In this document: piece after piece, positions 1 to 64,000 of the stretch
How the letters are laid out: each line of letters starts with the position of its first letter
Numbering within the stretch: position 1 is the first letter of the stretch
Source of the DNA: Cytophagaceae bacterium
Lineage (GTDB): Bacteria > Bacteroidota > Bacteroidia > Cytophagales > Spirosomataceae
Direction of reading: 5' to 3'
DNA length: 64,000 nt
Assembly: GCA_017984215.1 (NCBI GenBank)
Contig: JAGOAA010000001.1
Span: 1-64,000, forward strand
Made by a program: the position numbers and the translations under genes
The notes under the pieces: generated by a model
Databases searched by the model: none
Seen by the model: the letters and a program-made list of their open reading frames with translations, nothing else
What the model was told of the DNA's origin: nothing

Positions 1-94
1 CGCTTGGAATAATTTTAGAATAAGCCAGAATGGATAATGCAACAGCAATTGCGATTCTGACGATACGGTCCATTTTACCTACGTTCTTTTTCAT
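1..94 (-). CDS. DUF2892 (YgaP-like) membrane protein, partial
   Basis: Only the first 31 codons lie in the window; the gene continues past the left edge. The visible protein starts MKKNVGKMDRIVRIAIAVAL and runs into a hydrophobic helix. A short Met-Lys-Lys-Asn leader, a basic-amphipathic stretch and then a membrane helix is the usual start of DUF2892 small inner-membrane proteins. The start codon lies 18 nt after the ccoP stop, so it is probably the last visible gene of the cbb3 oxidase operon. Its role is unknown. The family call rests on the N-terminus alone. Confidence 0.6.
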   Translation of the reverse strand, partial: MKKNVGKMDRIVRIAIAVALSILAYSKIIPS

Positions 95-112
95 ACGTTT
101 ATTGATTAAGGT

Positions 113-850
113 TTATTTAATTTCTTCTCCTTGAGGTTCTTTAGCCCCTGGAGGATTTGATCCTTGTAAGGTTAAGATAAAGGAAGCGACCTTTTGAACT
201 TGTAAGGGATTCAGTGTTTTCTCCCATGCAATCATCCCTTTTTCGGGAATACCATGCGTGATGGTCTTGAACAAATCCTTGATACCACCACCATGAATCC
301 AAAATTTATCAGTCAAGTTGGGCCCTACACCACCCTGTCCCTTATCTCCATGACAAGCTACGCAATTTGTTGTATAAATTTGAGACCCTTCGGTTAAATC
401 TTTGACCGCGGTAGATACGGTTACATTATCTTCATTGACGGAATTGGCAAATTGTTTCATGTAAGCCTCACGCGCTTTTTCTGCTGCAGCAACTTCTGTA
501 TTGTATTCCGCCTCTTGAATATTACCATCCTGATAAACATGGTAATAGGCGCCGTAAATTAAGCCAAAAATGATGGTCGAATAAAACAAATACATAAACC
601 AAGGTGGCGTCGGATTATCTAATTCCGCAATACCATCATAAGTATGCTCCATGAGTAATTCACGTTCTTGCTCCAACGGTCTCAAGCCCTTGAATTTTTC
701 CCACCAAGACAATTCTGCCTCAACTGGCATTTTGGTGTTCTTGGTAAGTTTTTTCAAAGCTGAATTAAGTTGTAACGTGACAACCAAAATGATGATTCCT
801 GTCAAGAAGATCAAGCTAATCAGCCATATTTCTATAAATGTTAAAGCCAT
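113..850 (-). CDS. ccoP: cbb3-type cytochrome c oxidase subunit III (CcoP)
   Basis: Membrane-anchored c-type cytochrome that feeds electrons to the cbb3 terminal oxidase. The 245-residue protein has a membrane helix near residues 8-28, a second near 85-105, and one C-terminal cytochrome c domain with the heme motif CVACH at about residues 163-167. A likely axial Met lies in GMIAW near residue 206. Proteobacterial CcoP usually has two heme c sites. This one has one, as is common in Bacteroidota, where the first heme domain is missing. It lies downstream of ccoQ with a 34-nt gap, in the order NO-Q-P. Confidence 0.96.
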   Translation of the reverse strand: MALTFIEIWLISLIFLTGIIILVVTLQLNSALKKLTKNTKMPVEAELSWWEKFKGLRPLEQERELLMEHTYDGIAELDNPTPPWFMYLFYSTIIFGLIYGAYYHVYQDGNIQEAEYNTEVAAAEKAREAYMKQFANSVNEDNVTVSTAVKDLTEGSQIYTTNCVACHGDKGQGGVGPNLTDKFWIHGGGIKDLFKTITHGIPEKGMIAWEKTLNPLQVQKVASFILTLQGSNPPGAKEPQGEEIK

Positions 851-884
851 AATATTCGATTTTAAAGTCTATTGTTCGATTTCT

Positions 885-1043
885 TTATTTTTCAAATGGC
901 AGATTTTTCATGCGATCGACATGTTTCCGGTCCATCCAAAACATGTAAATTCCTACGGCTGTGAAAAATGCCATAAATGTTATTAGCGAAAATATCATGT
1001 AGGAGTCTGCTCCTGGGATATTGGATATAAATTGCTTGAACAT
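885..1043 (-). CDS. ccoQ: CcoQ/FixQ-like small oxidase subunit
   Basis: A 52-residue protein starting MFKQFISNIPGADSYMIFSL. It has one membrane helix near residues 14-35 and a short basic tail ending LPFEK. Position between ccoNO and ccoP, size and single-helix topology match the CcoQ/FixQ subunit, which stabilises the cbb3 complex without binding a cofactor. It starts 4 nt after the ccoNO stop codon, so the two are very probably translated together. Sequence conservation in this family is weak, so the call rests largely on position. Confidence 0.85.
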   Translation of the reverse strand: MFKQFISNIPGADSYMIFSLITFMAFFTAVGIYMFWMDRKHVDRMKNLPFEK

Positions 1044-1047
1044 AGAT

Positions 1048-3171
1048 TTATTTTTTAGCGATGTCAGTTCCTAAGCGTTGTAAGTATGCAATCAAAGCGA
1101 TGATTTCTTTGTCGGCACTTACCTTGATTTTTTCTTCTGCCAAACGGGCTTGAATTTCTTTTGATTGCTTAGTTAAATCTGCCACAGCATTTTTAATTTG
1201 TGCATCATCATAAGGAACGCCCAATTTCTTCATGGCATTCAATTTGTCTTGCGTTTGGGACGTATTTAAGCTTTGCTCATACAATACGCCATACGCTGGC
1301 ATAATGGATCCTGGTGACATCGATTGCGGTTCACGCATGTGGTGATAATGCCATGAGTCTGGATATTTACCCCCTTCACGATGCAAATCTGGTCCCGTAC
1401 GTTTTGATCCCCATAAGAATGGATGATCATATACGAATTCACCTGATTTAGAGAACTCACCATATCGTTCGGTTTCTGAACGGAATGGACGAACCAATTG
1501 TGAGTGACATCCCACGCAACCCTCGCGGATGTAAATATCACGTCCCTCTAATTCCAAGGATGTGTAGGGTTGTACTGCCTCGATCGTTGGTACATTGGAT
1601 TTTACCATGAATGTTGGGATTAATTCCACCAATGAGCCTACTAAAATCATAATCAAGGAAGCAACTAATAATTGAATGGGCTTGCGTTCAATCCAGCGAT
1701 GCCAGTGTGCGCCTGCTTCAGGTTGCTCATCTACTGCTAAAGGTGCCGCTTCTGCTGCCTCATTAGCTAATAATGATCCCTGTGCCATGGTTTTGAATAA
1801 GTTGACCGCCATGATGATGGCCCCAACTAAATACAAGGTTCCACCTACAGCACGCATCATGTGCATCGGTAATACTTGTAACGTGGTATCTAAGAAGTTG
1901 CCATATTGTAATGTACCTTCAGTTGTAAATTGTTTCCACATCATCCCTTGGGTAAAACCCGAGATATACATCGGAATGGCATACAAGGCAATACCAATCG
2001 TTCCAATCCAGAAGTGAGTTTTGATTAATTTCTCCGAGTATAATGTCGTTTGGAAAATACGAGGAACCAACCAATATAACATGGCAAAGGTTAAGAAACC
2101 GTTCCAACCTAATGCGCCCACGTGCACGTGTGCTACGATCCAGTCGGTAAAGTGTGCTATCGCATTGATGTTTTTCAAACTCAACATGGGTCCTTCAAAA
2201 GTCGCCATACCATAACTAGTAATACCTACGACCATGAATTTTAATATGGTATTTTCACGTACTTGATCCCAAGCTCCACGCAAGGTCAATAGACCGTTAA
2301 TCATTCCACCCCAAGAGGGTGCGATTAACATGATCGAAAATACTACACCGAGCGACTGTGCCCAATCTGGTAAACTGGAATACAACAAGTGGTGAGGTCC
2401 CGCCCAAATGTAGATAAAGATTAATGCCCAAAAGTGTAGGATTGATAAGCGATAAGAATAAACTGGACGATTCGCCATTTTTGGTAAGAAGTAATACATC
2501 AATCCTAAAAAAGGTGTAGTCAAGAAAAAGGCAACCGCATTATGGCCATACCACCATTGAATCAAAGCATCCTGTACGCCTGCATATACATAGTACGATT
2601 TAAATGCCGAAATAGGTAATTGCATTGAGTTTGTCAAGTGCAATACGGCAACCGTGATAAAGGTTGCGATATAAAACCAAATGGCCACATATAAATGACG
2701 CTCTCTTCGTTTAAAGATGGTTCCAAACATATTCACACCAAACGTTACCCAAATCAAGGTAATCGCGATGTCTATCGGCCATTCTAATTCTGCATATTCA
2801 TGGGACGTTGTAATCCCTAACGGCAATGTGATGGCTGCGGAGACAATGATTAATTGCCAACCCCAGAAATGAAGATTGGATAAGAAATCACTAAACATAC
2901 GTGCTTTCAATAAACGCTGCAACGAGTAGTAAACTCCAGCAAATATGGCATTCCCTACAAAGGCGAAAATTACCGCATTCGTATGTAAAGGACGAATACG
3001 ACCAAATGAGCCATATTGTGTGATGTTTGCCGCGGGTTCAAATAGTTGGGTGGCAATAATGACGCCCACCAACATACCTACAATCCCCCAGATGATCGTA
3101 GCAATGGCAAAGTTTCGAACCGTCTTATTATCATAAGAAAACTGTTCTAACGTGGTAGATTTTGTGCTCAT
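1048..3171 (-). CDS. ccoN: Fused cbb3 oxidase subunits I and II (CcoN-CcoO)
   Basis: A 707-residue fusion. Residues 1 to about 465 form the multi-helix heme-copper oxidase subunit I, with conserved His-rich stretches such as HNAVAFF and HVHVGALGWNGF that carry heme and Cu-B ligands. After a linker and one more membrane helix (about residues 497-520) comes a monoheme cytochrome c domain of the CcoO type, with heme motif EGCVGCHSQLVRPFRSE at about 550-566. The enzyme reduces O2 to water at low oxygen. In most proteobacteria CcoN and CcoO are separate; the fusion is typical of Bacteroidota. It starts 6 nt downstream of ccoS. Confidence 0.97.
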   Translation of the reverse strand: MSTKSTTLEQFSYDNKTVRNFAIATIIWGIVGMLVGVIIATQLFEPAANITQYGSFGRIRPLHTNAVIFAFVGNAIFAGVYYSLQRLLKARMFSDFLSNLHFWGWQLIIVSAAITLPLGITTSHEYAELEWPIDIAITLIWVTFGVNMFGTIFKRRERHLYVAIWFYIATFITVAVLHLTNSMQLPISAFKSYYVYAGVQDALIQWWYGHNAVAFFLTTPFLGLMYYFLPKMANRPVYSYRLSILHFWALIFIYIWAGPHHLLYSSLPDWAQSLGVVFSIMLIAPSWGGMINGLLTLRGAWDQVRENTILKFMVVGITSYGMATFEGPMLSLKNINAIAHFTDWIVAHVHVGALGWNGFLTFAMLYWLVPRIFQTTLYSEKLIKTHFWIGTIGIALYAIPMYISGFTQGMMWKQFTTEGTLQYGNFLDTTLQVLPMHMMRAVGGTLYLVGAIIMAVNLFKTMAQGSLLANEAAEAAPLAVDEQPEAGAHWHRWIERKPIQLLVASLIMILVGSLVELIPTFMVKSNVPTIEAVQPYTSLELEGRDIYIREGCVGCHSQLVRPFRSETERYGEFSKSGEFVYDHPFLWGSKRTGPDLHREGGKYPDSWHYHHMREPQSMSPGSIMPAYGVLYEQSLNTSQTQDKLNAMKKLGVPYDDAQIKNAVADLTKQSKEIQARLAEEKIKVSADKEIIALIAYLQRLGTDIAKK

Positions 3172-3177
3172 AAGCGT

Positions 3178-3336
3178 TTATTTGTTGTTTTTGTACTCTT
3201 TTTCTTCTAATAAAATCCGCATACTTGGTGTGATTAAATCATCTTGTTGGCCTGTTTTGATGGACCATATAAATGCAATCAAAAATCCAACAGCCATCAG
3301 TAAACTCAATCCAATCATGAAATACATAATTTCCAT
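3178..3336 (-). CDS. ccoS: cbb3 oxidase maturation protein CcoS
   Basis: A 52-residue protein starting MEIMYFMIGLSLLMAVGFL, with a single N-terminal membrane helix and a charged tail containing GQQDDLITPSMRILLEE. The helix followed by a cytosolic tail with a QxDD-type motif is the CcoS/FixS signature. CcoS is needed to insert cofactors into the cbb3 oxidase. It sits between ccoI and ccoNO, the usual maturation-to-structural junction. Confidence 0.92.
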   Translation of the reverse strand: MEIMYFMIGLSLLMAVGFLIAFIWSIKTGQQDDLITPSMRILLEEKEYKNNK

Positions 3337-3392
3337 AGATGCCTTATTTAGCTTGTCAAAATTCCATGAATTGGCTGAATTAAATAATGACC

Positions 3393-5849
3393 TTAGTCAC
3401 CTTTTCGGGTCGCCAAATATGATTTTAAACCTCCGCCTTTCATATTCATACCTACGTTGGCTATTACGAGCATACTTAATGAGTTGACGGGCATTAGGAT
3501 GGCCGCGATCAAAGGTGAAAGCGTCCCTTGGATAGCATAACTCAAACCAAAAAGATTGTATACCAATGAGAGGGCAAAACTTAATTTGATAAGCTGAAGT
3601 CCAAATTTTGCGAACTTTAGAAATACGGGTAAATGAACAAGTTGCTTCCCTTGTAATATGGCATCACTCGATGGCGTAAAATGTAGATGATCTTCCGAAA
3701 TGGCGATACCCACATGTGCTTGCTTAAGTGCCCCTGCATCATTCAATCCATCTCCCACCATGGCCACTTTCTTACCCGATGCTTGTAATTGTTGAATGAA
3801 ATTCATTTTATCCAATGGGCTACATTCAAATTGATAATGTGATTCCTCTGGAAACCAATCCAACAAAGTCCCTGCGTGACTTTTCTTATCACCCGAAAGT
3901 AGATAAACCTCATAATTTGACTGCAATGCGTGAATCATGTATTCGATTCCTGCTCTGTTTTGCCAAGGAAACTCGATATAGCCGACGGGCTCCTCCCCGA
4001 TTCGGATAAATAATTGACTTTCTGAACGAATAAAATCTTGTTGTTTTTCGAGTGTATGACCCGTGAATCGTGCATGACCTACTCGAAAAGTAATATCTTC
4101 TTGTATCGCCTCGATTCCTTTTCCCGTAATTTCATGAATCGAATTCAATTGTTCCAGGACCTCAAGCTTTTGAGTGCGGTAATACTGTGTCAACTGCCTT
4201 GATAAAGGGTGCGTCGACTGATTAACCATCGTATAGATTACACGTTCCTCCCAGAGGCTTAATTCACGAACGAAGCGGAATTTGGGTAGTTCATCTTGAT
4301 GCAGGGTCAATGTGCCTGTTTTGTCAAAAACGATGGTGTCAACTTGTGACATGCGTTCAAAAGCTTGGATATCCTTGATGAAGAAGTTGAATTTTGCCAT
4401 CCAACGGATTCCATGCCCTAAAGCAAATGGGTATGAAATGGCTAATGCACATGGACAAGCGATAACTAATACACTGACGACAGCATTTTGCCATTTGTTG
4501 GGATCATGTTGGAACCAATAAATTCCCACTACAGCAGCTAGACTTAACAAAACGACGGTGAAATAGGCCCCGACTGTATTTGCAAAATTTTCCCAATTCT
4601 CCGTTTTGTGGTTGGGATCTTTAAAGGCTTGTTGTTCCCATAATTGCGTTAAATGGCTTTGATTTAACGCTTTTTTTATTTCAATTTCAATAAGTTCACC
4701 ATTGTGCCTGCCACCTGCATACATCGAATTACCAGGTTCTAACGTGATGTATTCACTTTCTCCCGTAACAAAGCTGTAATCCATTTGACTCTTACCTTTT
4801 AGTAAGATCGCATCCGCTGGGATGATTTCTTGATTACGAATAATTAAGCGGTCTCCTACTTCTATTTCTTCCAATGGACAGGTTTGCTCCTTTCCTTGAA
4901 TTAGTTTACTGATGACTAAAGGAAAATAGGCTTTGTAATTTCGTTCAAACGATAAAAAATCAAAGGATTTTTGCTGGAACCATTTACCGATTAACAGAAA
5001 AAACAGTAAACCTGAAACAGAATCAATATATCCCGCACCCGTATGTGAGAATACCTCGTAAACGCTTCGTAAATACCCAACCAATATGCCGAGTAAAATA
5101 GGTAACTCAATGGTTAGCTTTCTTAATTTGATGTGCGACCAGACATTGGAGAAATAATCCGAACCTGAATAAAATACAGCAATACTTCCTAGAGCAATAT
5201 TGATGTAACCAAACAAGCTTTTTAAACTCCCAGCTTCGATTCCCAAATATTCAGGAAAGCTAAATAACATAGCATTCCCTGCACAAAATCCCGCGATGCC
5301 CAACTTTAGAAACAGTTGATTTTGTTGGCTAGTTCGCTTCTTTTGTTGGGCCTTCTCTTCCCCTGAATCAATCAAGGGTTCATAGCCCAAACGAGCCAAT
5401 AGGCCAGCTAAATGGCCTAAATCGATTTGGTCTTCTGTGAACCAAACGGTTAATTCCTTCTTGCCGAAATTCAAATTAGATTTCACAACAGCAGGCTCGA
5501 TCCGCGCTAAATTTTCCAATAAATACAGGCAAGACCGACAATGGATGGCTGGTAAATGAAAATGTACTTTGGAAACTCCTTTTGACGAAAAACTGATTAG
5601 TTGGTCTCGGAAGTGTGGATGATTTAAAAAGTCGAAATTTTGGGCAGATGGCGATTTGCCTGGATTAATGTCGCATGTATAATAATCACCTAAAGCATTA
5701 TCAGAAAGTAGTTTGTACACTTGTTCGCAACCATGACAACAAAATGATTTCTCATCATATCTAATTATCTCCTCCTCACAAGTTTCTCCACAATGGAAGC
5801 ACTTTGTCTCAGTATTAATTATCGGTTCTTTTACGTCAATCATCTTCAT
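3393..5849 (-). CDS. ccoI: CcoI-type heavy-metal P1B ATPase (copper supply to cbb3 oxidase)
   Basis: An 818-residue copper-type P-ATPase. In order it has an N-terminal Cys-rich segment (CFHCGETC near residue 17, CCHGCEQVYKLL near 37), a heavy-metal-associated domain with HCRSCLYLLENL, membrane helices, the actuator motif TGES, the ion-site CPCALAISYPF at about residue 465, the phosphorylation motif DKTGTLT at about 506 and the hinge GDGLNDAGAL. The Cys-rich extension and adjacency to ccoS/ccoNO distinguish CcoI/FixI from general copper exporters. It is the first gene of the minus-strand oxidase operon. An FNR-like palindrome (5915-5928) lies 66 nt upstream of its start. Confidence 0.95.
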   Translation of the reverse strand: MKMIDVKEPIINTETKCFHCGETCEEEIIRYDEKSFCCHGCEQVYKLLSDNALGDYYTCDINPGKSPSAQNFDFLNHPHFRDQLISFSSKGVSKVHFHLPAIHCRSCLYLLENLARIEPAVVKSNLNFGKKELTVWFTEDQIDLGHLAGLLARLGYEPLIDSGEEKAQQKKRTSQQNQLFLKLGIAGFCAGNAMLFSFPEYLGIEAGSLKSLFGYINIALGSIAVFYSGSDYFSNVWSHIKLRKLTIELPILLGILVGYLRSVYEVFSHTGAGYIDSVSGLLFFLLIGKWFQQKSFDFLSFERNYKAYFPLVISKLIQGKEQTCPLEEIEVGDRLIIRNQEIIPADAILLKGKSQMDYSFVTGESEYITLEPGNSMYAGGRHNGELIEIEIKKALNQSHLTQLWEQQAFKDPNHKTENWENFANTVGAYFTVVLLSLAAVVGIYWFQHDPNKWQNAVVSVLVIACPCALAISYPFALGHGIRWMAKFNFFIKDIQAFERMSQVDTIVFDKTGTLTLHQDELPKFRFVRELSLWEERVIYTMVNQSTHPLSRQLTQYYRTQKLEVLEQLNSIHEITGKGIEAIQEDITFRVGHARFTGHTLEKQQDFIRSESQLFIRIGEEPVGYIEFPWQNRAGIEYMIHALQSNYEVYLLSGDKKSHAGTLLDWFPEESHYQFECSPLDKMNFIQQLQASGKKVAMVGDGLNDAGALKQAHVGIAISEDHLHFTPSSDAILQGKQLVHLPVFLKFAKFGLQLIKLSFALSLVYNLFGLSYAIQGTLSPLIAAILMPVNSLSMLVIANVGMNMKGGGLKSYLATRKGD

Positions 5850-5914
5850 GCGGTATTAAGAACAAAGTTGCTTAATACTGATTTGTGAAGATGTGACAAA
5901 TCGCACGTTATAAA

Positions 5915-5928
5915 CTGATGATTATCAT
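5915..5928. promoter_or_regulatory. FNR/CRP-family operator-like palindrome
   Basis: The 14-mer CTGATGATTATCAT matches the FNR consensus TTGAT-N4-ATCAA at all eight core positions (TGAT/ATCA); only the outermost base of each half differs. It lies in the 129-nt divergent spacer between ccoI and the small cNMP-fold protein. This is where an oxygen-responsive regulator would be expected for a cbb3 operon. Function is inferred from motif and position only. Confidence 0.5.
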
Positions 5929-5978
5929 AATTCTTGCCAAGTATTGCTGTTACTTTTGAGCTGTCAAAATGACGAGGC

Positions 5979-6362
5979 ATGGAACAAATGTTGGAAACAG
6001 GAAAAAAGGTATTGGCGAGTGGTATCGAGATTAACTATCTCGCTGATGAATTTTTGTTCCGACAAGGCCAGAAAGCTGAATTCGTTTTTTACTTACAATG
6101 TGGTTCTATTTTACTTGAATGGCCGAATGAAAATAAGCGCTTGGTTATAAATAACAAGCCTATTTTCATTGGCATTGATGAAGCATTACAGGGTGGAAAA
6201 TATGCATGTACGGCAATGACAACCGAGAAATCAGAATTTCTTGTCTTTGACAGAGCTTATTTTAGTCAATTGATTACAGAATTTGATCATGCAAAAGATT
6301 ATATCGAATCGATGATGTTGGAGTTTACGAGCCAACTCGATTTGCAGACGATCAAAGTTTAG
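5979..6362 (+). CDS. Small Crp/Fnr-like cyclic-nucleotide-binding-fold protein without HTH
   Basis: A 127-residue protein. Residues of about 20-100 resemble the beta-roll of the Crp/Fnr sensor domain (FLFRQGQKAEFVFYLQCGS, then a strand ending SEFLVFDRAYFSQLI), followed by a C-helix near 103-120. It stops there. The usual helix-turn-helix of about 70-80 residues is absent, and only about 60 nt separate it from the next gene, with no HTH-coding frame in them. The phosphate-binding Arg motif of true cAMP-binding CRPs is not visible. It is transcribed divergently from ccoI, so a role in oxidase regulation is plausible but unproven. Confidence 0.75.
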   Translation: MEQMLETGKKVLASGIEINYLADEFLFRQGQKAEFVFYLQCGSILLEWPNENKRLVINNKPIFIGIDEALQGGKYACTAMTTEKSEFLVFDRAYFSQLITEFDHAKDYIESMMLEFTSQLDLQTIKV

Positions 6363-6389
6363 ATATAGAGTGGTAAGTTAAATGGGTAT

Positions 6390-6424
6390 AAGCACCTGCT
6401 GGATTTTGTCTGGCAGGGCTTTTT
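6390..6424 (+). terminator. Rho-independent terminator after the cNMP-fold gene
   Basis: Stem AAGC-(A bulge)-CCTGC pairs with GCAGG-GCTT and is followed by TTTT. It starts 28 nt after the stop at 6362, and its tail runs into the stop codon of the convergent SDR gene. Confidence 0.7.
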
Positions 6425-7229
6425 ATGTTAGGGGACTATCTTTTTCCTTTTTAAGCGTATTGTAGACTAATTTATCCATAAAACTGTTCAACCATTTGTT
6501 TAAAAACACAGTCAATTTGCCTTGAAAAGTTAAGACTAATGTTTTCTTTTTTGCTTCGTATGCTTTGCGGATTTCGGAGGCTACTTCTTCTGCAGTCATC
6601 ATTTTTTCTTCTTCTCGCATGCTTTCGCCTGATATACTTCCATCGGAAGTTAAAGATGCATTTCGAATATTTGAAGCTGTAAATCCAGGACATGCCGTTA
6701 GTACATGCACACCTGTTCCAATTAATTCAGTACGCAATGCCTCAAGGAAGCCATTCATGGCAAATTTTGAAGCGGAATATCCCGTTCTTACGGGTAAGCC
6801 TCGGTAACCTGCAATCGATGAAATACCAATGATTCCTCCTTTACTCTCTTTTAAATAAGGCAATGATGCATGCGTGGCATATACCATTCCCCAAAAATTA
6901 ATGTCCATGACTTGTTTGAGTACTTTCAAATCCACCGTTTCAAACATTGAACGCATGGATATACCTGCATTATTAATCAAGATATCAATTTTTCCATATC
7001 GCTGAATAACTTCTTGAACCATGGTACGGGTTTGTTCCTCCGAACTACTATCACAAACGATGGCGTGTTGATGGATGTTCGCCGCTTGTAATTCAGCCGC
7101 AGCTTCCGTTAGATTCGTTTGATTGCGGCCCGTAATGACTACAATGGCTCCTTGATTGCCAAATTCAAATGCTAAAGCTTTTCCTATTCCTGAGCTAGCG
7201 CCTGTGATGATTACAACTTGATTCTTCAT
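6423..7229 (-). CDS. Short-chain dehydrogenase/reductase, canonical active site
   Basis: NAD(P)-dependent oxidoreductase of 268 residues. The cofactor motif TGASSGIG follows directly after the start, NNAGIS lies near the middle, and the catalytic tetrad is visible as SSIAGYRG followed by YSASKFAMNGF. A long C-terminal tail with a hydrophobic patch suggests a membrane-associated subfamily. An upstream in-frame ATG at 7244 would add MKLIH. I prefer 7229 because MKNQVVIITGASSG matches the usual SDR N-terminus. Substrate cannot be told. It is convergent with the cNMP-fold gene and divergent from rlmD. Confidence 0.9.
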   Translation of the reverse strand: MKNQVVIITGASSGIGKALAFEFGNQGAIVVITGRNQTNLTEAAAELQAANIHQHAIVCDSSSEEQTRTMVQEVIQRYGKIDILINNAGISMRSMFETVDLKVLKQVMDINFWGMVYATHASLPYLKESKGGIIGISSIAGYRGLPVRTGYSASKFAMNGFLEALRTELIGTGVHVLTACPGFTASNIRNASLTSDGSISGESMREEEKMMTAEEVASEIRKAYEAKKKTLVLTFQGKLTVFLNKWLNSFMDKLVYNTLKKEKDSPLT

Positions 7230-7273
7230 GTGAATTAATTTCATCGCGAAGTTAAGGTTTTATCTTGAATTGG

Positions 7274-7303
7274 TTGGCTTGCCCACATAAAGCCGTATTT
7301 TTG
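7274..7303 (+). promoter_or_regulatory. Bacteroidota-type promoter of rlmD
   Basis: TTG at 7274-7276, 19 nt spacer, then TATTTTTG at 7296-7303, a full match to TAnnTTTG. Predicted transcription start is near 7310. The box overlaps a GTG at 7303 that could otherwise be read as the start codon, which argues for ATG 7321. Confidence 0.7.
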
Positions 7304-7320
7304 TGCACATTTTTAGCAGC

Positions 7321-8739
7321 ATGAGTAAGAAAAAAGAAAAGAAAGCCCCAGTGGTGTTGGAACAAATTGCCATTTTGGATTTTGCCGCCGAGGCAAAATG
7401 TATCGCCAAAGTGAATGATGAGGTGATTTTTGTACAAGGTGCAGTGGCTCCAGGTGATATTGCCGACTTGCGAATATTGAAATCGAAGAAAAGTTTCAAG
7501 CAAGCGCAGGCGATCAATATTCAGCCGCTTTCAAAACACCGTACAGAGGTGGCTTGTAGCCATTTTGGTATTTGTGGCGGATGTAAGTGGCAACATGTTT
7601 CTTATGAAGCACAAACGGCATTTAAGGCCCAACAAGTTAAAGATAATTTGACGCGCATTGCGAAGGTGAAATTACCTGAATTCCAACCAATTCTCGGATC
7701 TGAAGAGACTTACTACTACCGAAATAAATTGGAATTTACGTTTTCCTGTGCACGTTGGCTGACGGAAGATGAAATAGGAAAAGAAGATTTAGGATCGATG
7801 AATGCCCTCGGATTTCATGTTCCGGGTCGTTTCGATAAGATATTACCAGTGGATCACTGTTATTTGCAGCCGGATCCTTCGAATGCCATTCGTAATGGCA
7901 TACGCGATTTCGCGGATGCAAATGGCATATCTTATTACGAATTGAAAAACCAACAAGAGGGAGCCTTACGGAATTTGATCATTCGAAATACGGTTACCAA
8001 CGAATGGATGGTAACAGTCCAGTTTGCTTATGCAACGGAAGAGGAGATTAAGTTGGTCATGGAGTATTTGAAAACATCATTTCCAATGATCACTTCCTTG
8101 AATTATGTCGTGAATCAAAAAGGAAACGATACATTTCATGATTTAGAAGTTGTTTGCTACGACGGTAAGCCGTTTATGGTTGAAACCATGGAGGATTTGA
8201 AATTCCAAATTGGCCCGAAATCATTCTTTCAAACAAATGCCAAACAAGCATTAAAGCTTTACCAGTTAGTTAGAGAATACGCTGATTTACAGGGTAATGA
8301 AATCGTTTATGATTTATATACAGGTACAGGAACAATCGGTTTGTTTTTGGCCAAACACGCGACGAAAGTAGTGGGTTTGGAATATGTTGAAATGGCTGTT
8401 GAAGATGCGCGTATCAATGCGGAATTAAACGGAATCAAGAATGCAACTTTCTTTGCCGGTGACATGAAGAAGGTATTAACCGAAGAATTTATTGCCATTC
8501 ATGGTGCCCCTGATGTCATTATTACGGATCCTCCGCGTGCGGGTATGGATTTAGATGTGGTGAATCAAATTCTAGCCGTACGACCTAAGAAAATCGTTTA
8601 TGTAAGTTGCAATCCTGCGACACAAGCACGTGATTTGGCATTATTGGATGTTGCCTATGAAGTGGATGTCGTGCATCCTGTCGACATGTTCCCTCAAACA
8701 CATCATGTGGAGAATATTGTTAGACTTAAATTGAGGTAA
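7321..8739 (+). CDS. rlmD: 23S rRNA (uracil-5-)-methyltransferase, RlmD/TrmA family
   Basis: SAM-dependent RNA m5U methyltransferase of 472 residues. An N-terminal TRAM-like RNA-binding domain (about residues 10-75) is followed by the iron-sulfur Cys pattern CSHFGICGGCKWQH. The C-terminal Rossmann domain has DLYTGTGTIGLFLAK, the DPPRAGMD motif and the catalytic-Cys motif VSCNPATQARDLALL. In Bacteroidota, paralogs target different uridines (U1939 or U747 of 23S rRNA), so the exact position is not certain. Start at ATG 7321 rather than GTG 7303, which lies inside the -7 element. Confidence 0.92.
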   Translation: MSKKKEKKAPVVLEQIAILDFAAEAKCIAKVNDEVIFVQGAVAPGDIADLRILKSKKSFKQAQAINIQPLSKHRTEVACSHFGICGGCKWQHVSYEAQTAFKAQQVKDNLTRIAKVKLPEFQPILGSEETYYYRNKLEFTFSCARWLTEDEIGKEDLGSMNALGFHVPGRFDKILPVDHCYLQPDPSNAIRNGIRDFADANGISYYELKNQQEGALRNLIIRNTVTNEWMVTVQFAYATEEEIKLVMEYLKTSFPMITSLNYVVNQKGNDTFHDLEVVCYDGKPFMVETMEDLKFQIGPKSFFQTNAKQALKLYQLVREYADLQGNEIVYDLYTGTGTIGLFLAKHATKVVGLEYVEMAVEDARINAELNGIKNATFFAGDMKKVLTEEFIAIHGAPDVIITDPPRAGMDLDVVNQILAVRPKKIVYVSCNPATQARDLALLDVAYEVDVVHPVDMFPQTHHVENIVRLKLR

Positions 8740-8741
8740 GC

Positions 8742-8770
8742 TTGTAGAGACGCGATACTTCGCGTCTTTT
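8742..8770 (+). terminator. Dispersed 30-bp hairpin repeat, copy 1 (terminator of rlmD)
   Basis: Stem AGACGCGA (8748-8755) pairs with TCGCGTCT (8760-8767) across a TACT loop and is followed by TTTT. It begins 3 nt after the rlmD stop. The identical sequence of about 29 nt recurs at 37255, and a variant lies inverted at 8843-8871. Confidence 0.8.
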
Positions 8771-8817
8771 AGAATTTATACTTTATACTTTATACTTTAG
8801 ACGTTAGTCGTTAGACG
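8769..8817 (+). repeat. Degenerate heptamer array, locus A, left arm
   Basis: Seven heptamers in strict phase, all beginning TTA: one TTAGAAT, three TTATACT, then TTAGACG, its variant TTAGTCG, and TTAGACG again. It begins at the T-tail of the rlmD terminator hairpin. No reading frame or CRISPR-type spacer structure is present. Confidence 0.85.
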
Positions 8818-8842
8818 TTTGCTATGACAATTTTATTTAAAA

Positions 8843-8871
8843 AAAAGACGTGAAATTTCGCGTCTCTACAA
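8843..8871 (-). terminator. Dispersed 30-bp hairpin repeat, copy 2 (inverted)
   Basis: On the minus strand this reads TTGTAGAGACGCGA, then AAAT, then TTCACGTCTTTTTT. It differs from copy 1 in the loop and has one stem base changed (C to T in the right arm). It lies 46 nt downstream of the dnaB stop and is oriented as a terminator for dnaB. Confidence 0.75.
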
Positions 8872-8878
8872 ATTTTCA

Positions 8879-8913
8879 AACGTCCAACGTCTAAAGTCCA
8901 ATGTCCAATGTCT
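8879..8913 (-). repeat. Degenerate heptamer array, locus A, right arm
   Basis: Five in-phase heptamers of consensus AAYGTCY on the plus strand (RGACRTT on the minus strand), for example AACGTCC and AATGTCT. The next seven bases (8914-8920) continue the phase imperfectly and contain the dnaB stop codon. The arm is inverted relative to 8769-8817; both contain GACGTTTG. Confidence 0.85.
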
Positions 8914-8916
8914 ATT

Positions 8917-10518
8917 CTAAAATGGACTATTCAACGGATCAAAATCCTGCTCTGGTGGTAAATTCATTTTACTCCCTTTAAACACGGCATCTCCTCCACC
9001 CTGTTCAAAATTGGATGTTTGGTCTCCTAGATTACTTAAATTAAAGCTTTCGCCTCCTTCAGCGCCGCCAAATGGTTGGAAATCTAAGTCACAATATTTC
9101 GTGAATTTACCGATGAACTTCAACCATACACTGTCCAATGAACCTGAACGGTTTTTTGCCATGATGATCTCTCCCATTCCGGCTAATGAATTACCATTTT
9201 CATCGGCCGTAATTTGATAATATTCCGGACGGTAAATAAACATAACCTGATCGGCATCTTGCTCAATGGCTCCAGATTCACGAAGGTCAGATAATTGAGG
9301 TTTCTTATTTCCACCACGAGTTTCTGTTGAACGGTTCAACTGCGAAAGCGCAATGACTGGAACATCAAGTTCTTTGGCTAATTGCTTTAATGCACGGGAA
9401 ATTTGCGCAATCTCTTGCTCACGGTTTCCAGAAGCACCTTTGCCGCCGTTATCTCCCGTCATTAACTGTAAGTAGTCAATGACAATTAATTTAATGTCTT
9501 TTTGAGCCTTTAAACGACGACATTTCGCTCGTAGTTCAAGAATGGATAAGGCTGGGGTATCATCGACGAAGATGGGTGCTTCGTACAAACGTTTGATTTT
9601 CGTGTGTAATTGTTGCCATTCATGGGGCTCCAATTTTCCTTTACGGATCTTTTCTGCCTCAATTTCAGCTTCGGCAGAAATAATACGATTGACCAATTGC
9701 ACGGCACTCATCTCAAGTGAGAATAATGCGACAGCATGGCCCCATTCAACAGCGGCGTTCCGGCAGGCCGAAACGACGAAGGCCGTTTTACCCATACCTG
9801 GGCGGGCAGCAATAATGATTAATTCTTGTTTTTGCCAACCTGATGTTAAGCGATCCAAATCCGTAAAGCCAGACGGGATACCTGTCATGCCACTTTTTTG
9901 TTGTTGCTTCTCCTCTAATTCTGCAACGGCTTTTAAGAGGATGTCAGACATACTCTCATAATTCTTACGAATATTGGATTCTGCGATCGTAAATAATTCT
10001 TGCTCCATGCGATCCAAAATTTGGAACACATCGGTAGTATCCTCATACGATAAACGTTGGATTTCAGATGACACATGAATTAGCTGGCGCTTGATGTATT
10101 GCTCAATAATAATACGTGCGTGAAATTCCACGTTCGACGTTGAACTAACTCGAGAAGTTAATTGAGCTAAATAAGCAGTTCCTCCTGCTTTTTCTAAATC
10201 TCCTGTAGATTTTAACTGGTTATTGACCGTTAATAAATCAACCGGTTGAGATTGCTGGAATAGTGCCTGAATCGCCCCAAAAATTTTGGTATGCGCCTCT
10301 TTATAAAAACTATCCGGTTTTAGTAATTCAATCACATTCGCCAAAGGCTCTTTTTCGAGCATTAAAGCACCTAATAATGCTTCCTCTAAATCAACAGCCT
10401 GAGGAGGTAATTTGCCTAAACCTAAATCACTCAGCCGCTGTGGCATATTTGACCGATTTGAGCTATTAATACCTTGTTTGCCCTTGTTAAAAGTTTGCGA
10501 TGTGTTATTCGAATCCAT
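8917..10518 (-). CDS. dnaB: Replicative DNA helicase DnaB
   Basis: Hexameric helicase that unwinds DNA at the replication fork. Of 533 residues, an N-terminal DnaB domain (from PPQAVDLEEALLGALMLE) is followed by the RecA-like ATPase with Walker A ARPGMGKTAF, VIDYLQLM as Walker B and the LSDLRESGAIEQDAD motif. The C-terminal tail is Gly/Asp-rich. I chose ATG 10518 (MDSNNTSQ). The frame stays open to 10578, but that extension would run through a consensus -7 element at 10543-10550. No intein or insertion is seen. It is convergent with rlmD across heptamer locus A. Confidence 0.95.
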   Translation of the reverse strand: MDSNNTSQTFNKGKQGINSSNRSNMPQRLSDLGLGKLPPQAVDLEEALLGALMLEKEPLANVIELLKPDSFYKEAHTKIFGAIQALFQQSQPVDLLTVNNQLKSTGDLEKAGGTAYLAQLTSRVSSTSNVEFHARIIIEQYIKRQLIHVSSEIQRLSYEDTTDVFQILDRMEQELFTIAESNIRKNYESMSDILLKAVAELEEKQQQKSGMTGIPSGFTDLDRLTSGWQKQELIIIAARPGMGKTAFVVSACRNAAVEWGHAVALFSLEMSAVQLVNRIISAEAEIEAEKIRKGKLEPHEWQQLHTKIKRLYEAPIFVDDTPALSILELRAKCRRLKAQKDIKLIVIDYLQLMTGDNGGKGASGNREQEIAQISRALKQLAKELDVPVIALSQLNRSTETRGGNKKPQLSDLRESGAIEQDADQVMFIYRPEYYQITADENGNSLAGMGEIIMAKNRSGSLDSVWLKFIGKFTKYCDLDFQPFGGAEGGESFNLSNLGDQTSNFEQGGGDAVFKGSKMNLPPEQDFDPLNSPF

Positions 10519-10542
10519 AAGTACAATTTTACAATTTTTTAT

Positions 10543-10569
10543 CAAAAATATCACCTTGTTGGTGAGATA
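10543..10569 (-). promoter_or_regulatory. Probable dnaB promoter -7 box with overlapping inverted repeat
   Basis: TATTTTTG on the minus strand (10543-10550) matches TAnnTTTG. A TTG lies 25 nt upstream, slightly too far for a good -33. An inverted repeat TATCACC-N5-GGTGAgATA (10549-10569) abuts the box and could be an operator. The implied leader is about 19 nt. Confidence 0.45.
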
Positions 10570-10625
10570 AAATTTCAATATTTTTCTATTTTAGTACTTT
10601 CATTCAACTTATAAAACTTGCCTAC

Positions 10626-11585
10626 TTGTTAGAGAAAATTATTTCCTTGTCGGACATCTCCCTGATCGAATTTTTAGGGGTTTCAAATTCCAATTTTCAG
10701 CTCTTAACCGAAGCATTTCCACAGACCAAAATCATTGCTCGTGGGGATCAATTAATCATTCGTGGTTCCGATGATCAGATGGCTTTAGTAGAAGCCATTG
10801 TCAATCAATGTATTCAGCATTTGAATAAGCACAATACCTTTACGGCTGTTCACATGAAAGCTTACATTGAGGCGATGTTGAACCCGACAGGCGAGGAAAT
10901 GGAAACGCCTTGGGTTGAAGATAAGGATGTTTTACTTTTTGGGAATAAAGGCATTGTCATCAAAGCCAAAACGCCTAATCAACGCAAGCTCGTCGATGCA
11001 GCTTCAACCAATGACATTGTCTTTGCCATTGGACCCGCTGGAACAGGTAAGACTTATACGGCTGTTGCATTAGCTGTTAAGGCGTTGAAAAATAAAGAAG
11101 TAAAGAAAATCATCATCACAAGACCGGCAGTTGAGGCAGGAGAAAATTTAGGTTTTTTACCGGGAGATTTAAAGGAAAAAATTGACCCTTACTTACGTCC
11201 AATATACGATGCTTTGGATGATATGATTCCTGCGGAGAAATTGAAGTTTTACTTGGAAAATCGAACGATTGAAATTGCGCCTTTAGCATATATGCGTGGT
11301 CGGACCCTGAATAAGGCGTTTATTTTACTTGATGAAGCGCAAAATACGACTTCCATGCAAATGAAGATGTTTTTGACGCGTATGGGTATCCAATCCAAAA
11401 CGATCATTACTGGGGATAAATCCCAAGTAGATTTACCTAAGAATCAAACCTCGGGTTTAGGTGAAGCAGAACGTATTTTAGGAGGCATTAACGGAATCGC
11501 ATTTGTGGAGTTGGATGGTTCAGATGTCGTTCGTCACCGTTTGGTTCGCAAAATTATTGAAGCTTATGGAAAGCAAGACAAATAA
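10626..11585 (+). CDS. phoH: PhoH family ATPase
   Basis: Cytoplasmic P-loop ATPase of 319 residues. It has an N-terminal segment typical of PhoH-like proteins (SLIEFLGVSNSNFQLL, then IIARGDQLIIRG, a KH-like stretch). Walker A is GPAGTGKTYTA near residue 142 and Walker B is LLDEAQNTT. PhoH proteins are linked to RNA metabolism and ribosome maturation, but the precise activity is unclear. The start is TTG at 10626; no ATG exists before the conserved N-terminal region, so a non-ATG start is well supported. The downstream GNAT gene overlaps its 3' end by 20 nt. Confidence 0.93.
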   Translation: MLEKIISLSDISLIEFLGVSNSNFQLLTEAFPQTKIIARGDQLIIRGSDDQMALVEAIVNQCIQHLNKHNTFTAVHMKAYIEAMLNPTGEEMETPWVEDKDVLLFGNKGIVIKAKTPNQRKLVDAASTNDIVFAIGPAGTGKTYTAVALAVKALKNKEVKKIIITRPAVEAGENLGFLPGDLKEKIDPYLRPIYDALDDMIPAEKLKFYLENRTIEIAPLAYMRGRTLNKAFILLDEAQNTTSMQMKMFLTRMGIQSKTIITGDKSQVDLPKNQTSGLGEAERILGGINGIAFVELDGSDVVRHRLVRKIIEAYGKQDK

Positions 11586-12012
11586 GATCATTCAGGCTGA
11601 TTCGGATGCACTTATAGCCGCTGTTTTCGAAATACGAACAGAAGTATTTGTTCATGAACAAAAATGCTTGCCTTCAGAAGAGTTTGATGAATTGGATGCG
11701 CAGGCAATTCATTTTCTTTTATTGGAAAATGATCATCCTGTTTCCACGGGTCGTATTCGAAAAACGGATAAAGGGATTAAAATTGAACGTATTGCTACGT
11801 TGAAGGAATCTCGAGGTAAAGGTTATGCGAGTCATATGATTCGACATTTAATGCAAGAAGCTCAGCAACGCTATCCCGAGCAGACTTATTTCTATTTGCA
11901 TGCTCAGGTGGATGTGATGCCTTTGTATCGTTCCTTAGGTTTTGAGCCATTTGGTGGAACTTTTATTGAAGCAGATATCGTTCATCAAGCCATGGAACTT
12001 CAATTAAACTAA
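11566..12012 (+). CDS. GNAT family N-acetyltransferase (YjcF/ElaA-like)
   Basis: A 148-residue acetyltransferase. The acetyl-CoA loop is visible as RGKGYASHMIRHLM, preceded by IERIATLKE, and the C-terminal part has FYLHAQVDVMPLYRSLGFEP. The opening FEIRTEVFVHEQKCLPSEEFDELD is characteristic of the YjcF-like group of small GNATs. ATG 11566 overlaps phoH by 20 nt and gives a full-length domain; a longer frame to 11503 lies wholly inside phoH. Substrate unknown. Probably cotranscribed with phoH and the pirin gene. Confidence 0.88.
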   Translation: MESKTNKIIQADSDALIAAVFEIRTEVFVHEQKCLPSEEFDELDAQAIHFLLLENDHPVSTGRIRKTDKGIKIERIATLKESRGKGYASHMIRHLMQEAQQRYPEQTYFYLHAQVDVMPLYRSLGFEPFGGTFIEADIVHQAMELQLN

Positions 12013-12018
12013 AATCAA

Positions 12019-12891
12019 ATGGCTATTAAAGCAATTGAGGCGGTATATCCTCCTGGTCCCGCACATTTTGTTGGGGATGGTTTCCGAGTACACAATTTTA
12101 TCCCGAGTCGGCATGGCTTAGATATGCAGCGCATGACCCCATTCATCATGATGGATTATGGTGCCAAATTTCATTTTCCTCCTTCTAAAACACTAAAAGG
12201 TGTTGGTGTTCATCCGCATAGAGGATTTGAAACGGTAACAATTGCCTATAAAGGCCGTGTAGCGCATCATGATAGTGCTGGAGGTGGTGGCGTTATTGGT
12301 GAAGGCGATGTACAATGGATGACGGCGGCTTCCGGTGTTTTGCACAAAGAATACCATGAAGAAACGTTCAGCAAAACAGGAGGCGATTTTCAGATGATTC
12401 AATTGTGGGTGAATTTACCCGCTAAAGATAAAATGTCAGCGCCCAAGTATCAGGCAATTGAAAATGTGACTATTCCTAAAGTTCCAGTTGACGGAGGTTT
12501 TGTGGAAGTAATCGCGGGTAATTTTCAAGGTAATCAAGGGAAAGCGAGCACATTCACTCCTGTTCATATGTTTAATGCGCATTTGACCGAAAGAGGAAAA
12601 TGTGAATTCAGTTTTCCTGCCAACTACACCACGTGTTTAGTTGTTGTGGAAGGTGAGATTCGAATCAACGAATCGGAAGAGGCAGTTCCGTTAGATCATT
12701 TTGTCTTATTTGAAAAAAAAGGAGAAACTTTTCACATCGAAGCGACTGAGAATTCTAAAGTGTTAATCTTAAGCGGAGAACCTATCCGAGAGCCGATAGC
12801 TTCCCATGGGCCTTTTGTGATGAATACCCGACAGGAAATCATGCAAGCCTTTCAAGATTTTGAGGATGGTAAATTTGGGGAACTCAATTGA
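12019..12891 (+). CDS. Pirin family protein
   Basis: A 290-residue bicupin. The N-terminal cupin has the metal-ligand pattern VGVHPHRGFETVTI, then VAHHDSAGGGGVIGEGDVQWMTAASGVLHKEYHEE, typical of pirins with quercetinase-like iron sites. The C-terminal pirin domain ends in SGEPIREPIASHGPFVMNT. Pirins are iron-binding proteins, some with quercetin 2,3-dioxygenase activity; the substrate here is unknown. It starts 6 nt after the GNAT stop. The first heptamer of array locus B begins at the base directly after its stop codon. Confidence 0.93.
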   Translation: MAIKAIEAVYPPGPAHFVGDGFRVHNFIPSRHGLDMQRMTPFIMMDYGAKFHFPPSKTLKGVGVHPHRGFETVTIAYKGRVAHHDSAGGGGVIGEGDVQWMTAASGVLHKEYHEETFSKTGGDFQMIQLWVNLPAKDKMSAPKYQAIENVTIPKVPVDGGFVEVIAGNFQGNQGKASTFTPVHMFNAHLTERGKCEFSFPANYTTCLVVVEGEIRINESEEAVPLDHFVLFEKKGETFHIEATENSKVLILSGEPIREPIASHGPFVMNTRQEIMQAFQDFEDGKFGELN

Positions 12892-12947
12892 GAAGTAAGA
12901 GTGAAGATTGAAGAGTGAAGAGGTAAGAATTTAGAGTTAAGAACTAA
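12892..12947 (+). repeat. Degenerate heptamer array, locus B, left arm
   Basis: Eight consecutive heptamers in strict phase fitting GANNNAA or GANNNTA (for example GAAGTAA, GAGTGAA, GAGGTAA, GAACTAA). The first begins at the base right after the pirin TGA. No matching frame or protein is seen. Confidence 0.88.
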
Positions 12948-12996
12948 GAGCATAAAATACTTTTAGGATTTTCAGTTCATTAACTAATGAAATAAA

Positions 12997-13041
12997 AAGA
13001 GGTAAGAGATTGGCTGTCTAACAACCAAACTCTTACCTCTT
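12997..13041 (-). terminator. Long hairpin terminator of the DUF3127 gene
   Basis: A 12-bp perfect stem (AAGAGGTAAGAG at 12997-13008 with CTCTTACCTCTT at 13030-13041) continues through two single mismatches into 4-bp and 3-bp stems, with a 3-nt loop. On the minus strand the stem runs into TTTATTTC, a terminator tail. The outer stem is built from the same heptamer words as the flanking arrays. Confidence 0.75.
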
Positions 13042-13065
13042 CACTCTTAATTCTTAGTTCTTCAC
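13031..13065 (-). repeat. Degenerate heptamer array, locus B, right arm
   Basis: Five in-phase heptamers of form TCTTNNY on the plus strand (TCTTACC, TCTTCAC, TCTTAAT, TCTTAGT, TCTTCAC). They are the reverse complement of the words in 12892-12947. The arm ends 2 nt before the stop codon of the DUF3127 gene. Both arms share the 16-mer GAGTGAAGAGGTAAGA with at most small differences, so they can pair. Confidence 0.85.
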
Positions 13066-13067
13066 TA

Positions 13068-13478
13068 TTAGAATGGCAAATCATCACCACTCTCCGCCGC
13101 TAATGGAGGAAAGTTATTCGCAGGTGCTGCACTTGCAGGAGCTGCGGCTGGAGCAGATGGAGCCCAACCAGCATTGTCTTGTGCGGGAGCAGGTGCTGAA
13201 GCGCCTGAACGATCTAAACGATAGGCGCGAATTTCAGTATACCAGCGCTCATTGTATTCTCTTGATTCCACATTGAATTGCACTTTGACGATTTCACCTT
13301 CTTGAATAGGTGCTAAATCTTGGGTTTTATCGCCCCAAACCGACATGCAAACTTTTTTAGGATATTGATCTTGTGTCTCTAAAACAAACTCTTGTTTAAT
13401 CCAGTTTGTTCCGTTTTTGCCTGTTCCTGTAACCTCAGACATTTTCTTAATAAGTTTTCCGCTTAGTTCTAAAGCCAT
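13068..13478 (-). CDS. DUF3127 protein with SSB-like C-terminal tip
   Basis: A 136-residue protein. Residues 1 to about 85 (MALELSGKLIKKMSEVTG, then KQEFVLETQDQYPKKVCM and YNERWYTEIRAYRLDR) match DUF3127, a small OB-fold-like Bacteroidota family. An Ala/Pro-rich low-complexity linker follows, and the protein ends in ESGDDLPF. That acidic tip with terminal Pro-Phe is like the protein-interaction tail of bacterial SSB. A single-stranded nucleic-acid role is an inference from the layout. Start 13478 is preferred over the open frame to 13514, because MALELSG is the family start. Confidence 0.85.
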   Translation of the reverse strand: MALELSGKLIKKMSEVTGTGKNGTNWIKQEFVLETQDQYPKKVCMSVWGDKTQDLAPIQEGEIVKVQFNVESREYNERWYTEIRAYRLDRSGASAPAPAQDNAGWAPSAPAAAPASAAPANNFPPLAAESGDDLPF

Positions 13479-13507
13479 TACTTGATAATTTTGATATGAT
13501 TGAATTG

Positions 13508-13538
13508 TTGGCAAGTAAGTAAATATTTGGTAATTTTG
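13508..13538 (+). promoter_or_regulatory. Promoter of tRNA-Leu
   Basis: TTG at 13508-13510, 20 nt spacer, TAATTTTG at 13531-13538 (full TAnnTTTG match). Predicted start is about 6-8 nt before the mature tRNA 5' end region. Confidence 0.75.
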
Positions 13539-13550
13539 CTAACCGTTTTT

Positions 13551-13634
13551 GGCGATGTGGTGAAATTGGTAGACACGCTACCTTGAGGTGGTAGTGCCGC
13601 TTTAGGTATGGGAGTTCGAATCTCCCCATCGTCA
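13551..13634 (+). tRNA. tRNA-Leu (GAG)
   Basis: Class II cloverleaf. Acceptor GGCGATG pairs with CATCGTC (one G-U), D-loop with AAATTGGTAGA, anticodon stem CTACC/GGTAG with loop TTGAGGT giving anticodon GAG (13585-13587), a long variable arm, and T arm GGGAG-TTCGAAT-CTCCC. The discriminator is A. CCA is not encoded. Confidence 0.96.
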
Positions 13635-13661
13635 CTTAATTTTTTGTTTAATCTGTAAATC

Positions 13662-14660
13662 ATGTTGAAGATGAAGCCTTACAGTGTGTTACTTTACTAT
13701 AACTATACTCCTATTCCTAATCCTGAGGAGTATCGTATCAAACACCACCTTTTTTGTATTGAGAACAATTTGCTCGGTCGTATTATCGTAGCCGCAGAGG
13801 GTTTAAATGGGACTGTTTCTGGTCTCAAAGAAGATTGCGATGCCTACATGCAGTGGTTAGAAAACGATCCGATTTTTGCGGGTACGGATTTTGACTTTAA
13901 AATCGAATCAAGTGATGTGCATACGTTCAACAAGCTTCATGTTCGTGTGAAAGCTGAAATTGTACACTCCGACCTTCCTGTCAATCCACGTGTTAAAACA
14001 GGAAAACATCTAAAACCAAAAGAATTCAAAGAGATGTTGAAAAACGATCCCGATGTGGTTTTGGTGGATATGCGTTCCAACTATGAACATGAGCTAGGAA
14101 AATTCAAAGGGGCTTATACCTTTGATATGGAGAATTTGCGGGATTTGCCACAACATGTTCAGGAGATTGAACATTTGAAAGGCAAGAAAGTAATTACCTA
14201 TTGTACGGGTGGTATCAAATGTGAAAAGGCATCTGCTTATTTGCTGGACCAAGGTTTTGAAAATGTCTACCAGTTACATGGAGGAATTATTAAATATGGC
14301 TTAGAAGAAGGTGGAGAAGATTTTGATGGCTCATGTTATGTATTCGATAACCGAGTGGCCACGCCAGTGAATTCAGTTAATCCGGAAGTTATATCCAAAT
14401 GTCATGTTTGTCAAGAAAGTTCGGATCACATGGTTAACTGCGCCAATCCGGAATGTAATGAGCATTTAGCGATTTGTCCAAGTTGCTTAAAGGAAATGGA
14501 AGGTGCTTGTTCCAAGGAATGTAAAGAGCATCCGCGCAAGCGTCCTTACAATGAAAAAGGATATTACTCCAAAAATTCAGTTGGTTATTCGCCCGAGTTA
14601 GGATTCAAATCCTTTGGTAGAAATGAGAAAATTGAAAAGAAAAAAATGGCTCAAAACTGA
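13662..14660 (+). CDS. trhO: tRNA uridine(34) hydroxylase TrhO (rhodanese-related)
   Basis: Oxygen-dependent formation of 5-hydroxyuridine at tRNA position 34. Of 332 residues, an N-terminal acylphosphatase-like domain (about 5-100) precedes a rhodanese domain with active-site loop VITYCTGGIKCEKASAYL. A C-terminal Cys-rich segment (about residues 244-288) carries CHVCQ, CANPEC, CPSC and CSKEC, probably binding metal. Length matches the YceA/UPF0176 family. It begins 27 nt after tRNA-Leu, so it may be transcribed from the tRNA promoter. Its stop codon lies inside a bidirectional terminator. Confidence 0.93.
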   Translation: MLKMKPYSVLLYYNYTPIPNPEEYRIKHHLFCIENNLLGRIIVAAEGLNGTVSGLKEDCDAYMQWLENDPIFAGTDFDFKIESSDVHTFNKLHVRVKAEIVHSDLPVNPRVKTGKHLKPKEFKEMLKNDPDVVLVDMRSNYEHELGKFKGAYTFDMENLRDLPQHVQEIEHLKGKKVITYCTGGIKCEKASAYLLDQGFENVYQLHGGIIKYGLEEGGEDFDGSCYVFDNRVATPVNSVNPEVISKCHVCQESSDHMVNCANPECNEHLAICPSCLKEMEGACSKECKEHPRKRPYNEKGYYSKNSVGYSPELGFKSFGRNEKIEKKKMAQN

Positions 14661-14669
14661 GCCATTTTT
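14642..14669. terminator. Bidirectional terminator containing both stop-codon regions
   Basis: AAAAATGGCTCA (14642-14653) pairs perfectly with TGAGCCATTTTT (14658-14669) over an AAAC loop. The trhO TGA is bases 14658-14660, and the DUF1801 stop on the minus strand begins at 14671, so the hairpin is shared by both 3' ends. Confidence 0.88.
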
Positions 14670-15001
14670 TATTTGTCAACCTCTTCCACACGGAATCGAG
14701 TGATGTCCTTAATTAATTCAAGTGGCATAGGTAAATGATAAGGAAACTTAACGGCTCCCTTTGAACCTTCAAAGACATTTAAACGCTCCTGAAATACCAC
14801 CAATGGTTTTGGCGTTGGGTAAAAGCCCAAATGATTATTCCACGCTGCAAAATGAACTAAGTTCTTTTTATACTTGAACGTAGGCATCCCATAAGCCATC
14901 GTTTCTTCGGTACCTTCCGGGACAACCGAACGAATTGCATCTCGAACTTCACGCAAGATTTTCTGAGTAGCCTCAGGGAACGTATTGATGTAATCTTCCA
15001 T
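14669..15001 (-). CDS. DUF1801 (YdhG-like) family protein
   Basis: A 110-residue single-domain protein. The pattern EDYINTFPEATQKILREVRD, then GTEETMAYGMPTFKY and HLGFYPTPKPL, is the DUF1801 fold, related to the YdhG/frataxin-like iron-chaperone group. No catalytic residues can be assigned. Small cytosolic protein of unknown role. It follows the DUF2834 gene by 4 nt and is probably the last gene of a three-gene minus-strand operon with the GreA-like factor. Confidence 0.85.
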   Translation of the reverse strand: MEDYINTFPEATQKILREVRDAIRSVVPEGTEETMAYGMPTFKYKKNLVHFAAWNNHLGFYPTPKPLVVFQERLNVFEGSKGAVKFPYHLPMPLELIKDITRFRVEEVDK

Positions 15002-15005
15002 ATAT

Positions 15006-15332
15006 TTAGGCTAATTGACGATGTCTAACAAATAGAAATAAAGGAAAAGCAAAGGCAAATCCAATTAAGACAGTTGCTAATAAATATAAGTAAAGGTATT
15101 TCATTTTGATGCGTATTCCTTCGACCAACATAAAAAATGTCCCCGCGATAGCACCCGTCCAAAAATCAAAAGTTAAACTTTTGGCGTAAGGATTCGACGT
15201 CCAAGTACTTTGAATAAAATTTAATACATCAAAATTTCCATTGTTTTCCTGCATGCCAATGAAAACATAGGAAACTGTGATTCCTCCTCCAACAAGGGAT
15301 AGGATTAAATAAAAGTAATGTGCGTTTTTCAT
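15006..15332 (-). CDS. DUF2834 small membrane protein
   Basis: A 108-residue protein with three predicted membrane helices (about residues 5-27, 55-74 and 81-101). The pattern FDFWTGAIAGTFFMLVEGIRIKMK followed by LYLLATVLIGFAFAFPLFLF is the DUF2834 layout. Function unknown. The start codon overlaps the stop of the upstream GreA-like gene in an ATGA arrangement (15329-15332), implying translational coupling. Confidence 0.85.
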   Translation of the reverse strand: MKNAHYFYLILSLVGGGITVSYVFIGMQENNGNFDVLNFIQSTWTSNPYAKSLTFDFWTGAIAGTFFMLVEGIRIKMKYLYLYLLATVLIGFAFAFPLFLFVRHRQLA

Positions 15333-15781
15333 ATTAGTTGTTTTATGTTGATTTGACGACCACGTAATTCGACAGTATCTCCTACCCTTTTTCCCATCAA
15401 TAATGCTCCTAGAGGCGATTCCGGTGAAATTACATAAATGGTTTCTGTAGCGATCTGCATCTGCCCCATTCCAATGGCCATGTAATAGGTTTCAAAATTA
15501 GTTACGATTAATGAACCCTGCGTGATGAAATTGGTGGATTTACCAGGATTAATGTTATTTATCTTAATCAATTGTTGTTGATAAGTGTCAACACTCGCAC
15601 TCAACTTATCCATCTCCCGTTGCATCATTTCTCGGCCTGTTTCGTATTTGTCTCCGGCGCTACTCTTGGTATCTGAATCGCGCGATTCTTTGGCAAGACT
15701 TAAATCGTGTTTTGCTTGTTGAATTTGGCTTTCTAATAGCGCAATGATCTTTTGATGTATTTCTTCTTTGCTCCCGTGCAT
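15329..15781 (-). CDS. GreA/GreB-like transcription-elongation-factor homolog
   Basis: A 150-residue protein. The first about 75 residues are Gln/Lys/Asp-rich and helical, likely an antiparallel coiled coil as in Gre factors (LLESQIQQAKHDLSLAKESR). The rest resembles the Gre C-terminal FKBP-like domain, ending SPESPLGALLMGKRVGDTVELRG. It is clearly divergent from housekeeping GreA, and Bacteroidota often carry such a paralog. It may act on RNA polymerase's secondary channel, but the acidic tip residues are not clearly conserved, so activity is uncertain. First gene of the minus-strand trio. Confidence 0.78.
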   Translation of the reverse strand: MHGSKEEIHQKIIALLESQIQQAKHDLSLAKESRDSDTKSSAGDKYETGREMMQREMDKLSASVDTYQQQLIKINNINPGKSTNFITQGSLIVTNFETYYMAIGMGQMQIATETIYVISPESPLGALLMGKRVGDTVELRGRQINIKQLI

Positions 15782-15821
15782 ACGATGGATATGAATTCGA
15801 AAATTATCAATAATTTCGCGG

Positions 15822-16685
15822 ATGACCTATTTCTCACCTACCGACTTAATTATAAATCCCAACGGGAGTTCCTATCATTTGGCTATTCGCCCTGATCAAG
15901 TTACTGACCAAATTATCTTGGTAGGTGATCCTGAGCGAGTTCCCAAAGTGTCTCAATATTTTGATCGTGTTGATGTCAAAATACACAAGAGGGAGTTTGT
16001 TAGTCATTTTGGGGAACTAAATGGAAAACGAATCGGTGTGATCTCTAGCGGGATTGGTGCCGATAATGTGGAGATTGTATTGAATGAATTGGACGCTTTG
16101 GTCAACATCGATTTTGATACTCGTTTGACGAAAAATTTACACAGATCGCTAAATCTGATTCGTTTAGGTACCTCTGGAAGTATTCAAGAATCTATTCCGG
16201 TAGATACCTTTTTGATTTCGGAAGCGGCCATTGGATTTGACAATTTAGCACAGTTTTATGGGTTTTCAGGTTCCAAGATGTTGGATGAAGCAGCATTAGA
16301 CTTTTGGGCTAAAACGATTCAATATCCCATTCCGGTCTATGGAGCAAAAGCAAGTGCTAAACTTATCAATCACTTCGAGTCCATCCCTTTACGTGGTTAT
16401 ACGCTTACAGCTCCAGGGTTTTATGCTCCACAAGGTAGAACCGTTCGGATGAATTCGTTATTGCCTAATTTTTTAATGGATGTTTCCGCGCATGCTTTTG
16501 AGGGGAACTTGATAACCAATATTGAAATGGAAACAGCAGCTTATTACGCTTTTGCCTCTTCGTTAGGTCATGAAATGATTTCCTTAAATGCGATATTAGC
16601 TAACCGAATCACGCATGAGTTTTCCACAGATCCCGAAGGTCAAATGCGGAAGCTTATTGAGCTGGCATTAGATTCAATTGCATAA
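15822..16685 (+). CDS. Nucleoside phosphorylase (uridine phosphorylase-like)
   Basis: A 287-residue member of the PNP/UDP phosphorylase superfamily. The motif DQIILVGDPERVPKVSQYF, then ISSGIGADNVEIVLNEL and LIRLGTSGSIQESIPVDTFL, gives the phosphate- and ribose-binding loops. The catalytic region NIEMETAAYYAFASSLGHE carries the conserved Met-Glu pair. It cleaves nucleosides to base plus ribose-1-phosphate in pyrimidine or purine salvage; sequence alone does not fix the base. The last 32 nt overlap the convergent GNAT gene. Confidence 0.88.
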   Translation: MTYFSPTDLIINPNGSSYHLAIRPDQVTDQIILVGDPERVPKVSQYFDRVDVKIHKREFVSHFGELNGKRIGVISSGIGADNVEIVLNELDALVNIDFDTRLTKNLHRSLNLIRLGTSGSIQESIPVDTFLISEAAIGFDNLAQFYGFSGSKMLDEAALDFWAKTIQYPIPVYGAKASAKLINHFESIPLRGYTLTAPGFYAPQGRTVRMNSLLPNFLMDVSAHAFEGNLITNIEMETAAYYAFASSLGHEMISLNAILANRITHEFSTDPEGQMRKLIELALDSIA

Positions 16686-17151
16686 CATAATCGTCCATCA
16701 CATAGCCATTTCCTATATCTAAGACCATTTCCTTGGCTCGAAAGAAACCTAGTTTTTCATAAAATTGAACTGCGGAATTGTATTTATTGACATTCAATTC
16801 AATTTGCTCCACCCCTGCTTTCAAGGCATGTTGTTTTACGAATTCTATGATTAGGCTCCCGGTTCCCTTTGATTTCTGTTCCGGATCTAAATATATTTTA
16901 TGCAATTTCATCCGTTTAGGTTCGGTTATTTCGAATGAAAAATAGCCAAGGGTCTGCTGATCACGATTAGCCAAATAAAATTCTATGGAGGATTTAATTT
17001 GTTTCTGTAAGGTGTCTGCCGAGTACATCATATCTAGCATGTACAAGGTCTGTTCCTCAGACAAAATATGACTATAGGTTGGTCGCCATGTTTTTTCAGC
17101 GATTTGTTGGATTACAGGAATGTCAGAAATGTCTGCTTTTCGGAATTGCAT
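16654..17151 (-). CDS. GNAT family N-acetyltransferase
   Basis: A 165-residue acetyltransferase. The acetyl-CoA loop is EQKSKGTGSLIIEFV, preceded by MKLHKIYLDPE, and the C-terminal half has ELNVNKYNSAVQFYEKLGF, a standard GNAT strand-helix ending. The N-terminus (MQFRKADISDIPVIQQIAEKTW) is that of RimI-like small-molecule or protein acetyltransferases. Substrate unknown. Its 3' end overlaps the nucleoside phosphorylase tail to tail, and it is divergent from surE with only 51 nt between start codons. Confidence 0.87.
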   Translation of the reverse strand: MQFRKADISDIPVIQQIAEKTWRPTYSHILSEEQTLYMLDMMYSADTLQKQIKSSIEFYLANRDQQTLGYFSFEITEPKRMKLHKIYLDPEQKSKGTGSLIIEFVKQHALKAGVEQIELNVNKYNSAVQFYEKLGFFRAKEMVLDIGNGYVMDDYVMQLNLMPAQ

Positions 17152-17202
17152 AGGCTAATTTTATGCGTTCAAATTTGTAAATTGCTGACAAATATACAAT
17201 CT

Positions 17203-17970
17203 ATGAAGCCACTTATTTTAATTGCCAACGATGATTCTATTTCTTCCAAAGGAATTCGGGTTTTAACTGAAATCATGTCGGAGATGGGTGAAGTCGTCGT
17301 AATCGCACCCGATACACATCAGTCGGGCATGGGTCACGCAATCACCATGGGTGTGCCATTACGCGTTACAGAAACACATGATTTTGGTCCAAAGGTCAAG
17401 TCATATAAGTGTTCGGGTACGCCAGCTGATTGCGTGAAAATAGGGAAACATTTGATATTGAAAGACCGAAACATCGATTTAGTGGTTTCTGGAATCAATC
17501 ACGGTTCCAATGCCTCTATTTCAGTTTTATATTCAGGAACCATGTCGGCAGCTATCGAAGCAGCGATGGAAGGTATTCCAGCCATTGGATTTTCTTTGTG
17601 TGACTTTAAGTCGGACGCTGATTTTAGTCATTGCCATGATTTTATCATTAAAATTAGTAAACAAGTATTGGCTCATGGATTACCTAAAGGCTTAACACTG
17701 AACGTGAATTTTCCTGCTAAATCTGAGACCGCTCCTAAAGGAATTAAAGTGGTTAAACAAGCTGATGCGGTATATCGTGAGCGTTTTGCCGAGCGTAAAG
17801 ATCCGTATGGTCAATCTTATTATTGGATGGATGGCGATATAGAACATTTTGATAAAGGGAATAATACTGACTTGGATGCTTTGGAAGAAAATTACGTAAG
17901 CATTGTGCCTATCAAATATGACCTAACGGATTATGACGAACTAAAGGAGATGCAATCTTGGGACCTTTAG
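17203..17970 (+). CDS. surE: 5'-nucleotidase SurE
   Basis: Divalent-metal nucleotidase of 255 residues. The metal site ANDDSISSKGIRVL is at the N-terminus, followed by SGINHGSNASISVLYSGTMSAAIEAA, both SurE signatures. The protein dephosphorylates nucleoside 5'- and 3'-monophosphates, possibly in stress. The start is ATG 17203; the frame is open back to 17068, but that stretch overlaps the divergent GNAT gene and lies before the conserved LILIANDD. The 3' end overlaps the NUDIX gene tail to tail by 30 nt. Confidence 0.94.
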   Translation: MKPLILIANDDSISSKGIRVLTEIMSEMGEVVVIAPDTHQSGMGHAITMGVPLRVTETHDFGPKVKSYKCSGTPADCVKIGKHLILKDRNIDLVVSGINHGSNASISVLYSGTMSAAIEAAMEGIPAIGFSLCDFKSDADFSHCHDFIIKISKQVLAHGLPKGLTLNVNFPAKSETAPKGIKVVKQADAVYRERFAERKDPYGQSYYWMDGDIEHFDKGNNTDLDALEENYVSIVPIKYDLTDYDELKEMQSWDL

Positions 17971-18498
17971 CGCATAGGTTAATAAAGTCGTAATCGATAA
18001 TATATCTTTAATTTCTCCGTTGAGCGCCATTTGTATGGCTTCTTGAACGGGGATTTTTTTTATTTGTAATTTCTCCGTGTCCTCTGGCGCTGATTCTGTA
18101 AACTCCAATCCTTCTGCGAGGTACATAATAGCTTTTTCATCCGTAACGGAGTTAGATAGGTAATTTTCCCCTAATACTGTCCATTGAGAAGCAAGAATGC
18201 CCGTTTCTTCTTTTAATTCCCGCTTTGCTGCATCCAAATTAGATTCATCTTGACATCCTCCTTCGGGTAATTCCCAAGAATACGTATCGATGGTATAGCG
18301 ATATTGGCCAACGAGGTAGGTATTACCTTCGTTGTCAATGGGTAGAACGGCGATGGCTTGATTTTTGAAATGCACTTTTCCATAGATACCGGGTTCGCCA
18401 TTCGGTTTGATGACATCATGATGCTCTAATCGAATCCAAGCGTTTTCGTAGGCCTTTGTGATTTGAGTTGTTTTCCAAGGGTTTGCTTCCTGTTCCAT
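17941..18498 (-). CDS. NUDIX hydrolase (ADP-sugar pyrophosphatase-like)
   Basis: A 185-residue NUDIX protein resembling ADP-ribose pyrophosphatases (YRYTIDTYSWELPEGG before the box). The box reads GGCQDESNLDAAKRELKEET. The spacing E-x7-RE-x2-EE is intact, but only four residues separate the first Gly from the first Glu instead of five, a one-residue deletion in the phosphate loop. The catalytic REx2EE is present, so activity is likely. Substrate is inferred only. It is divergent from the CDF transporter and convergent with surE. Confidence 0.88.
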   Translation of the reverse strand: MEQEANPWKTTQITKAYENAWIRLEHHDVIKPNGEPGIYGKVHFKNQAIAVLPIDNEGNTYLVGQYRYTIDTYSWELPEGGCQDESNLDAAKRELKEETGILASQWTVLGENYLSNSVTDEKAIMYLAEGLEFTESAPEDTEKLQIKKIPVQEAIQMALNGEIKDILSITTLLTYALKVPRLHLL

Positions 18499-18511
18499 CC
18501 AACAAAAATAC

Positions 18512-18519
18512 TATCTTTG
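18512..18519 (+). promoter_or_regulatory. Candidate -7 box of the CDF transporter gene
   Basis: TATCTTTG matches TAnnTTTG and lies 16 nt before ATG 18536. No well-spaced TTG is seen upstream, so this is a half-supported promoter. Confidence 0.4.
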
Positions 18520-18535
18520 TTAAGATTTTACGCGC

Positions 18536-19519
18536 ATGAAACAGAGGCTTATTATTTTTTCGTTTGTATTGAGTTTGCTGATCATGGCAGCGAAGTTTTA
18601 TGCTTACTATCTAAGTGGATCTACGGCCATATTAACTGATGCACTTGAATCCATTATTAATGTTGTCGCTGCGGCCTTTGCTTATTATTCCGTTTATTTA
18701 GCATCATTGCCACGTGATTTGAATCATCCGTATGGGCATGGTAAAATTGAATTTTTCGCTTCTGGTTTAGAAGGTGTACTCATTTTATTAGCTGCGGCTT
18801 ATATTTTCTTACATGCGACTCAGCATCTTTATGTTACCCCAACTTTAGAGCGCTTGGATTTAGGTATGTATATTTCCTTGGGCTCGGCATTTTTAAATGG
18901 CCTAATGGGTTTTTATTTAGTTCGTTTAGGAAAAACGACACATTCGCCGGCCCTTGTTGCTGACGGTAAACATTTGACCTTAGACGCATATAATGGACTA
19001 TTAATCGTGTTTGCGTTAGGCTTAACTTTTTTTACGAAATGGATTTGGGTTGACGCAGTAGCCTCGATTGTTTTTGCCTTATTGATGTGCTGGCAAGGGA
19101 TTCGACTCGTACGTGAATCTGTGGCAGCCTTGATGGATGAAACAAATCCTGCTGTTTTTAATAAAGTAATCGACTGGATAACGCAACATCAAAAACCAAC
19201 TTGGATCGATTTACATAATCTTCGGATTCAGCAATATGGTGGAGATTTACACATTGATTGTCACCTGACTTTACCACGTTACTGGGATTTGGGTCGTGTT
19301 CACGATGAAATCGATGACTTTGAAGTAACCATGGGCAAGGTGTTACCTACTGAAATTGAAATATTTGTGCATGTAGATCCATGCTTAGACGCCTGTTGCT
19401 CGCATTGTGAGATCACAGATTGTCCCATACGTGCGAACCAATTTTCAAATAAAATTGAATGGACGGCCAAAAACATGGCCATGAATCAAAAACACTTCAA
19501 TGAAATTAAGCTGGTTTAA
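18536..19519 (+). CDS. Cation diffusion facilitator transporter with Cys-rich C-terminus
   Basis: A 327-residue inner-membrane divalent-cation exporter. Six hydrophobic segments lie in residues 1-200, with metal-site stretches STAILTDALESIINV, HPYGHGKIEFFASG and DGKHLTLDAYNG (the HxxxD site), and a cytosolic domain after about residue 205. The C-terminus carries DPCLDACCSHCEITDCP, six cysteines in a short stretch beyond the usual CDF domain. This could bind zinc or another soft metal and sense cargo. Substrate is probably Zn2+, Fe2+ or similar. The stop overlaps the convergent SDR by 14 nt. Confidence 0.9.
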   Translation: MKQRLIIFSFVLSLLIMAAKFYAYYLSGSTAILTDALESIINVVAAAFAYYSVYLASLPRDLNHPYGHGKIEFFASGLEGVLILLAAAYIFLHATQHLYVTPTLERLDLGMYISLGSAFLNGLMGFYLVRLGKTTHSPALVADGKHLTLDAYNGLLIVFALGLTFFTKWIWVDAVASIVFALLMCWQGIRLVRESVAALMDETNPAVFNKVIDWITQHQKPTWIDLHNLRIQQYGGDLHIDCHLTLPRYWDLGRVHDEIDDFEVTMGKVLPTEIEIFVHVDPCLDACCSHCEITDCPIRANQFSNKIEWTAKNMAMNQKHFNEIKLV

Positions 19520-20192
19520 GGCTTCCCATTCCACCATCTACCCCGATTATCTGTCCGGTTATCCACGTGTTTTCAGGCGCTAATAAAAAAGCCGTTAAGT
19601 TCGCAACATCACTTGATTCGCCTACGCGTCCTAAGGGATGGCGTTTTCCACCTGCTTCTATTTTTTCAGGACTATTTAATAATCCTGATGCCAATGGCGT
19701 ATTAGTCAGTGATGGAGCAATAGCATTCACACGAATTTGTTGACTGGCTAATTCTGCAGCCAATGAACGTGTTAAACCTTCAATAGCACCTTTGGAACTA
19801 GCAATGGATGCATGAAAACCCATGCCGGTTTGAACAGCAACGGTGCTGTATAAAACGATTGAACCTCCTCCGTTTTGCTTCAGATTCGGTAAATATGCTT
19901 GAATTGTTTTGACCGCTCCCATAACATTGAGTTGGAAGTCGGCCTTGAAATCCTCTTGGCTTAACCGGTGAAAAGGTTTTAAAACGATACTACCTGGACT
20001 GTAAACTATGCCAGAAATGGGAACTTCAATGCTTGGTAAAGCCTCTTCGGAATTTGCATCCCAAACATGATTTTCACAGGCTGCGTTAGACGTACGCGCA
20101 ATATTAATCACACGATGACCTGCGGCCAATAAATTATCTGCAGTTGCAGCACCAATTCCATGGCTTGCGCCTATTATTATGTAAGTTCCCAA
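19506..20192 (-). CDS. SDR-fold protein lacking the catalytic Tyr
   Basis: A 228-residue Rossmann-fold protein. The cofactor motif is GASHGIGAATADNL, and the C-terminal ITGQIIGVDGGM is standard. At the active site, where SDRs have YxxxK, this protein has IASSK within HASIASSKGAIEGL, so the Tyr is Ile. The upstream Ser position is shifted (YSTVAVQTGMGF). It is therefore probably not a conventional reductase, although NAD(P) binding looks intact. It starts 6 nt after folE and is in one operon with queD and folE, so a pterin-linked role is possible but unproven. Confidence 0.87.
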   Translation of the reverse strand: MGTYIIIGASHGIGAATADNLLAAGHRVINIARTSNAACENHVWDANSEEALPSIEVPISGIVYSPGSIVLKPFHRLSQEDFKADFQLNVMGAVKTIQAYLPNLKQNGGGSIVLYSTVAVQTGMGFHASIASSKGAIEGLTRSLAAELASQQIRVNAIAPSLTNTPLASGLLNSPEKIEAGGKRHPLGRVGESSDVANLTAFLLAPENTWITGQIIGVDGGMGSLKPA

Positions 20193-20198
20193 AATAGC

Positions 20199-20900
20199 TT
20201 AGTTATGTAATGAATCTAAAAATTCACGCTTAGTTGAATTTTCTTGGAATTTTCCGCCATAAAATGATGTAATCGTTGATGTTGCATCGTCTTTCACGCC
20301 ACGGGATGATACACAAAGGTGTTTTGCATCGATGAATACGGCAACATGTTCCGTTTTCAAAACTTTCTGAAGGTGCTTGGCAATTTGCATTGTTAAACGC
20401 TCTTGCACTTGAGGACGCTTCGCAAAATATTGTACAATACGGTTCAATTTCGATAAACCAATGACCTTACCTGAAGAAATGTAGGCAATGTGTGTTCTAC
20501 CTACGATGGGAACAAAATGGTGCTCACAATTCGAGTAAAAACTAATGTTTTTCTCAATAAGCATTTCATTGTATTCGTATTTATTTTCAAACAAAGCTAC
20601 TTTAGGCTCGTTGGCAGGATTTAAGCCACTGAAGATTTCCTCAATATACATCTTAGCAACACGCTTGGGTGTGCCGCGCAATGAATCATCGGTTAGGTCT
20701 AAACCAAGCGTTAACATGATCTCACGAAAATGAGATTCAATTTTGGCGATTTTTTCTGCATCAGAAAGAACAAATGCATCCTCCCTCATCGGTGTCTCGA
20801 TTGAGGTGGCTACGTGATTGTCTCCAATTTCTTCGTCGGTTAACAAGAAACGGTCAGTATCAATTAGCAGGGAATTCAACGAAATTTCTTTCTGTTTCAT
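20199..20900 (-). CDS. folE: GTP cyclohydrolase I (FolE)
   Basis: Converts GTP to dihydroneopterin triphosphate, the first step of folate and biopterin synthesis. The 233-residue enzyme has a 45-residue N-terminal extension followed by the T-fold domain, with zinc and catalytic motif NCEHHFVPIVGRTHIAY, the stretch KVIGLSKLNRIV and the second zinc ligand in HLCVSSRGVKDD. ATG 20900 overlaps the 3' end of queD by 41 nt in another frame, which is large. A later start near residue 38 is possible and would remove the overlap. Second gene of a queD-folE-SDR operon. Confidence 0.93.
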   Translation of the reverse strand: MKQKEISLNSLLIDTDRFLLTDEEIGDNHVATSIETPMREDAFVLSDAEKIAKIESHFREIMLTLGLDLTDDSLRGTPKRVAKMYIEEIFSGLNPANEPKVALFENKYEYNEMLIEKNISFYSNCEHHFVPIVGRTHIAYISSGKVIGLSKLNRIVQYFAKRPQVQERLTMQIAKHLQKVLKTEHVAVFIDAKHLCVSSRGVKDDATSTITSFYGGKFQENSTKREFLDSLHN

Positions 20901-21282
20901 ATAATTTAATTTTAATATCTAATTCAGTGTTTATATGTGGTCTCAACTTATTATAAATCACTAAAGCTATATTTTCGGCGGTAGGATTTAATTGAGCGAA
21001 CTCGGGTACATCTAAATTTAAATTACGATGATCAAATTTCTTACAAACTTCACGTTGTACTAAATCGGATAAAACCTTTGTATCGATGACATAACCAGTT
21101 TCGGGATTAATTGTTCCCGTAACTTGAATAATTAATTCATAATTATGTCCATGGTAATTCGGATTGTTACATAATCCGAAAATTTCTTTGTTTTTTTCAT
21201 CGCTCCACGCTGCGTTGTGCAAACGGTGTGCTGCATTAAAATGCTCTTTACGAAAGATGCTTACTTTGGGTGAGTCGCTCAT
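20860..21282 (-). CDS. queD: 6-pyruvoyltetrahydropterin synthase / QueD family
   Basis: A 140-residue T-fold enzyme acting on dihydroneopterin triphosphate. The zinc ligands are in HFNAAHRL and YHGHNYEL, and the catalytic Cys lies in FGLCNNPNYHGH. The downstream stretch TGYVIDTKVLSDLV and the Asp/His in DHRNLN complete the family pattern. It may be a PTPS (biopterin branch) or QueD (queuosine, 6-carboxytetrahydropterin). The motifs fit either; co-operonic folE does not decide, and no queC/queE/queF lies nearby. First gene of the operon. Confidence 0.9.
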   Translation of the reverse strand: MSDSPKVSIFRKEHFNAAHRLHNAAWSDEKNKEIFGLCNNPNYHGHNYELIIQVTGTINPETGYVIDTKVLSDLVQREVCKKFDHRNLNLDVPEFAQLNPTAENIALVIYNKLRPHINTELDIKIKLYETERNFVEFPAN

Positions 21283-21363
21283 TTTTTTATAATTCTTATA
21301 AATTTACAAGAGTAATTTCATTAAATTTCATTTTTAACAGCTATTTAACCTATTTAACGATAA

Positions 21364-22716
21364 ATGAAACGGAGAAATTTTATAACCAAATCTCTTGTTT
21401 ATACCTCAGGTGCCGCTCTTTTGCCGCATTTATCCAGAGCACAATCTACAGAACAAACAAAAGTGCGTTTAGGTTTCATCGGGGTTGGTCTTCGTGGCCA
21501 AAATCATTTGGAAATGGCTTTGTATCGAGAAGACGTGGAGGTAGTTGCCATCTGCGATATTGATCCTCATGCGATACAAATTGCGCAAAAAATGATTGCC
21601 GATAAAGGACGTAAACCTGCAGTTGCTTATCAAAACGGAGAACATGATTTTGAAAACCTTGCGAAACTTGCTGATATCGATGGTGTTGTAATCGCTACAC
21701 CTTGGGAATGGCATGTGCCCATGGCCCTCGAAGTGATGAAACAAGGGAAATATGCGGGCGTAGAAGTATCTGCGACTGTTACTTTGCAAGAATCTTGGGA
21801 TTTGGTCAACATGTACGAGAAAACAGGATCCCATTGCATGATTTTGGAAAATGTATGTTTTCGTCGGGACGTGATGGCAACCCTCAATATGGTCAGACAA
21901 GGCATGTTTGGTTCGCTTTCGCATGTTCAATGTGGATACCAGCATGATTTACGTGAGGTCAAATTTAACGATGGAAAACAAGCCTATGGTGGCGGAGTTG
22001 AATTTGGAGCCAAAGGGTTTTCTGAGGCTAAATGGCGTACGCAACATTCCATTGACCGCAATGGTGATTTATATCCCACGCATGGATTAGGACCTGTAGC
22101 CGAAATGTTAAACATCAATCGGGGGAATCAATTTGCCTATTTAACATCGATGGCATCTCCTGCGATGGGTCTACATCAATACATCGAGGAAAAAGGTGGT
22201 AAAGATCACCCGAATGCGAAAGTTAATTTCAACTGTGGTGATGTTGTGCAGACGATGATTAAGTGCCATAATGGCGAAACCATTTTGATTACGCACGATA
22301 CTAATTTGCCTCGGCCCTATTCGTTGGGATTCCGTGTTCAAGGTACTAAGGGTATTTGGATGGAAGACAACAAGTCAATTTATTTGGAGGGTGTCTCGCC
22401 GAAAGCGCATCGTTGGGAAGATTTCAAACCTTATCAAGAGAAATATGATCATCCCCTGTGGAAAGCGCATGCTGCAGATGCAGAAAATGCGGGACATGGA
22501 GGAATTGATTATTTTGTATTACGTGCATTCATTGAGTCGGTAAAGGCTAAAGTTGCTCCCCCAATCGATGTATATGATGCCGCAGCGTGGTCAGCCATTT
22601 CACCGCTTTCGGAAGAATCGATTTCAAAAGGCTCCGCTCCTATTCAAATCCCAGATTTCACGCGTGGAAAATGGAAAACCAATAAACCTATTTTTGCTTT
22701 AAACGATCAATACTAA
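21364..22716 (+). CDS. Gfo/Idh/MocA oxidoreductase, GH109-like, Tat-exported
   Basis: A 450-residue secreted NAD-dependent protein. The N-terminus MKRRNFITKSLVYTSGAALL has a twin-arginine pattern, with likely cleavage after SRA. The Rossmann motif is GFIGVGLRGQNHLEM. The central segment NGDLYPTHGLGPVAEMLN is a signature of GH109 alpha-N-acetylgalactosaminidases, which use tightly bound NAD+ in a retaining redox mechanism. The substrate is probably a terminal amino-sugar glycoside, but other Gfo/Idh/MocA sugar dehydrogenases share the fold. An MFS sugar permease follows 4 nt later, suggesting a periplasmic hydrolysis-import unit. Confidence 0.85.
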   Translation: MKRRNFITKSLVYTSGAALLPHLSRAQSTEQTKVRLGFIGVGLRGQNHLEMALYREDVEVVAICDIDPHAIQIAQKMIADKGRKPAVAYQNGEHDFENLAKLADIDGVVIATPWEWHVPMALEVMKQGKYAGVEVSATVTLQESWDLVNMYEKTGSHCMILENVCFRRDVMATLNMVRQGMFGSLSHVQCGYQHDLREVKFNDGKQAYGGGVEFGAKGFSEAKWRTQHSIDRNGDLYPTHGLGPVAEMLNINRGNQFAYLTSMASPAMGLHQYIEEKGGKDHPNAKVNFNCGDVVQTMIKCHNGETILITHDTNLPRPYSLGFRVQGTKGIWMEDNKSIYLEGVSPKAHRWEDFKPYQEKYDHPLWKAHAADAENAGHGGIDYFVLRAFIESVKAKVAPPIDVYDAAAWSAISPLSEESISKGSAPIQIPDFTRGKWKTNKPIFALNDQY

Positions 22717-22720
22717 ACTT

Positions 22721-23917
22721 ATGACTAACACAAAACAATCAAACGGCCCATTAATCATGATCGGAATACTCTTTTTTGTATTCGGATTTGTTACCTGGGT
22801 TAATTCGGTTCTCATTGCTTTTTTTAAGGATGCATTCCAATTGAATAACTTTCAATCTTTATTGGTTACTTCGGCATTTTTTATATCCTACTTTGTTATG
22901 GCCATCCCATCTTCATGGGTCTTAGCCAAAACAGGATTTAAAAATGGAATGTCATTTGGTCTTTTAGCCATGGCGGTGGGTACCTTGTTATTTATTCCCG
23001 CTGCAAAAGCTGCGAATTATCCCTTATTTTTATTGGGTTTATTCGTGATTGGAACCGGTTTGGCCTTATTACAAACGGCTTCTAATCCCTATGTCACGAT
23101 ATTAGGGCCCTCTGAATCAGCAGCCCAACGGATTTCGGTGATGGGGATTTGTAATAAAGTTGCCGGTATTTTGAGTCAAGTGATTTTTGGTGGACTGCTT
23201 TTATCATCTGCTGCAGGACCTACAAAATTAGAAACGGTGATTATGCCTTATGGTATCATGACGGTTATTTTGGTCGCTTTAGCAGCTTGGGTGCGTTTAT
23301 CTAGTCTTCCTGAAGTGGAAGCTGAAGAAACCGCTGAAGAAGCGTTAGCATCTAAATCGAGCGTTTGGGCTTACCCGAATTTAGTATTGGGGCTAATCGC
23401 ATTCTTTTTATACGTAGGTGTCGAGGTCATGGCGGGTGATACGATTATTAATTACGGCGTTTCTAAAGGATTCAGCATGGATATCGCCAAATCGTTTACG
23501 AGTTACACGCTCTATGGCATGTTGGCTGGTTATGTTGTGGGTATCTTATTTATTCCTAAATACCTAAGCCAACAAAAAGCATTAAACTATTCAGCACTAT
23601 TGGGTATTTTATTTTCGATCGGTGCTGTAGCTTTAGATGGTTATTTATCTGTTCTGTGTATCGCATTATTAGGGCTTGCCAATGCATTAATGTGGCCGGC
23701 ATTATGGCCATTAGCCTTACAAGGTTTAGGTAAATTCACCAAAATTGGATCAGCCTTGATTATTATGATGATTTCAGGAGGCGCTTTGATACCTTTGGTT
23801 TATGGTTCTATTGCTGATCAATTAGGAGATACGCAATTAGCTTATGTAATCATGATTCCATGTTATTTATTTATCCTTTTTTATGCAACAATTGGGCATA
23901 AAAAGAGTTCATGGTAA
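22721..23917 (+). CDS. MFS sugar transporter (FucP/GluP type)
   Basis: A 398-residue permease with about 12 hydrophobic helices and no signal peptide. Conserved FucP-type stretches include FGFVTWVNSVLIAFFKDAF in helix 1, LLQTASNPYVTILGP in helix 5 and a central charged loop with VEAEETAEEALAS. It probably imports a hexose or amino sugar by proton symport. It follows the GH109-like gene by 4 nt, which supports uptake of the sugar released by that enzyme. Exact substrate unknown. A strong terminator follows at 23939. Confidence 0.88.
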   Translation: MTNTKQSNGPLIMIGILFFVFGFVTWVNSVLIAFFKDAFQLNNFQSLLVTSAFFISYFVMAIPSSWVLAKTGFKNGMSFGLLAMAVGTLLFIPAAKAANYPLFLLGLFVIGTGLALLQTASNPYVTILGPSESAAQRISVMGICNKVAGILSQVIFGGLLLSSAAGPTKLETVIMPYGIMTVILVALAAWVRLSSLPEVEAEETAEEALASKSSVWAYPNLVLGLIAFFLYVGVEVMAGDTIINYGVSKGFSMDIAKSFTSYTLYGMLAGYVVGILFIPKYLSQQKALNYSALLGILFSIGAVALDGYLSVLCIALLGLANALMWPALWPLALQGLGKFTKIGSALIIMMISGGALIPLVYGSIADQLGDTQLAYVIMIPCYLFILFYATIGHKKSSW

Positions 23918-23938
23918 TAGAAAGATAAGTTTTAAGTC

Positions 23939-23971
23939 AGCCCCATCTTTCCATTGGTTGATGGGGCTTTT
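23939..23971 (+). terminator. Terminator of the GH109-MFS operon
   Basis: AGCCCCAT (23939-23946) pairs with ATGGGGCT (23961-23968), with a 14-nt loop and a TTTTCTTTG tail. It overlaps the -33 region of the ispG promoter. Confidence 0.82.
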
Positions 23972-23984
23972 CTTTGTATTTTTG
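23954..23984 (+). promoter_or_regulatory. Probable ispG promoter, overlapping the upstream terminator
   Basis: TTG at 23954-23956, 20 nt spacer, then TATTTTTG at 23977-23984. The -33 lies in the loop of the preceding terminator. The -7 box ends only 5 nt before ATG 23989, so the message may be leaderless or the start may be elsewhere. Confidence 0.5.
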
Positions 23985-23988
23985 TTTT

Positions 23989-25974
23989 ATGACTCGACTC
24001 ATTGATTCTCCTAATGCTCATTTGATTGCTGATGGCAATCAGTATGCCCCATCTCTTTGGTCTTATCAACGGCGCGAAACGATTCCTGTGCAAATCGGCG
24101 ATTTGTATATGGGCTCTGATTTCCCGATTCGGATTCAATCCATGACGACGGTGGATACGATGGATACACAGGGGTCGATTGAACAATGCATTCGCATGAT
24201 TGATGCTGGTTGCGAGTTGGTTCGTATTACGGCACCATCCGTCAAAGAAGCTCAAAATTTAGAGAATATTCGAAATGGTTTGCGTGCCCGTGGGTATCAT
24301 ACGCCCTTGGTTGCAGATATTCATTTTACACCCAATGCGGCTGAATTAGCTGCTCGAATTGTTGAAAAAGTTCGTATCAATCCAGGTAATTATGCAGATA
24401 AGAAGCGGTTTGAAACGATTGATTATACAGATGTTTCCTATCAAGCAGAATTAGATCGTATCCGTGATAAATTTTTACCATTAGTCAAGATTTGTAAGGA
24501 ATATGGTACTGCCATGCGAATTGGGACCAATCATGGCTCACTATCTGATCGTATTTTGAGTCGCTATGGTGACACGCCCTTAGGGATGGTTGAATCAGCG
24601 TTGGAGTTTTTGCGAATTTGTGAAGATGAGCATTATTCTAACATCGTTCTTTCGATGAAGTCATCCAATACGCAGGTGATGGTGGAAGCTTATCGCTTGT
24701 TGAGTAAGAAATTAGCTGATGGAGGATTTAAAGCTTATCCGATGCATTTAGGGGTAACGGAAGCGGGTGAAGGTGAAGATGGTCGAATTAAATCGGCTGT
24801 TGGGATTGGCACCTTATTGGAAGATGGATTAGGCGACACAATTCGAGTTTCCTTGACAGAAGATCCTGAGTTTGAAATACCTGTTGCGCAAGAACTCGTG
24901 CATCGTTATGAATTTAGGAGTGCACAAAGTACGCCTATAGAACCTGTTACGATTGATAAGCCATTTGTCTCCCCCATTAACCCGTTTGCGCATGAGCGCC
25001 GAATAACTCATGAGGTAGCTAATTTTGGAGGTCATCAAGTTCCGCGTGTCATAGCTGATTTTTCTCAAATGCCACGGATTCAAATGGATGATTTAAAGGC
25101 TATTGGCCATTTCTATCTTCCTGAGCCCGATAAATGGGCCATGAATGATTTAGGTGCGGATTATATTTTTACGGGTAAACATGCCATCGATTTCATGTTA
25201 CCCAATGGCTTGAAGCAAATTGTAAATGCTGCTTTTTGGGATGGTAACGCCCATGTGTTTCCATTTTTTACGTGGGAGGAATGGTGTGATGCAGGGAATA
25301 AACATGCTGAATTAAATTTTGTATTGGTAGAAGCAGAAGATTTGACATCTATTTCTTTATCAAATCTTTCAAATGTCATTTTAGTGATCCAATCAAGCAA
25401 TGTGCACCAAATGGCAGCATTACGTCGGGGTTTCTTTGCGTTAAATCAACAAAATATTCAAATACCTGTTGTTCTTAAGATGGCTTACCCCAATGTAGAT
25501 GAGAATCAATTGCAGCTATTTGCGCCTACAGACGCGGGAGGATTATTGATTGATGGCTTTGGGGATGGAATTATGTTGTCTATGCCTTATATGCAAGATA
25601 AAAATGCTTTGTTGAATGCAACTGCTTTTGGAATCTTACAAGCGAGTCGGGTGCGTATTTCTAAAACAGAATATATTTCCTGCCCTTCTTGTGGGCGTAC
25701 TTTATTCGATTTGCAAGAAACGACTGCGAAGATTCGCCAAGTAACGGATCATTTGAAAGGGATTAAAATTGGTATTATGGGCTGCATCGTGAATGGTCCC
25801 GGGGAAATGGCAGATGCAGATTATGGTTACGTGGGAATAGGAAAAGACAAGATTGCCCTTTACAAAGGCCAAGAGGTTGTTAAAAAGTCGGTACCAGCTG
25901 ATTCTGCTGTGGATGAGTTGATTACCTTGATTAAAGAAAATGGTGACTGGCGTGAACCGTCAATAAACGAATAA
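23989..25974 (+). CDS. ispG: 4-hydroxy-3-methylbut-2-enyl diphosphate synthase (IspG), long form
   Basis: Non-mevalonate isoprenoid pathway; reduces MEcPP to HMBPP with a [4Fe-4S] cluster. The 661-residue protein is the long architecture. It has an N-terminal TIM barrel (about residues 20-300), an inserted central domain (about 310-560) absent from the roughly 370-residue E. coli enzyme, and the C-terminal iron-sulfur domain with SCPSCGRTLFDLQ and GIMGCIVNGPGEMADADYGY holding three Cys ligands and the catalytic Glu. Long forms are known in Bacteroidota, Chlamydiae and plants. Start ATG 23989 is preferred over an in-frame TTG at 23974 inside the promoter. Confidence 0.95.
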   Translation: MTRLIDSPNAHLIADGNQYAPSLWSYQRRETIPVQIGDLYMGSDFPIRIQSMTTVDTMDTQGSIEQCIRMIDAGCELVRITAPSVKEAQNLENIRNGLRARGYHTPLVADIHFTPNAAELAARIVEKVRINPGNYADKKRFETIDYTDVSYQAELDRIRDKFLPLVKICKEYGTAMRIGTNHGSLSDRILSRYGDTPLGMVESALEFLRICEDEHYSNIVLSMKSSNTQVMVEAYRLLSKKLADGGFKAYPMHLGVTEAGEGEDGRIKSAVGIGTLLEDGLGDTIRVSLTEDPEFEIPVAQELVHRYEFRSAQSTPIEPVTIDKPFVSPINPFAHERRITHEVANFGGHQVPRVIADFSQMPRIQMDDLKAIGHFYLPEPDKWAMNDLGADYIFTGKHAIDFMLPNGLKQIVNAAFWDGNAHVFPFFTWEEWCDAGNKHAELNFVLVEAEDLTSISLSNLSNVILVIQSSNVHQMAALRRGFFALNQQNIQIPVVLKMAYPNVDENQLQLFAPTDAGGLLIDGFGDGIMLSMPYMQDKNALLNATAFGILQASRVRISKTEYISCPSCGRTLFDLQETTAKIRQVTDHLKGIKIGIMGCIVNGPGEMADADYGYVGIGKDKIALYKGQEVVKKSVPADSAVDELITLIKENGDWREPSINE

Positions 25975-25978
25975 AATT

Positions 25979-26167
25979 ATGAGCAGATTAAAAGAGCAAT
26001 TTCGAGTAGGTGAAGTTTTCACGTATTTTATTCGTGTATTTCAAAAACCAAAACCAGGTGCTGCAACGAATTTCAACATTCGTACAATGCACACGATTAA
26101 CAAAATCTCAATTGTGATGTTTTTGTTTTGTGTATTGGTGATGCTTTACCGCGCTTTTCTTCGCTAA
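25979..26167 (+). CDS. Small membrane protein, probably DUF6728
   Basis: A 62-residue protein starting MSRLKEQFRVGEVFTYFIRV, with one membrane helix at about residues 40-58 (ISIVMFLFCVLVMLYRAF). A basic, Asn/Phe-containing N-terminal half followed by a single C-terminal helix resembles a small Bacteroidota-specific family (DUF6728 by memory of its pattern). Function unknown. It starts 4 nt after ispG and is surely cotranscribed. Its stop codon directly abuts that of the convergent thioredoxin-fold gene. Confidence 0.7.
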   Translation: MSRLKEQFRVGEVFTYFIRVFQKPKPGAATNFNIRTMHTINKISIVMFLFCVLVMLYRAFLR

Positions 26168-27214
26168 TTACTTCAATCCGAATTTACACCAATTCGTCTG
26201 GGCGAATTTCAATGCAGCCTTGTCTTTTGTCTTTGATTTGACGAAATCACACAGGTATTGATATTCTTTAGGGCCTGGAGCGCTTGGTAATACATCAATT
26301 AGGCCTTCGATAACCTTAATCGCAGCCATTGCATTTTTCTGCTTGAATAAGAGCGTGCTTTCTGCCATCCAAGTTCTTCGAATGATGGAACCTTTATCAA
26401 TTTCGCATTTCGCCATTTGATCCTTCAAGCGTTTCAGATCAGCACTTGTTAATTTATTGACCTGAGAGCTAGTCATCACAATTTGAAATACATTCTCATA
26501 GATCATTTTAACAAGGCCTGGATCTGCAATACGATTATATTGGGCTAAATGACCTACAAAATATTCGAATAAGGCATTGTTATTGTTCATCATGACCATT
26601 TGAATGATGTTCAAGGCACTTTGGCTTGTGTATTGATTGGTGGGCATAACCTTCACCAATTCATTCACCATTTTGATATTTGTAGCTGTATCAGCCGTTA
26701 ATCGAGCGAATTGTGCGTAGTTAAGTAAGAATGCGAATCCACGATCGCCTGATTTATATTTTGTAGCAAAATTGCTCGATTGTTCAGCTGGATTAGCTGC
26801 TTTTTGAGCAATGCTATTAACATTCAATATGGTGTTCTCCCGTTCACCAAATGCCTTAGCTTGCACCAATTTCATCGTCTTGGGTTCGAAAAAAAGGAAA
26901 GTTGGCGTTGCATTTATAATCACTTTTAATTGCTGCAGGATTCGTTGGCTTTCGGGTTTGCGAATGTCCAACTGATAATTAACAAAATTGGTATTATACA
27001 ATGTGCCTACTTGCGGCTGTGCGAATGTGCCTTTAAAGGAATTACAAACGTGACAATCTGGCGCGTAAACTTCTACAAACAATAATTTGTTTTGTTGCTT
27101 GGCACTTGTAATTGCTGAATTTAAATTACTGTTTTTCAGGAAGTTAATCCCTTTTTGTGCGAATCCGCTTGAAGTAAGAAAGGATAAGATTACAATGAAT
27201 TTGATTGAACGCAT
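26168..27214 (-). CDS. Secreted thioredoxin-fold protein with CHVC motif
   Basis: A 348-residue protein with a signal peptide (MRSIKFIVILSFLTSSGFAQ). Residues of about 25-130 form a thioredoxin-like domain with DCHVCNSF as the CxxC redox site and TPTFLFFEPKTMKLVQ as the cis-Pro strand. The remaining 200 residues look helical, perhaps repeat-like, and are of unknown function. Likely a periplasmic thiol-disulfide protein. It starts 9 nt after gldC, so the two probably form a minus-strand operon with gldC first. Confidence 0.8.
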   Translation of the reverse strand: MRSIKFIVILSFLTSSGFAQKGINFLKNSNLNSAITSAKQQNKLLFVEVYAPDCHVCNSFKGTFAQPQVGTLYNTNFVNYQLDIRKPESQRILQQLKVIINATPTFLFFEPKTMKLVQAKAFGERENTILNVNSIAQKAANPAEQSSNFATKYKSGDRGFAFLLNYAQFARLTADTATNIKMVNELVKVMPTNQYTSQSALNIIQMVMMNNNNALFEYFVGHLAQYNRIADPGLVKMIYENVFQIVMTSSQVNKLTSADLKRLKDQMAKCEIDKGSIIRRTWMAESTLLFKQKNAMAAIKVIEGLIDVLPSAPGPKEYQYLCDFVKSKTKDKAALKFAQTNWCKFGLK

Positions 27215-27223
27215 GCGCTTGGA

Positions 27224-27574
27224 TTATTGGCCTTGAGAAGCCGCGGTAATTTCTTTCTTTAAATTTTGTGAGAGTTTCTTGCAAACTTGTTCTACTTCGA
27301 GTGCAAATTCTGAATCACCTGTTGCCTGCAAGGCTGCATCGCCTACCGTCCCCATGATTTCAATGAAGAATCGTTTCATATCAAGCACTTCCATGTCTTT
27401 CGTCCACAAGGGTAAGGTCAAGGTTCCTTTGTGATAAGGATCCCATGTCGCTACTAATATGGCTTTCGTTTCCTCAATACCTTCGTTGGGGTTATCAGTT
27501 GCAGACCAAGAGATCTGTTCAGGAATGTTATTGTCGTCTAATTGTATTTTGAAATTAATTTCAGAATGTTTCAT
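27224..27574 (-). CDS. gldC: Gliding motility protein GldC
   Basis: A 116-residue cytosolic protein with MKHSEINFKIQLDDNNIPEQ at the start and ATWDPYHKGTLTLPLWTKDM followed by KRFFIEIMGTVGDA, the recognisable GldC pattern. GldC supports gliding and the type IX secretion machinery, although its biochemical role is unknown. No other gld or spr genes are in the window, so it stands alone. It is divergent from cinA across an 80-nt spacer. Its presence supports a Bacteroidota gliding lineage but does not prove motility. Confidence 0.92.
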   Translation of the reverse strand: MKHSEINFKIQLDDNNIPEQISWSATDNPNEGIEETKAILVATWDPYHKGTLTLPLWTKDMEVLDMKRFFIEIMGTVGDAALQATGDSEFALEVEQVCKKLSQNLKKEITAASQGQ

Positions 27575-27626
27575 TTGCTCAGTTTGTTTTTCGATTCATC
27601 CGTGTGTTTCCAAACGAATTAAATCG

Positions 27627-27644
27627 TATTTTCGTACAAAAGTA
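27627..27644. promoter_or_regulatory. Overlapping divergent -7 elements between gldC and cinA
   Basis: On the minus strand TACTTTTG (27637-27644) is a full TAnnTTTG match for gldC. On the plus strand TATTTTCG (27627-27634) is a one-mismatch match ending 20 nt before cinA. Neither has a clear TTG at the right distance. Confidence 0.35.
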
Positions 27645-27654
27645 AGAAAACTAA

Positions 27655-28908
27655 ATGGTTCGAGCAGAAATAATTACCATTGGCGATGAGATTCTCTACG
27701 GTCAAATCCTGGACACGAATACCCAATGGATTAGCTTAGAACTCGATAAAATTGGCATTAAAACAATTCGTAAATCTTCAGTGGGCGACCAACGAGATGA
27801 GATTGTTCAAATTCTCGAAGAAGCTCAAAAACGCGCTGATATTGTTTTTATTACGGGTGGATTGGGGCCAACGAAAGATGATTTGACCAAAAAGATTTTG
27901 GCAGATTTTTTCAATTGTCCTCTCGCCTATCATGCTGAAGCCTTAGAAGATGTGACGGATTTCTTTGCTAAAAGAGGCCGTGAACTTAGTGATATCAACC
28001 GTGATCAGGCTTTATTACCCACAAAATGTACATTTATTCCTAATAAACAGGGAACAGCTCCTGCCATGTGGTTTAATGAGCAGAATACAATTTGGATTTC
28101 CATGCCTGGGGTACCTTTTGAAATGAAGGCAATTATGGAAACGGAGGTATTGCCTCGAATAGTTACCCATTTTAAACTTCCTGTTATTGTTCATCAAATT
28201 AGGAAAGTTGTAGGTATAGGTGAATCTTATTTATCGGATTTGATTCAAGATTGGGAATTACAATTACCTGCTCATTTGAAACTAGCCTATTTGCCTTCAT
28301 TAGGCATCGTTAAGCTTCGGTTGACAGGTTTTGGGCAAGATAAAGTTCAATTACATCTAGACATTGATGCTGAGTTCGAAAAGGTTATGCCTTTAATAAA
28401 AGGCTTTGTATTTGGGCGTGAAAAAGACGAATTAGCTGCTGTAGTTGGTCAATTACTTGTAACCAATCAAGCCACATTAGCTGTTGCCGAGAGTTGTACG
28501 GGTGGTTATTTGGCGCATCAATTCACGCAACATTCTGGTAGTTCGGCTTATTTCCAAGGAGGAATTATCAGTTATGCGAATGATGTCAAAGAACATCAAT
28601 TAGGTGTTTCGAAAGCAATTTTAGAAACGGACGGAGCCGTGAGTGAGGCATGTGTGAAGGCTATGGCAGAAGGTGCAAGAAAACAGCTGGATACAACCTA
28701 TGCACTAGCTACTTCAGGGATTGCGGGACCCGATGGTGGAACTGAAGAAAAGCCAGTGGGTACCATATGGATCGCATTAGCCCATCCGAATGGTGTAATT
28801 ACGCGCAAATTGACGCAAGGAGGCACACGTATTCAAAACATTCATTTGAGTTCATTAACAGCAATTAATTTGTTGCGAAGATATTTATTAAACGATTTGG
28901 CGGAATAA
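27655..28908 (+). CDS. cinA: CinA-type nicotinamide-nucleotide amidase
   Basis: A 417-residue two-domain protein. Residues 1 to about 170 are the MoaB-like CinA domain (ITIGDEILYGQILDTNTQWI, FITGGLGPTKDDLTK), and the C-terminal about 160 are the NMN deamidase domain (AESCTGGYLAHQFTQHSGSS). The protein recycles pyridine nucleotides. The competence name is historical. The full length and both motifs suggest a functional enzyme. The E2 acyltransferase gene starts 1 nt after its stop. Confidence 0.94.
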   Translation: MVRAEIITIGDEILYGQILDTNTQWISLELDKIGIKTIRKSSVGDQRDEIVQILEEAQKRADIVFITGGLGPTKDDLTKKILADFFNCPLAYHAEALEDVTDFFAKRGRELSDINRDQALLPTKCTFIPNKQGTAPAMWFNEQNTIWISMPGVPFEMKAIMETEVLPRIVTHFKLPVIVHQIRKVVGIGESYLSDLIQDWELQLPAHLKLAYLPSLGIVKLRLTGFGQDKVQLHLDIDAEFEKVMPLIKGFVFGREKDELAAVVGQLLVTNQATLAVAESCTGGYLAHQFTQHSGSSAYFQGGIISYANDVKEHQLGVSKAILETDGAVSEACVKAMAEGARKQLDTTYALATSGIAGPDGGTEEKPVGTIWIALAHPNGVITRKLTQGGTRIQNIHLSSLTAINLLRRYLLNDLAE

Positions 28909-28909
28909 T

Positions 28910-30181
28910 ATGGCGATCACAGAAATTATTATGCCCAAAATGGGGGAAAGTATCATGGAAGCTACTGTGTTAAACTGGTTAAAACAGCCAGGTGACTACG
29001 TAGAAGCGGATGAATTTATCCTAGAGGTAGCGACCGATAAGATTGATACCGAAGTCCCTTCGCCCGTTGCAGGTTATCTAAAACAAATTTTAATCCCTGT
29101 GGGTCAGGTGGCCACCATTGGGAAGGCAATTTGCGTGATTGATGCAAATGATGATGTACCGGTCGAGAAAAAATCTTTTGACGCTTCCGATGTTTTTCAT
29201 CCTGAGCCTGATTTAGCAACTTTAACTGAACTAAGTTTAGGCCAAAACTTGGATGTGAGTACTGATAAGTCTAATCCATGGGTTTCGCCGTTGATTAAGC
29301 AAATTTGCCAACAAGAGAAAGTATCCCAACGAGAATTAAGCGAAATTCGTGGATCTGGCATGGATGGTCGGGTGACGAAAAAGGATGTATTGAATTTTAT
29401 TGCCGTACGTAATTCGAAGCGCATGGTCGCATCGGGTACCTTGAGTCAAGGTCCTGGTTTGCGTTTGCCGGGCGATGAAGTGATTGAAATGGATCGTATG
29501 CGGAAGATGATTTCTGAGCGTATGTCGGATTCCAAGCGTATTTCTCCCCATGTTACGTCATTTTTAGAGGCTGATATTACCTCTTTGGTTCAATGGCGTG
29601 AGCAGAATAAAGCAAAATTTTTAGAAAAATATAAGGAGCCGATCACGTATACGCCTCTCCTATTTATGGCTACCGCGCAAGCGATTAAGGATTTTCCGGG
29701 CATAAATATTTCAGTAGAGGGTAATTACATTGTTCAACACAAGCAAATCAATATTGGTATGGCGGTTGCTTTGCCTAATGGAAATTTGATTGTACCCGTA
29801 ATTCACAATGTAGATACCTTGTCGCTTGTTGAATTGACCCAAAAGGTCAATGATTTGTCAAATCGCGCTCGGAAGAATAAATTGACTCCGGCTGATTTAG
29901 AAGGCGGAACCTACACGATTTCTAATATCGGAGGTTTTGGTAATTTGATGGGCACGCCCATTATCGTTCAACCTCAGGTTGCCATCATGGCATTTGGAGT
30001 GATTGAAAAGAAGCCTGCAGTAATCACCGGACCTAATGGTGAGGACCAAATAGCCATACGCCAAAAGATGTTTATTTCACATTCCTATGATCACCGTGTG
30101 GTAGATGGATCTTTAGGTGGAGGATTTATCAAACGTGTTTCAGATTACTTGGAACGTTTCCAGATTGAATTAGATCTGTAA
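28910..30181 (+). CDS. 2-oxo acid dehydrogenase E2 (dihydrolipoamide acyltransferase)
   Basis: A 423-residue E2 subunit. It has an N-terminal lipoyl domain with lipoyl-Lys in EVATDKIDTEVPSP (about residue 43), a peripheral-subunit-binding domain (SPLIKQICQQEKVSQREL, GSGMDGRVTKKD) and the catalytic domain ending in HSYDHRVVDGSLGG. It could serve pyruvate, 2-oxoglutarate or branched-chain oxo-acid dehydrogenase. The opening EIIMPKMGESIMEATVLNWL is commonest in branched-chain or pyruvate E2 of Bacteroidota. No E1 or E3 gene is adjacent, so the partners must be encoded elsewhere. Confidence 0.9.
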   Translation: MAITEIIMPKMGESIMEATVLNWLKQPGDYVEADEFILEVATDKIDTEVPSPVAGYLKQILIPVGQVATIGKAICVIDANDDVPVEKKSFDASDVFHPEPDLATLTELSLGQNLDVSTDKSNPWVSPLIKQICQQEKVSQRELSEIRGSGMDGRVTKKDVLNFIAVRNSKRMVASGTLSQGPGLRLPGDEVIEMDRMRKMISERMSDSKRISPHVTSFLEADITSLVQWREQNKAKFLEKYKEPITYTPLLFMATAQAIKDFPGINISVEGNYIVQHKQINIGMAVALPNGNLIVPVIHNVDTLSLVELTQKVNDLSNRARKNKLTPADLEGGTYTISNIGGFGNLMGTPIIVQPQVAIMAFGVIEKKPAVITGPNGEDQIAIRQKMFISHSYDHRVVDGSLGGGFIKRVSDYLERFQIELDL

Positions 30182-30183
30182 TA

Positions 30184-30212
30184 AAAAAGGCTATCATTTC
30201 GATAGCCTTTTT
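30184..30212. terminator. Bidirectional terminator between E2 and desaturase genes
   Basis: AAAAAGGCTATC (30184-30195) pairs with GATAGCCTTTTT (30201-30212) over an ATTTC loop; perfect 12-bp stem with A/T tracts on both sides, between convergent stops at 30181 and 30222. Confidence 0.88.
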
Positions 30213-30221
30213 GTTTGATTG

Positions 30222-30983
30222 CTAAAACTTAGCATTTGGATCTTTTACATTGGGTCGGATAATTCGTAACCAAGTCAATAATTTAATCATGGGATAAGTA
30301 GGATCAAACTCAAACCATTTTGTGGCAAAATTCACACGGTTAGGTAGTTTATGGTGGTTGTTTTGGAACAATTCACCCATCATGACAACATCAAACACCA
30401 ACGAATTTCTTGAGTGATCGTGGTTATCATAATTTTGGTACCCGTATTTGTGGCCTGACCAATTGACAATCGCACCGTGTACAGGTCCCATTAAGAAATG
30501 AACAGGAAGCAAAAAGAAAAATGCCCAATGCATATCGAAATATACAAAAGCAACAATGTATAACGATGCATAAGCAACACCCCAGCCGATACGAGAAATC
30601 CATGAATCTCCTATGCGTTCGATTGTCTTTGAAACCGGGTAATCGTGTTCAAAACGCTCTTCAACCTTTTGTTTACGATTTAAAACGGCATTATAGATAT
30701 CTTTTGTTTTCCACATCATGGTAAACACATTGCTGGAGAACATCGGTGAGTGAGGATCTTTAGCCGTATCTGAAAATGCATGGTGCATGCGGTGTAAAAT
30801 CGCATAAGCACGAGGGCTTAAGAATGATGACCCTTGAGATAAATAAGTTAAGAAATAGAAGAATTTCTCCCAAAACTTACTCATTAAAAACATTTTGTGA
30901 GCCGAATATCGATGTAAAAAGAAAGTCTGACTAAATAGGGATACGTACCAGTGAATAACAAATGCGGGAAGTACTAATTGCAT
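30222..30983 (-). CDS. Acyl-CoA (delta-9 type) fatty acid desaturase
   Basis: A 253-residue integral membrane di-iron desaturase. Three His boxes are present: HRYSAH, HRMHH and NNHHK, in the usual order and spacing. Hydrophobic stretches near residues 1-20 and 135-175 form the membrane part. It introduces a double bond into acyl chains and probably adjusts membrane fluidity. It is shorter than eukaryotic stearoyl-CoA desaturases and lacks a fused cytochrome b5, typical for bacterial members. Convergent with the E2 gene. Confidence 0.9.
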   Translation of the reverse strand: MQLVLPAFVIHWYVSLFSQTFFLHRYSAHKMFLMSKFWEKFFYFLTYLSQGSSFLSPRAYAILHRMHHAFSDTAKDPHSPMFSSNVFTMMWKTKDIYNAVLNRKQKVEERFEHDYPVSKTIERIGDSWISRIGWGVAYASLYIVAFVYFDMHWAFFFLLPVHFLMGPVHGAIVNWSGHKYGYQNYDNHDHSRNSLVFDVVMMGELFQNNHHKLPNRVNFATKWFEFDPTYPMIKLLTWLRIIRPNVKDPNAKF

Positions 30984-31008
30984 AAAGTTTAATTAAAGTT
31001 ATAAGTCA

Positions 31009-31043
31009 CAAATTTAAACATGAAAACCTCCACTTTGTTCAAA
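31009..31043 (-). promoter_or_regulatory. Promoter of the desaturase gene
   Basis: On the minus strand TTTG (31040-31043), 23 nt spacer, TAAATTTG (31009-31016). The implied leader is about 20 nt before ATG 30983. Confidence 0.65.
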
Positions 31044-31080
31044 TTAAAAGAATACTTTTCTGATATTAATCACTTTTAGG

Positions 31081-31794
31081 TCATTCATGTAATAAATGTA
31101 TTGCATGTGTTGATGCGATACACGCCGTTTCTGTACGTAATATTGCTTTTCCTAAGCTAAATGGTGTATATTTTTTATCAAATAGTAAAGAGGTTTCATC
31201 GCTTGAAAAATCCCCTTCTGGGCCTACAAAAATGGTGTAGGATTGATTCAACTTGATTTGTTTACTTAAAGTTCCAACGGGTGGGTCACTGATGTGGGCA
31301 AATAACAGTTGATTCGTTGTGCTAGGTTCCATGGAATCAATCAATTGTTTCAATGGAGTTAATGGCTTTATTTGAGGAAGAAACAAATTTTTTGATTGTT
31401 TTAAAGCCGCAATCGCAATTTTCTCTAAACGAACTAATTTCATTTCTTTCCGTTCAGAGTTTTTTGATGTAAAAAAACCGATGCTATGGATTCCGAATTC
31501 GCAGCATTTTTCTACCATCCATTCCATCCGCTCCATTTGTTTCGTTGGTGCTACAAATAAATGAATTTGATAGGCTGGTTTTTCTTGCTTTTCGATTATC
31601 TGGAGTTTAACAAAGCTTGTCTTTTTTGAATCGATTCTATCGATAACAGCTTCATACAGCCCTCCTGCTCCATCCAATATCCGAATTTTATCGCCACTAC
31701 GTAAACGCAAAACCCGACAAGCATGAAAGGACTCTTCTTCTGTTAAGAATCCCGTGCTGGTCGGGTTGGGTGCGTAAAATACATATTTACTCAT
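31081..31794 (-). CDS. rsmE: 16S rRNA (uracil(1498)-N3)-methyltransferase
   Basis: SPOUT-class SAM methyltransferase of 237 residues. An N-terminal PUA-like domain (HACRVLRLRSGDKIRILDG) precedes the knotted domain with FVGPEGDFSSDE and the C-terminal LGKAILRTETACIAS, the RsmE SAM-binding signature. It methylates U1498 of 16S rRNA. Length and motifs are standard. It starts 3 nt after the upstream acidic hypothetical gene, so it is probably the last gene of the glnN-hypothetical-rsmE transcript. Confidence 0.94.
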   Translation of the reverse strand: MSKYVFYAPNPTSTGFLTEEESFHACRVLRLRSGDKIRILDGAGGLYEAVIDRIDSKKTSFVKLQIIEKQEKPAYQIHLFVAPTKQMERMEWMVEKCCEFGIHSIGFFTSKNSERKEMKLVRLEKIAIAALKQSKNLFLPQIKPLTPLKQLIDSMEPSTTNQLLFAHISDPPVGTLSKQIKLNQSYTIFVGPEGDFSSDETSLLFDKKYTPFSLGKAILRTETACIASTHAIHLLHE

Positions 31795-31797
31795 GTA

Positions 31798-32358
31798 TTA
31801 TTCGGGGTCTTCGGAACGGAATGAAAAACGGGATGGATCTAATGAAAGTGTTCCGCCGTTAAAATCATTAATGAATTTCACAATGACATCATCTTCCAAT
31901 GAGGGAACATACAATGCTGCCTCTAAACCAATGCCATATTCGAAATCTTCGTCTATCTCGATGTATTCATTGACTTTGATTTCATCGTTTTCTTCCAGTT
32001 CATCAATAATTTCGAGAATCATTACCTCTACTTCTTCGTCCAAGGATTCGTTCTCAACGTAAGTTTCATCCCGATTTTCGATAGGAACATATAAAGGGAA
32101 ATGATGAATGGCTTCTTGTTCAGCCGCTTCGTAGATTGCGCTGGCATAATGCAATTGCAAGGTGCACAGGATAGCATCGTAAATTACTTCTTGTTTATTG
32201 AATTGGCCCACAAACTGAATATGGACCATTTCTTTCTCATTGCCCGTAGGCAAATCATCATCCTCTATAACGATAAAGGGCTTATTCGCTTGAGTGCACT
32301 GGTCTTTTAATTGTTGGATTTCCTCCTTAGAAAAACCAGGATTTGCTTGCGTTGTCAT
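31798..32358 (-). CDS. Acidic conserved hypothetical protein
   Basis: A 186-residue soluble protein I do not recognise. It is strongly acidic, with runs such as VIEDDDLPTGNEKE and LDEEVEVMILEIIDELEEN. The N-terminal part contains a predicted alpha/beta stretch (MVHIQFVGQFNKQEVIYDAI) and the C-terminal part a short beta segment ending SRFSFRSEDPE. No signal peptide, membrane helix or cofactor motif is seen. It sits 6 nt after glnN and 3 nt before rsmE, so it is in one operon, but the neighbours do not point to a function. Confidence 0.8.
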   Translation of the reverse strand: MTTQANPGFSKEEIQQLKDQCTQANKPFIVIEDDDLPTGNEKEMVHIQFVGQFNKQEVIYDAILCTLQLHYASAIYEAAEQEAIHHFPLYVPIENRDETYVENESLDEEVEVMILEIIDELEENDEIKVNEYIEIDEDFEYGIGLEAALYVPSLEDDVIVKFINDFNGGTLSLDPSRFSFRSEDPE

Positions 32359-32364
32359 GTAAGA

Positions 32365-34572
32365 TTATTTAATTAATAATAATTCGCGGTATTTAGGTAA
32401 AGGCCACTCATCGTCGTCAATAATCAATTCGAGTTTATCAACACTGTAACGAATCTCTTCGAAATAGCCTTTTACCTTTGTGCTGTATAAAACAGCTCTT
32501 TCTTCTAAATCTTCAATGTTATTTGCCTCCTTACGAGCATCTGTCATTTCATTTTGCAACCGCACAATCGATGAAGTATACTCAGAAATTTTCTTAATCA
32601 TTTCGATGGTTGGCGCATAGTATTGTGGATCTATACCAATCTCTTTTTGGCCTTTTACATTCTCAACCAATTGCGTTTGGTATTTCAATGAAGTGGAAAC
32701 GATGTGGTTGATTGCCATATCACCAATGACGCGAGATTCGATTTGAATTTTCTTTACATAGTTTTCCAATTCAATTTCATGGCGTGCATGCATCTCCTCT
32801 TTTGAGTAGATACCATGTTTGGTGAATAATTCGATTGATTCTGGACGAGCATATACTGCCAAAGCTTCTGGAGTTGTCTTTAAATTTGACAAGCCACGAC
32901 GAGCTGCTTCCTCTACCCATTCGTCAGAATAACCATTTCCTTCAAAACGGATATTTTTAGACTCTTTTACGTAGCGTTTTAACACTTCCATAATGGCCAA
33001 TTCCTTCTTCACTCCTTTTTCCAAAACCTCTTCCACTTCTTTGCGGAATTTGATTAATTGGTCAGCGACAATGGTATTTAATACCGTCATTGGAGCTGCC
33101 GAGTTTGCAGATGAACCTACAGCACGGAACTCAAATTTATTACCCGTAAAGGCAAATGGAGAAGTTCTGTTGCGGTCAGTATTATCCAAAATCAACGAAG
33201 GGATTTTATTGATACCTAATTTAAGGTAAACATTATCTCCTTTTTCTAATTGGATTTCATCCAGGCCATCCATATTTTCCATGTCATCGAGTACTTGGCT
33301 CATCGTACTACCTAAAAATGCAGAAACGATGGCTGGAGGAGCTTCATTGGCTCCTAAACGATGTTCATTTCCAGCTGAAGCAATCGATGCTCGCAATAAA
33401 TCGGCACGGTCATGAACCGCTTTTAATGTATTCACGAAGAACGTTAGAAAACGCAAGTTTTCTTTGGGCTTCGACGAGGGTGCTAATAAATTAATACCTG
33501 TATCCGTTGCTAATGCCCAGTTATTGTGCTTGCCAGATCCATTGATTCCTGCGAAGGGTTTCTCATGGAAAAGGACTTTGAATTTATGTTTAGATGCTAC
33601 TTTGGACATTAAATCCATCAATAGAGCATTGTGGTCGCAGGCTAAGTTCGCTTCTTCAAAGGTAGGTGCCACCTCAAATTGAGCTGGAGCCACCTCATTG
33701 TGACGCGTTCTAACCGGCATGCCTAATTTAAGCGCCTCGATTTCGAAGTCTACCATAAAGGCGTTCACGCGGTTTGGAATAGATCCAAAATAGTGATCTT
33801 CTAATTGTTGGCCTTTTGCCGGTGCATGTCCAAAAACAGTACGACCCGCCATAACCAAATCGGGACGTGCATTAAATAAAGCTTCGTCTACTACAAAATA
33901 TTCCTGTTCTGCACCAAGGGTTGGGATTACTTTGCTTACATCTCGTGAGAAGAATTCTTTGATGACAGCCGTAGCCGCTTTATCAACTAATTCAATGGAT
34001 TTCAACAAAGGTGTTTTGTAATCTAAGGCTTCACCCGTATACGATACAAATACGGAAGGAATACAAAGTGTAGCTGTTCCTGCCGCATTTTCCATAATAA
34101 AGGCAGGAGAAGATGGATCCCAGCCTGTATAGCCACGTGCCTCGAACGTTGAACGGATACCTCCATTCGGAAACGAGGATGCATCCGGTTCTTGTTGAAC
34201 GAGAGCAGATCCCTTAAACTTCTCTACTGCTTTTCCATTGCTTAAATCAATATCAAAGAAAGAGTCGTGTTTCTCTGCCGTTGTACCTGTTAAAGGTTGA
34301 AACCAGTGTGTATAGTGAGTTGCCCCTTTCGAAATAGCCCAAGATTTCATTGCTGCAGCTACTTCATCTGCAGCATCGCGATCGATCTTAGATCCTGTTT
34401 GGATAGCGGTATTTATCTTTAAATATGCTTCTGGTGATAATAGAGAACGCATCACCTCATCACTGAAGGTCATGCTTCCATAATAGTCCGAAACTTTTTC
34501 TGTAGGAAGCTTTACTGGAGTTCCTGTGCGGGATTGAGCTAACTCAAGAGCCTTAAATCTAGTGATTGCCAT
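32365..34572 (-). CDS. glnN: Glutamine synthetase type III
   Basis: A 735-residue GSIII enzyme making glutamine from glutamate, ammonia and ATP. The catalytic barrel is shown by AEQEYFVVDEALF, the NGSGKHNNWALATDTG His-containing ATP site, and FTGNKFEFRAVGSSANSAA. Length (about 730 against 470 for GSI) and the extended C-terminal helices are diagnostic of GSIII, common in Bacteroidota. It is divergent from a type II synthetase across 239 nt. I see no exact TAnnTTTG upstream; the best is TATTTTTA with one mismatch. Confidence 0.96.
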   Translation of the reverse strand: MAITRFKALELAQSRTGTPVKLPTEKVSDYYGSMTFSDEVMRSLLSPEAYLKINTAIQTGSKIDRDAADEVAAAMKSWAISKGATHYTHWFQPLTGTTAEKHDSFFDIDLSNGKAVEKFKGSALVQQEPDASSFPNGGIRSTFEARGYTGWDPSSPAFIMENAAGTATLCIPSVFVSYTGEALDYKTPLLKSIELVDKAATAVIKEFFSRDVSKVIPTLGAEQEYFVVDEALFNARPDLVMAGRTVFGHAPAKGQQLEDHYFGSIPNRVNAFMVDFEIEALKLGMPVRTRHNEVAPAQFEVAPTFEEANLACDHNALLMDLMSKVASKHKFKVLFHEKPFAGINGSGKHNNWALATDTGINLLAPSSKPKENLRFLTFFVNTLKAVHDRADLLRASIASAGNEHRLGANEAPPAIVSAFLGSTMSQVLDDMENMDGLDEIQLEKGDNVYLKLGINKIPSLILDNTDRNRTSPFAFTGNKFEFRAVGSSANSAAPMTVLNTIVADQLIKFRKEVEEVLEKGVKKELAIMEVLKRYVKESKNIRFEGNGYSDEWVEEAARRGLSNLKTTPEALAVYARPESIELFTKHGIYSKEEMHARHEIELENYVKKIQIESRVIGDMAINHIVSTSLKYQTQLVENVKGQKEIGIDPQYYAPTIEMIKKISEYTSSIVRLQNEMTDARKEANNIEDLEERAVLYSTKVKGYFEEIRYSVDKLELIIDDDEWPLPKYRELLLIK

Positions 34573-34729
34573 ATGAAGATTTTAATTCTTAGGTAAAAAT
34601 AGCGAATTGTGATGGGATAAAAAATGCCAAAATTTGAAAAGTAGGATTGAATTTTCCGTTTTTAATTTGGATTTTTTGAGTTTTTGCAAAATACTCGATT
34701 GTTTTTACAGGTTTTTTTGACTCAAACTA

Positions 34730-34788
34730 TTGTTTTTCCTAAAAAGAGGTATATTTTTGCTATACGAATTCCTAAAAAAGTATTTTTG
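34730..34788 (+). promoter_or_regulatory. Tandem promoters of the type II glutamine synthetase gene
   Basis: Promoter 1: TTG at 34730-34732, 19 nt spacer, TATTTTTG at 34752-34759. Promoter 2: TTTTTG at 34754-34759, 21 nt spacer, TATTTTTG at 34781-34788. The same six bases would serve as -7 of the first and -33 of the second. The rest of the 239-nt divergent spacer is AT-rich with no gene. Confidence 0.65.
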
Positions 34789-34811
34789 TTTCAAAATCAA
34801 GTTTAAAAATC

Positions 34812-35825
34812 ATGGCTAAATCAAAATTAGAGTACATTTGGTTGGATGGCTACAAGCCAACACAAAGTTTACGTTCTAAGACTAAAATTGAGAACAATTT
34901 TAGCGGCAAATTAGAAGACCTAGATATGTGGTCTTTCGATGGTTCTTCTACTCAGCAAGCTGAAGGTGGTTCTTCTGATTGTTTATTGAAGCCAGTCTAT
35001 GTTTGCCCAGATCCAGCACGCCGTGATGGTTATTTAGTAATGTGTGAAGTATTGAACGCTGACGGAACTCCGCATGAGTCTAACGGTCGTGCTACGATTG
35101 ATGATGATGATAACGATTTCTGGTTCGGTTTTGAGCAAGAGTATTTCCTTTGGGATCCAGAAACAAACAAGCCTTTAGGTTTTCCAGCAAATGGATATCC
35201 AGCACCTCAAGGACCTTACTACTGTTCAGTAGGTGCAAGCAACGCATACGGTCGTGAGATTATTGAAGAGCATATGGACTTGTGTATTGACGCAGGTTTA
35301 AATATTGAAGGTATTAATGCTGAAGTAGCAGCTGGACAGTGGGAATTCCAAATGTTCGCGAAAGGTGCTAAGCAAGCAGGTGATGAAATTTGGTTAGGTC
35401 GTTATATTTTAGAGCGTTTAGGTGAGAAATATGGTGTTTCGATCAACTGGCATTGCAAGCCTTTAGGAGAATTGGATTGGAATGGCTCTGGTATGCATGC
35501 CAACTTCTCTAATACAGTTTTACGTACAGCAGGTAATAAAGAAGCTTATGACAAAATTTGTCAATCATTTGCTCCATTTGTGAAAGAACACATTGAAGTT
35601 TATGGTGCTGATAATCACATGCGTTTGACTGGAAAGCACGAAACTGCTTCGATTCATGATTTCTCTTATGGTATCTCAGATCGTGGAGCATCAATTCGTA
35701 TCCCTATCGCAGCAGTAGAAAAAGGATGGAAAGGTTGGTTAGAAGATCGTCGTCCAAATTCAGCAGCAGATCCTTATAAAGTAGCAGCCCGTATCATTAA
35801 AACGGTAAAAACGGCGAAGTTGTAA
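34812..35825 (+). CDS. glnA: Glutamine synthetase type II
   Basis: A 337-residue enzyme of the eukaryote-like GSII class. Diagnostic stretches are EYIWLDGYKPTQSLRSKTK, MWSFDGSSTQQAEG, FGFEQEYFLWDP, PQGPYYCSVGASNAYGREI, INAEVAAGQWEFQ and GSGMHANFSN. GSII forms a decamer and is shorter than GSI and GSIII. GSII is found in several bacterial phyla including Bacteroidota, so this is not evidence of recent transfer. Tandem promoters precede it and a strong terminator follows at 35862. It probably differs from GSIII in regulation or affinity. Confidence 0.95.
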   Translation: MAKSKLEYIWLDGYKPTQSLRSKTKIENNFSGKLEDLDMWSFDGSSTQQAEGGSSDCLLKPVYVCPDPARRDGYLVMCEVLNADGTPHESNGRATIDDDDNDFWFGFEQEYFLWDPETNKPLGFPANGYPAPQGPYYCSVGASNAYGREIIEEHMDLCIDAGLNIEGINAEVAAGQWEFQMFAKGAKQAGDEIWLGRYILERLGEKYGVSINWHCKPLGELDWNGSGMHANFSNTVLRTAGNKEAYDKICQSFAPFVKEHIEVYGADNHMRLTGKHETASIHDFSYGISDRGASIRIPIAAVEKGWKGWLEDRRPNSAADPYKVAARIIKTVKTAKL

Positions 35826-35861
35826 TTTATTTTAATCTTGCATTTATATACTTTATGATTG

Positions 35862-35888
35862 AAAATGGCGGGTTTTCCCGCCATTTTT
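35862..35888 (+). terminator. Terminator of type II glutamine synthetase gene
   Basis: AAAATGGCGGG (35862-35872) pairs perfectly with CCCGCCATTTT (35877-35887) over a TTTT loop, with a T-rich tail. It is 36 nt after the stop. Confidence 0.9.
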
Positions 35889-35916
35889 GTTTTATTTTGT
35901 ATCCTGAATTGCACAC

Positions 35917-37236
35917 ATGATGAAGGTTGCCTTTTATACACTTGGTTGTAAATTGAATTTTGCAGAATCTAGCTCTATTGCTCGCTCTTTGGAGCCGATG
36001 GGTTTTGTTCGTGCCGAATTTCAAGATAATCCTGATTTGTTCGTAATTAATACGTGTAGTGTAACAGAACAGGCCGACAAAAAATGTAAAAAGGTCGTTC
36101 GTGAAGCTAAGAAAATCAATCCTTCTGCGGCTGTAGTTATTATCGGTTGTTATGCGCAACTCAAGCCTGAAGAAATTGCTGCGATTCCAGGGGTAGACTT
36201 AGTATTAGGTGCGAATGAGAAATTCAAATTACCCGAATTAATTCCTCCGTATTTAGATCGTCAAATAGCTGACTTGCCTAAGCTGATCGCTTCTGAGATT
36301 CGCTATGATCTGGACTACCATGCTTCCTATAGTGTGAATGATCGTACAAGAACCTTTTTAAAGGTGCAAGACGGTTGTGATTACCCTTGCTCCTATTGTA
36401 CCATACCCTTGGCTCGTGGTCAATCGCGTTCTGATACGATTGAAAAAGTATTGGGTCTTATCGAAGAAATTGCTGCAAATGGAGTAAAGGAAATTGTTTT
36501 GACGGGAGTTAATATTGGTGACTTTGGGATCCAACAAGGTAAACGGGTTGAAACATTTTTTGATCTAGTAAAAGAAATTGAAGCAAAATCTACGATTGAA
36601 CGTTTTAGAATTTCGAGTATTGAACCTAATTTATTGACGCCTGAATTGATTGAGTTTTTAGGTAAGTCAAAGCGTTTTGTGCCTCATTTTCATATCCCGC
36701 TTCAATCGGGTTCGAATTCAGTTTTGCGACTGATGAAGCGTAGATACCAACGAGAACTTTATCAAGATCGGGTGAGTTTAATTCGCACAGTTATGCCTGA
36801 TGCATGTATTGGGGTAGATGTGATTGTTGGCCATCCAGGCGAAACACCTGAATTGTTTCTTGAAACGTATCAGTTTTTGAATGAATTGGATATTTCTTAT
36901 TTACACGTTTTTCCTTATTCGGAACGTGCTAATACGTTTGCGGTTGATATTTTACCAAAAGTGGACGGAATGCAAAAGTCGGAACGTTCAAAAATGTTAC
37001 ATATTCTTTCAGATAAGAAACGTAGGTCCTTCTATGAAAGTCAACTTAATAAAACAGGCTTTGTCTTATTTGAAGAGTCAACTGAAAATGGTTTGATGGA
37101 AGGTTTTTCTGAAAATTATGTTCGGTTGGCTGTACATTACGACCCTTTATTAATTAATACAATCCAGCCAGTTCGCTATAAGACTATTATGGATTCCGGG
37201 GATGTGAAAGGTGAAATATTAATTTTGGGACGATAG
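35917..37236 (+). CDS. mtaB: tRNA t6A37 methylthiotransferase MtaB
   Basis: Radical-SAM enzyme of 439 residues that converts t6A37 to ms2t6A37 in tRNA. In order: an N-terminal UPF0004 domain with Cys in LGCKLNFAES, NTCSVTEQAD and GCYAQL (second Fe-S cluster), a radical-SAM core with CDYPCSYCTIPLARG, and a C-terminal TRAM-like segment. Length fits MtaB rather than MiaB or RimO, and KLNFAESSS is typical of MtaB. Two adjacent ATGs (35917, 35920) could both start translation. A dispersed hairpin repeat lies 18 nt after the stop. Confidence 0.93.
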   Translation: MMKVAFYTLGCKLNFAESSSIARSLEPMGFVRAEFQDNPDLFVINTCSVTEQADKKCKKVVREAKKINPSAAVVIIGCYAQLKPEEIAAIPGVDLVLGANEKFKLPELIPPYLDRQIADLPKLIASEIRYDLDYHASYSVNDRTRTFLKVQDGCDYPCSYCTIPLARGQSRSDTIEKVLGLIEEIAANGVKEIVLTGVNIGDFGIQQGKRVETFFDLVKEIEAKSTIERFRISSIEPNLLTPELIEFLGKSKRFVPHFHIPLQSGSNSVLRLMKRRYQRELYQDRVSLIRTVMPDACIGVDVIVGHPGETPELFLETYQFLNELDISYLHVFPYSERANTFAVDILPKVDGMQKSERSKMLHILSDKKRRSFYESQLNKTGFVLFEESTENGLMEGFSENYVRLAVHYDPLLINTIQPVRYKTIMDSGDVKGEILILGR

Positions 37237-37254
37237 TTCTTAGGATTTTTTGAT

Positions 37255-37285
37255 TTGTAGAGACGCGATACTTCGCGTCTTTTTT
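37255..37285 (+). terminator. Dispersed 30-bp hairpin repeat, copy 3 (terminator of mtaB)
   Basis: Identical to the copy at 8742-8770: AGACGCGA (37261-37268) pairs with TCGCGTCT (37273-37280) and is followed by TTTTT. It lies 18 nt after the mtaB stop. The two copies are 28.5 kb apart and flank unrelated genes. Confidence 0.85.
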
Positions 37286-37317
37286 GTTATTAGAATAATT
37301 TAAAAGGAATTTGAGGC

Positions 37318-37352
37318 AAAGTCTAACGTCCAAGGTCAAACGTCTAAAGTCT
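37318..37352 (-). repeat. Degenerate heptamer array, locus C
   Basis: Five heptamers in strict phase, plus-strand form AANGTCN (AAAGTCT twice, AACGTCC, AAGGTCA, AACGTCT). They are the same words as the right arm of locus A. A single TTAGAAT (37290-37296), also the first word of locus A, lies between this array and the hairpin repeat. No second arm is seen here. Confidence 0.82.
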
Positions 37353-37362
37353 GATAAACAAA

Positions 37363-37391
37363 AAAGCCAGCAACTATAAGTCGCCGGCTTT
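37363..37391 (-). terminator. Terminator of the porin-amt operon
   Basis: On the minus strand AAAGCCGGCGAC pairs with GTTGCTGGCTTT over TTATA (12 bp with two G-U pairs) and is followed by TTTTT. It lies 51 nt after the amt stop. Confidence 0.85.
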
Positions 37392-37442
37392 CCGATTGAA
37401 ACAAAACCACAAGAACCATTACTTGCGGCTCTGTTATGTGAA

Positions 37443-38795
37443 CTATTCTGCAAGCGATTCGTCGTGTTGCGAGATGTCCAATCCTAATCTTTCTTCTTCT
37501 TCGTTAACACGCAATGGGATAATTTTATCCGTAATGATTAACAAGACATAAGATAAACCGAAAGCAAATGCTGAAACAATTGCTAAGGCTAATAAGTGTT
37601 TTAAGAATAATGAGGTTTCTCCGTAGAATAATCCTTGCTCAGCAACAGCTGCATTAACAGCCGAAGTAGCGAAGATACCCGTCATTAACATACCTACCAT
37701 ACCACCTAATCCGTGGCAAGGAAATACATCTAATGTATCATCTAAGTTTGAGCTAGCTCTCCAGTGTGCAGCAATGTTAGATACAATCGCAGCAATAACA
37801 CCGATGAAAATTGCGACAGGAACTGTTACGAATCCAGATGCAGGTGTGATAGCTACTAAGCCCACAACAGCACCGATACAGAAACCTAATGCAGATACTT
37901 TTTTACCACGTGTTACGTCAAATAAGATCCAAGATAAACCTGCTGCTGCCGCCGCAACGTGTGTTGTAGCGAAAGCTGTTACTGCTAATCCATTCGCTCC
38001 TACCGCAGAACCTGCATTGAAACCAAACCAGCCAAACCATAATAAACCTGTTCCTAATAATACATATGGAATGTTAGCTGGAGGCAAAATGTTAGACTCG
38101 ATGTGAGACTTACGACGACGAAGGTATAAAGCTCCTGCTAGGGCAGCCCATCCTGCCGACATGTGAACAACAGTACCACCTGCAAAATCAAGAACTCCTA
38201 AGTTGAAAAGGAATCCGTCTGGATGCCAAGTCCAGTGTGCTAATGGCGCATAAACGACAACACAAAACAAAACCATGAATAATACGAATGCACGGAAATT
38301 GATACGTTCTGCTAAAGCTCCTGAGATAAGTGCTGGCGTGATTACCGCAAATTTCATTTGGAAAAATGCAAACAAGGCAAAAGGAATAGTGAATTTCAAT
38401 TGGTCAGATGATCCTAAAGAAAGTTTGTGATCAAACACTCCGTTGAACATAAAAAATGTACGAGGGTCACCAATCCAGCCACCCAATGAATCACCGAATG
38501 CTAATGAGAAACCAAATACAATCCAAATCACAGAAATAACACCCATCGCGATGAACGATTGTAACATCGTCGAGATTACGTTTTTGTGATTAACCATTCC
38601 ACCATAGAAATAAGCTAAACCTGGTGTCATTAATAAAACTAGGCCAGAGGCCACAATCATCCAGGCTGTGTCACCTGTGTCCAAGCCCTCCGTAGGCATT
38701 GCCCCTGGAACGGATGTGGTAAATAATGCAAGTACTGCAATGGCTACTAGTACCAGTAGCGGGATCCATGTTGGTTTTTGTGAAGTCATGTTCAT
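37443..38795 (-). CDS. amt: Ammonium transporter (Amt family)
   Basis: A 450-residue inner-membrane channel for ammonium uptake. Eleven or so helices follow an N-terminal hydrophobic signal-like segment. Family motifs DFAGGTVVHMSAGWAALAGAL, THVAAAAAGLSW and FPCHGLGGMVGMLMTGIFA carry the pore twin-His positions. A glnK gene, usually paired with amtB, is not adjacent. Instead a porin gene precedes it by 30 nt. Nearby glutamine synthetases make a nitrogen-assimilation group. Regulation by a distal PII protein cannot be judged. Confidence 0.95.
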   Translation of the reverse strand: MNMTSQKPTWIPLLVLVAIAVLALFTTSVPGAMPTEGLDTGDTAWMIVASGLVLLMTPGLAYFYGGMVNHKNVISTMLQSFIAMGVISVIWIVFGFSLAFGDSLGGWIGDPRTFFMFNGVFDHKLSLGSSDQLKFTIPFALFAFFQMKFAVITPALISGALAERINFRAFVLFMVLFCVVVYAPLAHWTWHPDGFLFNLGVLDFAGGTVVHMSAGWAALAGALYLRRRKSHIESNILPPANIPYVLLGTGLLWFGWFGFNAGSAVGANGLAVTAFATTHVAAAAAGLSWILFDVTRGKKVSALGFCIGAVVGLVAITPASGFVTVPVAIFIGVIAAIVSNIAAHWRASSNLDDTLDVFPCHGLGGMVGMLMTGIFATSAVNAAVAEQGLFYGETSLFLKHLLALAIVSAFAFGLSYVLLIITDKIIPLRVNEEEERLGLDISQHDESLAE

Positions 38796-38825
38796 GCTAA
38801 TTTAAGAGTGAATAATTGAGAAAAA

Positions 38826-39974
38826 TTAAAACTTGTAAATGAAGTGTAGTCCTAAAGTTGTTTGAGATTTTTGATCATAACTGCCATCTTGATCTGTATC
38901 AAATTGAGCTGTTTTGTATGAATCAGAACGTAATTCTGGTTTAATTAATAAATGTCCATCTGCTGCAGTGAACGTTGCTGTTAAAGTTAAAGAACTTACA
39001 TCTGTTCCTGAGCCATCTGCTGCACGAAGCGCACGAGCACCGGCAGTATTATCAAATACTTCATAACGACCACCTACGCTAAATTTATCTGTAAATACAT
39101 AGTTCGAGTATAATGCAACGCCACCCCAAGTTTTGCTATCACCTACATTGCCACCACCTTGGAAATCACCTGTTTGTGATCCGTAAGCGGCATTTAATCC
39201 CAAAAGGTATTTAGGTGTGATTTGATATGAAGTTGTTAAGTCCAATAAGTTATAGCTCCCCGAATCATCTTTTCCTGATGCCAAAGGTGCTGATTCATTT
39301 GACGAGATTCCATTTACGTAAACATTCCAGCCGGCTGCCGGTGATGTAAATACCTGATAGATGAATCCTTTAGATGAATTGTTATCATTTAGATTATCCA
39401 CATTGTTGACCAATCCAACCATGGCAGAAAATTTGTCGCTAAATGCATAATTCGCTTTAGCTCCGATGTGATAGAATGGACCATTATTGAATAAATTAGA
39501 AAGTGAGTAATTGTAATTAATAGGAGCGTCGATTACTTCGTATCCAATGTGTGTTCCAAACTGACCAACTGTTAAGGTTAATTTGTCAGAAGCTTTCCAG
39601 TTAAAATATGCCTGCTTGATTGCTAGTGCTGTTGATGCCTTGCCAGCACCCAAAGGTCCAATGACGTTACCATATTGACCTAAATCTGCGTTTGGTCCAA
39701 AAGTTAAGTCAACTACAACATCTGAGTTTTTTGTTGCGTAACCAAATTTTGTCTGAACGAGACCTAAAGAGAATTGATTTGACTTTTGATCAAATGCTCT
39801 TTCATAACCTGATGCTCCAAGATTACTACGATTCGATGGGCTGTTGAAGTTCAACATATAGTACGAATCAATGTAACCAGAGAATGAAAATTTTGGAGCT
39901 TCTGCTTCTTTTTCTTGGGAAAATCCACAAAATGCGGTTGCTGCAAAAAATGCTGTTAGGATAGATTTCTTCAT
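38826..39974 (-). CDS. Outer-membrane beta-barrel porin (BBP2/OmpL-like)
   Basis: A 382-residue outer-membrane protein with a signal peptide ending FCGFSQ. The mature part is built of alternating beta-strands with aromatic girdles, for example FSFSGYIDSYYMLNF at the start and TTLGLHFIYKF at the end, with a C-terminal Phe. It resembles the putative beta-barrel porin-2 (BBP2) family. Being the first gene of an operon with amt, it may let ammonium or small solutes cross the outer membrane. The substrate is inferred from context only. Confidence 0.82.
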   Translation of the reverse strand: MKKSILTAFFAATAFCGFSQEKEAEAPKFSFSGYIDSYYMLNFNSPSNRSNLGASGYERAFDQKSNQFSLGLVQTKFGYATKNSDVVVDLTFGPNADLGQYGNVIGPLGAGKASTALAIKQAYFNWKASDKLTLTVGQFGTHIGYEVIDAPINYNYSLSNLFNNGPFYHIGAKANYAFSDKFSAMVGLVNNVDNLNDNNSSKGFIYQVFTSPAAGWNVYVNGISSNESAPLASGKDDSGSYNLLDLTTSYQITPKYLLGLNAAYGSQTGDFQGGGNVGDSKTWGGVALYSNYVFTDKFSVGGRYEVFDNTAGARALRAADGSGTDVSSLTLTATFTAADGHLLIKPELRSDSYKTAQFDTDQDGSYDQKSQTTLGLHFIYKF

Positions 39975-40291
39975 GTGCGGAATTATTTAAAAGGTTATAA
40001 ATGCTTGATTACATTTCAAAGATTGATGAAAAATAAATACGATGCAAGCAAATTGATATATTTTTAAACCTATTTTTTCAAATAATTCAAAAAAAATACA
40101 AAATGTGGTTTAAAATCAAACCTATTTTTCGGTGTTTTGCAAAAATGTTAAATATTTACCTTTATAATTGAACATGTGTATTAGTTGAATTGGAAAAGTG
40201 CAATGCGAGGTAATTGTTAATGATTGAACTTTTTCGGACAAAAAAAAGAGCCCATCAATTGATGGGCTCTTAAAATATAGGAGTATGGGTT
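39975..40291. other. 317-nt AT-rich spacer upstream of the porin-amt operon
   Basis: No gene is seen. It holds the 5' region of the porin-amt operon (left part) and the ferredoxin terminator (right end). Two copies of AAACCTATTTTT lie 52 nt apart (40066-40077 and 40118-40129), and a GGTTT-N5-AAACC inverted repeat spans 40108-40122. No exact TAnnTTTG with a spaced TTG was found, so this operon may use another sigma factor or an activator-dependent promoter. Confidence 0.6.
40240..40271 (-). terminator. Terminator of the ferredoxin gene
   Basis: A perfect 26-bp palindrome (40246-40271, AAGAGCCCATCAA and its complement) with an A-run before it on the plus strand, giving a T-tail on the minus strand. 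It lies 20 nt after the ferredoxin stop. Confidence 0.88.
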
Positions 40292-40642
40292 TTACGCTTC
40301 AGCGTGTAACCAGGCTTTTTTAGCTTCAAGTGTTTCTTTGTCTTCAACGTGATCTGGATCTGGTACGCAGCAATCAACTGGACAAACAGCAGCACATTGT
40401 GGCTCCTCATGGAAACCTGTACATTCGGTGCATTTATCTGGAACGATGTAATAGAACTCTTCAGAAACGGGTTCAACGGGTGATTTCGCATCCATTGTAG
40501 ATCCATCTTCCAACTCTACTTCTGTTAAAGCGGTTCCTCCGGCCCAAGTCCATTCTACACCACCTTCATAAATCGCTGTATTTGGGCATTCTGGTTCGCA
40601 AGCCCCGCAGTTTATACATTCGTCTGTAATGATAATTGCCAT
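40292..40642 (-). CDS. 4Fe-4S dicluster ferredoxin
   Basis: A 116-residue ferredoxin. The first cluster motif is [15 protein letters not shown] (residues 9-23). After an insert of about 40 residues comes the second, [20 protein letters not shown], where a CxxCx8C spacing replaces the usual CxxCxxC. This insert is typical of the Allochromatium-type (2[4Fe-4S], Alvin) ferredoxins. It is a low-potential electron carrier. It is divergent from an acyl-CoA reductase-like gene across 124 nt. Confidence 0.92.
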
Positions 40643-40766
40643 AACAAGTATTAAAAATTTTGTGCAATTTACATAAGAAGTTTTGAATAGTATATAATTT
40701 ATGGAGAGTATTCTAAAATTTTAAGAACTTTGTATCAATTCGTATTACGTTAATAGCCCCTACTAT

Positions 40767-41765
40767 ATGTTGAAAGATCGATTTATATCCTTGATAGCTA
40801 ATTTGCATATTTATTTTAAGGATTCATCCAACAAAGAAAAAATTGAATTATTTATAGAAAGGGCCAAAAATGAGAATGCATGGTTTTCCGATATTTTGAT
40901 TCGGAATGCTATGGAAGCGATTGATAATCAATTTTTTGATCAGGCTATTTGGGACATGTTTTTTCAAAAATATCCTGTTAAGTCTAATTCCACTAAACAA
41001 GTTGGTTTAATTCTTTCTGGGAATTTGCCTGCAGTCGGAATGCACGATTTACTGATGTGTTTGGCTGCTGGTCATCACGTTGTTATAAAATTAAGTTCGC
41101 AGGATAAAGCGTTGATGCAATTGTATGTAGAAGCAATCAATTCACTCGATTCCTCTTTTACTATTGATATTGTAGAAAGATTACCCAAGGTTGACGCGGT
41201 GATCGCTACGGGTTCCGACTTTTCGTCTGCGTATTTTGCCAATTATTTTGCTAAAGTCCCTCACATAATTCGGAAGAATAGAAGTTCTGTTGCCGTTCTA
41301 ACAGGTAATGAATCTACGGCCGATTTTGAAGGCCTTGCTGGGGATATTTTCACTTATTATGGATTGGGTTGTCGGAATGTGTCTACGATTGCAGTACCAG
41401 CCGATTATGATTTAATACCCTTATTTGATGTATTGACTGGGGTAGATTGGGTTTTAAACCACACAAAGTATTCCAACAATTACCAGTATCACAAAACATT
41501 ACTTCTTTTAAATCAAGTGCCACATTTCGATTTAGGTAATTTAATTGTCACGGAAAATGAGGCCCTCGTATCCCCTGTTGGCGTATTGCATGTACACAGA
41601 TATGCATCTACTGAAGCTCTTATGTTGTGGTTGAACCAACACAAAGATAAGATTCAATGCCTTGTGGGAATGAATCAAATACCTTTTGGTCAAGCACAAA
41701 TGCCAGCCTTGGATGATTTTGCTGATGGGGTGAATACCTATGAATTCTTAGTTAATTTGTCGTAG
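40767..41765 (+). CDS. LuxC-like acyl-CoA reductase
   Basis: A 332-residue protein of the LuxC/aldehyde dehydrogenase fold. Motifs include GLILSGNLPAVGMHDLL (Gly-rich loop), DAVIATGSDFSSAYFANYF and the catalytic Cys in YYGLGCRNVSTI at about residue 202. It is much shorter than LuxC (about 480), lacking N- and C-terminal parts, as in other Bacteroidota homologs. It may reduce acyl-CoA or acyl groups to an aldehyde with NADPH. No luxD, luxE, luxAB or decarbonylase lies nearby. The 3' end overlaps the PAP2 gene by 28 nt. Confidence 0.82.
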   Translation: MLKDRFISLIANLHIYFKDSSNKEKIELFIERAKNENAWFSDILIRNAMEAIDNQFFDQAIWDMFFQKYPVKSNSTKQVGLILSGNLPAVGMHDLLMCLAAGHHVVIKLSSQDKALMQLYVEAINSLDSSFTIDIVERLPKVDAVIATGSDFSSAYFANYFAKVPHIIRKNRSSVAVLTGNESTADFEGLAGDIFTYYGLGCRNVSTIAVPADYDLIPLFDVLTGVDWVLNHTKYSNNYQYHKTLLLLNQVPHFDLGNLIVTENEALVSPVGVLHVHRYASTEALMLWLNQHKDKIQCLVGMNQIPFGQAQMPALDDFADGVNTYEFLVNLS

Positions 41766-42286
41766 ACTAATTTCTTAAGAAGGATTGCACCCGACAAGCC
41801 AATAAATGCGCCTGTCAATACATCGAGGGGATAGTGTACGCCCAAGTATATTCTACTGTAAGAAACGATAGCGGCCCAAATAAATAGAAAGGCGCCAAGG
41901 CTTTTGTTTTTTGTTAATAAATAGAAGCATAAGGCTACTGCAAAAGCATTTGCTGCATGCGATGAGCAAAATCCATATAATCCCCCTGCCCCATTGGGTG
42001 TATGAATCCATGCTTGAAATTCTTCTACGTGGCTGGGTCTCAGTCTTTTTAAGAGGGGCTTTAATAAACTAGAGGAAATTTGATCTGCCCACAAAATGGA
42101 TAAAACGATATACAATAAAGCCGCTTTGATTGCTTTTTGATTTGATTGATATATTTTCCAAACCAAAAATGCATAGAATGGGATCCAGACGTATTTGTTG
42201 GACATAAAAATCATGATTGAATCCATCGCATCCGTATGCGATTCATTAATCATTTTAAATAACGTTATATCCCAATCTGGAAACAT
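41738..42286 (-). CDS. PAP2-family membrane phosphatase
   Basis: A 182-residue integral membrane phosphatase. The three PAP2 motifs are present: KPLLKRLRPSH, CSSHAANAFAVAL (SxHA variant of PSGH) and SRIYLGVHYPLDVL. About five membrane helices are visible. It probably dephosphorylates a lipid pyrophosphate such as undecaprenyl diphosphate or phosphatidic acid. It starts 3 nt after trpS, so it is the second gene of a trpS operon, and it overlaps the LuxC-like gene tail to tail. Confidence 0.9.
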   Translation of the reverse strand: MFPDWDITLFKMINESHTDAMDSIMIFMSNKYVWIPFYAFLVWKIYQSNQKAIKAALLYIVLSILWADQISSSLLKPLLKRLRPSHVEEFQAWIHTPNGAGGLYGFCSSHAANAFAVALCFYLLTKNKSLGAFLFIWAAIVSYSRIYLGVHYPLDVLTGAFIGLSGAILLKKLVYDKLTKNS

Positions 42287-42289
42287 AGC

Positions 42290-43261
42290 TTAAAATTTAA
42301 ATACCTCTCTAACTCGAGCTAAGGTAGCCGCAGCGATGGGTTCTACCTTCTTTTCGCCAATTTCAAGTTTTTCCTCAATGAGTTTTGGGTTATTCATGTA
42401 ATAATCGAATTTTTCACGTGCTTCTTTGAAATATTCGAGCATTAATCCATGTAAGGCTTGTTTAGCATGTCCATAACCATATCCTCCTGCCAGATAATTT
42501 TCACGCATTTCTGCCGTTTGTTCAGGTGTCGCAATGAGTTGGTATAATTTGAATGTTATGTCCGCATCGGGATTTTTGGGGTCTTCCAGAGGAGTTGAAT
42601 CGGATTCAATTTTCTTGATTTGTTTCAGTAAATCTTTTTCCGGTAAGAAAATATCAATGTAGTTATTAAGCGATTTGCTCATTTTGTTGCCGTCAATACC
42701 CGGAATCGTCATGACTGATTCATTTATAGATGCCTCAGGGATAACGAAAATATCTTTTTCTGCCATCCGATTGAAGGTCCCGGCCATATCTCTTGTCATT
42801 TCAATATGTTGGCGTTGATCCTTACCAACAGGTATCAACTCCGCATCATATAAAACAATATCAGCCGCTTGTAAAACGGGGTACGTAAATAGACCAGCAT
42901 TGACATTAGCCATTTGTGTGGATTTGTCTTTGAAGCTATGTGCATTCGCGAGCATCGGGTATGGAGTAACACAATTTAGGTACCACATGATCTCCGTGTG
43001 GAAGCTTGCCAATTTTGACTGTCGGTAGAAATAATTCTTTTCAGTATCAAATCCAAAGGCCAGCCAAGCTGCAGCGATCGATAATGTATTTGCGCGAATT
43101 TGTTCGCCATCACGAAGGCTCGTCAACGTATGGAGATCTGCGATAAATAAGAATGATTCGTTACCAGGCTTTTTTGAAAGTTCGATTGCGGGCATGATAG
43201 CCCCTAATATGTTCCCTAAATGAGGTTTTCCTGAAGATTGGATACCAGTTAAAATGCGCAT
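42290..43261 (-). CDS. trpS: Tryptophan--tRNA ligase
   Basis: Class I aminoacyl-tRNA synthetase of 323 residues that charges tRNA-Trp. The HIGH-equivalent is SSGKPHLGNILGA near the N-terminus and the KMSKS loop is GNKMSKSLNNYID. The adenylate region VGKDQRQHIEMTRDMA is also conserved. Standard length and layout. A promoter-like TTG-N21-GATTTTTG (one mismatch) lies 20 nt upstream at 43281-43312 on the minus strand. PAP2 follows 3 nt downstream. Confidence 0.95.
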   Translation of the reverse strand: MRILTGIQSSGKPHLGNILGAIMPAIELSKKPGNESFLFIADLHTLTSLRDGEQIRANTLSIAAAWLAFGFDTEKNYFYRQSKLASFHTEIMWYLNCVTPYPMLANAHSFKDKSTQMANVNAGLFTYPVLQAADIVLYDAELIPVGKDQRQHIEMTRDMAGTFNRMAEKDIFVIPEASINESVMTIPGIDGNKMSKSLNNYIDIFLPEKDLLKQIKKIESDSTPLEDPKNPDADITFKLYQLIATPEQTAEMRENYLAGGYGYGHAKQALHGLMLEYFKEAREKFDYYMNNPKLIEEKLEIGEKKVEPIAAATLARVREVFKF

Positions 43262-43280
43262 AAATCAATTAAAAATTTTA

Positions 43281-43312
43281 CAAAAATCACGAAATTCATT
43301 CAATTCTCCCAA
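43281..43312 (-). promoter_or_regulatory. Probable trpS promoter
   Basis: On the minus strand TTG (43310-43312), 21 nt spacer, GATTTTTG (43281-43288), one mismatch to TAnnTTTG. It ends 19 nt before the trpS ATG. Confidence 0.4.
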
Positions 43313-43403
43313 TATATTTTTTGTCATCAAATTGTGTCCTTAACCCATGGGCTTTCTGCTAATTTTTCGCTAATTTCGTTTACCTAAAATTTATCGATTT
43401 TAC

Positions 43404-44078
43404 ATGTCCATCTCCCCTGGTCTACTAACCTTTTTGACTGATTTGAAAGCGAATAATTCGAGAGAATGGTTTGCGGCTAATAAAGGTGTTTATGACCTTG
43501 AAAAAGGGAAATTTGATAAGTTAATCGAGCAGCTTATTCTTTCGTATAGCGAATTTGAAAACATGGTTGGGGTTGAGCGCAAGCACTGCTCCTACCGCAT
43601 CTACCGAGATGTGCGTTTTTCCAAAAACAAAGATCCCTACAAGACATGGTTTTCCGCTAGTTTCTCAGAAGGAGGTCGTCGATCTGGCTTCATGGATTAT
43701 TACTTACACATTGAACCCGGAGGTAAATCGTTTTTAGGAGGCGGGATGTATAACCCGACACCGGATCAGATGGCTAAATATCGCCAGGAAGTTGATTATA
43801 ACGGGGGCGCATTACGTAAGATTGTCGAGTCATCGCAATTTGCTGACACGTTCGGTACTGCAGAAGGAGAAATGCTTCAAAAAGTTCCTAAGGGTTTTGA
43901 TCCTTCACCGGAGGATACGCCTTATATACGTCGTAAGCAATTGTTTTATTGGAAGCATTATACGGATAAGCAGCTAATGCAAGATGATTTCATCGCGCAA
44001 TTGATGACTGATTCGAAGGTGATGAAGCCATTCTTGGATTTTTTGAACACCACTTTTTTTGATAAAGAACCTTTTTAA
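43404..44078 (+). CDS. DUF2461 family protein
   Basis: A 224-residue protein. The start SISPGLLTFLTDLKANNSRE followed by WFAANKGVYDLEKGKF is the DUF2461 N-terminal signature, and FSKNKDPYKTWFSASFSEGG with DYYLHIEPGGKSFLGGGMYN follows. No catalytic motif can be assigned with certainty. The fold is probably alpha/beta and cytosolic. Function unknown. It lies 13 nt before dnaE and is very probably cotranscribed with it. Confidence 0.88.
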   Translation: MSISPGLLTFLTDLKANNSREWFAANKGVYDLEKGKFDKLIEQLILSYSEFENMVGVERKHCSYRIYRDVRFSKNKDPYKTWFSASFSEGGRRSGFMDYYLHIEPGGKSFLGGGMYNPTPDQMAKYRQEVDYNGGALRKIVESSQFADTFGTAEGEMLQKVPKGFDPSPEDTPYIRRKQLFYWKHYTDKQLMQDDFIAQLMTDSKVMKPFLDFLNTTFFDKEPF

Positions 44079-44091
44079 TACCATTTGATAT

Positions 44092-47000
44092 ATGCAATTC
44101 TCGCATTTACATAATCACTCGCAGTTTTCATTATTGGATGGAGCATCGAAAATATCATCGATGTTTAAAAAGGCGAAGGCTGATAACATGCCTGCCGTAG
44201 CCATTACCGATCACGGTAATATGTTTGGTGTATTTCAATTTGTTGCTGAAGCAGGTAAGCAAGGGGTTAAACCTATTGTGGGGTGTGAATTTTATTTGGT
44301 TGCCGATCGGCATAAGCAGGTTTTTACGAAAGAAGTTAAGGATAAGCGTTACCATCAATTGTTTCTGGCTAAGAATCCAGAAGGTTATCAAAACTTAGTG
44401 AAGCTTTGTTCATTAGGGTTCATGGAGGGTATGTATTCTAAATACCCGCGTATCGATAAAGAACTCGTTTTAAAATACCATAAAGGTCTTATTGCAACAA
44501 CTTGTTGTTTAGGCGCGTCAGTACCTCAAGCTATTCTTCGTTCTGGCGAAGAGGAAGCAGAAAAAGAGTTTAAATGGTGGTTGGATTTATTTGGCGAGGA
44601 CTATTACATTGAAGTACAGAACCATCATATCCCTGAACAACAGACAGTTAACGAGATTTTGTTAAAGTTTGCCAAGAAGTATAATGTGAAAGTGATTGCT
44701 TCTAATGATAGCCATTATTTGGATCAAAAGGATGCCAATGCGCACGATATTCTTTTGTGTATCAATACAGGCGAAAAGCAGGCCACTCCTACCTATAAAG
44801 ATATCGATGACGGATCTGAGATGAAAGGCAAGCGTTTTGCTTTTTACAATGATCAATTTTATTTCAAGACAACGGAAGAAATGACCAAATTATGGTCTCA
44901 TGTTCCAGAGGCTATTGATAATACGAATGAGATTGTAGGTAAAGTTGAAACCTTGAAATTGACCAAGGATGTGATGTTGCCGAATTTCCAGATACCGACG
45001 AATTTTCAATCCCAGGATGATTATTTGGAACATTTGACCATGGAGGGTGCAAAGAAGCGCTATGTGGATATTGACCAAGTGGTAGAGGAACGCATTCGCT
45101 TTGAATTATATACGATTCGGACGATGGGTTTTGCGGGTTACTTCTTGATTGTGGCTGATTTTATTCAAGCTGGCCGGGATTTGGGGGTTTATGTGGGGCC
45201 TGGTCGGGGATCTGCTGCGGGTTCGGTGGTTGCTTATTGTTTGGGGATTACCAATATTGATCCGATTAAATACAATCTCCTTTTTGAGCGTTTCTTGAAT
45301 CCTGATCGGAAGTCATTACCCGATATTGATACGGACTTTGATGATGAAGGCCGACAAAAAGTTATCGATTACGTCGTAGACAAATACGGAAAGAATCAGG
45401 TTGCCCATATTGCGACCTATGGTACGATGGCCGCCAAAATGTCTATCAAAGACGTTGCGCGTGTATTGGACTTACCCCTATCGGAATCTAATGCCTTAGC
45501 CAAATTAGTTCCAGAAAAGCCAAAAATAACCTTAGAGCGTATTTTCAATGCGCCTTTGAATGGAGATAAGAGTTTAGCAGATAAAGAAGGCTTAAATCCT
45601 GAAGAGATTGAGCAGGTCAAGCAATTACGTCAGATTAAAGAATCAGGTGGCTTACCGGCAACGGTTATTGAAAATGCGTTGGTTTTGGAAGGTTCTGTTC
45701 GTGGAACAGGTATTCACGCGGCAGGTATCATCATCGCACCTTCTGATTTGACTGATATTTTGCCGGTAGCGGCTTCTAAAGATGTAGCCCTACTAATTAC
45801 GCAATACGATGGATCTGTGATTGAGAATGCGGGTGTGATTAAGATGGACTTTTTGGGTTTAAAGACCCTGTCCATTTTAAAGGAGGCCGTTCGATTAATC
45901 AAGCAAAACCATGGCGTTACGATTGTCTTGGATGATTTGCCATTGGATGATAAGTTGACATTTGAATTATACCAACGAGCAGAGACGAATGGAACATTCC
46001 AATTTGAATCTCCGGGAATGCAAAAACATTTACGTGATTTAAAGCCCGATCAATTCTCGGATTTAATTGCCATGAATGCCTTGTTCCGTCCAGGCCCAAT
46101 GGTCTATATACCGAATTACATTGCGCGTAAACACGGTCGGGAAGCGATTGAATACGATTTACCAGAAATGGAAGAGTATTTGAATGATACCTATGGGATT
46201 ACGGTTTACCAGGAGCAAGTGATGTTGCTTTCGCAGAAATTGGCAAATTTCTCTAAAGGAGATGCCGATGTGTTGCGTAAAGCAATGGGAAAGAAAGATA
46301 AGGCGACGATTGACAAGATGAAAGGCAAGTTCATGGAAGGTGGACAGGCAAATAATCATCCAGCGCCTAAGTTGGAAAAGATTTGGACCGACTGGGAAGC
46401 TTTTGCACAATATGCCTTTAATAAGTCTCACTCAACATGTTACGGATTAGTTGCCTATCAAACGGGTTATTTAAAAGCTAATTATCCATCCGAATTCATG
46501 GCCGCGGTTCTTTCGAATTCTCTAGGGAATATTGAAAAGATTACCTTCTTCATGGATGAGTGTAAGCGTATGGGAATTCCTTTATTGGTTCCCGATGTGA
46601 ATGAATCGTCTCGTTCTTTCGCGGTTAATAAAAAAGGGCATATTCGTTTTGGTCTAGGAGCTATTAAAGGCGTAGGTGAAGCTGCCGTTGATGCTATTGT
46701 AGAAGAGCGTACCAAAAATGGCGAATATAAAGATATTTATGATTTTGTTTCTCGGGTCAATGTACGTCAAGTGAACAAACGCAGTATGGAGTCGTTGGCC
46801 TTAGCGGGTGCATTTGATTGTTTCGCAGAGGTACAGCGTTCGCATTATTTTGCGATGGACGATGGCACGACATTTATTGATAAAATTGTACGATATGCTT
46901 CTCGCATGGCAGAATTGAAGGCGGAAGCAACGCAGTCTTTATTCGGTGATTTAGGCGCTGGTACAGGCAATGATATCGCGAAGCCTCGTTTACCCGTATC

Positions 47001-47652
47001 AGAGACCTGGTCGGTTATGGAGCAATTAAAGAATGAGAAAGAGGTTGTTGGGGTCTACATTTCGGGACATCCACTGGATGAATACAAGGTTGAGATTCAA
47101 AACTTCACTAATTCGACGGTTTCACAATTGGATTCCAAACCCGGTGCGGTTCAATCTGTAGCAGGAATAGTTACAAAAATGAATGTGCGGACATCTGCTA
47201 ATGGAAATCAGTTCATGATATTTACCTTGGAAGATTATTCGGGTAATTATGAATTTGCACTCTTTGGGAAAGATTACATCGAATTTGAACGATTTATTGG
47301 TCAGGACCGGATGTTGTTTTTACAAGGTTCTTACCAACAAAAAAACCGCTACATGGAGCAGATGGTCTTCAAGATTCAATCCATCGAACTGCTTTCAGAG
47401 GTTTTGGAAGAGCGGACGAAGGAAATGAAACTTTCGCTTCACTTAAAGCACTTGACTCCGTCTTTAATGGATAATTTATTCGATGTATTGGATCGAAACA
47501 AAGGGAACAAGAAATTAGTTATCGAAGTGTTTGACGAAGAGGAGAAATTGCAAATGGATTTTTTATCGCGGAAAATGCAAATTCGCATTGGAAAGACATT
47601 AATTGCTGATTTAATCGACTTAGAAAAGGTTGGCTTTCGATTAATTTCATAA
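44092..47652 (+). CDS. dnaE: DNA polymerase III alpha subunit
   Basis: Replicative polymerase catalytic subunit of 1186 residues. It has an N-terminal PHP domain (HLHNHSQFSLLDGASKIS, VAITDHGNMFG), the polymerase palm with PDIDTDFDDEGRQKVIDYV and GRGSAAGSVVAYCLGI, a finger segment (FNKSHSTCYGLVAYQTGYLK), HhH motifs, and an OB domain near residues 1020-1100 (VAGIVTKMNVRTSANG). PHP metal ligands appear intact, so proofreading-like activity may be possible. Length is typical of DnaE1. Encoded with DUF2461. Confidence 0.96.
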   Translation: MQFSHLHNHSQFSLLDGASKISSMFKKAKADNMPAVAITDHGNMFGVFQFVAEAGKQGVKPIVGCEFYLVADRHKQVFTKEVKDKRYHQLFLAKNPEGYQNLVKLCSLGFMEGMYSKYPRIDKELVLKYHKGLIATTCCLGASVPQAILRSGEEEAEKEFKWWLDLFGEDYYIEVQNHHIPEQQTVNEILLKFAKKYNVKVIASNDSHYLDQKDANAHDILLCINTGEKQATPTYKDIDDGSEMKGKRFAFYNDQFYFKTTEEMTKLWSHVPEAIDNTNEIVGKVETLKLTKDVMLPNFQIPTNFQSQDDYLEHLTMEGAKKRYVDIDQVVEERIRFELYTIRTMGFAGYFLIVADFIQAGRDLGVYVGPGRGSAAGSVVAYCLGITNIDPIKYNLLFERFLNPDRKSLPDIDTDFDDEGRQKVIDYVVDKYGKNQVAHIATYGTMAAKMSIKDVARVLDLPLSESNALAKLVPEKPKITLERIFNAPLNGDKSLADKEGLNPEEIEQVKQLRQIKESGGLPATVIENALVLEGSVRGTGIHAAGIIIAPSDLTDILPVAASKDVALLITQYDGSVIENAGVIKMDFLGLKTLSILKEAVRLIKQNHGVTIVLDDLPLDDKLTFELYQRAETNGTFQFESPGMQKHLRDLKPDQFSDLIAMNALFRPGPMVYIPNYIARKHGREAIEYDLPEMEEYLNDTYGITVYQEQVMLLSQKLANFSKGDADVLRKAMGKKDKATIDKMKGKFMEGGQANNHPAPKLEKIWTDWEAFAQYAFNKSHSTCYGLVAYQTGYLKANYPSEFMAAVLSNSLGNIEKITFFMDECKRMGIPLLVPDVNESSRSFAVNKKGHIRFGLGAIKGVGEAAVDAIVEERTKNGEYKDIYDFVSRVNVRQVNKRSMESLALAGAFDCFAEVQRSHYFAMDDGTTFIDKIVRYASRMAELKAEATQSLFGDLGAGTGNDIAKPRLPVSETWSVMEQLKNEKEVVGVYISGHPLDEYKVEIQNFTNSTVSQLDSKPGAVQSVAGIVTKMNVRTSANGNQFMIFTLEDYSGNYEFALFGKDYIEFERFIGQDRMLFLQGSYQQKNRYMEQMVFKIQSIELLSEVLEERTKEMKLSLHLKHLTPSLMDNLFDVLDRNKGNKKLVIEVFDEEEKLQMDFLSRKMQIRIGKTLIADLIDLEKVGFRLIS

Positions 47653-47691
47653 AATATTTGTCGGGAACTTATTCTTATACTTGAATTGTTA

Positions 47692-47699
47692 TAATTTTG
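47692..47699 (+). promoter_or_regulatory. Candidate -7 box of trxA
   Basis: TAATTTTG matches TAnnTTTG and ends 21 nt before ATG 47721. No TTG lies at 17-23 nt upstream, so only half of the promoter is supported. Confidence 0.4.
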
Positions 47700-47720
47700 A
47701 ACTTTAAAATAAACTAGCAC

Positions 47721-48044
47721 ATGGGAAAATATGTAGAGGCAACGGATGCCAACTTTCAAGAATTAATTAGTGGACCAACACCCGTATTAGTCGATTTCTG
47801 GGCTGAATGGTGTGGACCTTGTAAAATGATCGGGCCAATTGTAGAGGAATTAGCGGGAGATGTTGAAGGTCAGGCGGTTGTTGCAAAAATGAATGTAGAT
47901 GCTAATTCAGCTGTACCTGCATCATTGGGAATTCGTTCGATTCCTACGTTGATGGTATTTAAGAATGGCGAAATGGTTGAGCGTTTAGTAGGTGGAAATA
48001 TTCCAAAATCAGTTTTGGCTGAAACCCTTTTAAAGCACGCTTAA
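47721..48044 (+). CDS. trxA: Thioredoxin
   Basis: Cytosolic dithiol reductant of 107 residues. The active site AEWCGPCKM has Cys at residues 31 and 34, and the cis-Pro loop is RSIPTLMVFKNGE. Length and motifs are those of classical TrxA. Its stop codon directly abuts that of the convergent aminotransferase gene (48045), and its terminator hairpin is inside that gene at 48067-48099. Confidence 0.96.
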   Translation: MGKYVEATDANFQELISGPTPVLVDFWAEWCGPCKMIGPIVEELAGDVEGQAVVAKMNVDANSAVPASLGIRSIPTLMVFKNGEMVERLVGGNIPKSVLAETLLKHA

Positions 48045-49244
48045 TTAGCTTTTATAGACTTTATCCATGGCTTGTAACAAAATGTTGCAAGCCATTTTTA
48101 TTTCATCTAATGTGATCACCAAGGGTGGTGCAATGCGTAAGGAATTATCGCAAAAAAGAAACCAATCAGTTATTAGGCCATTGAGAATACAGGTGTCAAT
48201 TACCGCCTTTACGGTTTTGAAATCTTGCATTTCGACAGCAATCATGAGGCCTACTCCCCTAAAATCCTTGATGATGGGGTGAATTAATAATTGCTTGAAA
48301 AGTTGGTGCTTTTCTTCAATCTGCTCTAACAATCGATTATTTTGAATGTAGTTTAGGGTCGCTAAAGAAGCTGCACATGAAACAGGATGTCCTCCAAACG
48401 TCGTAATGTGACCTAAAACGGGTGCATATGAAAGCGTTTGCATCAACGATTCATTTGCTAAGAAAGCTCCAATGGGCATCCCCCCTCCCATTCCTTTAGC
48501 ACTAAGGAGAACATCTGGAATGATATCCATGGCTTGAAATGCCCAAAAAGTTCCTGTTCTGCCAAACCCTGTCTGAATTTCATCGAGTACTAATAGGCAG
48601 CCAACTTCTGTGCATCTAGCTCTTAGTGCTTTAAAATAGGCTTTAGAGGCCGTTTTTACGCCAGCCTCACCTCCTACGATTTCAATGAATATCGCAGCAG
48701 TTTTTATGGTTATTTGATTTAAATCATCAAGATTGCCATGTTGAATATGCCGCACGTCCGGTAATAGTGGTCGGAAGCTATTTTTGAATTGTTCGTCGCC
48801 TGCAAGTGACAAGGCACCTTGAGTTGCTCCATGGTAGGCGTTGTGACAAGCGATAATTTCCCGACGTTTTGTATATCGTTTGGCTAATTTCATGGCTCCT
48901 TCCACCGCTTCAGTACCTGAATTCGTAAAATATACTTGATTCAAGCTACTTGTATTTGTTGACTTAACTAAGGCTTCGGCTAATAATACTTGGGGACTCT
49001 GAATGTATTCACCATAAACCATAAGATGCATATATTGATCTAATTGATCTTTAATTGCCTGTACAACTTCAGGATTACGATGCCCGACATTCGAAACAGC
49101 AATGCCAGAAATCAGGTCGATGTATTTCTTGTCATCAACATCTGTTAAATAGATGTGTTCCGCCGACTTGATCTCCAATGCCAAAGGGGCATCGGACGTT
49201 GGCGCCATGTGTTTCTGAAAAAGTTGTCGGTGTGTAAATCCCAT
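48045..49244 (-). CDS. Class III (acetylornithine/4-aminobutyrate-type) aminotransferase
   Basis: PLP-dependent aminotransferase of 399 residues. Motifs: YFTNSGTEAVEGAMKLAKRY, cofactor Asp in LVLDEIQTGFGRTGTFWAF, and PLP-Lys in LLSAKGMGGGMPIGAF at about residue 250. The N-terminal HMAPTSDAPLALEIKSAEHI is like the ornithine/acetylornithine/GABA group. Amino-donor substrate cannot be fixed, since no arginine-biosynthesis genes are near. The last 20 codons encode a strong hairpin that is the terminator of trxA on the other strand. Confidence 0.9.
   Translation of the reverse strand: MGFTHRQLFQKHMAPTSDAPLALEIKSAEHIYLTDVDDKKYIDLISGIAVSNVGHRNPEVVQAIKDQLDQYMHLMVYGEYIQSPQVLLAEALVKSTNTSSLNQVYFTNSGTEAVEGAMKLAKRYTKRREIIACHNAYHGATQGALSLAGDEQFKNSFRPLLPDVRHIQHGNLDDLNQITIKTAAIFIEIVGGEAGVKTASKAYFKALRARCTEVGCLLVLDEIQTGFGRTGTFWAFQAMDIIPDVLLSAKGMGGGMPIGAFLANESLMQTLSYAPVLGHITTFGGHPVSCAASLATLNYIQNNRLLEQIEEKHQLFKQLLIHPIIKDFRGVGLMIAVEMQDFKTVKAVIDTCILNGLITDWFLFCDNSLRIAPPLVITLDEIKMACNILLQAMDKVYKS
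48067..48099 (+). terminator. trxA terminator inside the aminotransferase coding region
   Basis: ATGGCTTGTAACA (48067-48079) pairs with TGTTGCAAGCCAT (48083-48095), one G-T pair, three-base loop, then TTTTATTTC. It begins 23 nt after the trxA stop and lies in the 3'-terminal codons of the convergent aminotransferase. Confidence 0.82.
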
Positions 49245-49323
49245 ATTTTCTCAAATTTACTGCCTTTTATTAAATTATCAGTTTTTAACATGGTGTATTC
49301 CTATAATCTTCGAATCTTGCAGC

Positions 49324-51903
49324 ATGAAGCTACTGTTACTCTTTTTTTTACTTCCATTGTCACTAATAGGTCAATCCCTGCAAGGAAAGGTGATTGATTC
49401 TCGGAAAGATGCATTGGCTTTTACATCCATTTGGGTCGAAAATTCAAATCAAGGAACTTTAGCCAATGAAGATGGCAACTTTGAAATTCGGTTAAAGTCG
49501 GGTAAAAATAAATTGGTTTTTCGACACGTAGGCTATGCACCTCAAGCCATTGAGTTAGATTTAGGTTTGGATGAGAAGAAACGAGATTTTGTTGTTGTCA
49601 TGCAAGAGCAGGCTGTATCCTTAGAGGAAGTTAATATTCGCGCATTAAAGGAGGATCCTGCCATTGGTATTATGCGACGGATGATTTCCATGGCTCCGTT
49701 TCATTTAAAAGAACTTAATGCCTACCAAGCAAAAGCGTATGTAAAAGGTGGAGGAAAGATCACCTCGATAACAAAATTGGCTGATTTGGCTTTTGGAAAA
49801 CAATTGGAAAAAGATGCCGGAATTAAAGTTGGGCGAACTTATGTTCTTGAAGGAGTAAACCAAGTGGAATATAAACGCCCCAATCAGGTGAAGGAAAGGG
49901 TAATTTCCAATCGAAGTAATTTGCCTTTGGCCATGAAAACGGCAGATGCACCTAATTTACGTGCGACGCAAACTAATTTTTATCAACCTAAGGTTTGGGG
50001 AGCATTGATATCTCCTATTTCACCGCAGGCATTTCAATTTTATAACTTTAGTTTTTTAGGAAGTTTTACACAGGCTGGTAAAACTGTAAGTAAAATTCAA
50101 GTTCGACCGAAGTCATTTTCTGTGGATTTATTTGATGGGGAAATAATGGTCGTGGAGGATACTTGGAGTATATATTCCTTGCGTCTACATTTTAAAAATA
50201 GCAATGGAAATTATACTTTAAGCCAGCAGAATGCTGAATTTCAAGGCGTTTGGATGCCCGTAAGCTATGAAATGCGGGCGAATATGCAGGCATTAGGGTT
50301 GGGATTTAGTGTCAATTATGTGACACAAATTAAGTCATATCAAATTCAAGTGAACCCTGCATTTTTGGTAAAGCCGCAAATTATTGAAGAGCGCTTGGAT
50401 AAATCTTTAGCCAAAGAGATAGACAGAACACCCGTGAAAGACGCTAAGAAAGCGTTAGAAAGAGAAATAACACGTAGAAAATTAAAGCGTGTATTGAAGA
50501 AAATAGCCAAAGAAGAGAAAAAGGTAGATACCTTAAGGCAAGAAGGATTCAGTAGTGTTTATGAAATGAAGGTGGATTCACTTGCCGACAAGAAATCAGA
50601 TGACTTTTGGAACGAGGCACGTGAAGTGCCTTTAACAGAAGCGGAAATTAAGGGCTTTAAAGAGGCAGATAGTTTATATGTTTTTGAAAGGGCTAAGATG
50701 ACGAAGGATTCATTGAATTCACTACCTAAATTTAATGCTGCTCAATTGTTTTTCGGAAAACGATACAATTATGAGAAGAATGGTCTTGGTAATTCGTTTA
50801 CAATAGGCATGTTTGGCGGTGGGTTTACACCTGTGGACGGGTTTTTCCTAAATCGTGAATTAAGTTTTAATCATCAAATTTCAGAGACTGATTACATTCG
50901 AATTGGTGGAAATGCACGTTATGCATTTATTCGAAATGTGGTAAATGGGGATGTATCTTTTGAGCGAAAATCCGCGGGAGGTCGCCAACTAGTAAATTTT
51001 AGCCTTGGATCGCAGTTGGTGAATTTTAGTTCGGCAAAAACAATGCCAATAAATCTAAATTCAAGTACAGCACTTTTTAATTCTACCAGTTATTTGCGTT
51101 TTTATGAAAAACAATTTGTTCGATTATCGTATCAGTATCAAATACGTGCTCCTTGGCAACTTTCCGGGGAATTGGAGTATCGACAAAGAAACGCTTTAGA
51201 TAATGTGGTAGAACATGGTTGGTACCAACAAGAAAAGCGATTTCTTCCTAATTATCCGGTATCATCAGAGCTAGCGGACACCCGTTTTAATCGTCATGAT
51301 CAATGGAGTTTGGGAATGCGTATTGTTTGGCAACCGGGAGCATCTTGGCGATTGGTTAATCAAGTAAGACGTTTAAATCAACCAGTCAATCCTTTAAAGG
51401 TACAATTGGAGTCTCAATTCGTGATGGGATCGAATGGGTTTTCTAAAGTAGGATTGCAAGTTGATCAGACCATTAACTTAAATCGCTTGGGAAGTTTGGC
51501 TTATCAAGTTCGATATGAGGATTATTTTGTTAAGCCTCAGTATTTTATGGACTTTACTCATTTTAATGGGAATGAGATAACGATTATATCGAGTCTGCCT
51601 TTTGGTTTTAGTGCCTTGCCTATGTATCAATTTAGTACAGCAGAGCGCTCATTGGTTTTTCACGCGAAATGGAGCCCTCGTAAATTTATCTATTCGCAAA
51701 GCCAGTGGTTCTATTTATATGGAATTAGAGAACACCTGCGCTTTAGTGGATTGAATAAAGGTGAAATGAATTTGCAGAATGGATATTATGAATTAGCCTA
51801 TGGTCTGCAAGGTATTTTTAAGGCATTTGGCATAGAAGTAGCCAAGCCTGTAGGAAATTGGGTGCCATCTAAGTGGAAAGTTTCGTTAACCATGCCATTT
51901 TAG
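49324..51903 (+). CDS. CarboxypepD_reg-like / DUF5686 outer-membrane protein
   Basis: An 859-residue surface protein. A signal peptide (MKLLLLFFLLPLSLIGQ) leads into a beta-sandwich regulatory-like domain (LQGKVIDSRKDALAFTSIWV, NFEIRLKSGKNKLVFRHVGY), followed by a long DUF5686 region of beta-strands (for example FSFLGSFTQAGKTVSKIQVRP). It ends WKVSLTMPF with C-terminal aromatic residues, as in beta-barrel outer-membrane proteins. Function is unknown. A second DUF5686 protein lies at 58459. It is upstream of the pyrophosphatase but may be unlinked. Confidence 0.85.
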   Translation: MKLLLLFFLLPLSLIGQSLQGKVIDSRKDALAFTSIWVENSNQGTLANEDGNFEIRLKSGKNKLVFRHVGYAPQAIELDLGLDEKKRDFVVVMQEQAVSLEEVNIRALKEDPAIGIMRRMISMAPFHLKELNAYQAKAYVKGGGKITSITKLADLAFGKQLEKDAGIKVGRTYVLEGVNQVEYKRPNQVKERVISNRSNLPLAMKTADAPNLRATQTNFYQPKVWGALISPISPQAFQFYNFSFLGSFTQAGKTVSKIQVRPKSFSVDLFDGEIMVVEDTWSIYSLRLHFKNSNGNYTLSQQNAEFQGVWMPVSYEMRANMQALGLGFSVNYVTQIKSYQIQVNPAFLVKPQIIEERLDKSLAKEIDRTPVKDAKKALEREITRRKLKRVLKKIAKEEKKVDTLRQEGFSSVYEMKVDSLADKKSDDFWNEAREVPLTEAEIKGFKEADSLYVFERAKMTKDSLNSLPKFNAAQLFFGKRYNYEKNGLGNSFTIGMFGGGFTPVDGFFLNRELSFNHQISETDYIRIGGNARYAFIRNVVNGDVSFERKSAGGRQLVNFSLGSQLVNFSSAKTMPINLNSSTALFNSTSYLRFYEKQFVRLSYQYQIRAPWQLSGELEYRQRNALDNVVEHGWYQQEKRFLPNYPVSSELADTRFNRHDQWSLGMRIVWQPGASWRLVNQVRRLNQPVNPLKVQLESQFVMGSNGFSKVGLQVDQTINLNRLGSLAYQVRYEDYFVKPQYFMDFTHFNGNEITIISSLPFGFSALPMYQFSTAERSLVFHAKWSPRKFIYSQSQWFYLYGIREHLRFSGLNKGEMNLQNGYYELAYGLQGIFKAFGIEVAKPVGNWVPSKWKVSLTMPF

Positions 51904-51969
51904 TTGGAATTCTGCCTCAAATCCCCTTAATTGTGCTAAATTTTTATGAAATAATCTAAATCTTTATTT

Positions 51970-54150
51970 ATGAATCAAATTATTTACTTAGTACCTGCTT
52001 TTGGTATAGTAGGATTGCTGTATACAGCATGGAAATTTAGTTGGGTATCGAAACAAGATGCAGGAAATGACAAGATGCAGGAACTATCAGGATACATTGC
52101 TGATGGTGCGATTGCATTTTTAAAAGCAGAATGGAAAATATTAACCTATTTTGCTATTCCTACAGCAATACTATTAGCTTGGTTAGGTACTCAAACAGGA
52201 ACAGCAGAAAATCCAATTCACTCTTCACCTTTAATTGCGGTAGCTTTTTTAATCGGAGCGATTTTTTCTGCAACAGCAGGTTATATCGGGATGATTGTTG
52301 CTACGAAAGCCAATGTACGTACTGCAGAAGCGGCTCGGACTTCCTTAGCTAAAGCTTTGAACGTTTCCTTTACAGGAGGTTCTGTGATGGGTATGGGCGT
52401 TGCTGGTTTAGCGATCTTAGGATTAGGCGGATTATTCATCGCTTTTTATCAGATTTTTGCGGAAGGAAAAGCCTTGACATCTGTCGAGATGAAAACAGCG
52501 ATCGAGGTATTGGCTGGGTTCTCATTAGGAGCTGAATCAATTGCTTTATTCGCACGTGTTGGTGGTGGTATTTATACGAAAGCTGCTGACGTTGGTGCAG
52601 ATTTAGTTGGAAAGGTTGAAGCTGGTATTCCAGAAGATGATGTTCGTAACCCTGCAACTATCGCGGATAACGTTGGTGATAACGTAGGTGACGTGGCAGG
52701 TATGGGTGCTGATTTATTTGGATCTTATGTTGCTACGATTCTTGCAACGATGGTATTGGGTCAGGAAATAGCTGTAACAGATAATTACGGTGGCTTCTCC
52801 CCTGTTTTATTACCTATGTTAATTGCAGGAGTTGGTTTAATTGCTTCTTTGGTATCTACTTTCTTTGTTCGTATTTCGAAAGAAACAGATTCTGTTCAGA
52901 ATGCGTTGAATTTAGGAAACTATACTTCGATCGCGATTACGTTTGTTACTTCTTACTTCTTGGTAACGAATATATTGCCTGAGAGCTTAACACTTCGTGG
53001 AACTACATTTTCAGCCATGGATGTGTTTTATGCGATTATTGTAGGATTGGTTGTAGGTACATTAATGTCAATCATCACGGAATACTACACTGCCATGGGT
53101 AAGCGTCCAGTGGATTCTATTGTACAAAAATCAGGTACAGGCCATGCGACGAATATCATTGGTGGCTTAGCTGTAGGTATGGAATCAACGGTATTGCCAA
53201 TTTTAGTATTAGCAGCTGGTATCATTGCATCTTATCATTTTGCAGGTATCTATGGTGTTTCTATTGCAGCAGCAGGTATGATGGCAACAACAGCCATGCA
53301 ATTAGCGATTGATGCGTTTGGTCCTATCGCGGATAATGCGGGTGGTATTGCTGAAATGTCTCAATTACCTTCTGAAGTTCGTGATCGTACGGATAATTTG
53401 GATGCGGTAGGAAATACAACAGCGGCTACGGGTAAAGGCTTTGCGATTGCTTCGGCTGCGTTAACATCATTGGCTTTGTTTGCTGCATTTGTTGGTATTG
53501 CTGGGATTGATGCAATCGATATTTATAAGGCGGATGTATTAGCAGGTTTATTTGTAGGTGGAATGATTCCTTTTATCTTCTCTGCTTTGTGTATTTCTGC
53601 TGTAGGTAAAGCTGCTATGGAAATGGTGAATGAGGTTCGTCGTCAATTCCGTGAGATTCCAGGAATTATGGAATATAAAGCTAAGCCAGAGTATGAAAAA
53701 TGTGTGGCTATTTCGACAGAAGCTTCTATTCGTCAAATGATTCTTCCAGGAGCTATTGCTTTGACAGTTCCAGTGATTGTTGGTTTTACCATGGGACCTG
53801 AAGTATTGGGTGGTTTATTAGCTGGTGTAACGGTATCAGGTGTATTGATGGGTATTTTCCAATCGAACGCGGGTGGTGCTTGGGATAATGCTAAGAAATC
53901 ATTTGAGAAGGGTGTGTTAATTGATGGTCAAACATTCAAAAAAGGTTCAGAGCCACACAAAGCTGCTGTAACTGGAGATACTGTAGGTGATCCATTCAAA
54001 GATACCTCAGGTCCTTCGATGAACATCTTGATTAAATTGATGTCAATCGTTTCTTTGGTTATAGCTCCTTACATTCACGTGGGTCCAAAAGCTTCACATG
54101 CAAATGTGAAAGCTCCAACACCTATCGTAAAGATGGTTGCGAAACGTTAA
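51970..54150 (+). CDS. hppA: K+-dependent membrane-bound pyrophosphatase (H+ or Na+ pump)
   Basis: A 726-residue membrane protein with about 16 helices. Pyrophosphate- and metal-binding motif: [20 protein letters not shown] then [17 protein letters not shown]. The stretch [14 protein letters not shown] has Ala at the position that is Lys in K+-independent enzymes, which indicates the K+-dependent class. Whether it pumps H+, Na+ or both cannot be decided here without aligning the ion-gate residues. It hydrolyses pyrophosphate to energise the inner membrane. Three hairpins follow its stop. Confidence 0.95.
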
Positions 54151-54154
54151 TTGA

Positions 54155-54230
54155 TTTTAAGCGATTCTCATCATAGAGAATCGCTTAAAATAAAAAAAGC
54201 CATCCGTAATATGAGACGGATGGCTTTTTT
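54155..54230 (+). terminator. Stem-loop plus duplicated terminator copy 1 after hppA
   Basis: First a perfect 15-bp stem (54155-54169 with 54076+100 to 54190, i.e. right arm 54176-54190) without a T-tail. Then AAAAAAGCCATCCGT (54193-54207) pairs with ACGGATGGCTTTTTT (54216-54230) and is followed by AGTTCTATC. Confidence 0.85.
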
Positions 54231-54317
54231 AGTTCTATCTTAATTTTGTATCATTAAAATGGTATCGAATCGTTTTTGTGCTTAGCCTGATTATCGATCT
54301 TGATAATTAATACCATA

Positions 54318-54353
54318 AAAAAAGCCATCTGTCATTTGACGGATGGCTTTTTT
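54318..54353. terminator. Duplicated terminator copy 2, near rplY
   Basis: AAAAAAGCCATCTGTC (54318-54333) pairs with GACGGATGGCTTTTTT (54338-54353), one G-T pair. It is followed by the same AGTTCTATC that follows copy 1. It has an A/T tract on each side, so it also works on the minus strand as the rplY terminator. Confidence 0.82.
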
Positions 54354-54381
54354 AGTTCTATCAGAAATTCCTCAATGAGAA

Positions 54382-54948
54382 TTAAGCAGTTAATTTACCT
54401 CTTAATGCTCTTGGGATATCAATTGTTGCAACTGGGTTAGAAGCTGGGTTTAAGATTTCGCAACCTTCAACTTTCAACTTGTTAACTTTTACAGTTTGAC
54501 CTAAATCAAGGCCAGAGATATCAGCAGTAACAAAATCAGGAATGTTAGCTACTAAACCACGTAAAGAGACTTTACGTAATTTTTGTACCATTTTACCCCC
54601 TTTGATAACGCCTGGAGAGTTACCAATGATTTTTACCGGAACGTCAATTTTGATAGGTTTTTCAGCAGTGATTTCTAAGAAATCAACGTGAAGAATCATT
54701 TCGTTTACTGGGTGATATTGAGCATCTTGCAAGATAGCACGGTGAATGTCACCTTCAATGTTCAATTCTACTTCGTAAACATCTGCAGAATATAATAACT
54801 CGCGGAACAAGATCATTGGAACAGCGAAATGCAATTGCTCTTTACCACCATATAATACACATGGAGCTAGTGCTTCTGCACGTAAATCTTTTGAACCTTT
54901 TGTACCTAGTGTAGCGCGCTTATACCCTACGATTTCTAACTTTTTCAT
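54382..54948 (-). CDS. rplY: 50S ribosomal protein L25 (Ctc/TL5 type)
   Basis: A 188-residue L25 of the long, two-domain (Ctc/TL5) type that binds 5S rRNA. N-terminal domain: MKKLEIVGYKRATLGTKGSK then PCVLYGGKEQLHFAVPM. C-terminal domain: VDFLEITAEKPIKIDVPVKI. Start ATG 54948 is the family start; the frame is open to 55074, but that part overlaps prs. It starts 61 nt after prs and is probably cotranscribed with it. Confidence 0.94.
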   Translation of the reverse strand: MKKLEIVGYKRATLGTKGSKDLRAEALAPCVLYGGKEQLHFAVPMILFRELLYSADVYEVELNIEGDIHRAILQDAQYHPVNEMILHVDFLEITAEKPIKIDVPVKIIGNSPGVIKGGKMVQKLRKVSLRGLVANIPDFVTADISGLDLGQTVKVNKLKVEGCEILNPASNPVATIDIPRALRGKLTA

Positions 54949-55009
54949 TTTGTGTTTGTTAGTGTTTCCAGTCTTTCGCTCGAAGGCTATCCCCTGAAAA
55001 CGGTTGAAA

Positions 55010-55951
55010 TTAATATTTAATAAATAATGAACTGATAGACTCGTGATCACGGATACGTCCGATTGCCTTTGCAAATAGCTCAGCTACGGATAGTACCTTA
55101 ATTTTGTCGCATGTTTGTTTCTGAGGAATGGTATCAGTCACCAATAATTCAGTCAATACCGAATTAGAAATGTTCTCATACGCTTTTCCAGATAAAACCG
55201 GGTGAGTTACCACCGCGCGAACTGAATTTGCACCCTTGTCCATTAATAATTGAGCGGCTTTGCATAAAGTACCACCGGTATCAATTAAGTCATCGACTAA
55301 GACTACATCTGCCCCTTTCACATCACCAATTAATTGCATCGAAGCAATTTCATTGGCACGTTTACGGTGCTTATCGCAAATAACCATCTCCGCATTGAAG
55401 AATTTGGCCATGTTACGTGTACGTACTACGCCTCCCACATCGGGTGAAGCGAAGACGATATTTTGTAAATTCAAAGATTTCAAATAAGGAACAAAAATGG
55501 CATTTCCTTCCAAGTGATCTACTGGGAAATCCATGAACCCTTGAATTTGACCTGCATGCAAATCAATCGTCATTAAACGATCGGCACCTGCAGCAGTCAA
55601 TAAATTGCCAATTAATTTGGCTCCAATTCCTACCCGTGGACGATCTTTACGATCTTGACGCGAGTAACCAAAATAAGGAATAACGGCAGTCACATAGTGT
55701 GCTGACGCTCTTCTTGCAGCATCAATCATCAACAATAATTCCATCAAGTTATCCGCCGTAGGAAATGTAGATTGAATGATAAATACATCACAGCCGCGAA
55801 CTGACTCATCAAAACTAGGTGACATTTCACCATCTGAGAATCGTAAAGTGGTAACAGCTCCTAAATCCTTGCCATAATACTTAGCAATTTCCTTTGCTAG
55901 GTAATTGGATGCAGATCCGGAGAAAATTTTAACTGCGTTAATCGCTGCCAT
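55010..55951 (-). CDS. prs: Ribose-phosphate pyrophosphokinase
   Basis: Makes PRPP from ribose-5-phosphate and ATP. The 313-residue class I enzyme has RFSDGEMSPSFDESVRGCDV, the catalytic stretch DLHAGQIQGFMDFPVDHL and the PRPP-binding loop ADVVLVDDLIDTGGTL. Length and motifs are standard. A textbook promoter lies at 55991-56020 and includes a hairpin. rplY follows downstream on the same strand, an arrangement common in bacteria. Confidence 0.96.
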   Translation of the reverse strand: MAAINAVKIFSGSASNYLAKEIAKYYGKDLGAVTTLRFSDGEMSPSFDESVRGCDVFIIQSTFPTADNLMELLLMIDAARRASAHYVTAVIPYFGYSRQDRKDRPRVGIGAKLIGNLLTAAGADRLMTIDLHAGQIQGFMDFPVDHLEGNAIFVPYLKSLNLQNIVFASPDVGGVVRTRNMAKFFNAEMVICDKHRKRANEIASMQLIGDVKGADVVLVDDLIDTGGTLCKAAQLLMDKGANSVRAVVTHPVLSGKAYENISNSVLTELLVTDTIPQKQTCDKIKVLSVAELFAKAIGRIRDHESISSLFIKY

Positions 55952-55984
55952 GGTAAATTTTTAAAGGGCTTAATTATAAAAATT

Positions 55985-56013
55985 AAGGCGCAAAATTAGA
56001 CATTTTACGCCTT
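55985..56013. terminator. Hairpin between aconitase and prs, overlapping the prs -7 box
   Basis: AAGGCG-C-AAAAT (55985-55996) pairs with ATTTT-A-CGCCTT (56002-56013), one internal mismatch. It may terminate aconitase transcription on the minus strand. The right arm and loop contain the prs -7 element at 55991-55998. Confidence 0.6.
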
Positions 56014-56020
56014 AAATCAA
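55991..56020 (-). promoter_or_regulatory. Promoter of prs
   Basis: On the minus strand TTG (56018-56020), 19 nt spacer, TAATTTTG (55991-55998). This is a full consensus match; predicted start is about 55985, giving a leader of about 34 nt. Confidence 0.78.
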
Positions 56021-56022
56021 AT

Positions 56023-58287
56023 CTATTTTACTGATGCACGAATAATGTTCAAGGCACCACCTGCTTTGAACCATTCAATTTGCTGCGCATTGTAGGTGTG
56101 ATTCACAGCAAAACTGTCTTTTGAACCATCTGCGTGTACCAATTCAATCGTTAATGATTTCTCTGGTGCAAATGAACCTAAGCCAACGATGTTAATGCTG
56201 TCATTCTCTTGAATCTTATCGTAGTCTGCTTCATTTGCGAATGTTAACGCCAGCATACCTTGTTTCTTCAAGTTGGTCTCGTGAATACGTGCAAATGATT
56301 TAACTAAAACCGCACGAACACCTAAGTGACGAGGCTCCATCGCCGCATGCTCACGTGATGATCCTTCACCGTAGTTAGTATCTCCTACTACGATGGTACC
56401 AATTCCCGCCGCTTTGTAAGCTCGTTGAGTTGCTGGTACTGCGCCATATTCACCTGTCAATTGGTTCTTAACGTTGTCCGTTTTCTCATTAAAGAAGTTG
56501 ACCGCACCGATTAACATGTTGTTCGAGATATTATCTAAGTGACCACGGTATTTCAACCAAGGGCCTGCCATCGAAATATGATCTGTTGTACATTTTCCTT
56601 TAGCTTTGATCAATAATTTCAAGCCAGATAAGTCAGTACCTTCCCAAGCTGCAAATGGGTCTAATAATTGTAGACGATCTGAAGTTGCGGAAACTTTCAC
56701 TTGAACACCAGAACCATCAGCTGCCGGTGCTTGATAACCCGCATCTTCAGCTGCAAAACCTAATTTCGGTAATTCATCTCCTGAAGGAGCATCCAATTTA
56801 ACTTGCTCACCTTTTTCGTTAGTCAAGGTATCTGTTAGTGGATTAAATGTTAAATCACCCGCAATCGCTAAAGCTGTTACCATTTCGGGTGAAGCTACAA
56901 ATGCAAATGTGTTTGGATTGCCATCGGCACGTTTTGCAAAGTTTCTATTGAATGAGTGAACAATGGTGTTCTTCTCCGCTTTTTCAGCTCCTGGGCGTGC
57001 CCATTGTCCAATACATGGTCCACATGCATTGGAGAATACTGTCGCACCGATTGTATTAAATGTATCTATAAATCCATCACGCTCAATCGTGTAACGAACT
57101 AATTCAGAACCTGGTGTGATTGTGAATTGTGCTTTTGTTTTTAATCCTTTCGCTGCTACTTGCTTCGCCAAAGATGCCGCGCGCGCGATATCTTCGTAGG
57201 ATGAGTTTGTACATGAACCGATCAAACCTACTTCAATTTTTGTAGGCCATCCGTTTTTCTCAGCCATTTCCTTCATTTTAGAGATAGGCGTAGCCAAATC
57301 TGGTGTGAAAGGACCGTTTAAATAAGGCTCTAATGTATCTAAATCGATTTCGATTACTTGATCAAAATATTTCTCTGGATTTGCATATACTTCAGGATCT
57401 GCTGTCAAGTGCTCACGTACTTGATCTGCCATGTCTGCAACATCTGCACGACCTGTCGATTTCAAATAACGAGCCATTGAATCATCGTAACCGAAAGTTG
57501 ATGTCGTTGCACCAATTTCAGCACCCATGTTACAAATAGTACCTTTACCTGTACATGACATCGAAGTAGCTCCTTCGCCGAAGTATTCAACCACACATCC
57601 TGTACCGCCTTTAACCGTTAAGATTCCTGCTACTTTTAAGATTACATCTTTGGGAGCTGTCCAACCGTTTAATTTTCCTGTTAATTTAACACCGATCAAC
57701 TTAGGGAATTTAAGCTCCCAAGCTAAACCTGCCATCACATCACATGCGTCTGCACCACCTACGCCAATCGCGATCATACCTAATCCACCTGCATTAACTG
57801 TATGTGAGTCAGTACCAATCATCATACCTCCTGGGAAAGCATAATTCTCCAATACTACTTGGTGAATAATACCTGCGCCTGGTTTCCAGAATCCGATACC
57901 GTATTTATCTGAAACCGATGACAAGAAATCGTAAACTTCTTTATTTTTATCTACAGCTACTGCTAAATCCGTTGTTGAAGCTACTTTTGCCTCAATTAAG
58001 TGATCACAGTGAACAGTTGATGGAACAGCAACTTGCGGACGACCTGCCTGCATAAATTGCAACAAAGCCATTTGGGCTGTTGCATCTTGCATCGCAACAC
58101 GGTCAGGTGCGAAATCTACATATGAGTTTCCACGTGCATACGCTGTAGAAGGTGTTCCTTCCCATAAATGGCTGTAAAGGATTTTTTCAGTTAACGTAAG
58201 CGGCTTACCAGTTAATGCACGAGCTGCTGCGATGCGAGCCGGCATTCTTTCGTAAACAGCTTTAATCATTTCAATGTCAAAGGCCAT
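56023..58287 (-). CDS. acnA: Aconitate hydratase
   Basis: TCA-cycle [4Fe-4S] enzyme that interconverts citrate and isocitrate. The 754-residue protein has cluster ligands in [15 protein letters not shown] and [16 protein letters not shown], and active-site stretch [19 protein letters not shown]. The swivel domain carries [17 protein letters not shown]. The length and MEPRHLG type place it in the mitochondrial-like aconitase group. ATG 58287 ([15 protein letters not shown]) is preferred over an upstream ATG at 58371, because a full promoter lies between them. Confidence 0.95.
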
Positions 58288-58317
58288 GTTAATAATTTTT
58301 ATATAAGAAATTGCTCG

Positions 58318-58349
58318 CAAAATTAATAGATTCGCTTGAAAATTGCCAA
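58318..58349 (-). promoter_or_regulatory. Promoter of aconitase
   Basis: On the minus strand TTG (58347-58349), 21 nt spacer, TAATTTTG (58318-58325), a full consensus match. The implied leader is about 24 nt. Confidence 0.78.
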
Positions 58350-58391
58350 TTTTGAAGGCTATGATTTCCAAGCAATTATATTTTATTGAAA

Positions 58392-58426
58392 TTTGGCAAT
58401 CGTTTCCCTGTTAAATAATGTTTTTG
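58392..58426 (+). promoter_or_regulatory. Candidate promoter of the second DUF5686 gene
   Basis: TTTG at 58392-58395, 23 nt spacer, TGTTTTTG at 58419-58426 (one mismatch to TAnnTTTG). It lies 33 nt before the TTG start at 58459. Confidence 0.45.
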
Positions 58427-58458
58427 GCTCCTTTATTAGCCAATTAAGCCTATTCAAT

Positions 58459-60747
58459 TTGAAAGTTATTCATCACTTGTTTTTCATTTGTCTCTTGTGT
58501 ACATCGCAATTCGTGTGGGCACAAATGAATGATTTTCAAGCGGTTGTTGATCTTGCCATAACAAAAGCTCCCAACCATGCAGCTCAAATAAGGCACCTTC
58601 AATTTGATGTGGAAATTACCGAAAAGGGACGTTTTGACCGTTTTCCTTATGTAGGAAAACAACGTCTTCAAAAATTGGAGGGGATTAAGATTGGTCAATG
58701 GTACGGTAAACAAACGAATTCGCATGTTTATTTGGGTGCGATGAATCAAATGATTCATCATGTTAAATCAGTCCAAGGCAATCAAATTAAGTATCCGCGC
58801 CCTACCCTATTTTTCTGGTCCGATTTTTATCAAGATTTTGTTGGGACCCAATGTGTATCCCCGCTAAACTTCCATGCAAGAAGTTATTATCAATATACGT
58901 TTAAACAAACATTTCAATTACAGGGTCAAGCAGTCTATCAATTTACGGTTACACCGAAAATGAAAACGGATCGTTTATTCTCAGGAATATTGACTTTAAG
59001 CCAAGAAGGGATGTTCGTGGGTTTTGATGGAAGTGTCGAATCCGATGCTATCGATTACCGCATTCATATTCAAAATCAATACAAATATGAAAGTTGGTTG
59101 CCACGCATTGCCAATTTCAACGTCAGAGGTGGCGTCTTAGGTATAACGGGTGAATATGAAATAGAGGAAAATGTGCAGGGTGAAATTCAATTTTGGCAAC
59201 CTCGTGTACATGAATTTGAAAATTCGAATAAAATTAATGAGGTACTCAATATTTCAGAACGTGCTTTTGATGAAACGTACGTAAGCCAATTGTTAGCCAA
59301 TTTACATCAAGGTTTAATTCGTAAATGGAAACAGCGGCCCCAATCTGCCCTTCAGGCTGTTGATTCGGTAATCATTGAGCCCGTTCAACAAAAACAAGCC
59401 CTGCATTCGGCATTTTTTCCTGCACCTTTAGACTCATCAAGCATTGCCTATTTTGATACATTGCGGAAGAGTCCATTTCGATTAGACCAGTTGATTTTTA
59501 GTAAGTCCTTTTATTTTGGTAAAAAACGGGCCGACTTTTATCCTTTTGAAATCTATTATAAATCACCTGTGTTCGATTCTAACTTTAATACCGTGGAAGG
59601 TTTTGTATCGAATGCCGCTTTGGTTTTTCGGAAACGTTGGGCGCGTTACCATTGGTTGGAAACAGAGGTTTTAGGGCGTCGTTCGTTTGGACTAAATCGG
59701 AATACAGGTTATATCAAGCTGCGCTACAAAACGGAAAATTTTGATATTTCCGCTTCACAAGGGGATTATGTCGCACAATATAATCCTGATAATACGATTT
59801 CGCCCGAGATGAATTCGTTGTCAACGTTGTTGCTGAAAAACAATCAAATGAAAATATATCGCAAACAATATTGGAATATATCCATGTTAAAGCGATTCTC
59901 ATCTCGATTATTTATGAAAGCATCTGCTGAGTCAGCGTTTAGATCGCAAATGGATAATTCGACAGGATATCATTGGGTTAATTATTTAAATCGGACATTC
60001 AGTAGCAATAACCCTACAAATGATGAAAGCATCAAGGAAGGATTTGATAATCATCAATCTTTCATTACTCAATTTACCTTGGGTTTTAGACCATTTTTGA
60101 CTCAATCCTACTTGAATTCAACGCGTCAAAGTGATTGGGGGTCTTCGCCATTAATTCAAATCAAATACCGTGCTGGATGGCCTGAGGTTTTCGGATCCCA
60201 GGTAGATTTTCAAATGCTAGAATTTTCTTATGTCCAGAACTTAGCCCTTTCACCTTGGGTAAAATCTGGATTTATTTTAAACTCAGGTACTTTTTTCGGT
60301 CGATCACCGGAATATTTTTTGGATTACAAACACTTTAATGGAGGTTTGAATTTGATTCAGACGGGTGATATGTTAGCTTCTCACCGCCTCGTTGGCTATT
60401 ATCAGAATTTTACCTCAGGAGCTAATCAACGCTTGAATGTCAACCATTATGCCTATAGTACCTCGGGCACCTATTTAGAGGCTTTATCGCAATTTCAGTT
60501 TTCTAATTTGTGGCTAAAACCGATCTTAGGTACTAAGAAAGCCTATGTGAAAGAATTACTCATTGCGAATGCCGTTTATCTTCCCAAACAGAAATTGTTT
60601 TATCAAGAGTTGGGCTATGGTTTGGATGGGGTAATTAAGGTATTGCGTTTGGAGGCGATTGCCAACTTCTCCAATGGTCAATTTAATTACATTGGCTTTC
60701 GGGTAAATATCAATTCGCGTATTCGAATAGGTAATATTCCAGAATAA
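58459..60747 (+). CDS. DUF5686 outer-membrane protein
   Basis: A 762-residue protein. Started at TTG 58459 it has a signal peptide (MKVIHHLFFICLLCTSQFVWA, then Gln). No ATG exists in the leader. The open frame runs back to 58393, but those bases hold the candidate promoter. The rest is a DUF5686 barrel-like sequence of aromatic-rich beta-strands, without the CarboxypepD_reg-like domain of the paralog at 49324. The N-terminal segment NDFQAVVDLAITKAPNHAAQ is shared by DUF5686 proteins. Function unknown. Confidence 0.82.
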   Translation: MKVIHHLFFICLLCTSQFVWAQMNDFQAVVDLAITKAPNHAAQIRHLQFDVEITEKGRFDRFPYVGKQRLQKLEGIKIGQWYGKQTNSHVYLGAMNQMIHHVKSVQGNQIKYPRPTLFFWSDFYQDFVGTQCVSPLNFHARSYYQYTFKQTFQLQGQAVYQFTVTPKMKTDRLFSGILTLSQEGMFVGFDGSVESDAIDYRIHIQNQYKYESWLPRIANFNVRGGVLGITGEYEIEENVQGEIQFWQPRVHEFENSNKINEVLNISERAFDETYVSQLLANLHQGLIRKWKQRPQSALQAVDSVIIEPVQQKQALHSAFFPAPLDSSSIAYFDTLRKSPFRLDQLIFSKSFYFGKKRADFYPFEIYYKSPVFDSNFNTVEGFVSNAALVFRKRWARYHWLETEVLGRRSFGLNRNTGYIKLRYKTENFDISASQGDYVAQYNPDNTISPEMNSLSTLLLKNNQMKIYRKQYWNISMLKRFSSRLFMKASAESAFRSQMDNSTGYHWVNYLNRTFSSNNPTNDESIKEGFDNHQSFITQFTLGFRPFLTQSYLNSTRQSDWGSSPLIQIKYRAGWPEVFGSQVDFQMLEFSYVQNLALSPWVKSGFILNSGTFFGRSPEYFLDYKHFNGGLNLIQTGDMLASHRLVGYYQNFTSGANQRLNVNHYAYSTSGTYLEALSQFQFSNLWLKPILGTKKAYVKELLIANAVYLPKQKLFYQELGYGLDGVIKVLRLEAIANFSNGQFNYIGFRVNINSRIRIGNIPE

Positions 60748-60785
60748 TATAATTATTTAGATTTTTTTTAGTGCTTTCGCTTTAA

Positions 60786-60819
60786 TTGTTAACAAATACA
60801 TTTTAAGCGACTATATTTG
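60786..60819 (+). promoter_or_regulatory. Promoter of topA
   Basis: TTG at 60786-60788, 23 nt spacer, TATATTTG at 60812-60819 (full TAnnTTTG match). The predicted leader is about 32 nt. Confidence 0.65.
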
Positions 60820-60856
60820 AGGTCATTTCGAAAATTTAACCTGAAACATTTATCTG

Positions 60857-63349
60857 ATGGCAAAAAATTTGGTCATAGTTGAGTCCCCCGCAAAAGCAAA
60901 AACGATAGAAGGTTATTTGGGTAAGGATTTTATTGTAAAATCTTCTTTCGGTCATGTGCGGGATTTACCTACCAAAGGTGATAAGGTCATCGATGTGGAT
61001 AATGATTTCACGCCCACCTATGTGGTTTCCGCGGACAAGACACAGGTTATTTCGGAATTAAAAAAGTTGGCGAAATCTTGTGAAGAAGTTTGGTTAGCGA
61101 CTGACGACGACCGTGAGGGAGAAGCTATTTCGTGGCATTTAAAAGAAGCCTTGAATTTAAAGGATAACACAAAGCGTATCGTATTTCGTGAAATTACGAA
61201 ATCTGCCATATTAAAAGCGATTGAGCAGCCACGTGCCATTGATATGGATTTGGTGAATGCACAGCAGGCGCGTCGGATCATGGACCGTTTGATTGGATTT
61301 GAACTTTCCCCGGTCCTTTGGTCTAAAGTACAAAAAGGTTTATCAGCGGGCCGTGTTCAATCTGTCGCTGTTCGCTTGATTGTTGAACGTGAAAAAGAAA
61401 TTGAACAACATGCCAGTATCGCAACATTCAAAGTAAGTGCGCTATTTGATTTACCTGGTAAAAAGGTATTAAAGGCTGAATTGGCTAAGAATTTTGCCAA
61501 AGAGGGTGATGCTTTGGAGTTTTTGAAAAAATGTGTGGGTGCTACATTTTCGATTAAGAGTTTAGAAACTAAACCAGCAAAAAAGACCCCTGCTCCTCCT
61601 TTTACCACGTCTACCTTACAACAAGAAGCATCGCGTAAATTGGGATATGCTGTGGCTACAACCATGTCAATCGCACAGAAACTATATGAATCAGGTCGTA
61701 TATCTTATATGCGTACGGATTCAACCATGTTATCACAAGAAGCACGAGATAAGGCTAAAGCTGCGATTGAATCGAATTATGGTGAGAAATTTCATTACGC
61801 TCGTCAATTTAAAACGAAATCGGATAGTGCTCAAGAGGCTCACGAAGCCATTCGTCCGACGGATTTTGGTATGTCTACCCTATCAGGTGATTCTAGAGAA
61901 CGTAAGTTATATGAATTGATTTGGAAGCGTTCAATCGCATCGCAGATGTCAGATGCTTTACTAGAAAGAACAACGGCACAAATTGAGATTTCTACGACCA
62001 CAGAAGTATTGGTGGCACAAGGTGAGGTGATCGCTTTTGAAGGTTTCTTAAAAGCCTACCTGGAAGGTAAAGATGACGAAGATGAGGATGAAAACAAAGA
62101 TATGTTGCCTCCATTGTCTGTGGGCCAAGTGCTCCAGCTAGATGAATTGAAGGCACAGGAACGTTTTTCACGTGCCGCTCCGCGTTATACCGAGGCAAGC
62201 TTAGTGAAGGCTTTAGAGGAAAAGGGAATTGGACGGCCGTCAACTTATGCACCTACGATATCTACGATTATTAAGCGTGCTTATGTGGAGAAGGAAGATC
62301 GTGCAGGAAAGGAAAGATCATTTCAAACCTGGACCTTAAAGGATGATGAGATTGCGGGTGTAAAGGCAACCGAAATTGTAGGTGCAGAGAAGTCAAAGTT
62401 ATTCCCTACGCATATTGGTACGCTTGTCACTGATTTTCTAGTTGAAAATTTTCAAGAAGTTGTCGATTATACATTCACCGCTGAAATGGAGAATGAATTT
62501 GACCACATTGCACAAGGGAAATTACCTTGGGTTAAATTGATGAAGGATTTTTATGGTTCATTCCATAAAACAATTGAGGATAGTAAAAGCATCGCTCGAA
62601 GTTCTGTCGGTGGTGGTCGTGAGTTAGGTGTGGATCCTGAAACAGGAAAGAAAATATCGGTTCGTTTAGGAAAATTTGGCCCATTTGTTCAATTGGGCGA
62701 GTCGGGTGAAGAGGATAAGCCGGTATTTGCCAATTTAGCCAAACATCATTCGATTGCAACCTTGAGTTTAGAAGATGCGATTGCCTTGTTGGCCCGACCG
62801 AAATTGCCACGCGAAATCGGTATTTTGGATGATAAGCCCGTTGTGATTGGTGCCGGTAAATTAGGGCCTTATATCAAATACGATGGTAAATTTACAAGTC
62901 TTCCAGAACCCAATGATCCTTTTACGATTGAAATAGATCAGGCTGTATTGGTCATGCAGGCGGCATTAAAAGCGGCTGAATCGGCTGGATTAGGCTATTT
63001 TGAAGATCAATTGATTGAAACGGGAAAAGGTCGTTTTGGTCCCTATGTGAAACACAATGGTAAATATATTTCGTTAGGTAAGACAGACAATTTGACTTCA
63101 TTGACTCAAGAGCGTGCGATTGAATTGATTTTGGCTAAACGTAATGCTGAAGCGAATAAGATAATTAAGGAATTTCCTGAGAATGCAGCGATTAAGGTCG
63201 TTAATGGCATGTATGGACCTTATATCCAAATTGGAAAGCGGAATGTAAAAATTCCAAAGGATCAAGATCCTGCAAGTTTAACTTTGGAAGATTGTATTGC
63301 ATTAGGTGATGTAGCTCCTGCTCCTAAGAAGACAACAAGAAAAAAATAA
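60857..63349 (+). CDS. topA: DNA topoisomerase I
   Basis: Type IA topoisomerase of 830 residues that relaxes negative supercoils. N-terminal TOPRIM domain: LVIVESPAKAKTIEGYLGKD and LATDDDREGEAISWH. Catalytic Tyr is in GRISYMRTDSTMLS near residue 289. The C-terminus has four Gly-Pro/Tyr-rich repeats (LGKFGPFVQLGE, KLGPYIKYDGK, KGRFGPYVKHNGK, GMYGPYIQIGK) in place of the zinc-finger C-terminal domain of E. coli TopA. This repeat architecture is common in Bacteroidota. folD starts 3 nt after the stop. Confidence 0.96.
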   Translation: MAKNLVIVESPAKAKTIEGYLGKDFIVKSSFGHVRDLPTKGDKVIDVDNDFTPTYVVSADKTQVISELKKLAKSCEEVWLATDDDREGEAISWHLKEALNLKDNTKRIVFREITKSAILKAIEQPRAIDMDLVNAQQARRIMDRLIGFELSPVLWSKVQKGLSAGRVQSVAVRLIVEREKEIEQHASIATFKVSALFDLPGKKVLKAELAKNFAKEGDALEFLKKCVGATFSIKSLETKPAKKTPAPPFTTSTLQQEASRKLGYAVATTMSIAQKLYESGRISYMRTDSTMLSQEARDKAKAAIESNYGEKFHYARQFKTKSDSAQEAHEAIRPTDFGMSTLSGDSRERKLYELIWKRSIASQMSDALLERTTAQIEISTTTEVLVAQGEVIAFEGFLKAYLEGKDDEDEDENKDMLPPLSVGQVLQLDELKAQERFSRAAPRYTEASLVKALEEKGIGRPSTYAPTISTIIKRAYVEKEDRAGKERSFQTWTLKDDEIAGVKATEIVGAEKSKLFPTHIGTLVTDFLVENFQEVVDYTFTAEMENEFDHIAQGKLPWVKLMKDFYGSFHKTIEDSKSIARSSVGGGRELGVDPETGKKISVRLGKFGPFVQLGESGEEDKPVFANLAKHHSIATLSLEDAIALLARPKLPREIGILDDKPVVIGAGKLGPYIKYDGKFTSLPEPNDPFTIEIDQAVLVMQAALKAAESAGLGYFEDQLIETGKGRFGPYVKHNGKYISLGKTDNLTSLTQERAIELILAKRNAEANKIIKEFPENAAIKVVNGMYGPYIQIGKRNVKIPKDQDPASLTLEDCIALGDVAPAPKKTTRKK

Positions 63350-63352
63350 GAT

Positions 63353-64000
63353 ATGAGTCAGATTATTGATGGTAAAATGGTCGCTGAATCCATGAAAGCG
63401 TCTATTGCGAAAGAGGTTCAAGAATTAGTTTCGTCAGGTAAGCGTGCTCCCCATTTGGTAGCCATTCTTGTGGGCAATAATGGTGCTTCTGAAACCTATG
63501 TCGCGAATAAAGTAAAATCTTGCGAAGAATTAGGGTTCGCTTCTACCCTATTGCGTTTTGACCCATCTATTTCGGAAGCAGAATTATTACAAGCGGTCAT
63601 TGATGTGAATAATAATCCAGATATGGACGGTTTAATTGTTCAATTACCACTTCCTAATCATATTAATCCTGATCGCGTGATGGAGACGATACATCCATCA
63701 AAGGATGTGGATGGTTTCCACCCCATCAACATTGGTCGGATGGCCAAAGGACTCCCAGCTTATATTTCTGCTACACCTCAAGGGGTATTAGATTTACTCG
63801 CTTATTACAACATTGAGACCGCAGGAAAGCATTGTGTTGTTGTAGGACGTAGTCAAATTGTCGGATTACCTATGTCGATTTTGATGCAGCGTAACCATCC
63901 GCAAGGAAATTGCACAGTTACGTTGACGCATTCACGTACCGCAAATTTAGAGGAGATGTGCCAACAAGCCGATATTATCATTGCGGCTTTGGGTAAGCCT
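63353..64000 (+). CDS. folD: Bifunctional methylenetetrahydrofolate dehydrogenase/cyclohydrolase FolD, 5' part
   Basis: The first 216 codons are visible; the gene runs off the right edge. Translation shows MSQIIDGKMVAESMKASIAK, the catalytic Lys region ETYVANKVKSCEELG, DGLIVQLPLPNHI, SKDVDGFHPINIGRM and the cofactor loop VVVGRSQIVGLPMS, all FolD signatures. The enzyme interconverts one-carbon units on tetrahydrofolate. ATG 63353 is 3 nt after topA, so the two genes form one transcript. Confidence 0.95.
   Translation, partial: MSQIIDGKMVAESMKASIAKEVQELVSSGKRAPHLVAILVGNNGASETYVANKVKSCEELGFASTLLRFDPSISEAELLQAVIDVNNNPDMDGLIVQLPLPNHINPDRVMETIHPSKDVDGFHPINIGRMAKGLPAYISATPQGVLDLLAYYNIETAGKHCVVVGRSQIVGLPMSILMQRNHPQGNCTVTLTHSRTANLEEMCQQADIIIAALGKP

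Follow-up and report, generated by a model that had tools for sequence, protein, structure and literature searches.

Heptamer arrays that read outward from gene ends, and the inverted arms between convergent pirin and DUF3127 genes in a Cytophagaceae bacterium

In the genome of a Cytophagaceae bacterium (assembly G000 here; 2.43 Mb, 70 contigs, 87% complete) the spacer that separates the convergent pirin and DUF3127 genes holds two arrays of degenerate heptamers, inverted relative to each other and each in contact with a stop codon. How do such arms arise, and why are they inverted? An earlier note on this DNA had compared this junction (locus B) with another (locus A) and proposed that a common process had expanded different local seed words at the two. 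We followed this up in the window, by which we mean the whole stretch of DNA analysed, the first 64 kb of contig C65, and then in 847 kb of the same genome, in three relatives and more widely in the phylum. Genes are our own calls, made by codon usage, and the features of both loci are listed in Table 1.

Table 1. Features of the pirin/DUF3127 junction and of locus A, in window coordinates.
Feature	Position	Strand	Remarks
Locus A	8768..8912	.	class 2 (GACNTTR) arms, TTATACT run, GTAGAGACGCG-type palindrome, two convergent genes
Pirin gene	12019..12891	+	stop TGA 12889-12891; Pfam Pirin (PF02678), Pirin_C (PF05726)
Left heptamer array, 8-9 words, outward from the pirin stop	12892..12950	+	words, lag-7 score
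Non-repetitive spacer	12951..12993	.	alignment by eye: alike in G121, the nearest relative, far less so in G122 and G123
Likely intrinsic terminator of the leftward DUF3127 transcript	12989..13042	-	predicted hairpin 12996-13042
Right heptamer array of five full words plus a partial sixth, reading away from the DUF3127 stop	13028..13067	-	
DUF3127 gene	13068..13514	-	stop TAA 13068-13070 (minus strand); Pfam PF11325

The left array reads GAAGTAA, GAGTGAA, GATTGAA, GAGTGAA, GAGGTAA, GAATTTA, GAGTTAA and GAACTAA from 12892, followed by GAGCATA; six of the nine words match GARNKAA (class 1 below), and the earlier description of GANNNAA words starting on the base after the pirin stop holds for seven of eight. 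The five TCTTNNY heptamers described on the right (TCTTACC, TCTTCAC, TCTTAAT, TCTTAGT and TCTTCAC) do fill 13031-13065, 2 nt short of the DUF3127 stop. On the minus strand, and in the GANNNAA register, 13067 to 13033 reads TAGTGAA (imperfect), GAACTAA, GAATTAA, GAGTGAA and GAGGTAA, four of which match GARNKAA. In this register the first base of the right array adjoins the DUF3127 stop as that of the left array adjoins the pirin stop, and the contact with both stops claimed by the note is borne out. The period is exactly 7, with lag-7 segments scoring 18.5 (12897-12949) and 13.5 (13030-13062) and all other lags between 3 and 15, lag 14 excepted, at most 4.5. When the spacer was shuffled 2000 times with dinucleotides preserved, the highest score was 11.5; 11 shuffles reached 9 and none 18.5. 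No open reading frame of at least 60 amino acids crosses the region, and the overlooked coding frame that the note had considered was not found at that length. Rfam at gathering scores returned tRNA only over the whole window and no known RNA family at the arrays; a tRNA gene lies at 13551-13634, just past the DUF3127 gene.

The contigs of the 847 kb scan were taken from a list of matches, so that densities are inflated and the scan is not a random sample. All 32 strong lag-7 segments (score of at least 14) were intergenic; distances 14 and 21 gave 23 and 14 segments, and each of the remaining distances from 2 to 20 at most three. At a lower threshold 53 arrays were obtained at distances 7, 14 and 21, of which 48 lay at least half in intergenic sequence. 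Of these 48, 44 contained GARNKAA (class 1), GACNTTR (class 2) or GACTRRN (class 3) words, two or more of one family, and the four outside the three families included the TTATACT run of locus A (8775-8799). Runs of at least three words numbered 18 for class 1, 19 for class 2, 12 for class 3 and one for class 4 (GAYNACT, a minor class that includes the word TAACTGA); none lay in coding sequence, and the reversed-sequence control gave four in all. As tandem degenerate heptamers found chiefly in spacers, these arrays are like those described by Rehm et al. (2015). The same word families occur in the relatives, where 127 of 130 lag-7 segments were intergenic, and one of them also in G273, a genome of another family. 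Across the phylum (296 genomes) the class 3 pattern was found in 11 genomes and class 1 in 15, several of them at or below the backward control. One Bacteroidota genome, G363, had 258 matches to the class 3 pattern, the listed ones being GACTGAG.

Other repeats share these spacers. REP-like palindromes of type GTAGAGACGCGATACTTCGCGTCT lie at 8744-8767, 8846-8869 and 37257-37280 of the window and are frequent in the spacers of this genome; in a few orthologues they start within a TAG stop. Further palindromes, CCCCAGACT..AGTCTGGGG and TTTGGCAA..TTGCCAAAG, are mixed with arrays at C65:254873-255322 and in other spacers.

To score polarity, a gene boundary was taken to bear an array where at least two in-phase words began no more than 20 nt away. 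In this genome the arrays of 29 out of 30 such boundaries read outward from the gene (23 vs 1 at stops, 6 vs 0 at starts; binomial p 6e-8), and in the four related genomes, this one and the three relatives, 128 of 131 did so and three were opposite. As the orientation of classes 3-5 was named after a first look, the independent part of this result is the consistency at both kinds of boundary: class 3 was outward at 9/9 starts and 10/11 stops, which are opposite transcript strands, and class 1 at 4/4 starts and 79/80 stops. One strand thus lies past stops and the opposite strand ahead of starts, as in the repeats of Rehm et al. (2015). Arrays were found in this genome at 12 of 100 convergent stops, 11 of 264 tandem stops, 6 of 264 tandem starts and none of 194 divergent starts, and within 20 nt of none of 448 divergent starts in the four related genomes. 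Starts preferred classes 3-5 and stops classes 1-2 in this genome (Fisher p 0.018). A near-perfect TAGTCGC array at C38:108178-108272, reading outward 32 nt from a start, was the sole lag-7 array in 103 divergent spacers at the threshold applied. In 420 kb of G273, which belongs to the same bacterial class, all four stop arrays within 20 nt were outward and of class 1, and all stood at convergent stops (4/52, vs 0/149 at tandem stops); an array 45 nt from a stop was outward as well. This genome also had a weak two-word class 3 match at a divergent start, in the opposite direction, and a mid-spacer array about 100 nt from the nearer gene that points towards that gene.

The inverted arms follow from this one rule, that an array reads outward from the gene it adjoins, because a convergent pair has two stops. 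A palindrome-making step is needless for them, since lone arrays at tandem genes are equally outward.

The arrays often start inside the stop codon itself. In this genome TAG was used at 12 of 23 array stops vs 71 of 341 others (p 0.0008 over the three stops). For 79 stops the phase of the first class 1 word relative to the stop was 0 in 32 cases, 6 in 14 and 5 in nine; 25 of the phase 0 cases had TAA and all 14 of the phase 6 cases TAG. The position of the stop mostly survives a change of array: C-terminal length was equal in 16 of 20 protein pairs with unlike array families. It was equal in 8 of 18 pairs with an array in one protein only, vs 421 of 435 without arrays, and arrays may sometimes alter the coding end. 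One gene has TTTAAGTATTAG followed by TCGCTAGTCG here, and in the relative G123 the identical twelve letters are followed by AGTTAAGAGTG. We also considered backup stop codons as the purpose of the arrays and set the idea aside, as it fits neither the arrays at starts nor the Xanthomonas word.

The relatives G121, G122 and G123 have a median protein identity of 94-95% to this genome; some 310 kb of each was analysed, in stretches picked mostly for their matches, which inflates densities most strongly there. Left array, core hairpin (see below) and right array are kept at the pirin/DUF3127 junction in all three, and the loss of 7-mer periodicity in related strains, which would have spoken against the note, did not turn up in these three. 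We compared 477 pairs of orthologous spacers, a count of genome pairs in which one locus may appear repeatedly. Arrays were in both, one or neither spacer in 31, 2 and 51 convergent pairs, 22, 2 and 280 tandem pairs, and 0, 0 and 89 divergent pairs. Persistence is weaker when scored per boundary than per spacer: with a stricter word criterion, 59 orthologous stops had an array in both genomes and 19 in one only. Where both had one, the family was the same in 42 cases and different in 17. Locus A is an example, with GACNTTR arms here and GARNKAA on both arms in G122 and G123.

Five more distant genomes of the same genus (L085-L089) share the pirin/DUF3127 gene pair, and its junction bears palindromes (CCCTTGCAATGCAAGGG or CCTAGCATGCTAGG, for example), in L087 several one after another; several of the five have terminator-like hairpins; no heptamers were seen by eye at these five junctions. 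The class 1 pattern was absent or at or below the backward control in eight of nine genomes of this genus, and the ninth had three matches. A match to Y1 transposase was present in four of L085-L089 and in six of the nine genomes of the genus, and in none of the five array genomes.

Between the arms lies a separate and stronger hairpin that the earlier note had overlooked, at 12997-13041, in which AAGAGGTAAGAG recurs as an inverted copy. Folding of 12996-13042 on the DUF3127 strand gives -30.1 kcal/mol (z -7.59). The right array contributes its innermost stretch as the 5′ arm of this core hairpin, whose 3′ end enters UUUUUAUUUC, the first three U being paired in the fold. A stable hairpin followed by a U tract, as expected of an intrinsic terminator, is found on the minus strand only, the pirin strand of the core having no U tract, and the core is likely an intrinsic terminator for DUF3127 made partly of array words. 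A simple terminator scan of 12000-14000 found none, and the core hairpin was revealed by folding. Among four genomes 17 of the 19 stem pairs were invariant; one variable pair had a double change in one genome and was broken in two, the other was broken in one, and covariation over the four sequences was no better than in shuffles.

As for the arms, with related genomes pooled 21 of 25 convergent loci had both in the same family, vs a mean of 16.3 in shuffles (p 0.003); this genome alone offered two usable loci, which both agreed. At 18 class 1 loci the likeness of the arms was 14.9 within loci vs 14.3 between loci (p 0.25). We read this as arms that are not wholly independent, with a local effect short of word-by-word pairing. 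Copying from arm to arm was rejected, as a signal at the level of words was lacking in these 18 loci.

These observations are best accommodated, on balance probably, by heptamer arrays that belong to single gene ends and share a small genome-wide vocabulary, that would change by slippage and by template switching between families, and whose inner edge would be set by coding selection. As the counts above show, each array is a gene end's own, begins at or inside the stop and runs outward, and convergent genes thereby have inverted arms; the comparison of orthologues shows that the length of an array, and sometimes its family, changes within the vocabulary while the stop stays in place. Copies would be gained and lost by replication slippage, which has been proposed to favour a unit of 7, and occasionally a whole array may be replaced by one of another family through template switching at shared triplets, since TAA, TAG or TGA is present both in the stop codon and in many outward words. 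The inner edge would be fixed by selection on the final codons, the spacer beyond being near neutral, and by folding the innermost words of the right array double as an arm of the likely DUF3127 terminator. Matching of stop triplets can account neither for arrays at starts nor for GGGAATC, the Xanthomonas word, in which no stop triplet occurs; outward polarity at starts, and with unrelated words in other phyla, is outside the reach of this mechanism.

Both arms could instead have been selected as a single long hairpin, in RNA or as a cruciform, by which the convergent transcripts are ended or insulated. The whole-junction fold (z -6.07), the agreement in family between arms at 21 of 25 convergent loci and the fact that both arms are unlike a relative's in family at two loci, A and C51:60879, are what such a hairpin would lead one to expect. 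However, the fold score contains the core hairpin, word likeness within loci is not above that between loci, and tandem spacers with arrays at both ends have the same family in only 2 of 15 cases, with polarity unchanged; moreover, any two same-family arrays so oriented would presumably pair anyway. We consider a selected pair unlikely, and in our best explanation the two arms were not selected together as a single hairpin. The expansion process of the earlier note, amplifying any local seed word at a gene end, appears very doubtful to us. Its observation that loci A and B share an architecture built from different words, and not one sequence that spread, stands, and among long simple repeats the heptanucleotide ones prevail in most genomes rich in repeats (Mrazek, 2007, cited in PMC4679880); the four intergenic arrays outside the three families would also suit it. 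The words are not local seeds, however, given that three families serve the other 44 of the 48 arrays, are common to the relatives and extend in one case to G273, and that families are swapped at orthologous sites.

Outward polarity at starts and stops equally would be expected if 3′ ends at breaks in the spacer were lengthened by a repeated unit, in the manner of telomeres, leaving outward arrays on both sides, and this polarity is also reported from other phyla, with unrelated words (PMC4692102). This is nevertheless highly improbable: reverse transcriptase (PF00078) was not found in G000, G122 and G123, which are incomplete assemblies; at C51:60879 and C51:36555 the family differs with the interior terminator or palindrome seemingly kept (by eye); and a Microcystis sample of TAACTGA repeats before starts is 8/24 reverse and 6/24 forward (PMC4679880), so that the outward rule is not universal. 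Reverse transcriptase was accordingly discarded as the maker of the arrays, although it was found in G121 and G273. Put more broadly, outward polarity could be a word-independent rule in several phyla, a shared, telomere-like process laying arrays from the gene side and the families being interchangeable, hence the swaps at stops that spare the protein; we regard this as decidedly improbable. A mobile unit of MITE or REP/BIME-like kind with heptamers as its terminal inverted repeats would account for the REP-like palindromes that adjoin many arrays, but many arrays are single arms, Y1 transposase (PF01797), the RAYT of REP/BIME elements, was unmatched in G000 (87% complete), G121, G122, G123 and G273, and matches in this genome, besides the locus itself, cover at most 59 of 176 bases; such a unit is exceedingly improbable. 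No second whole copy of the 176-base unit was found in this genome at its 87% completeness, and plasmid searches with array-like queries gave no matches, a result of low weight since BLAST filters simple repeats.

The per-gene-end reading matters beyond this junction. Gene-end heptamers have so far been treated word by word, those of Beggiatoaceae as a regulator site and those of Xanthomonas as quadruplexes. Here the polarity recurs with words that cannot form G-tract quadruplexes, and families replace one another at fixed stops, which suggests that an explanation is due for the rule and not for the word. Array turnover could be watched directly in close strains of this clade, and inverted arms at convergent genes should be taken with caution as evidence of one functional hairpin.

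Among known systems, the core hairpin with its U-rich tail on the DUF3127 strand is like an intrinsic (Rho-independent) terminator, and is unlike one in that the stem shares array sequence and the pirin strand lacks a U tract. Degenerate heptamers also make up the cyanobacterial STRR and the heptanucleotide repeats of the tRNA-Leu intron, where they form complementary arms. A unit of 7 was the most abundant in most genomes studied by Mrazek (2007), who proposed polymerase slippage; it is common to those repeats and ours, and the passages that cite the work (PMC4679880, PMC4692102) mention neither polarity nor family change. Heptamer elements of other kinds are listed for Geobacter (PMC2700814), and short tandem repeats have been surveyed (PMC12699852). 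The TAACTGA direct repeats of Beggiatoaceae, Cyanobacteria and some Bacteroidetes (MacGregor, 2015; PMC4679880) are spacer heptamers as well, and their family is present here as the minor class 4, although the word itself is absent from the pirin/DUF3127 locus. In Beggiatoaceae and Flexibacter they precede starts in forward sense, and in one Flexibacter case they follow a stop in reverse, as the outward rule has it; they are mostly before starts and of one word, whereas ours are mostly after stops and of other words.

In the literature searched, apart from MacGregor (2015) and Rehm et al. (2015), we recognised no description of comparable gene-end heptamer arrays in Bacteroidota and, as far as searched, no printed account of family replacement at fixed stops, of a stop codon within the lattice or of several non-G-tract families under one rule. 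Gene-end heptamer arrays as such are already known from unrelated bacteria. The closest counterpart are the G-rich heptamers GGGAATC of Xanthomonas and GGGGA(T/C)T of Nostoc (Rehm et al., 2015; PMC4692102), which lie on the coding strand within 50 bp past stops, some overlapping them, and on the non-coding strand ahead of starts; inverted pairs number 70 and 75 in two xanthomonads and are few in Nostoc. By RNA-seq, transcripts start or stop more often in repeats able to form quadruplexes than in control repeats. The words of our locus have no GGG and cannot form G-tract quadruplexes, so that we do not file them in this G-rich class although placing and polarity are alike, and quadruplexes cannot be the common reason for such arrays. 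Like those repeats, ours are degenerate, mostly in spacers, placed on the same strands, few between divergent genes, and variable in length and sequence among related genomes; unlike ours, the majority of theirs lie between co-directional genes (PMC4692102). What sets the arrays described here apart from them is that one genome has several families, that families replace one another at orthologous stops and that the stop codon is part of the lattice.
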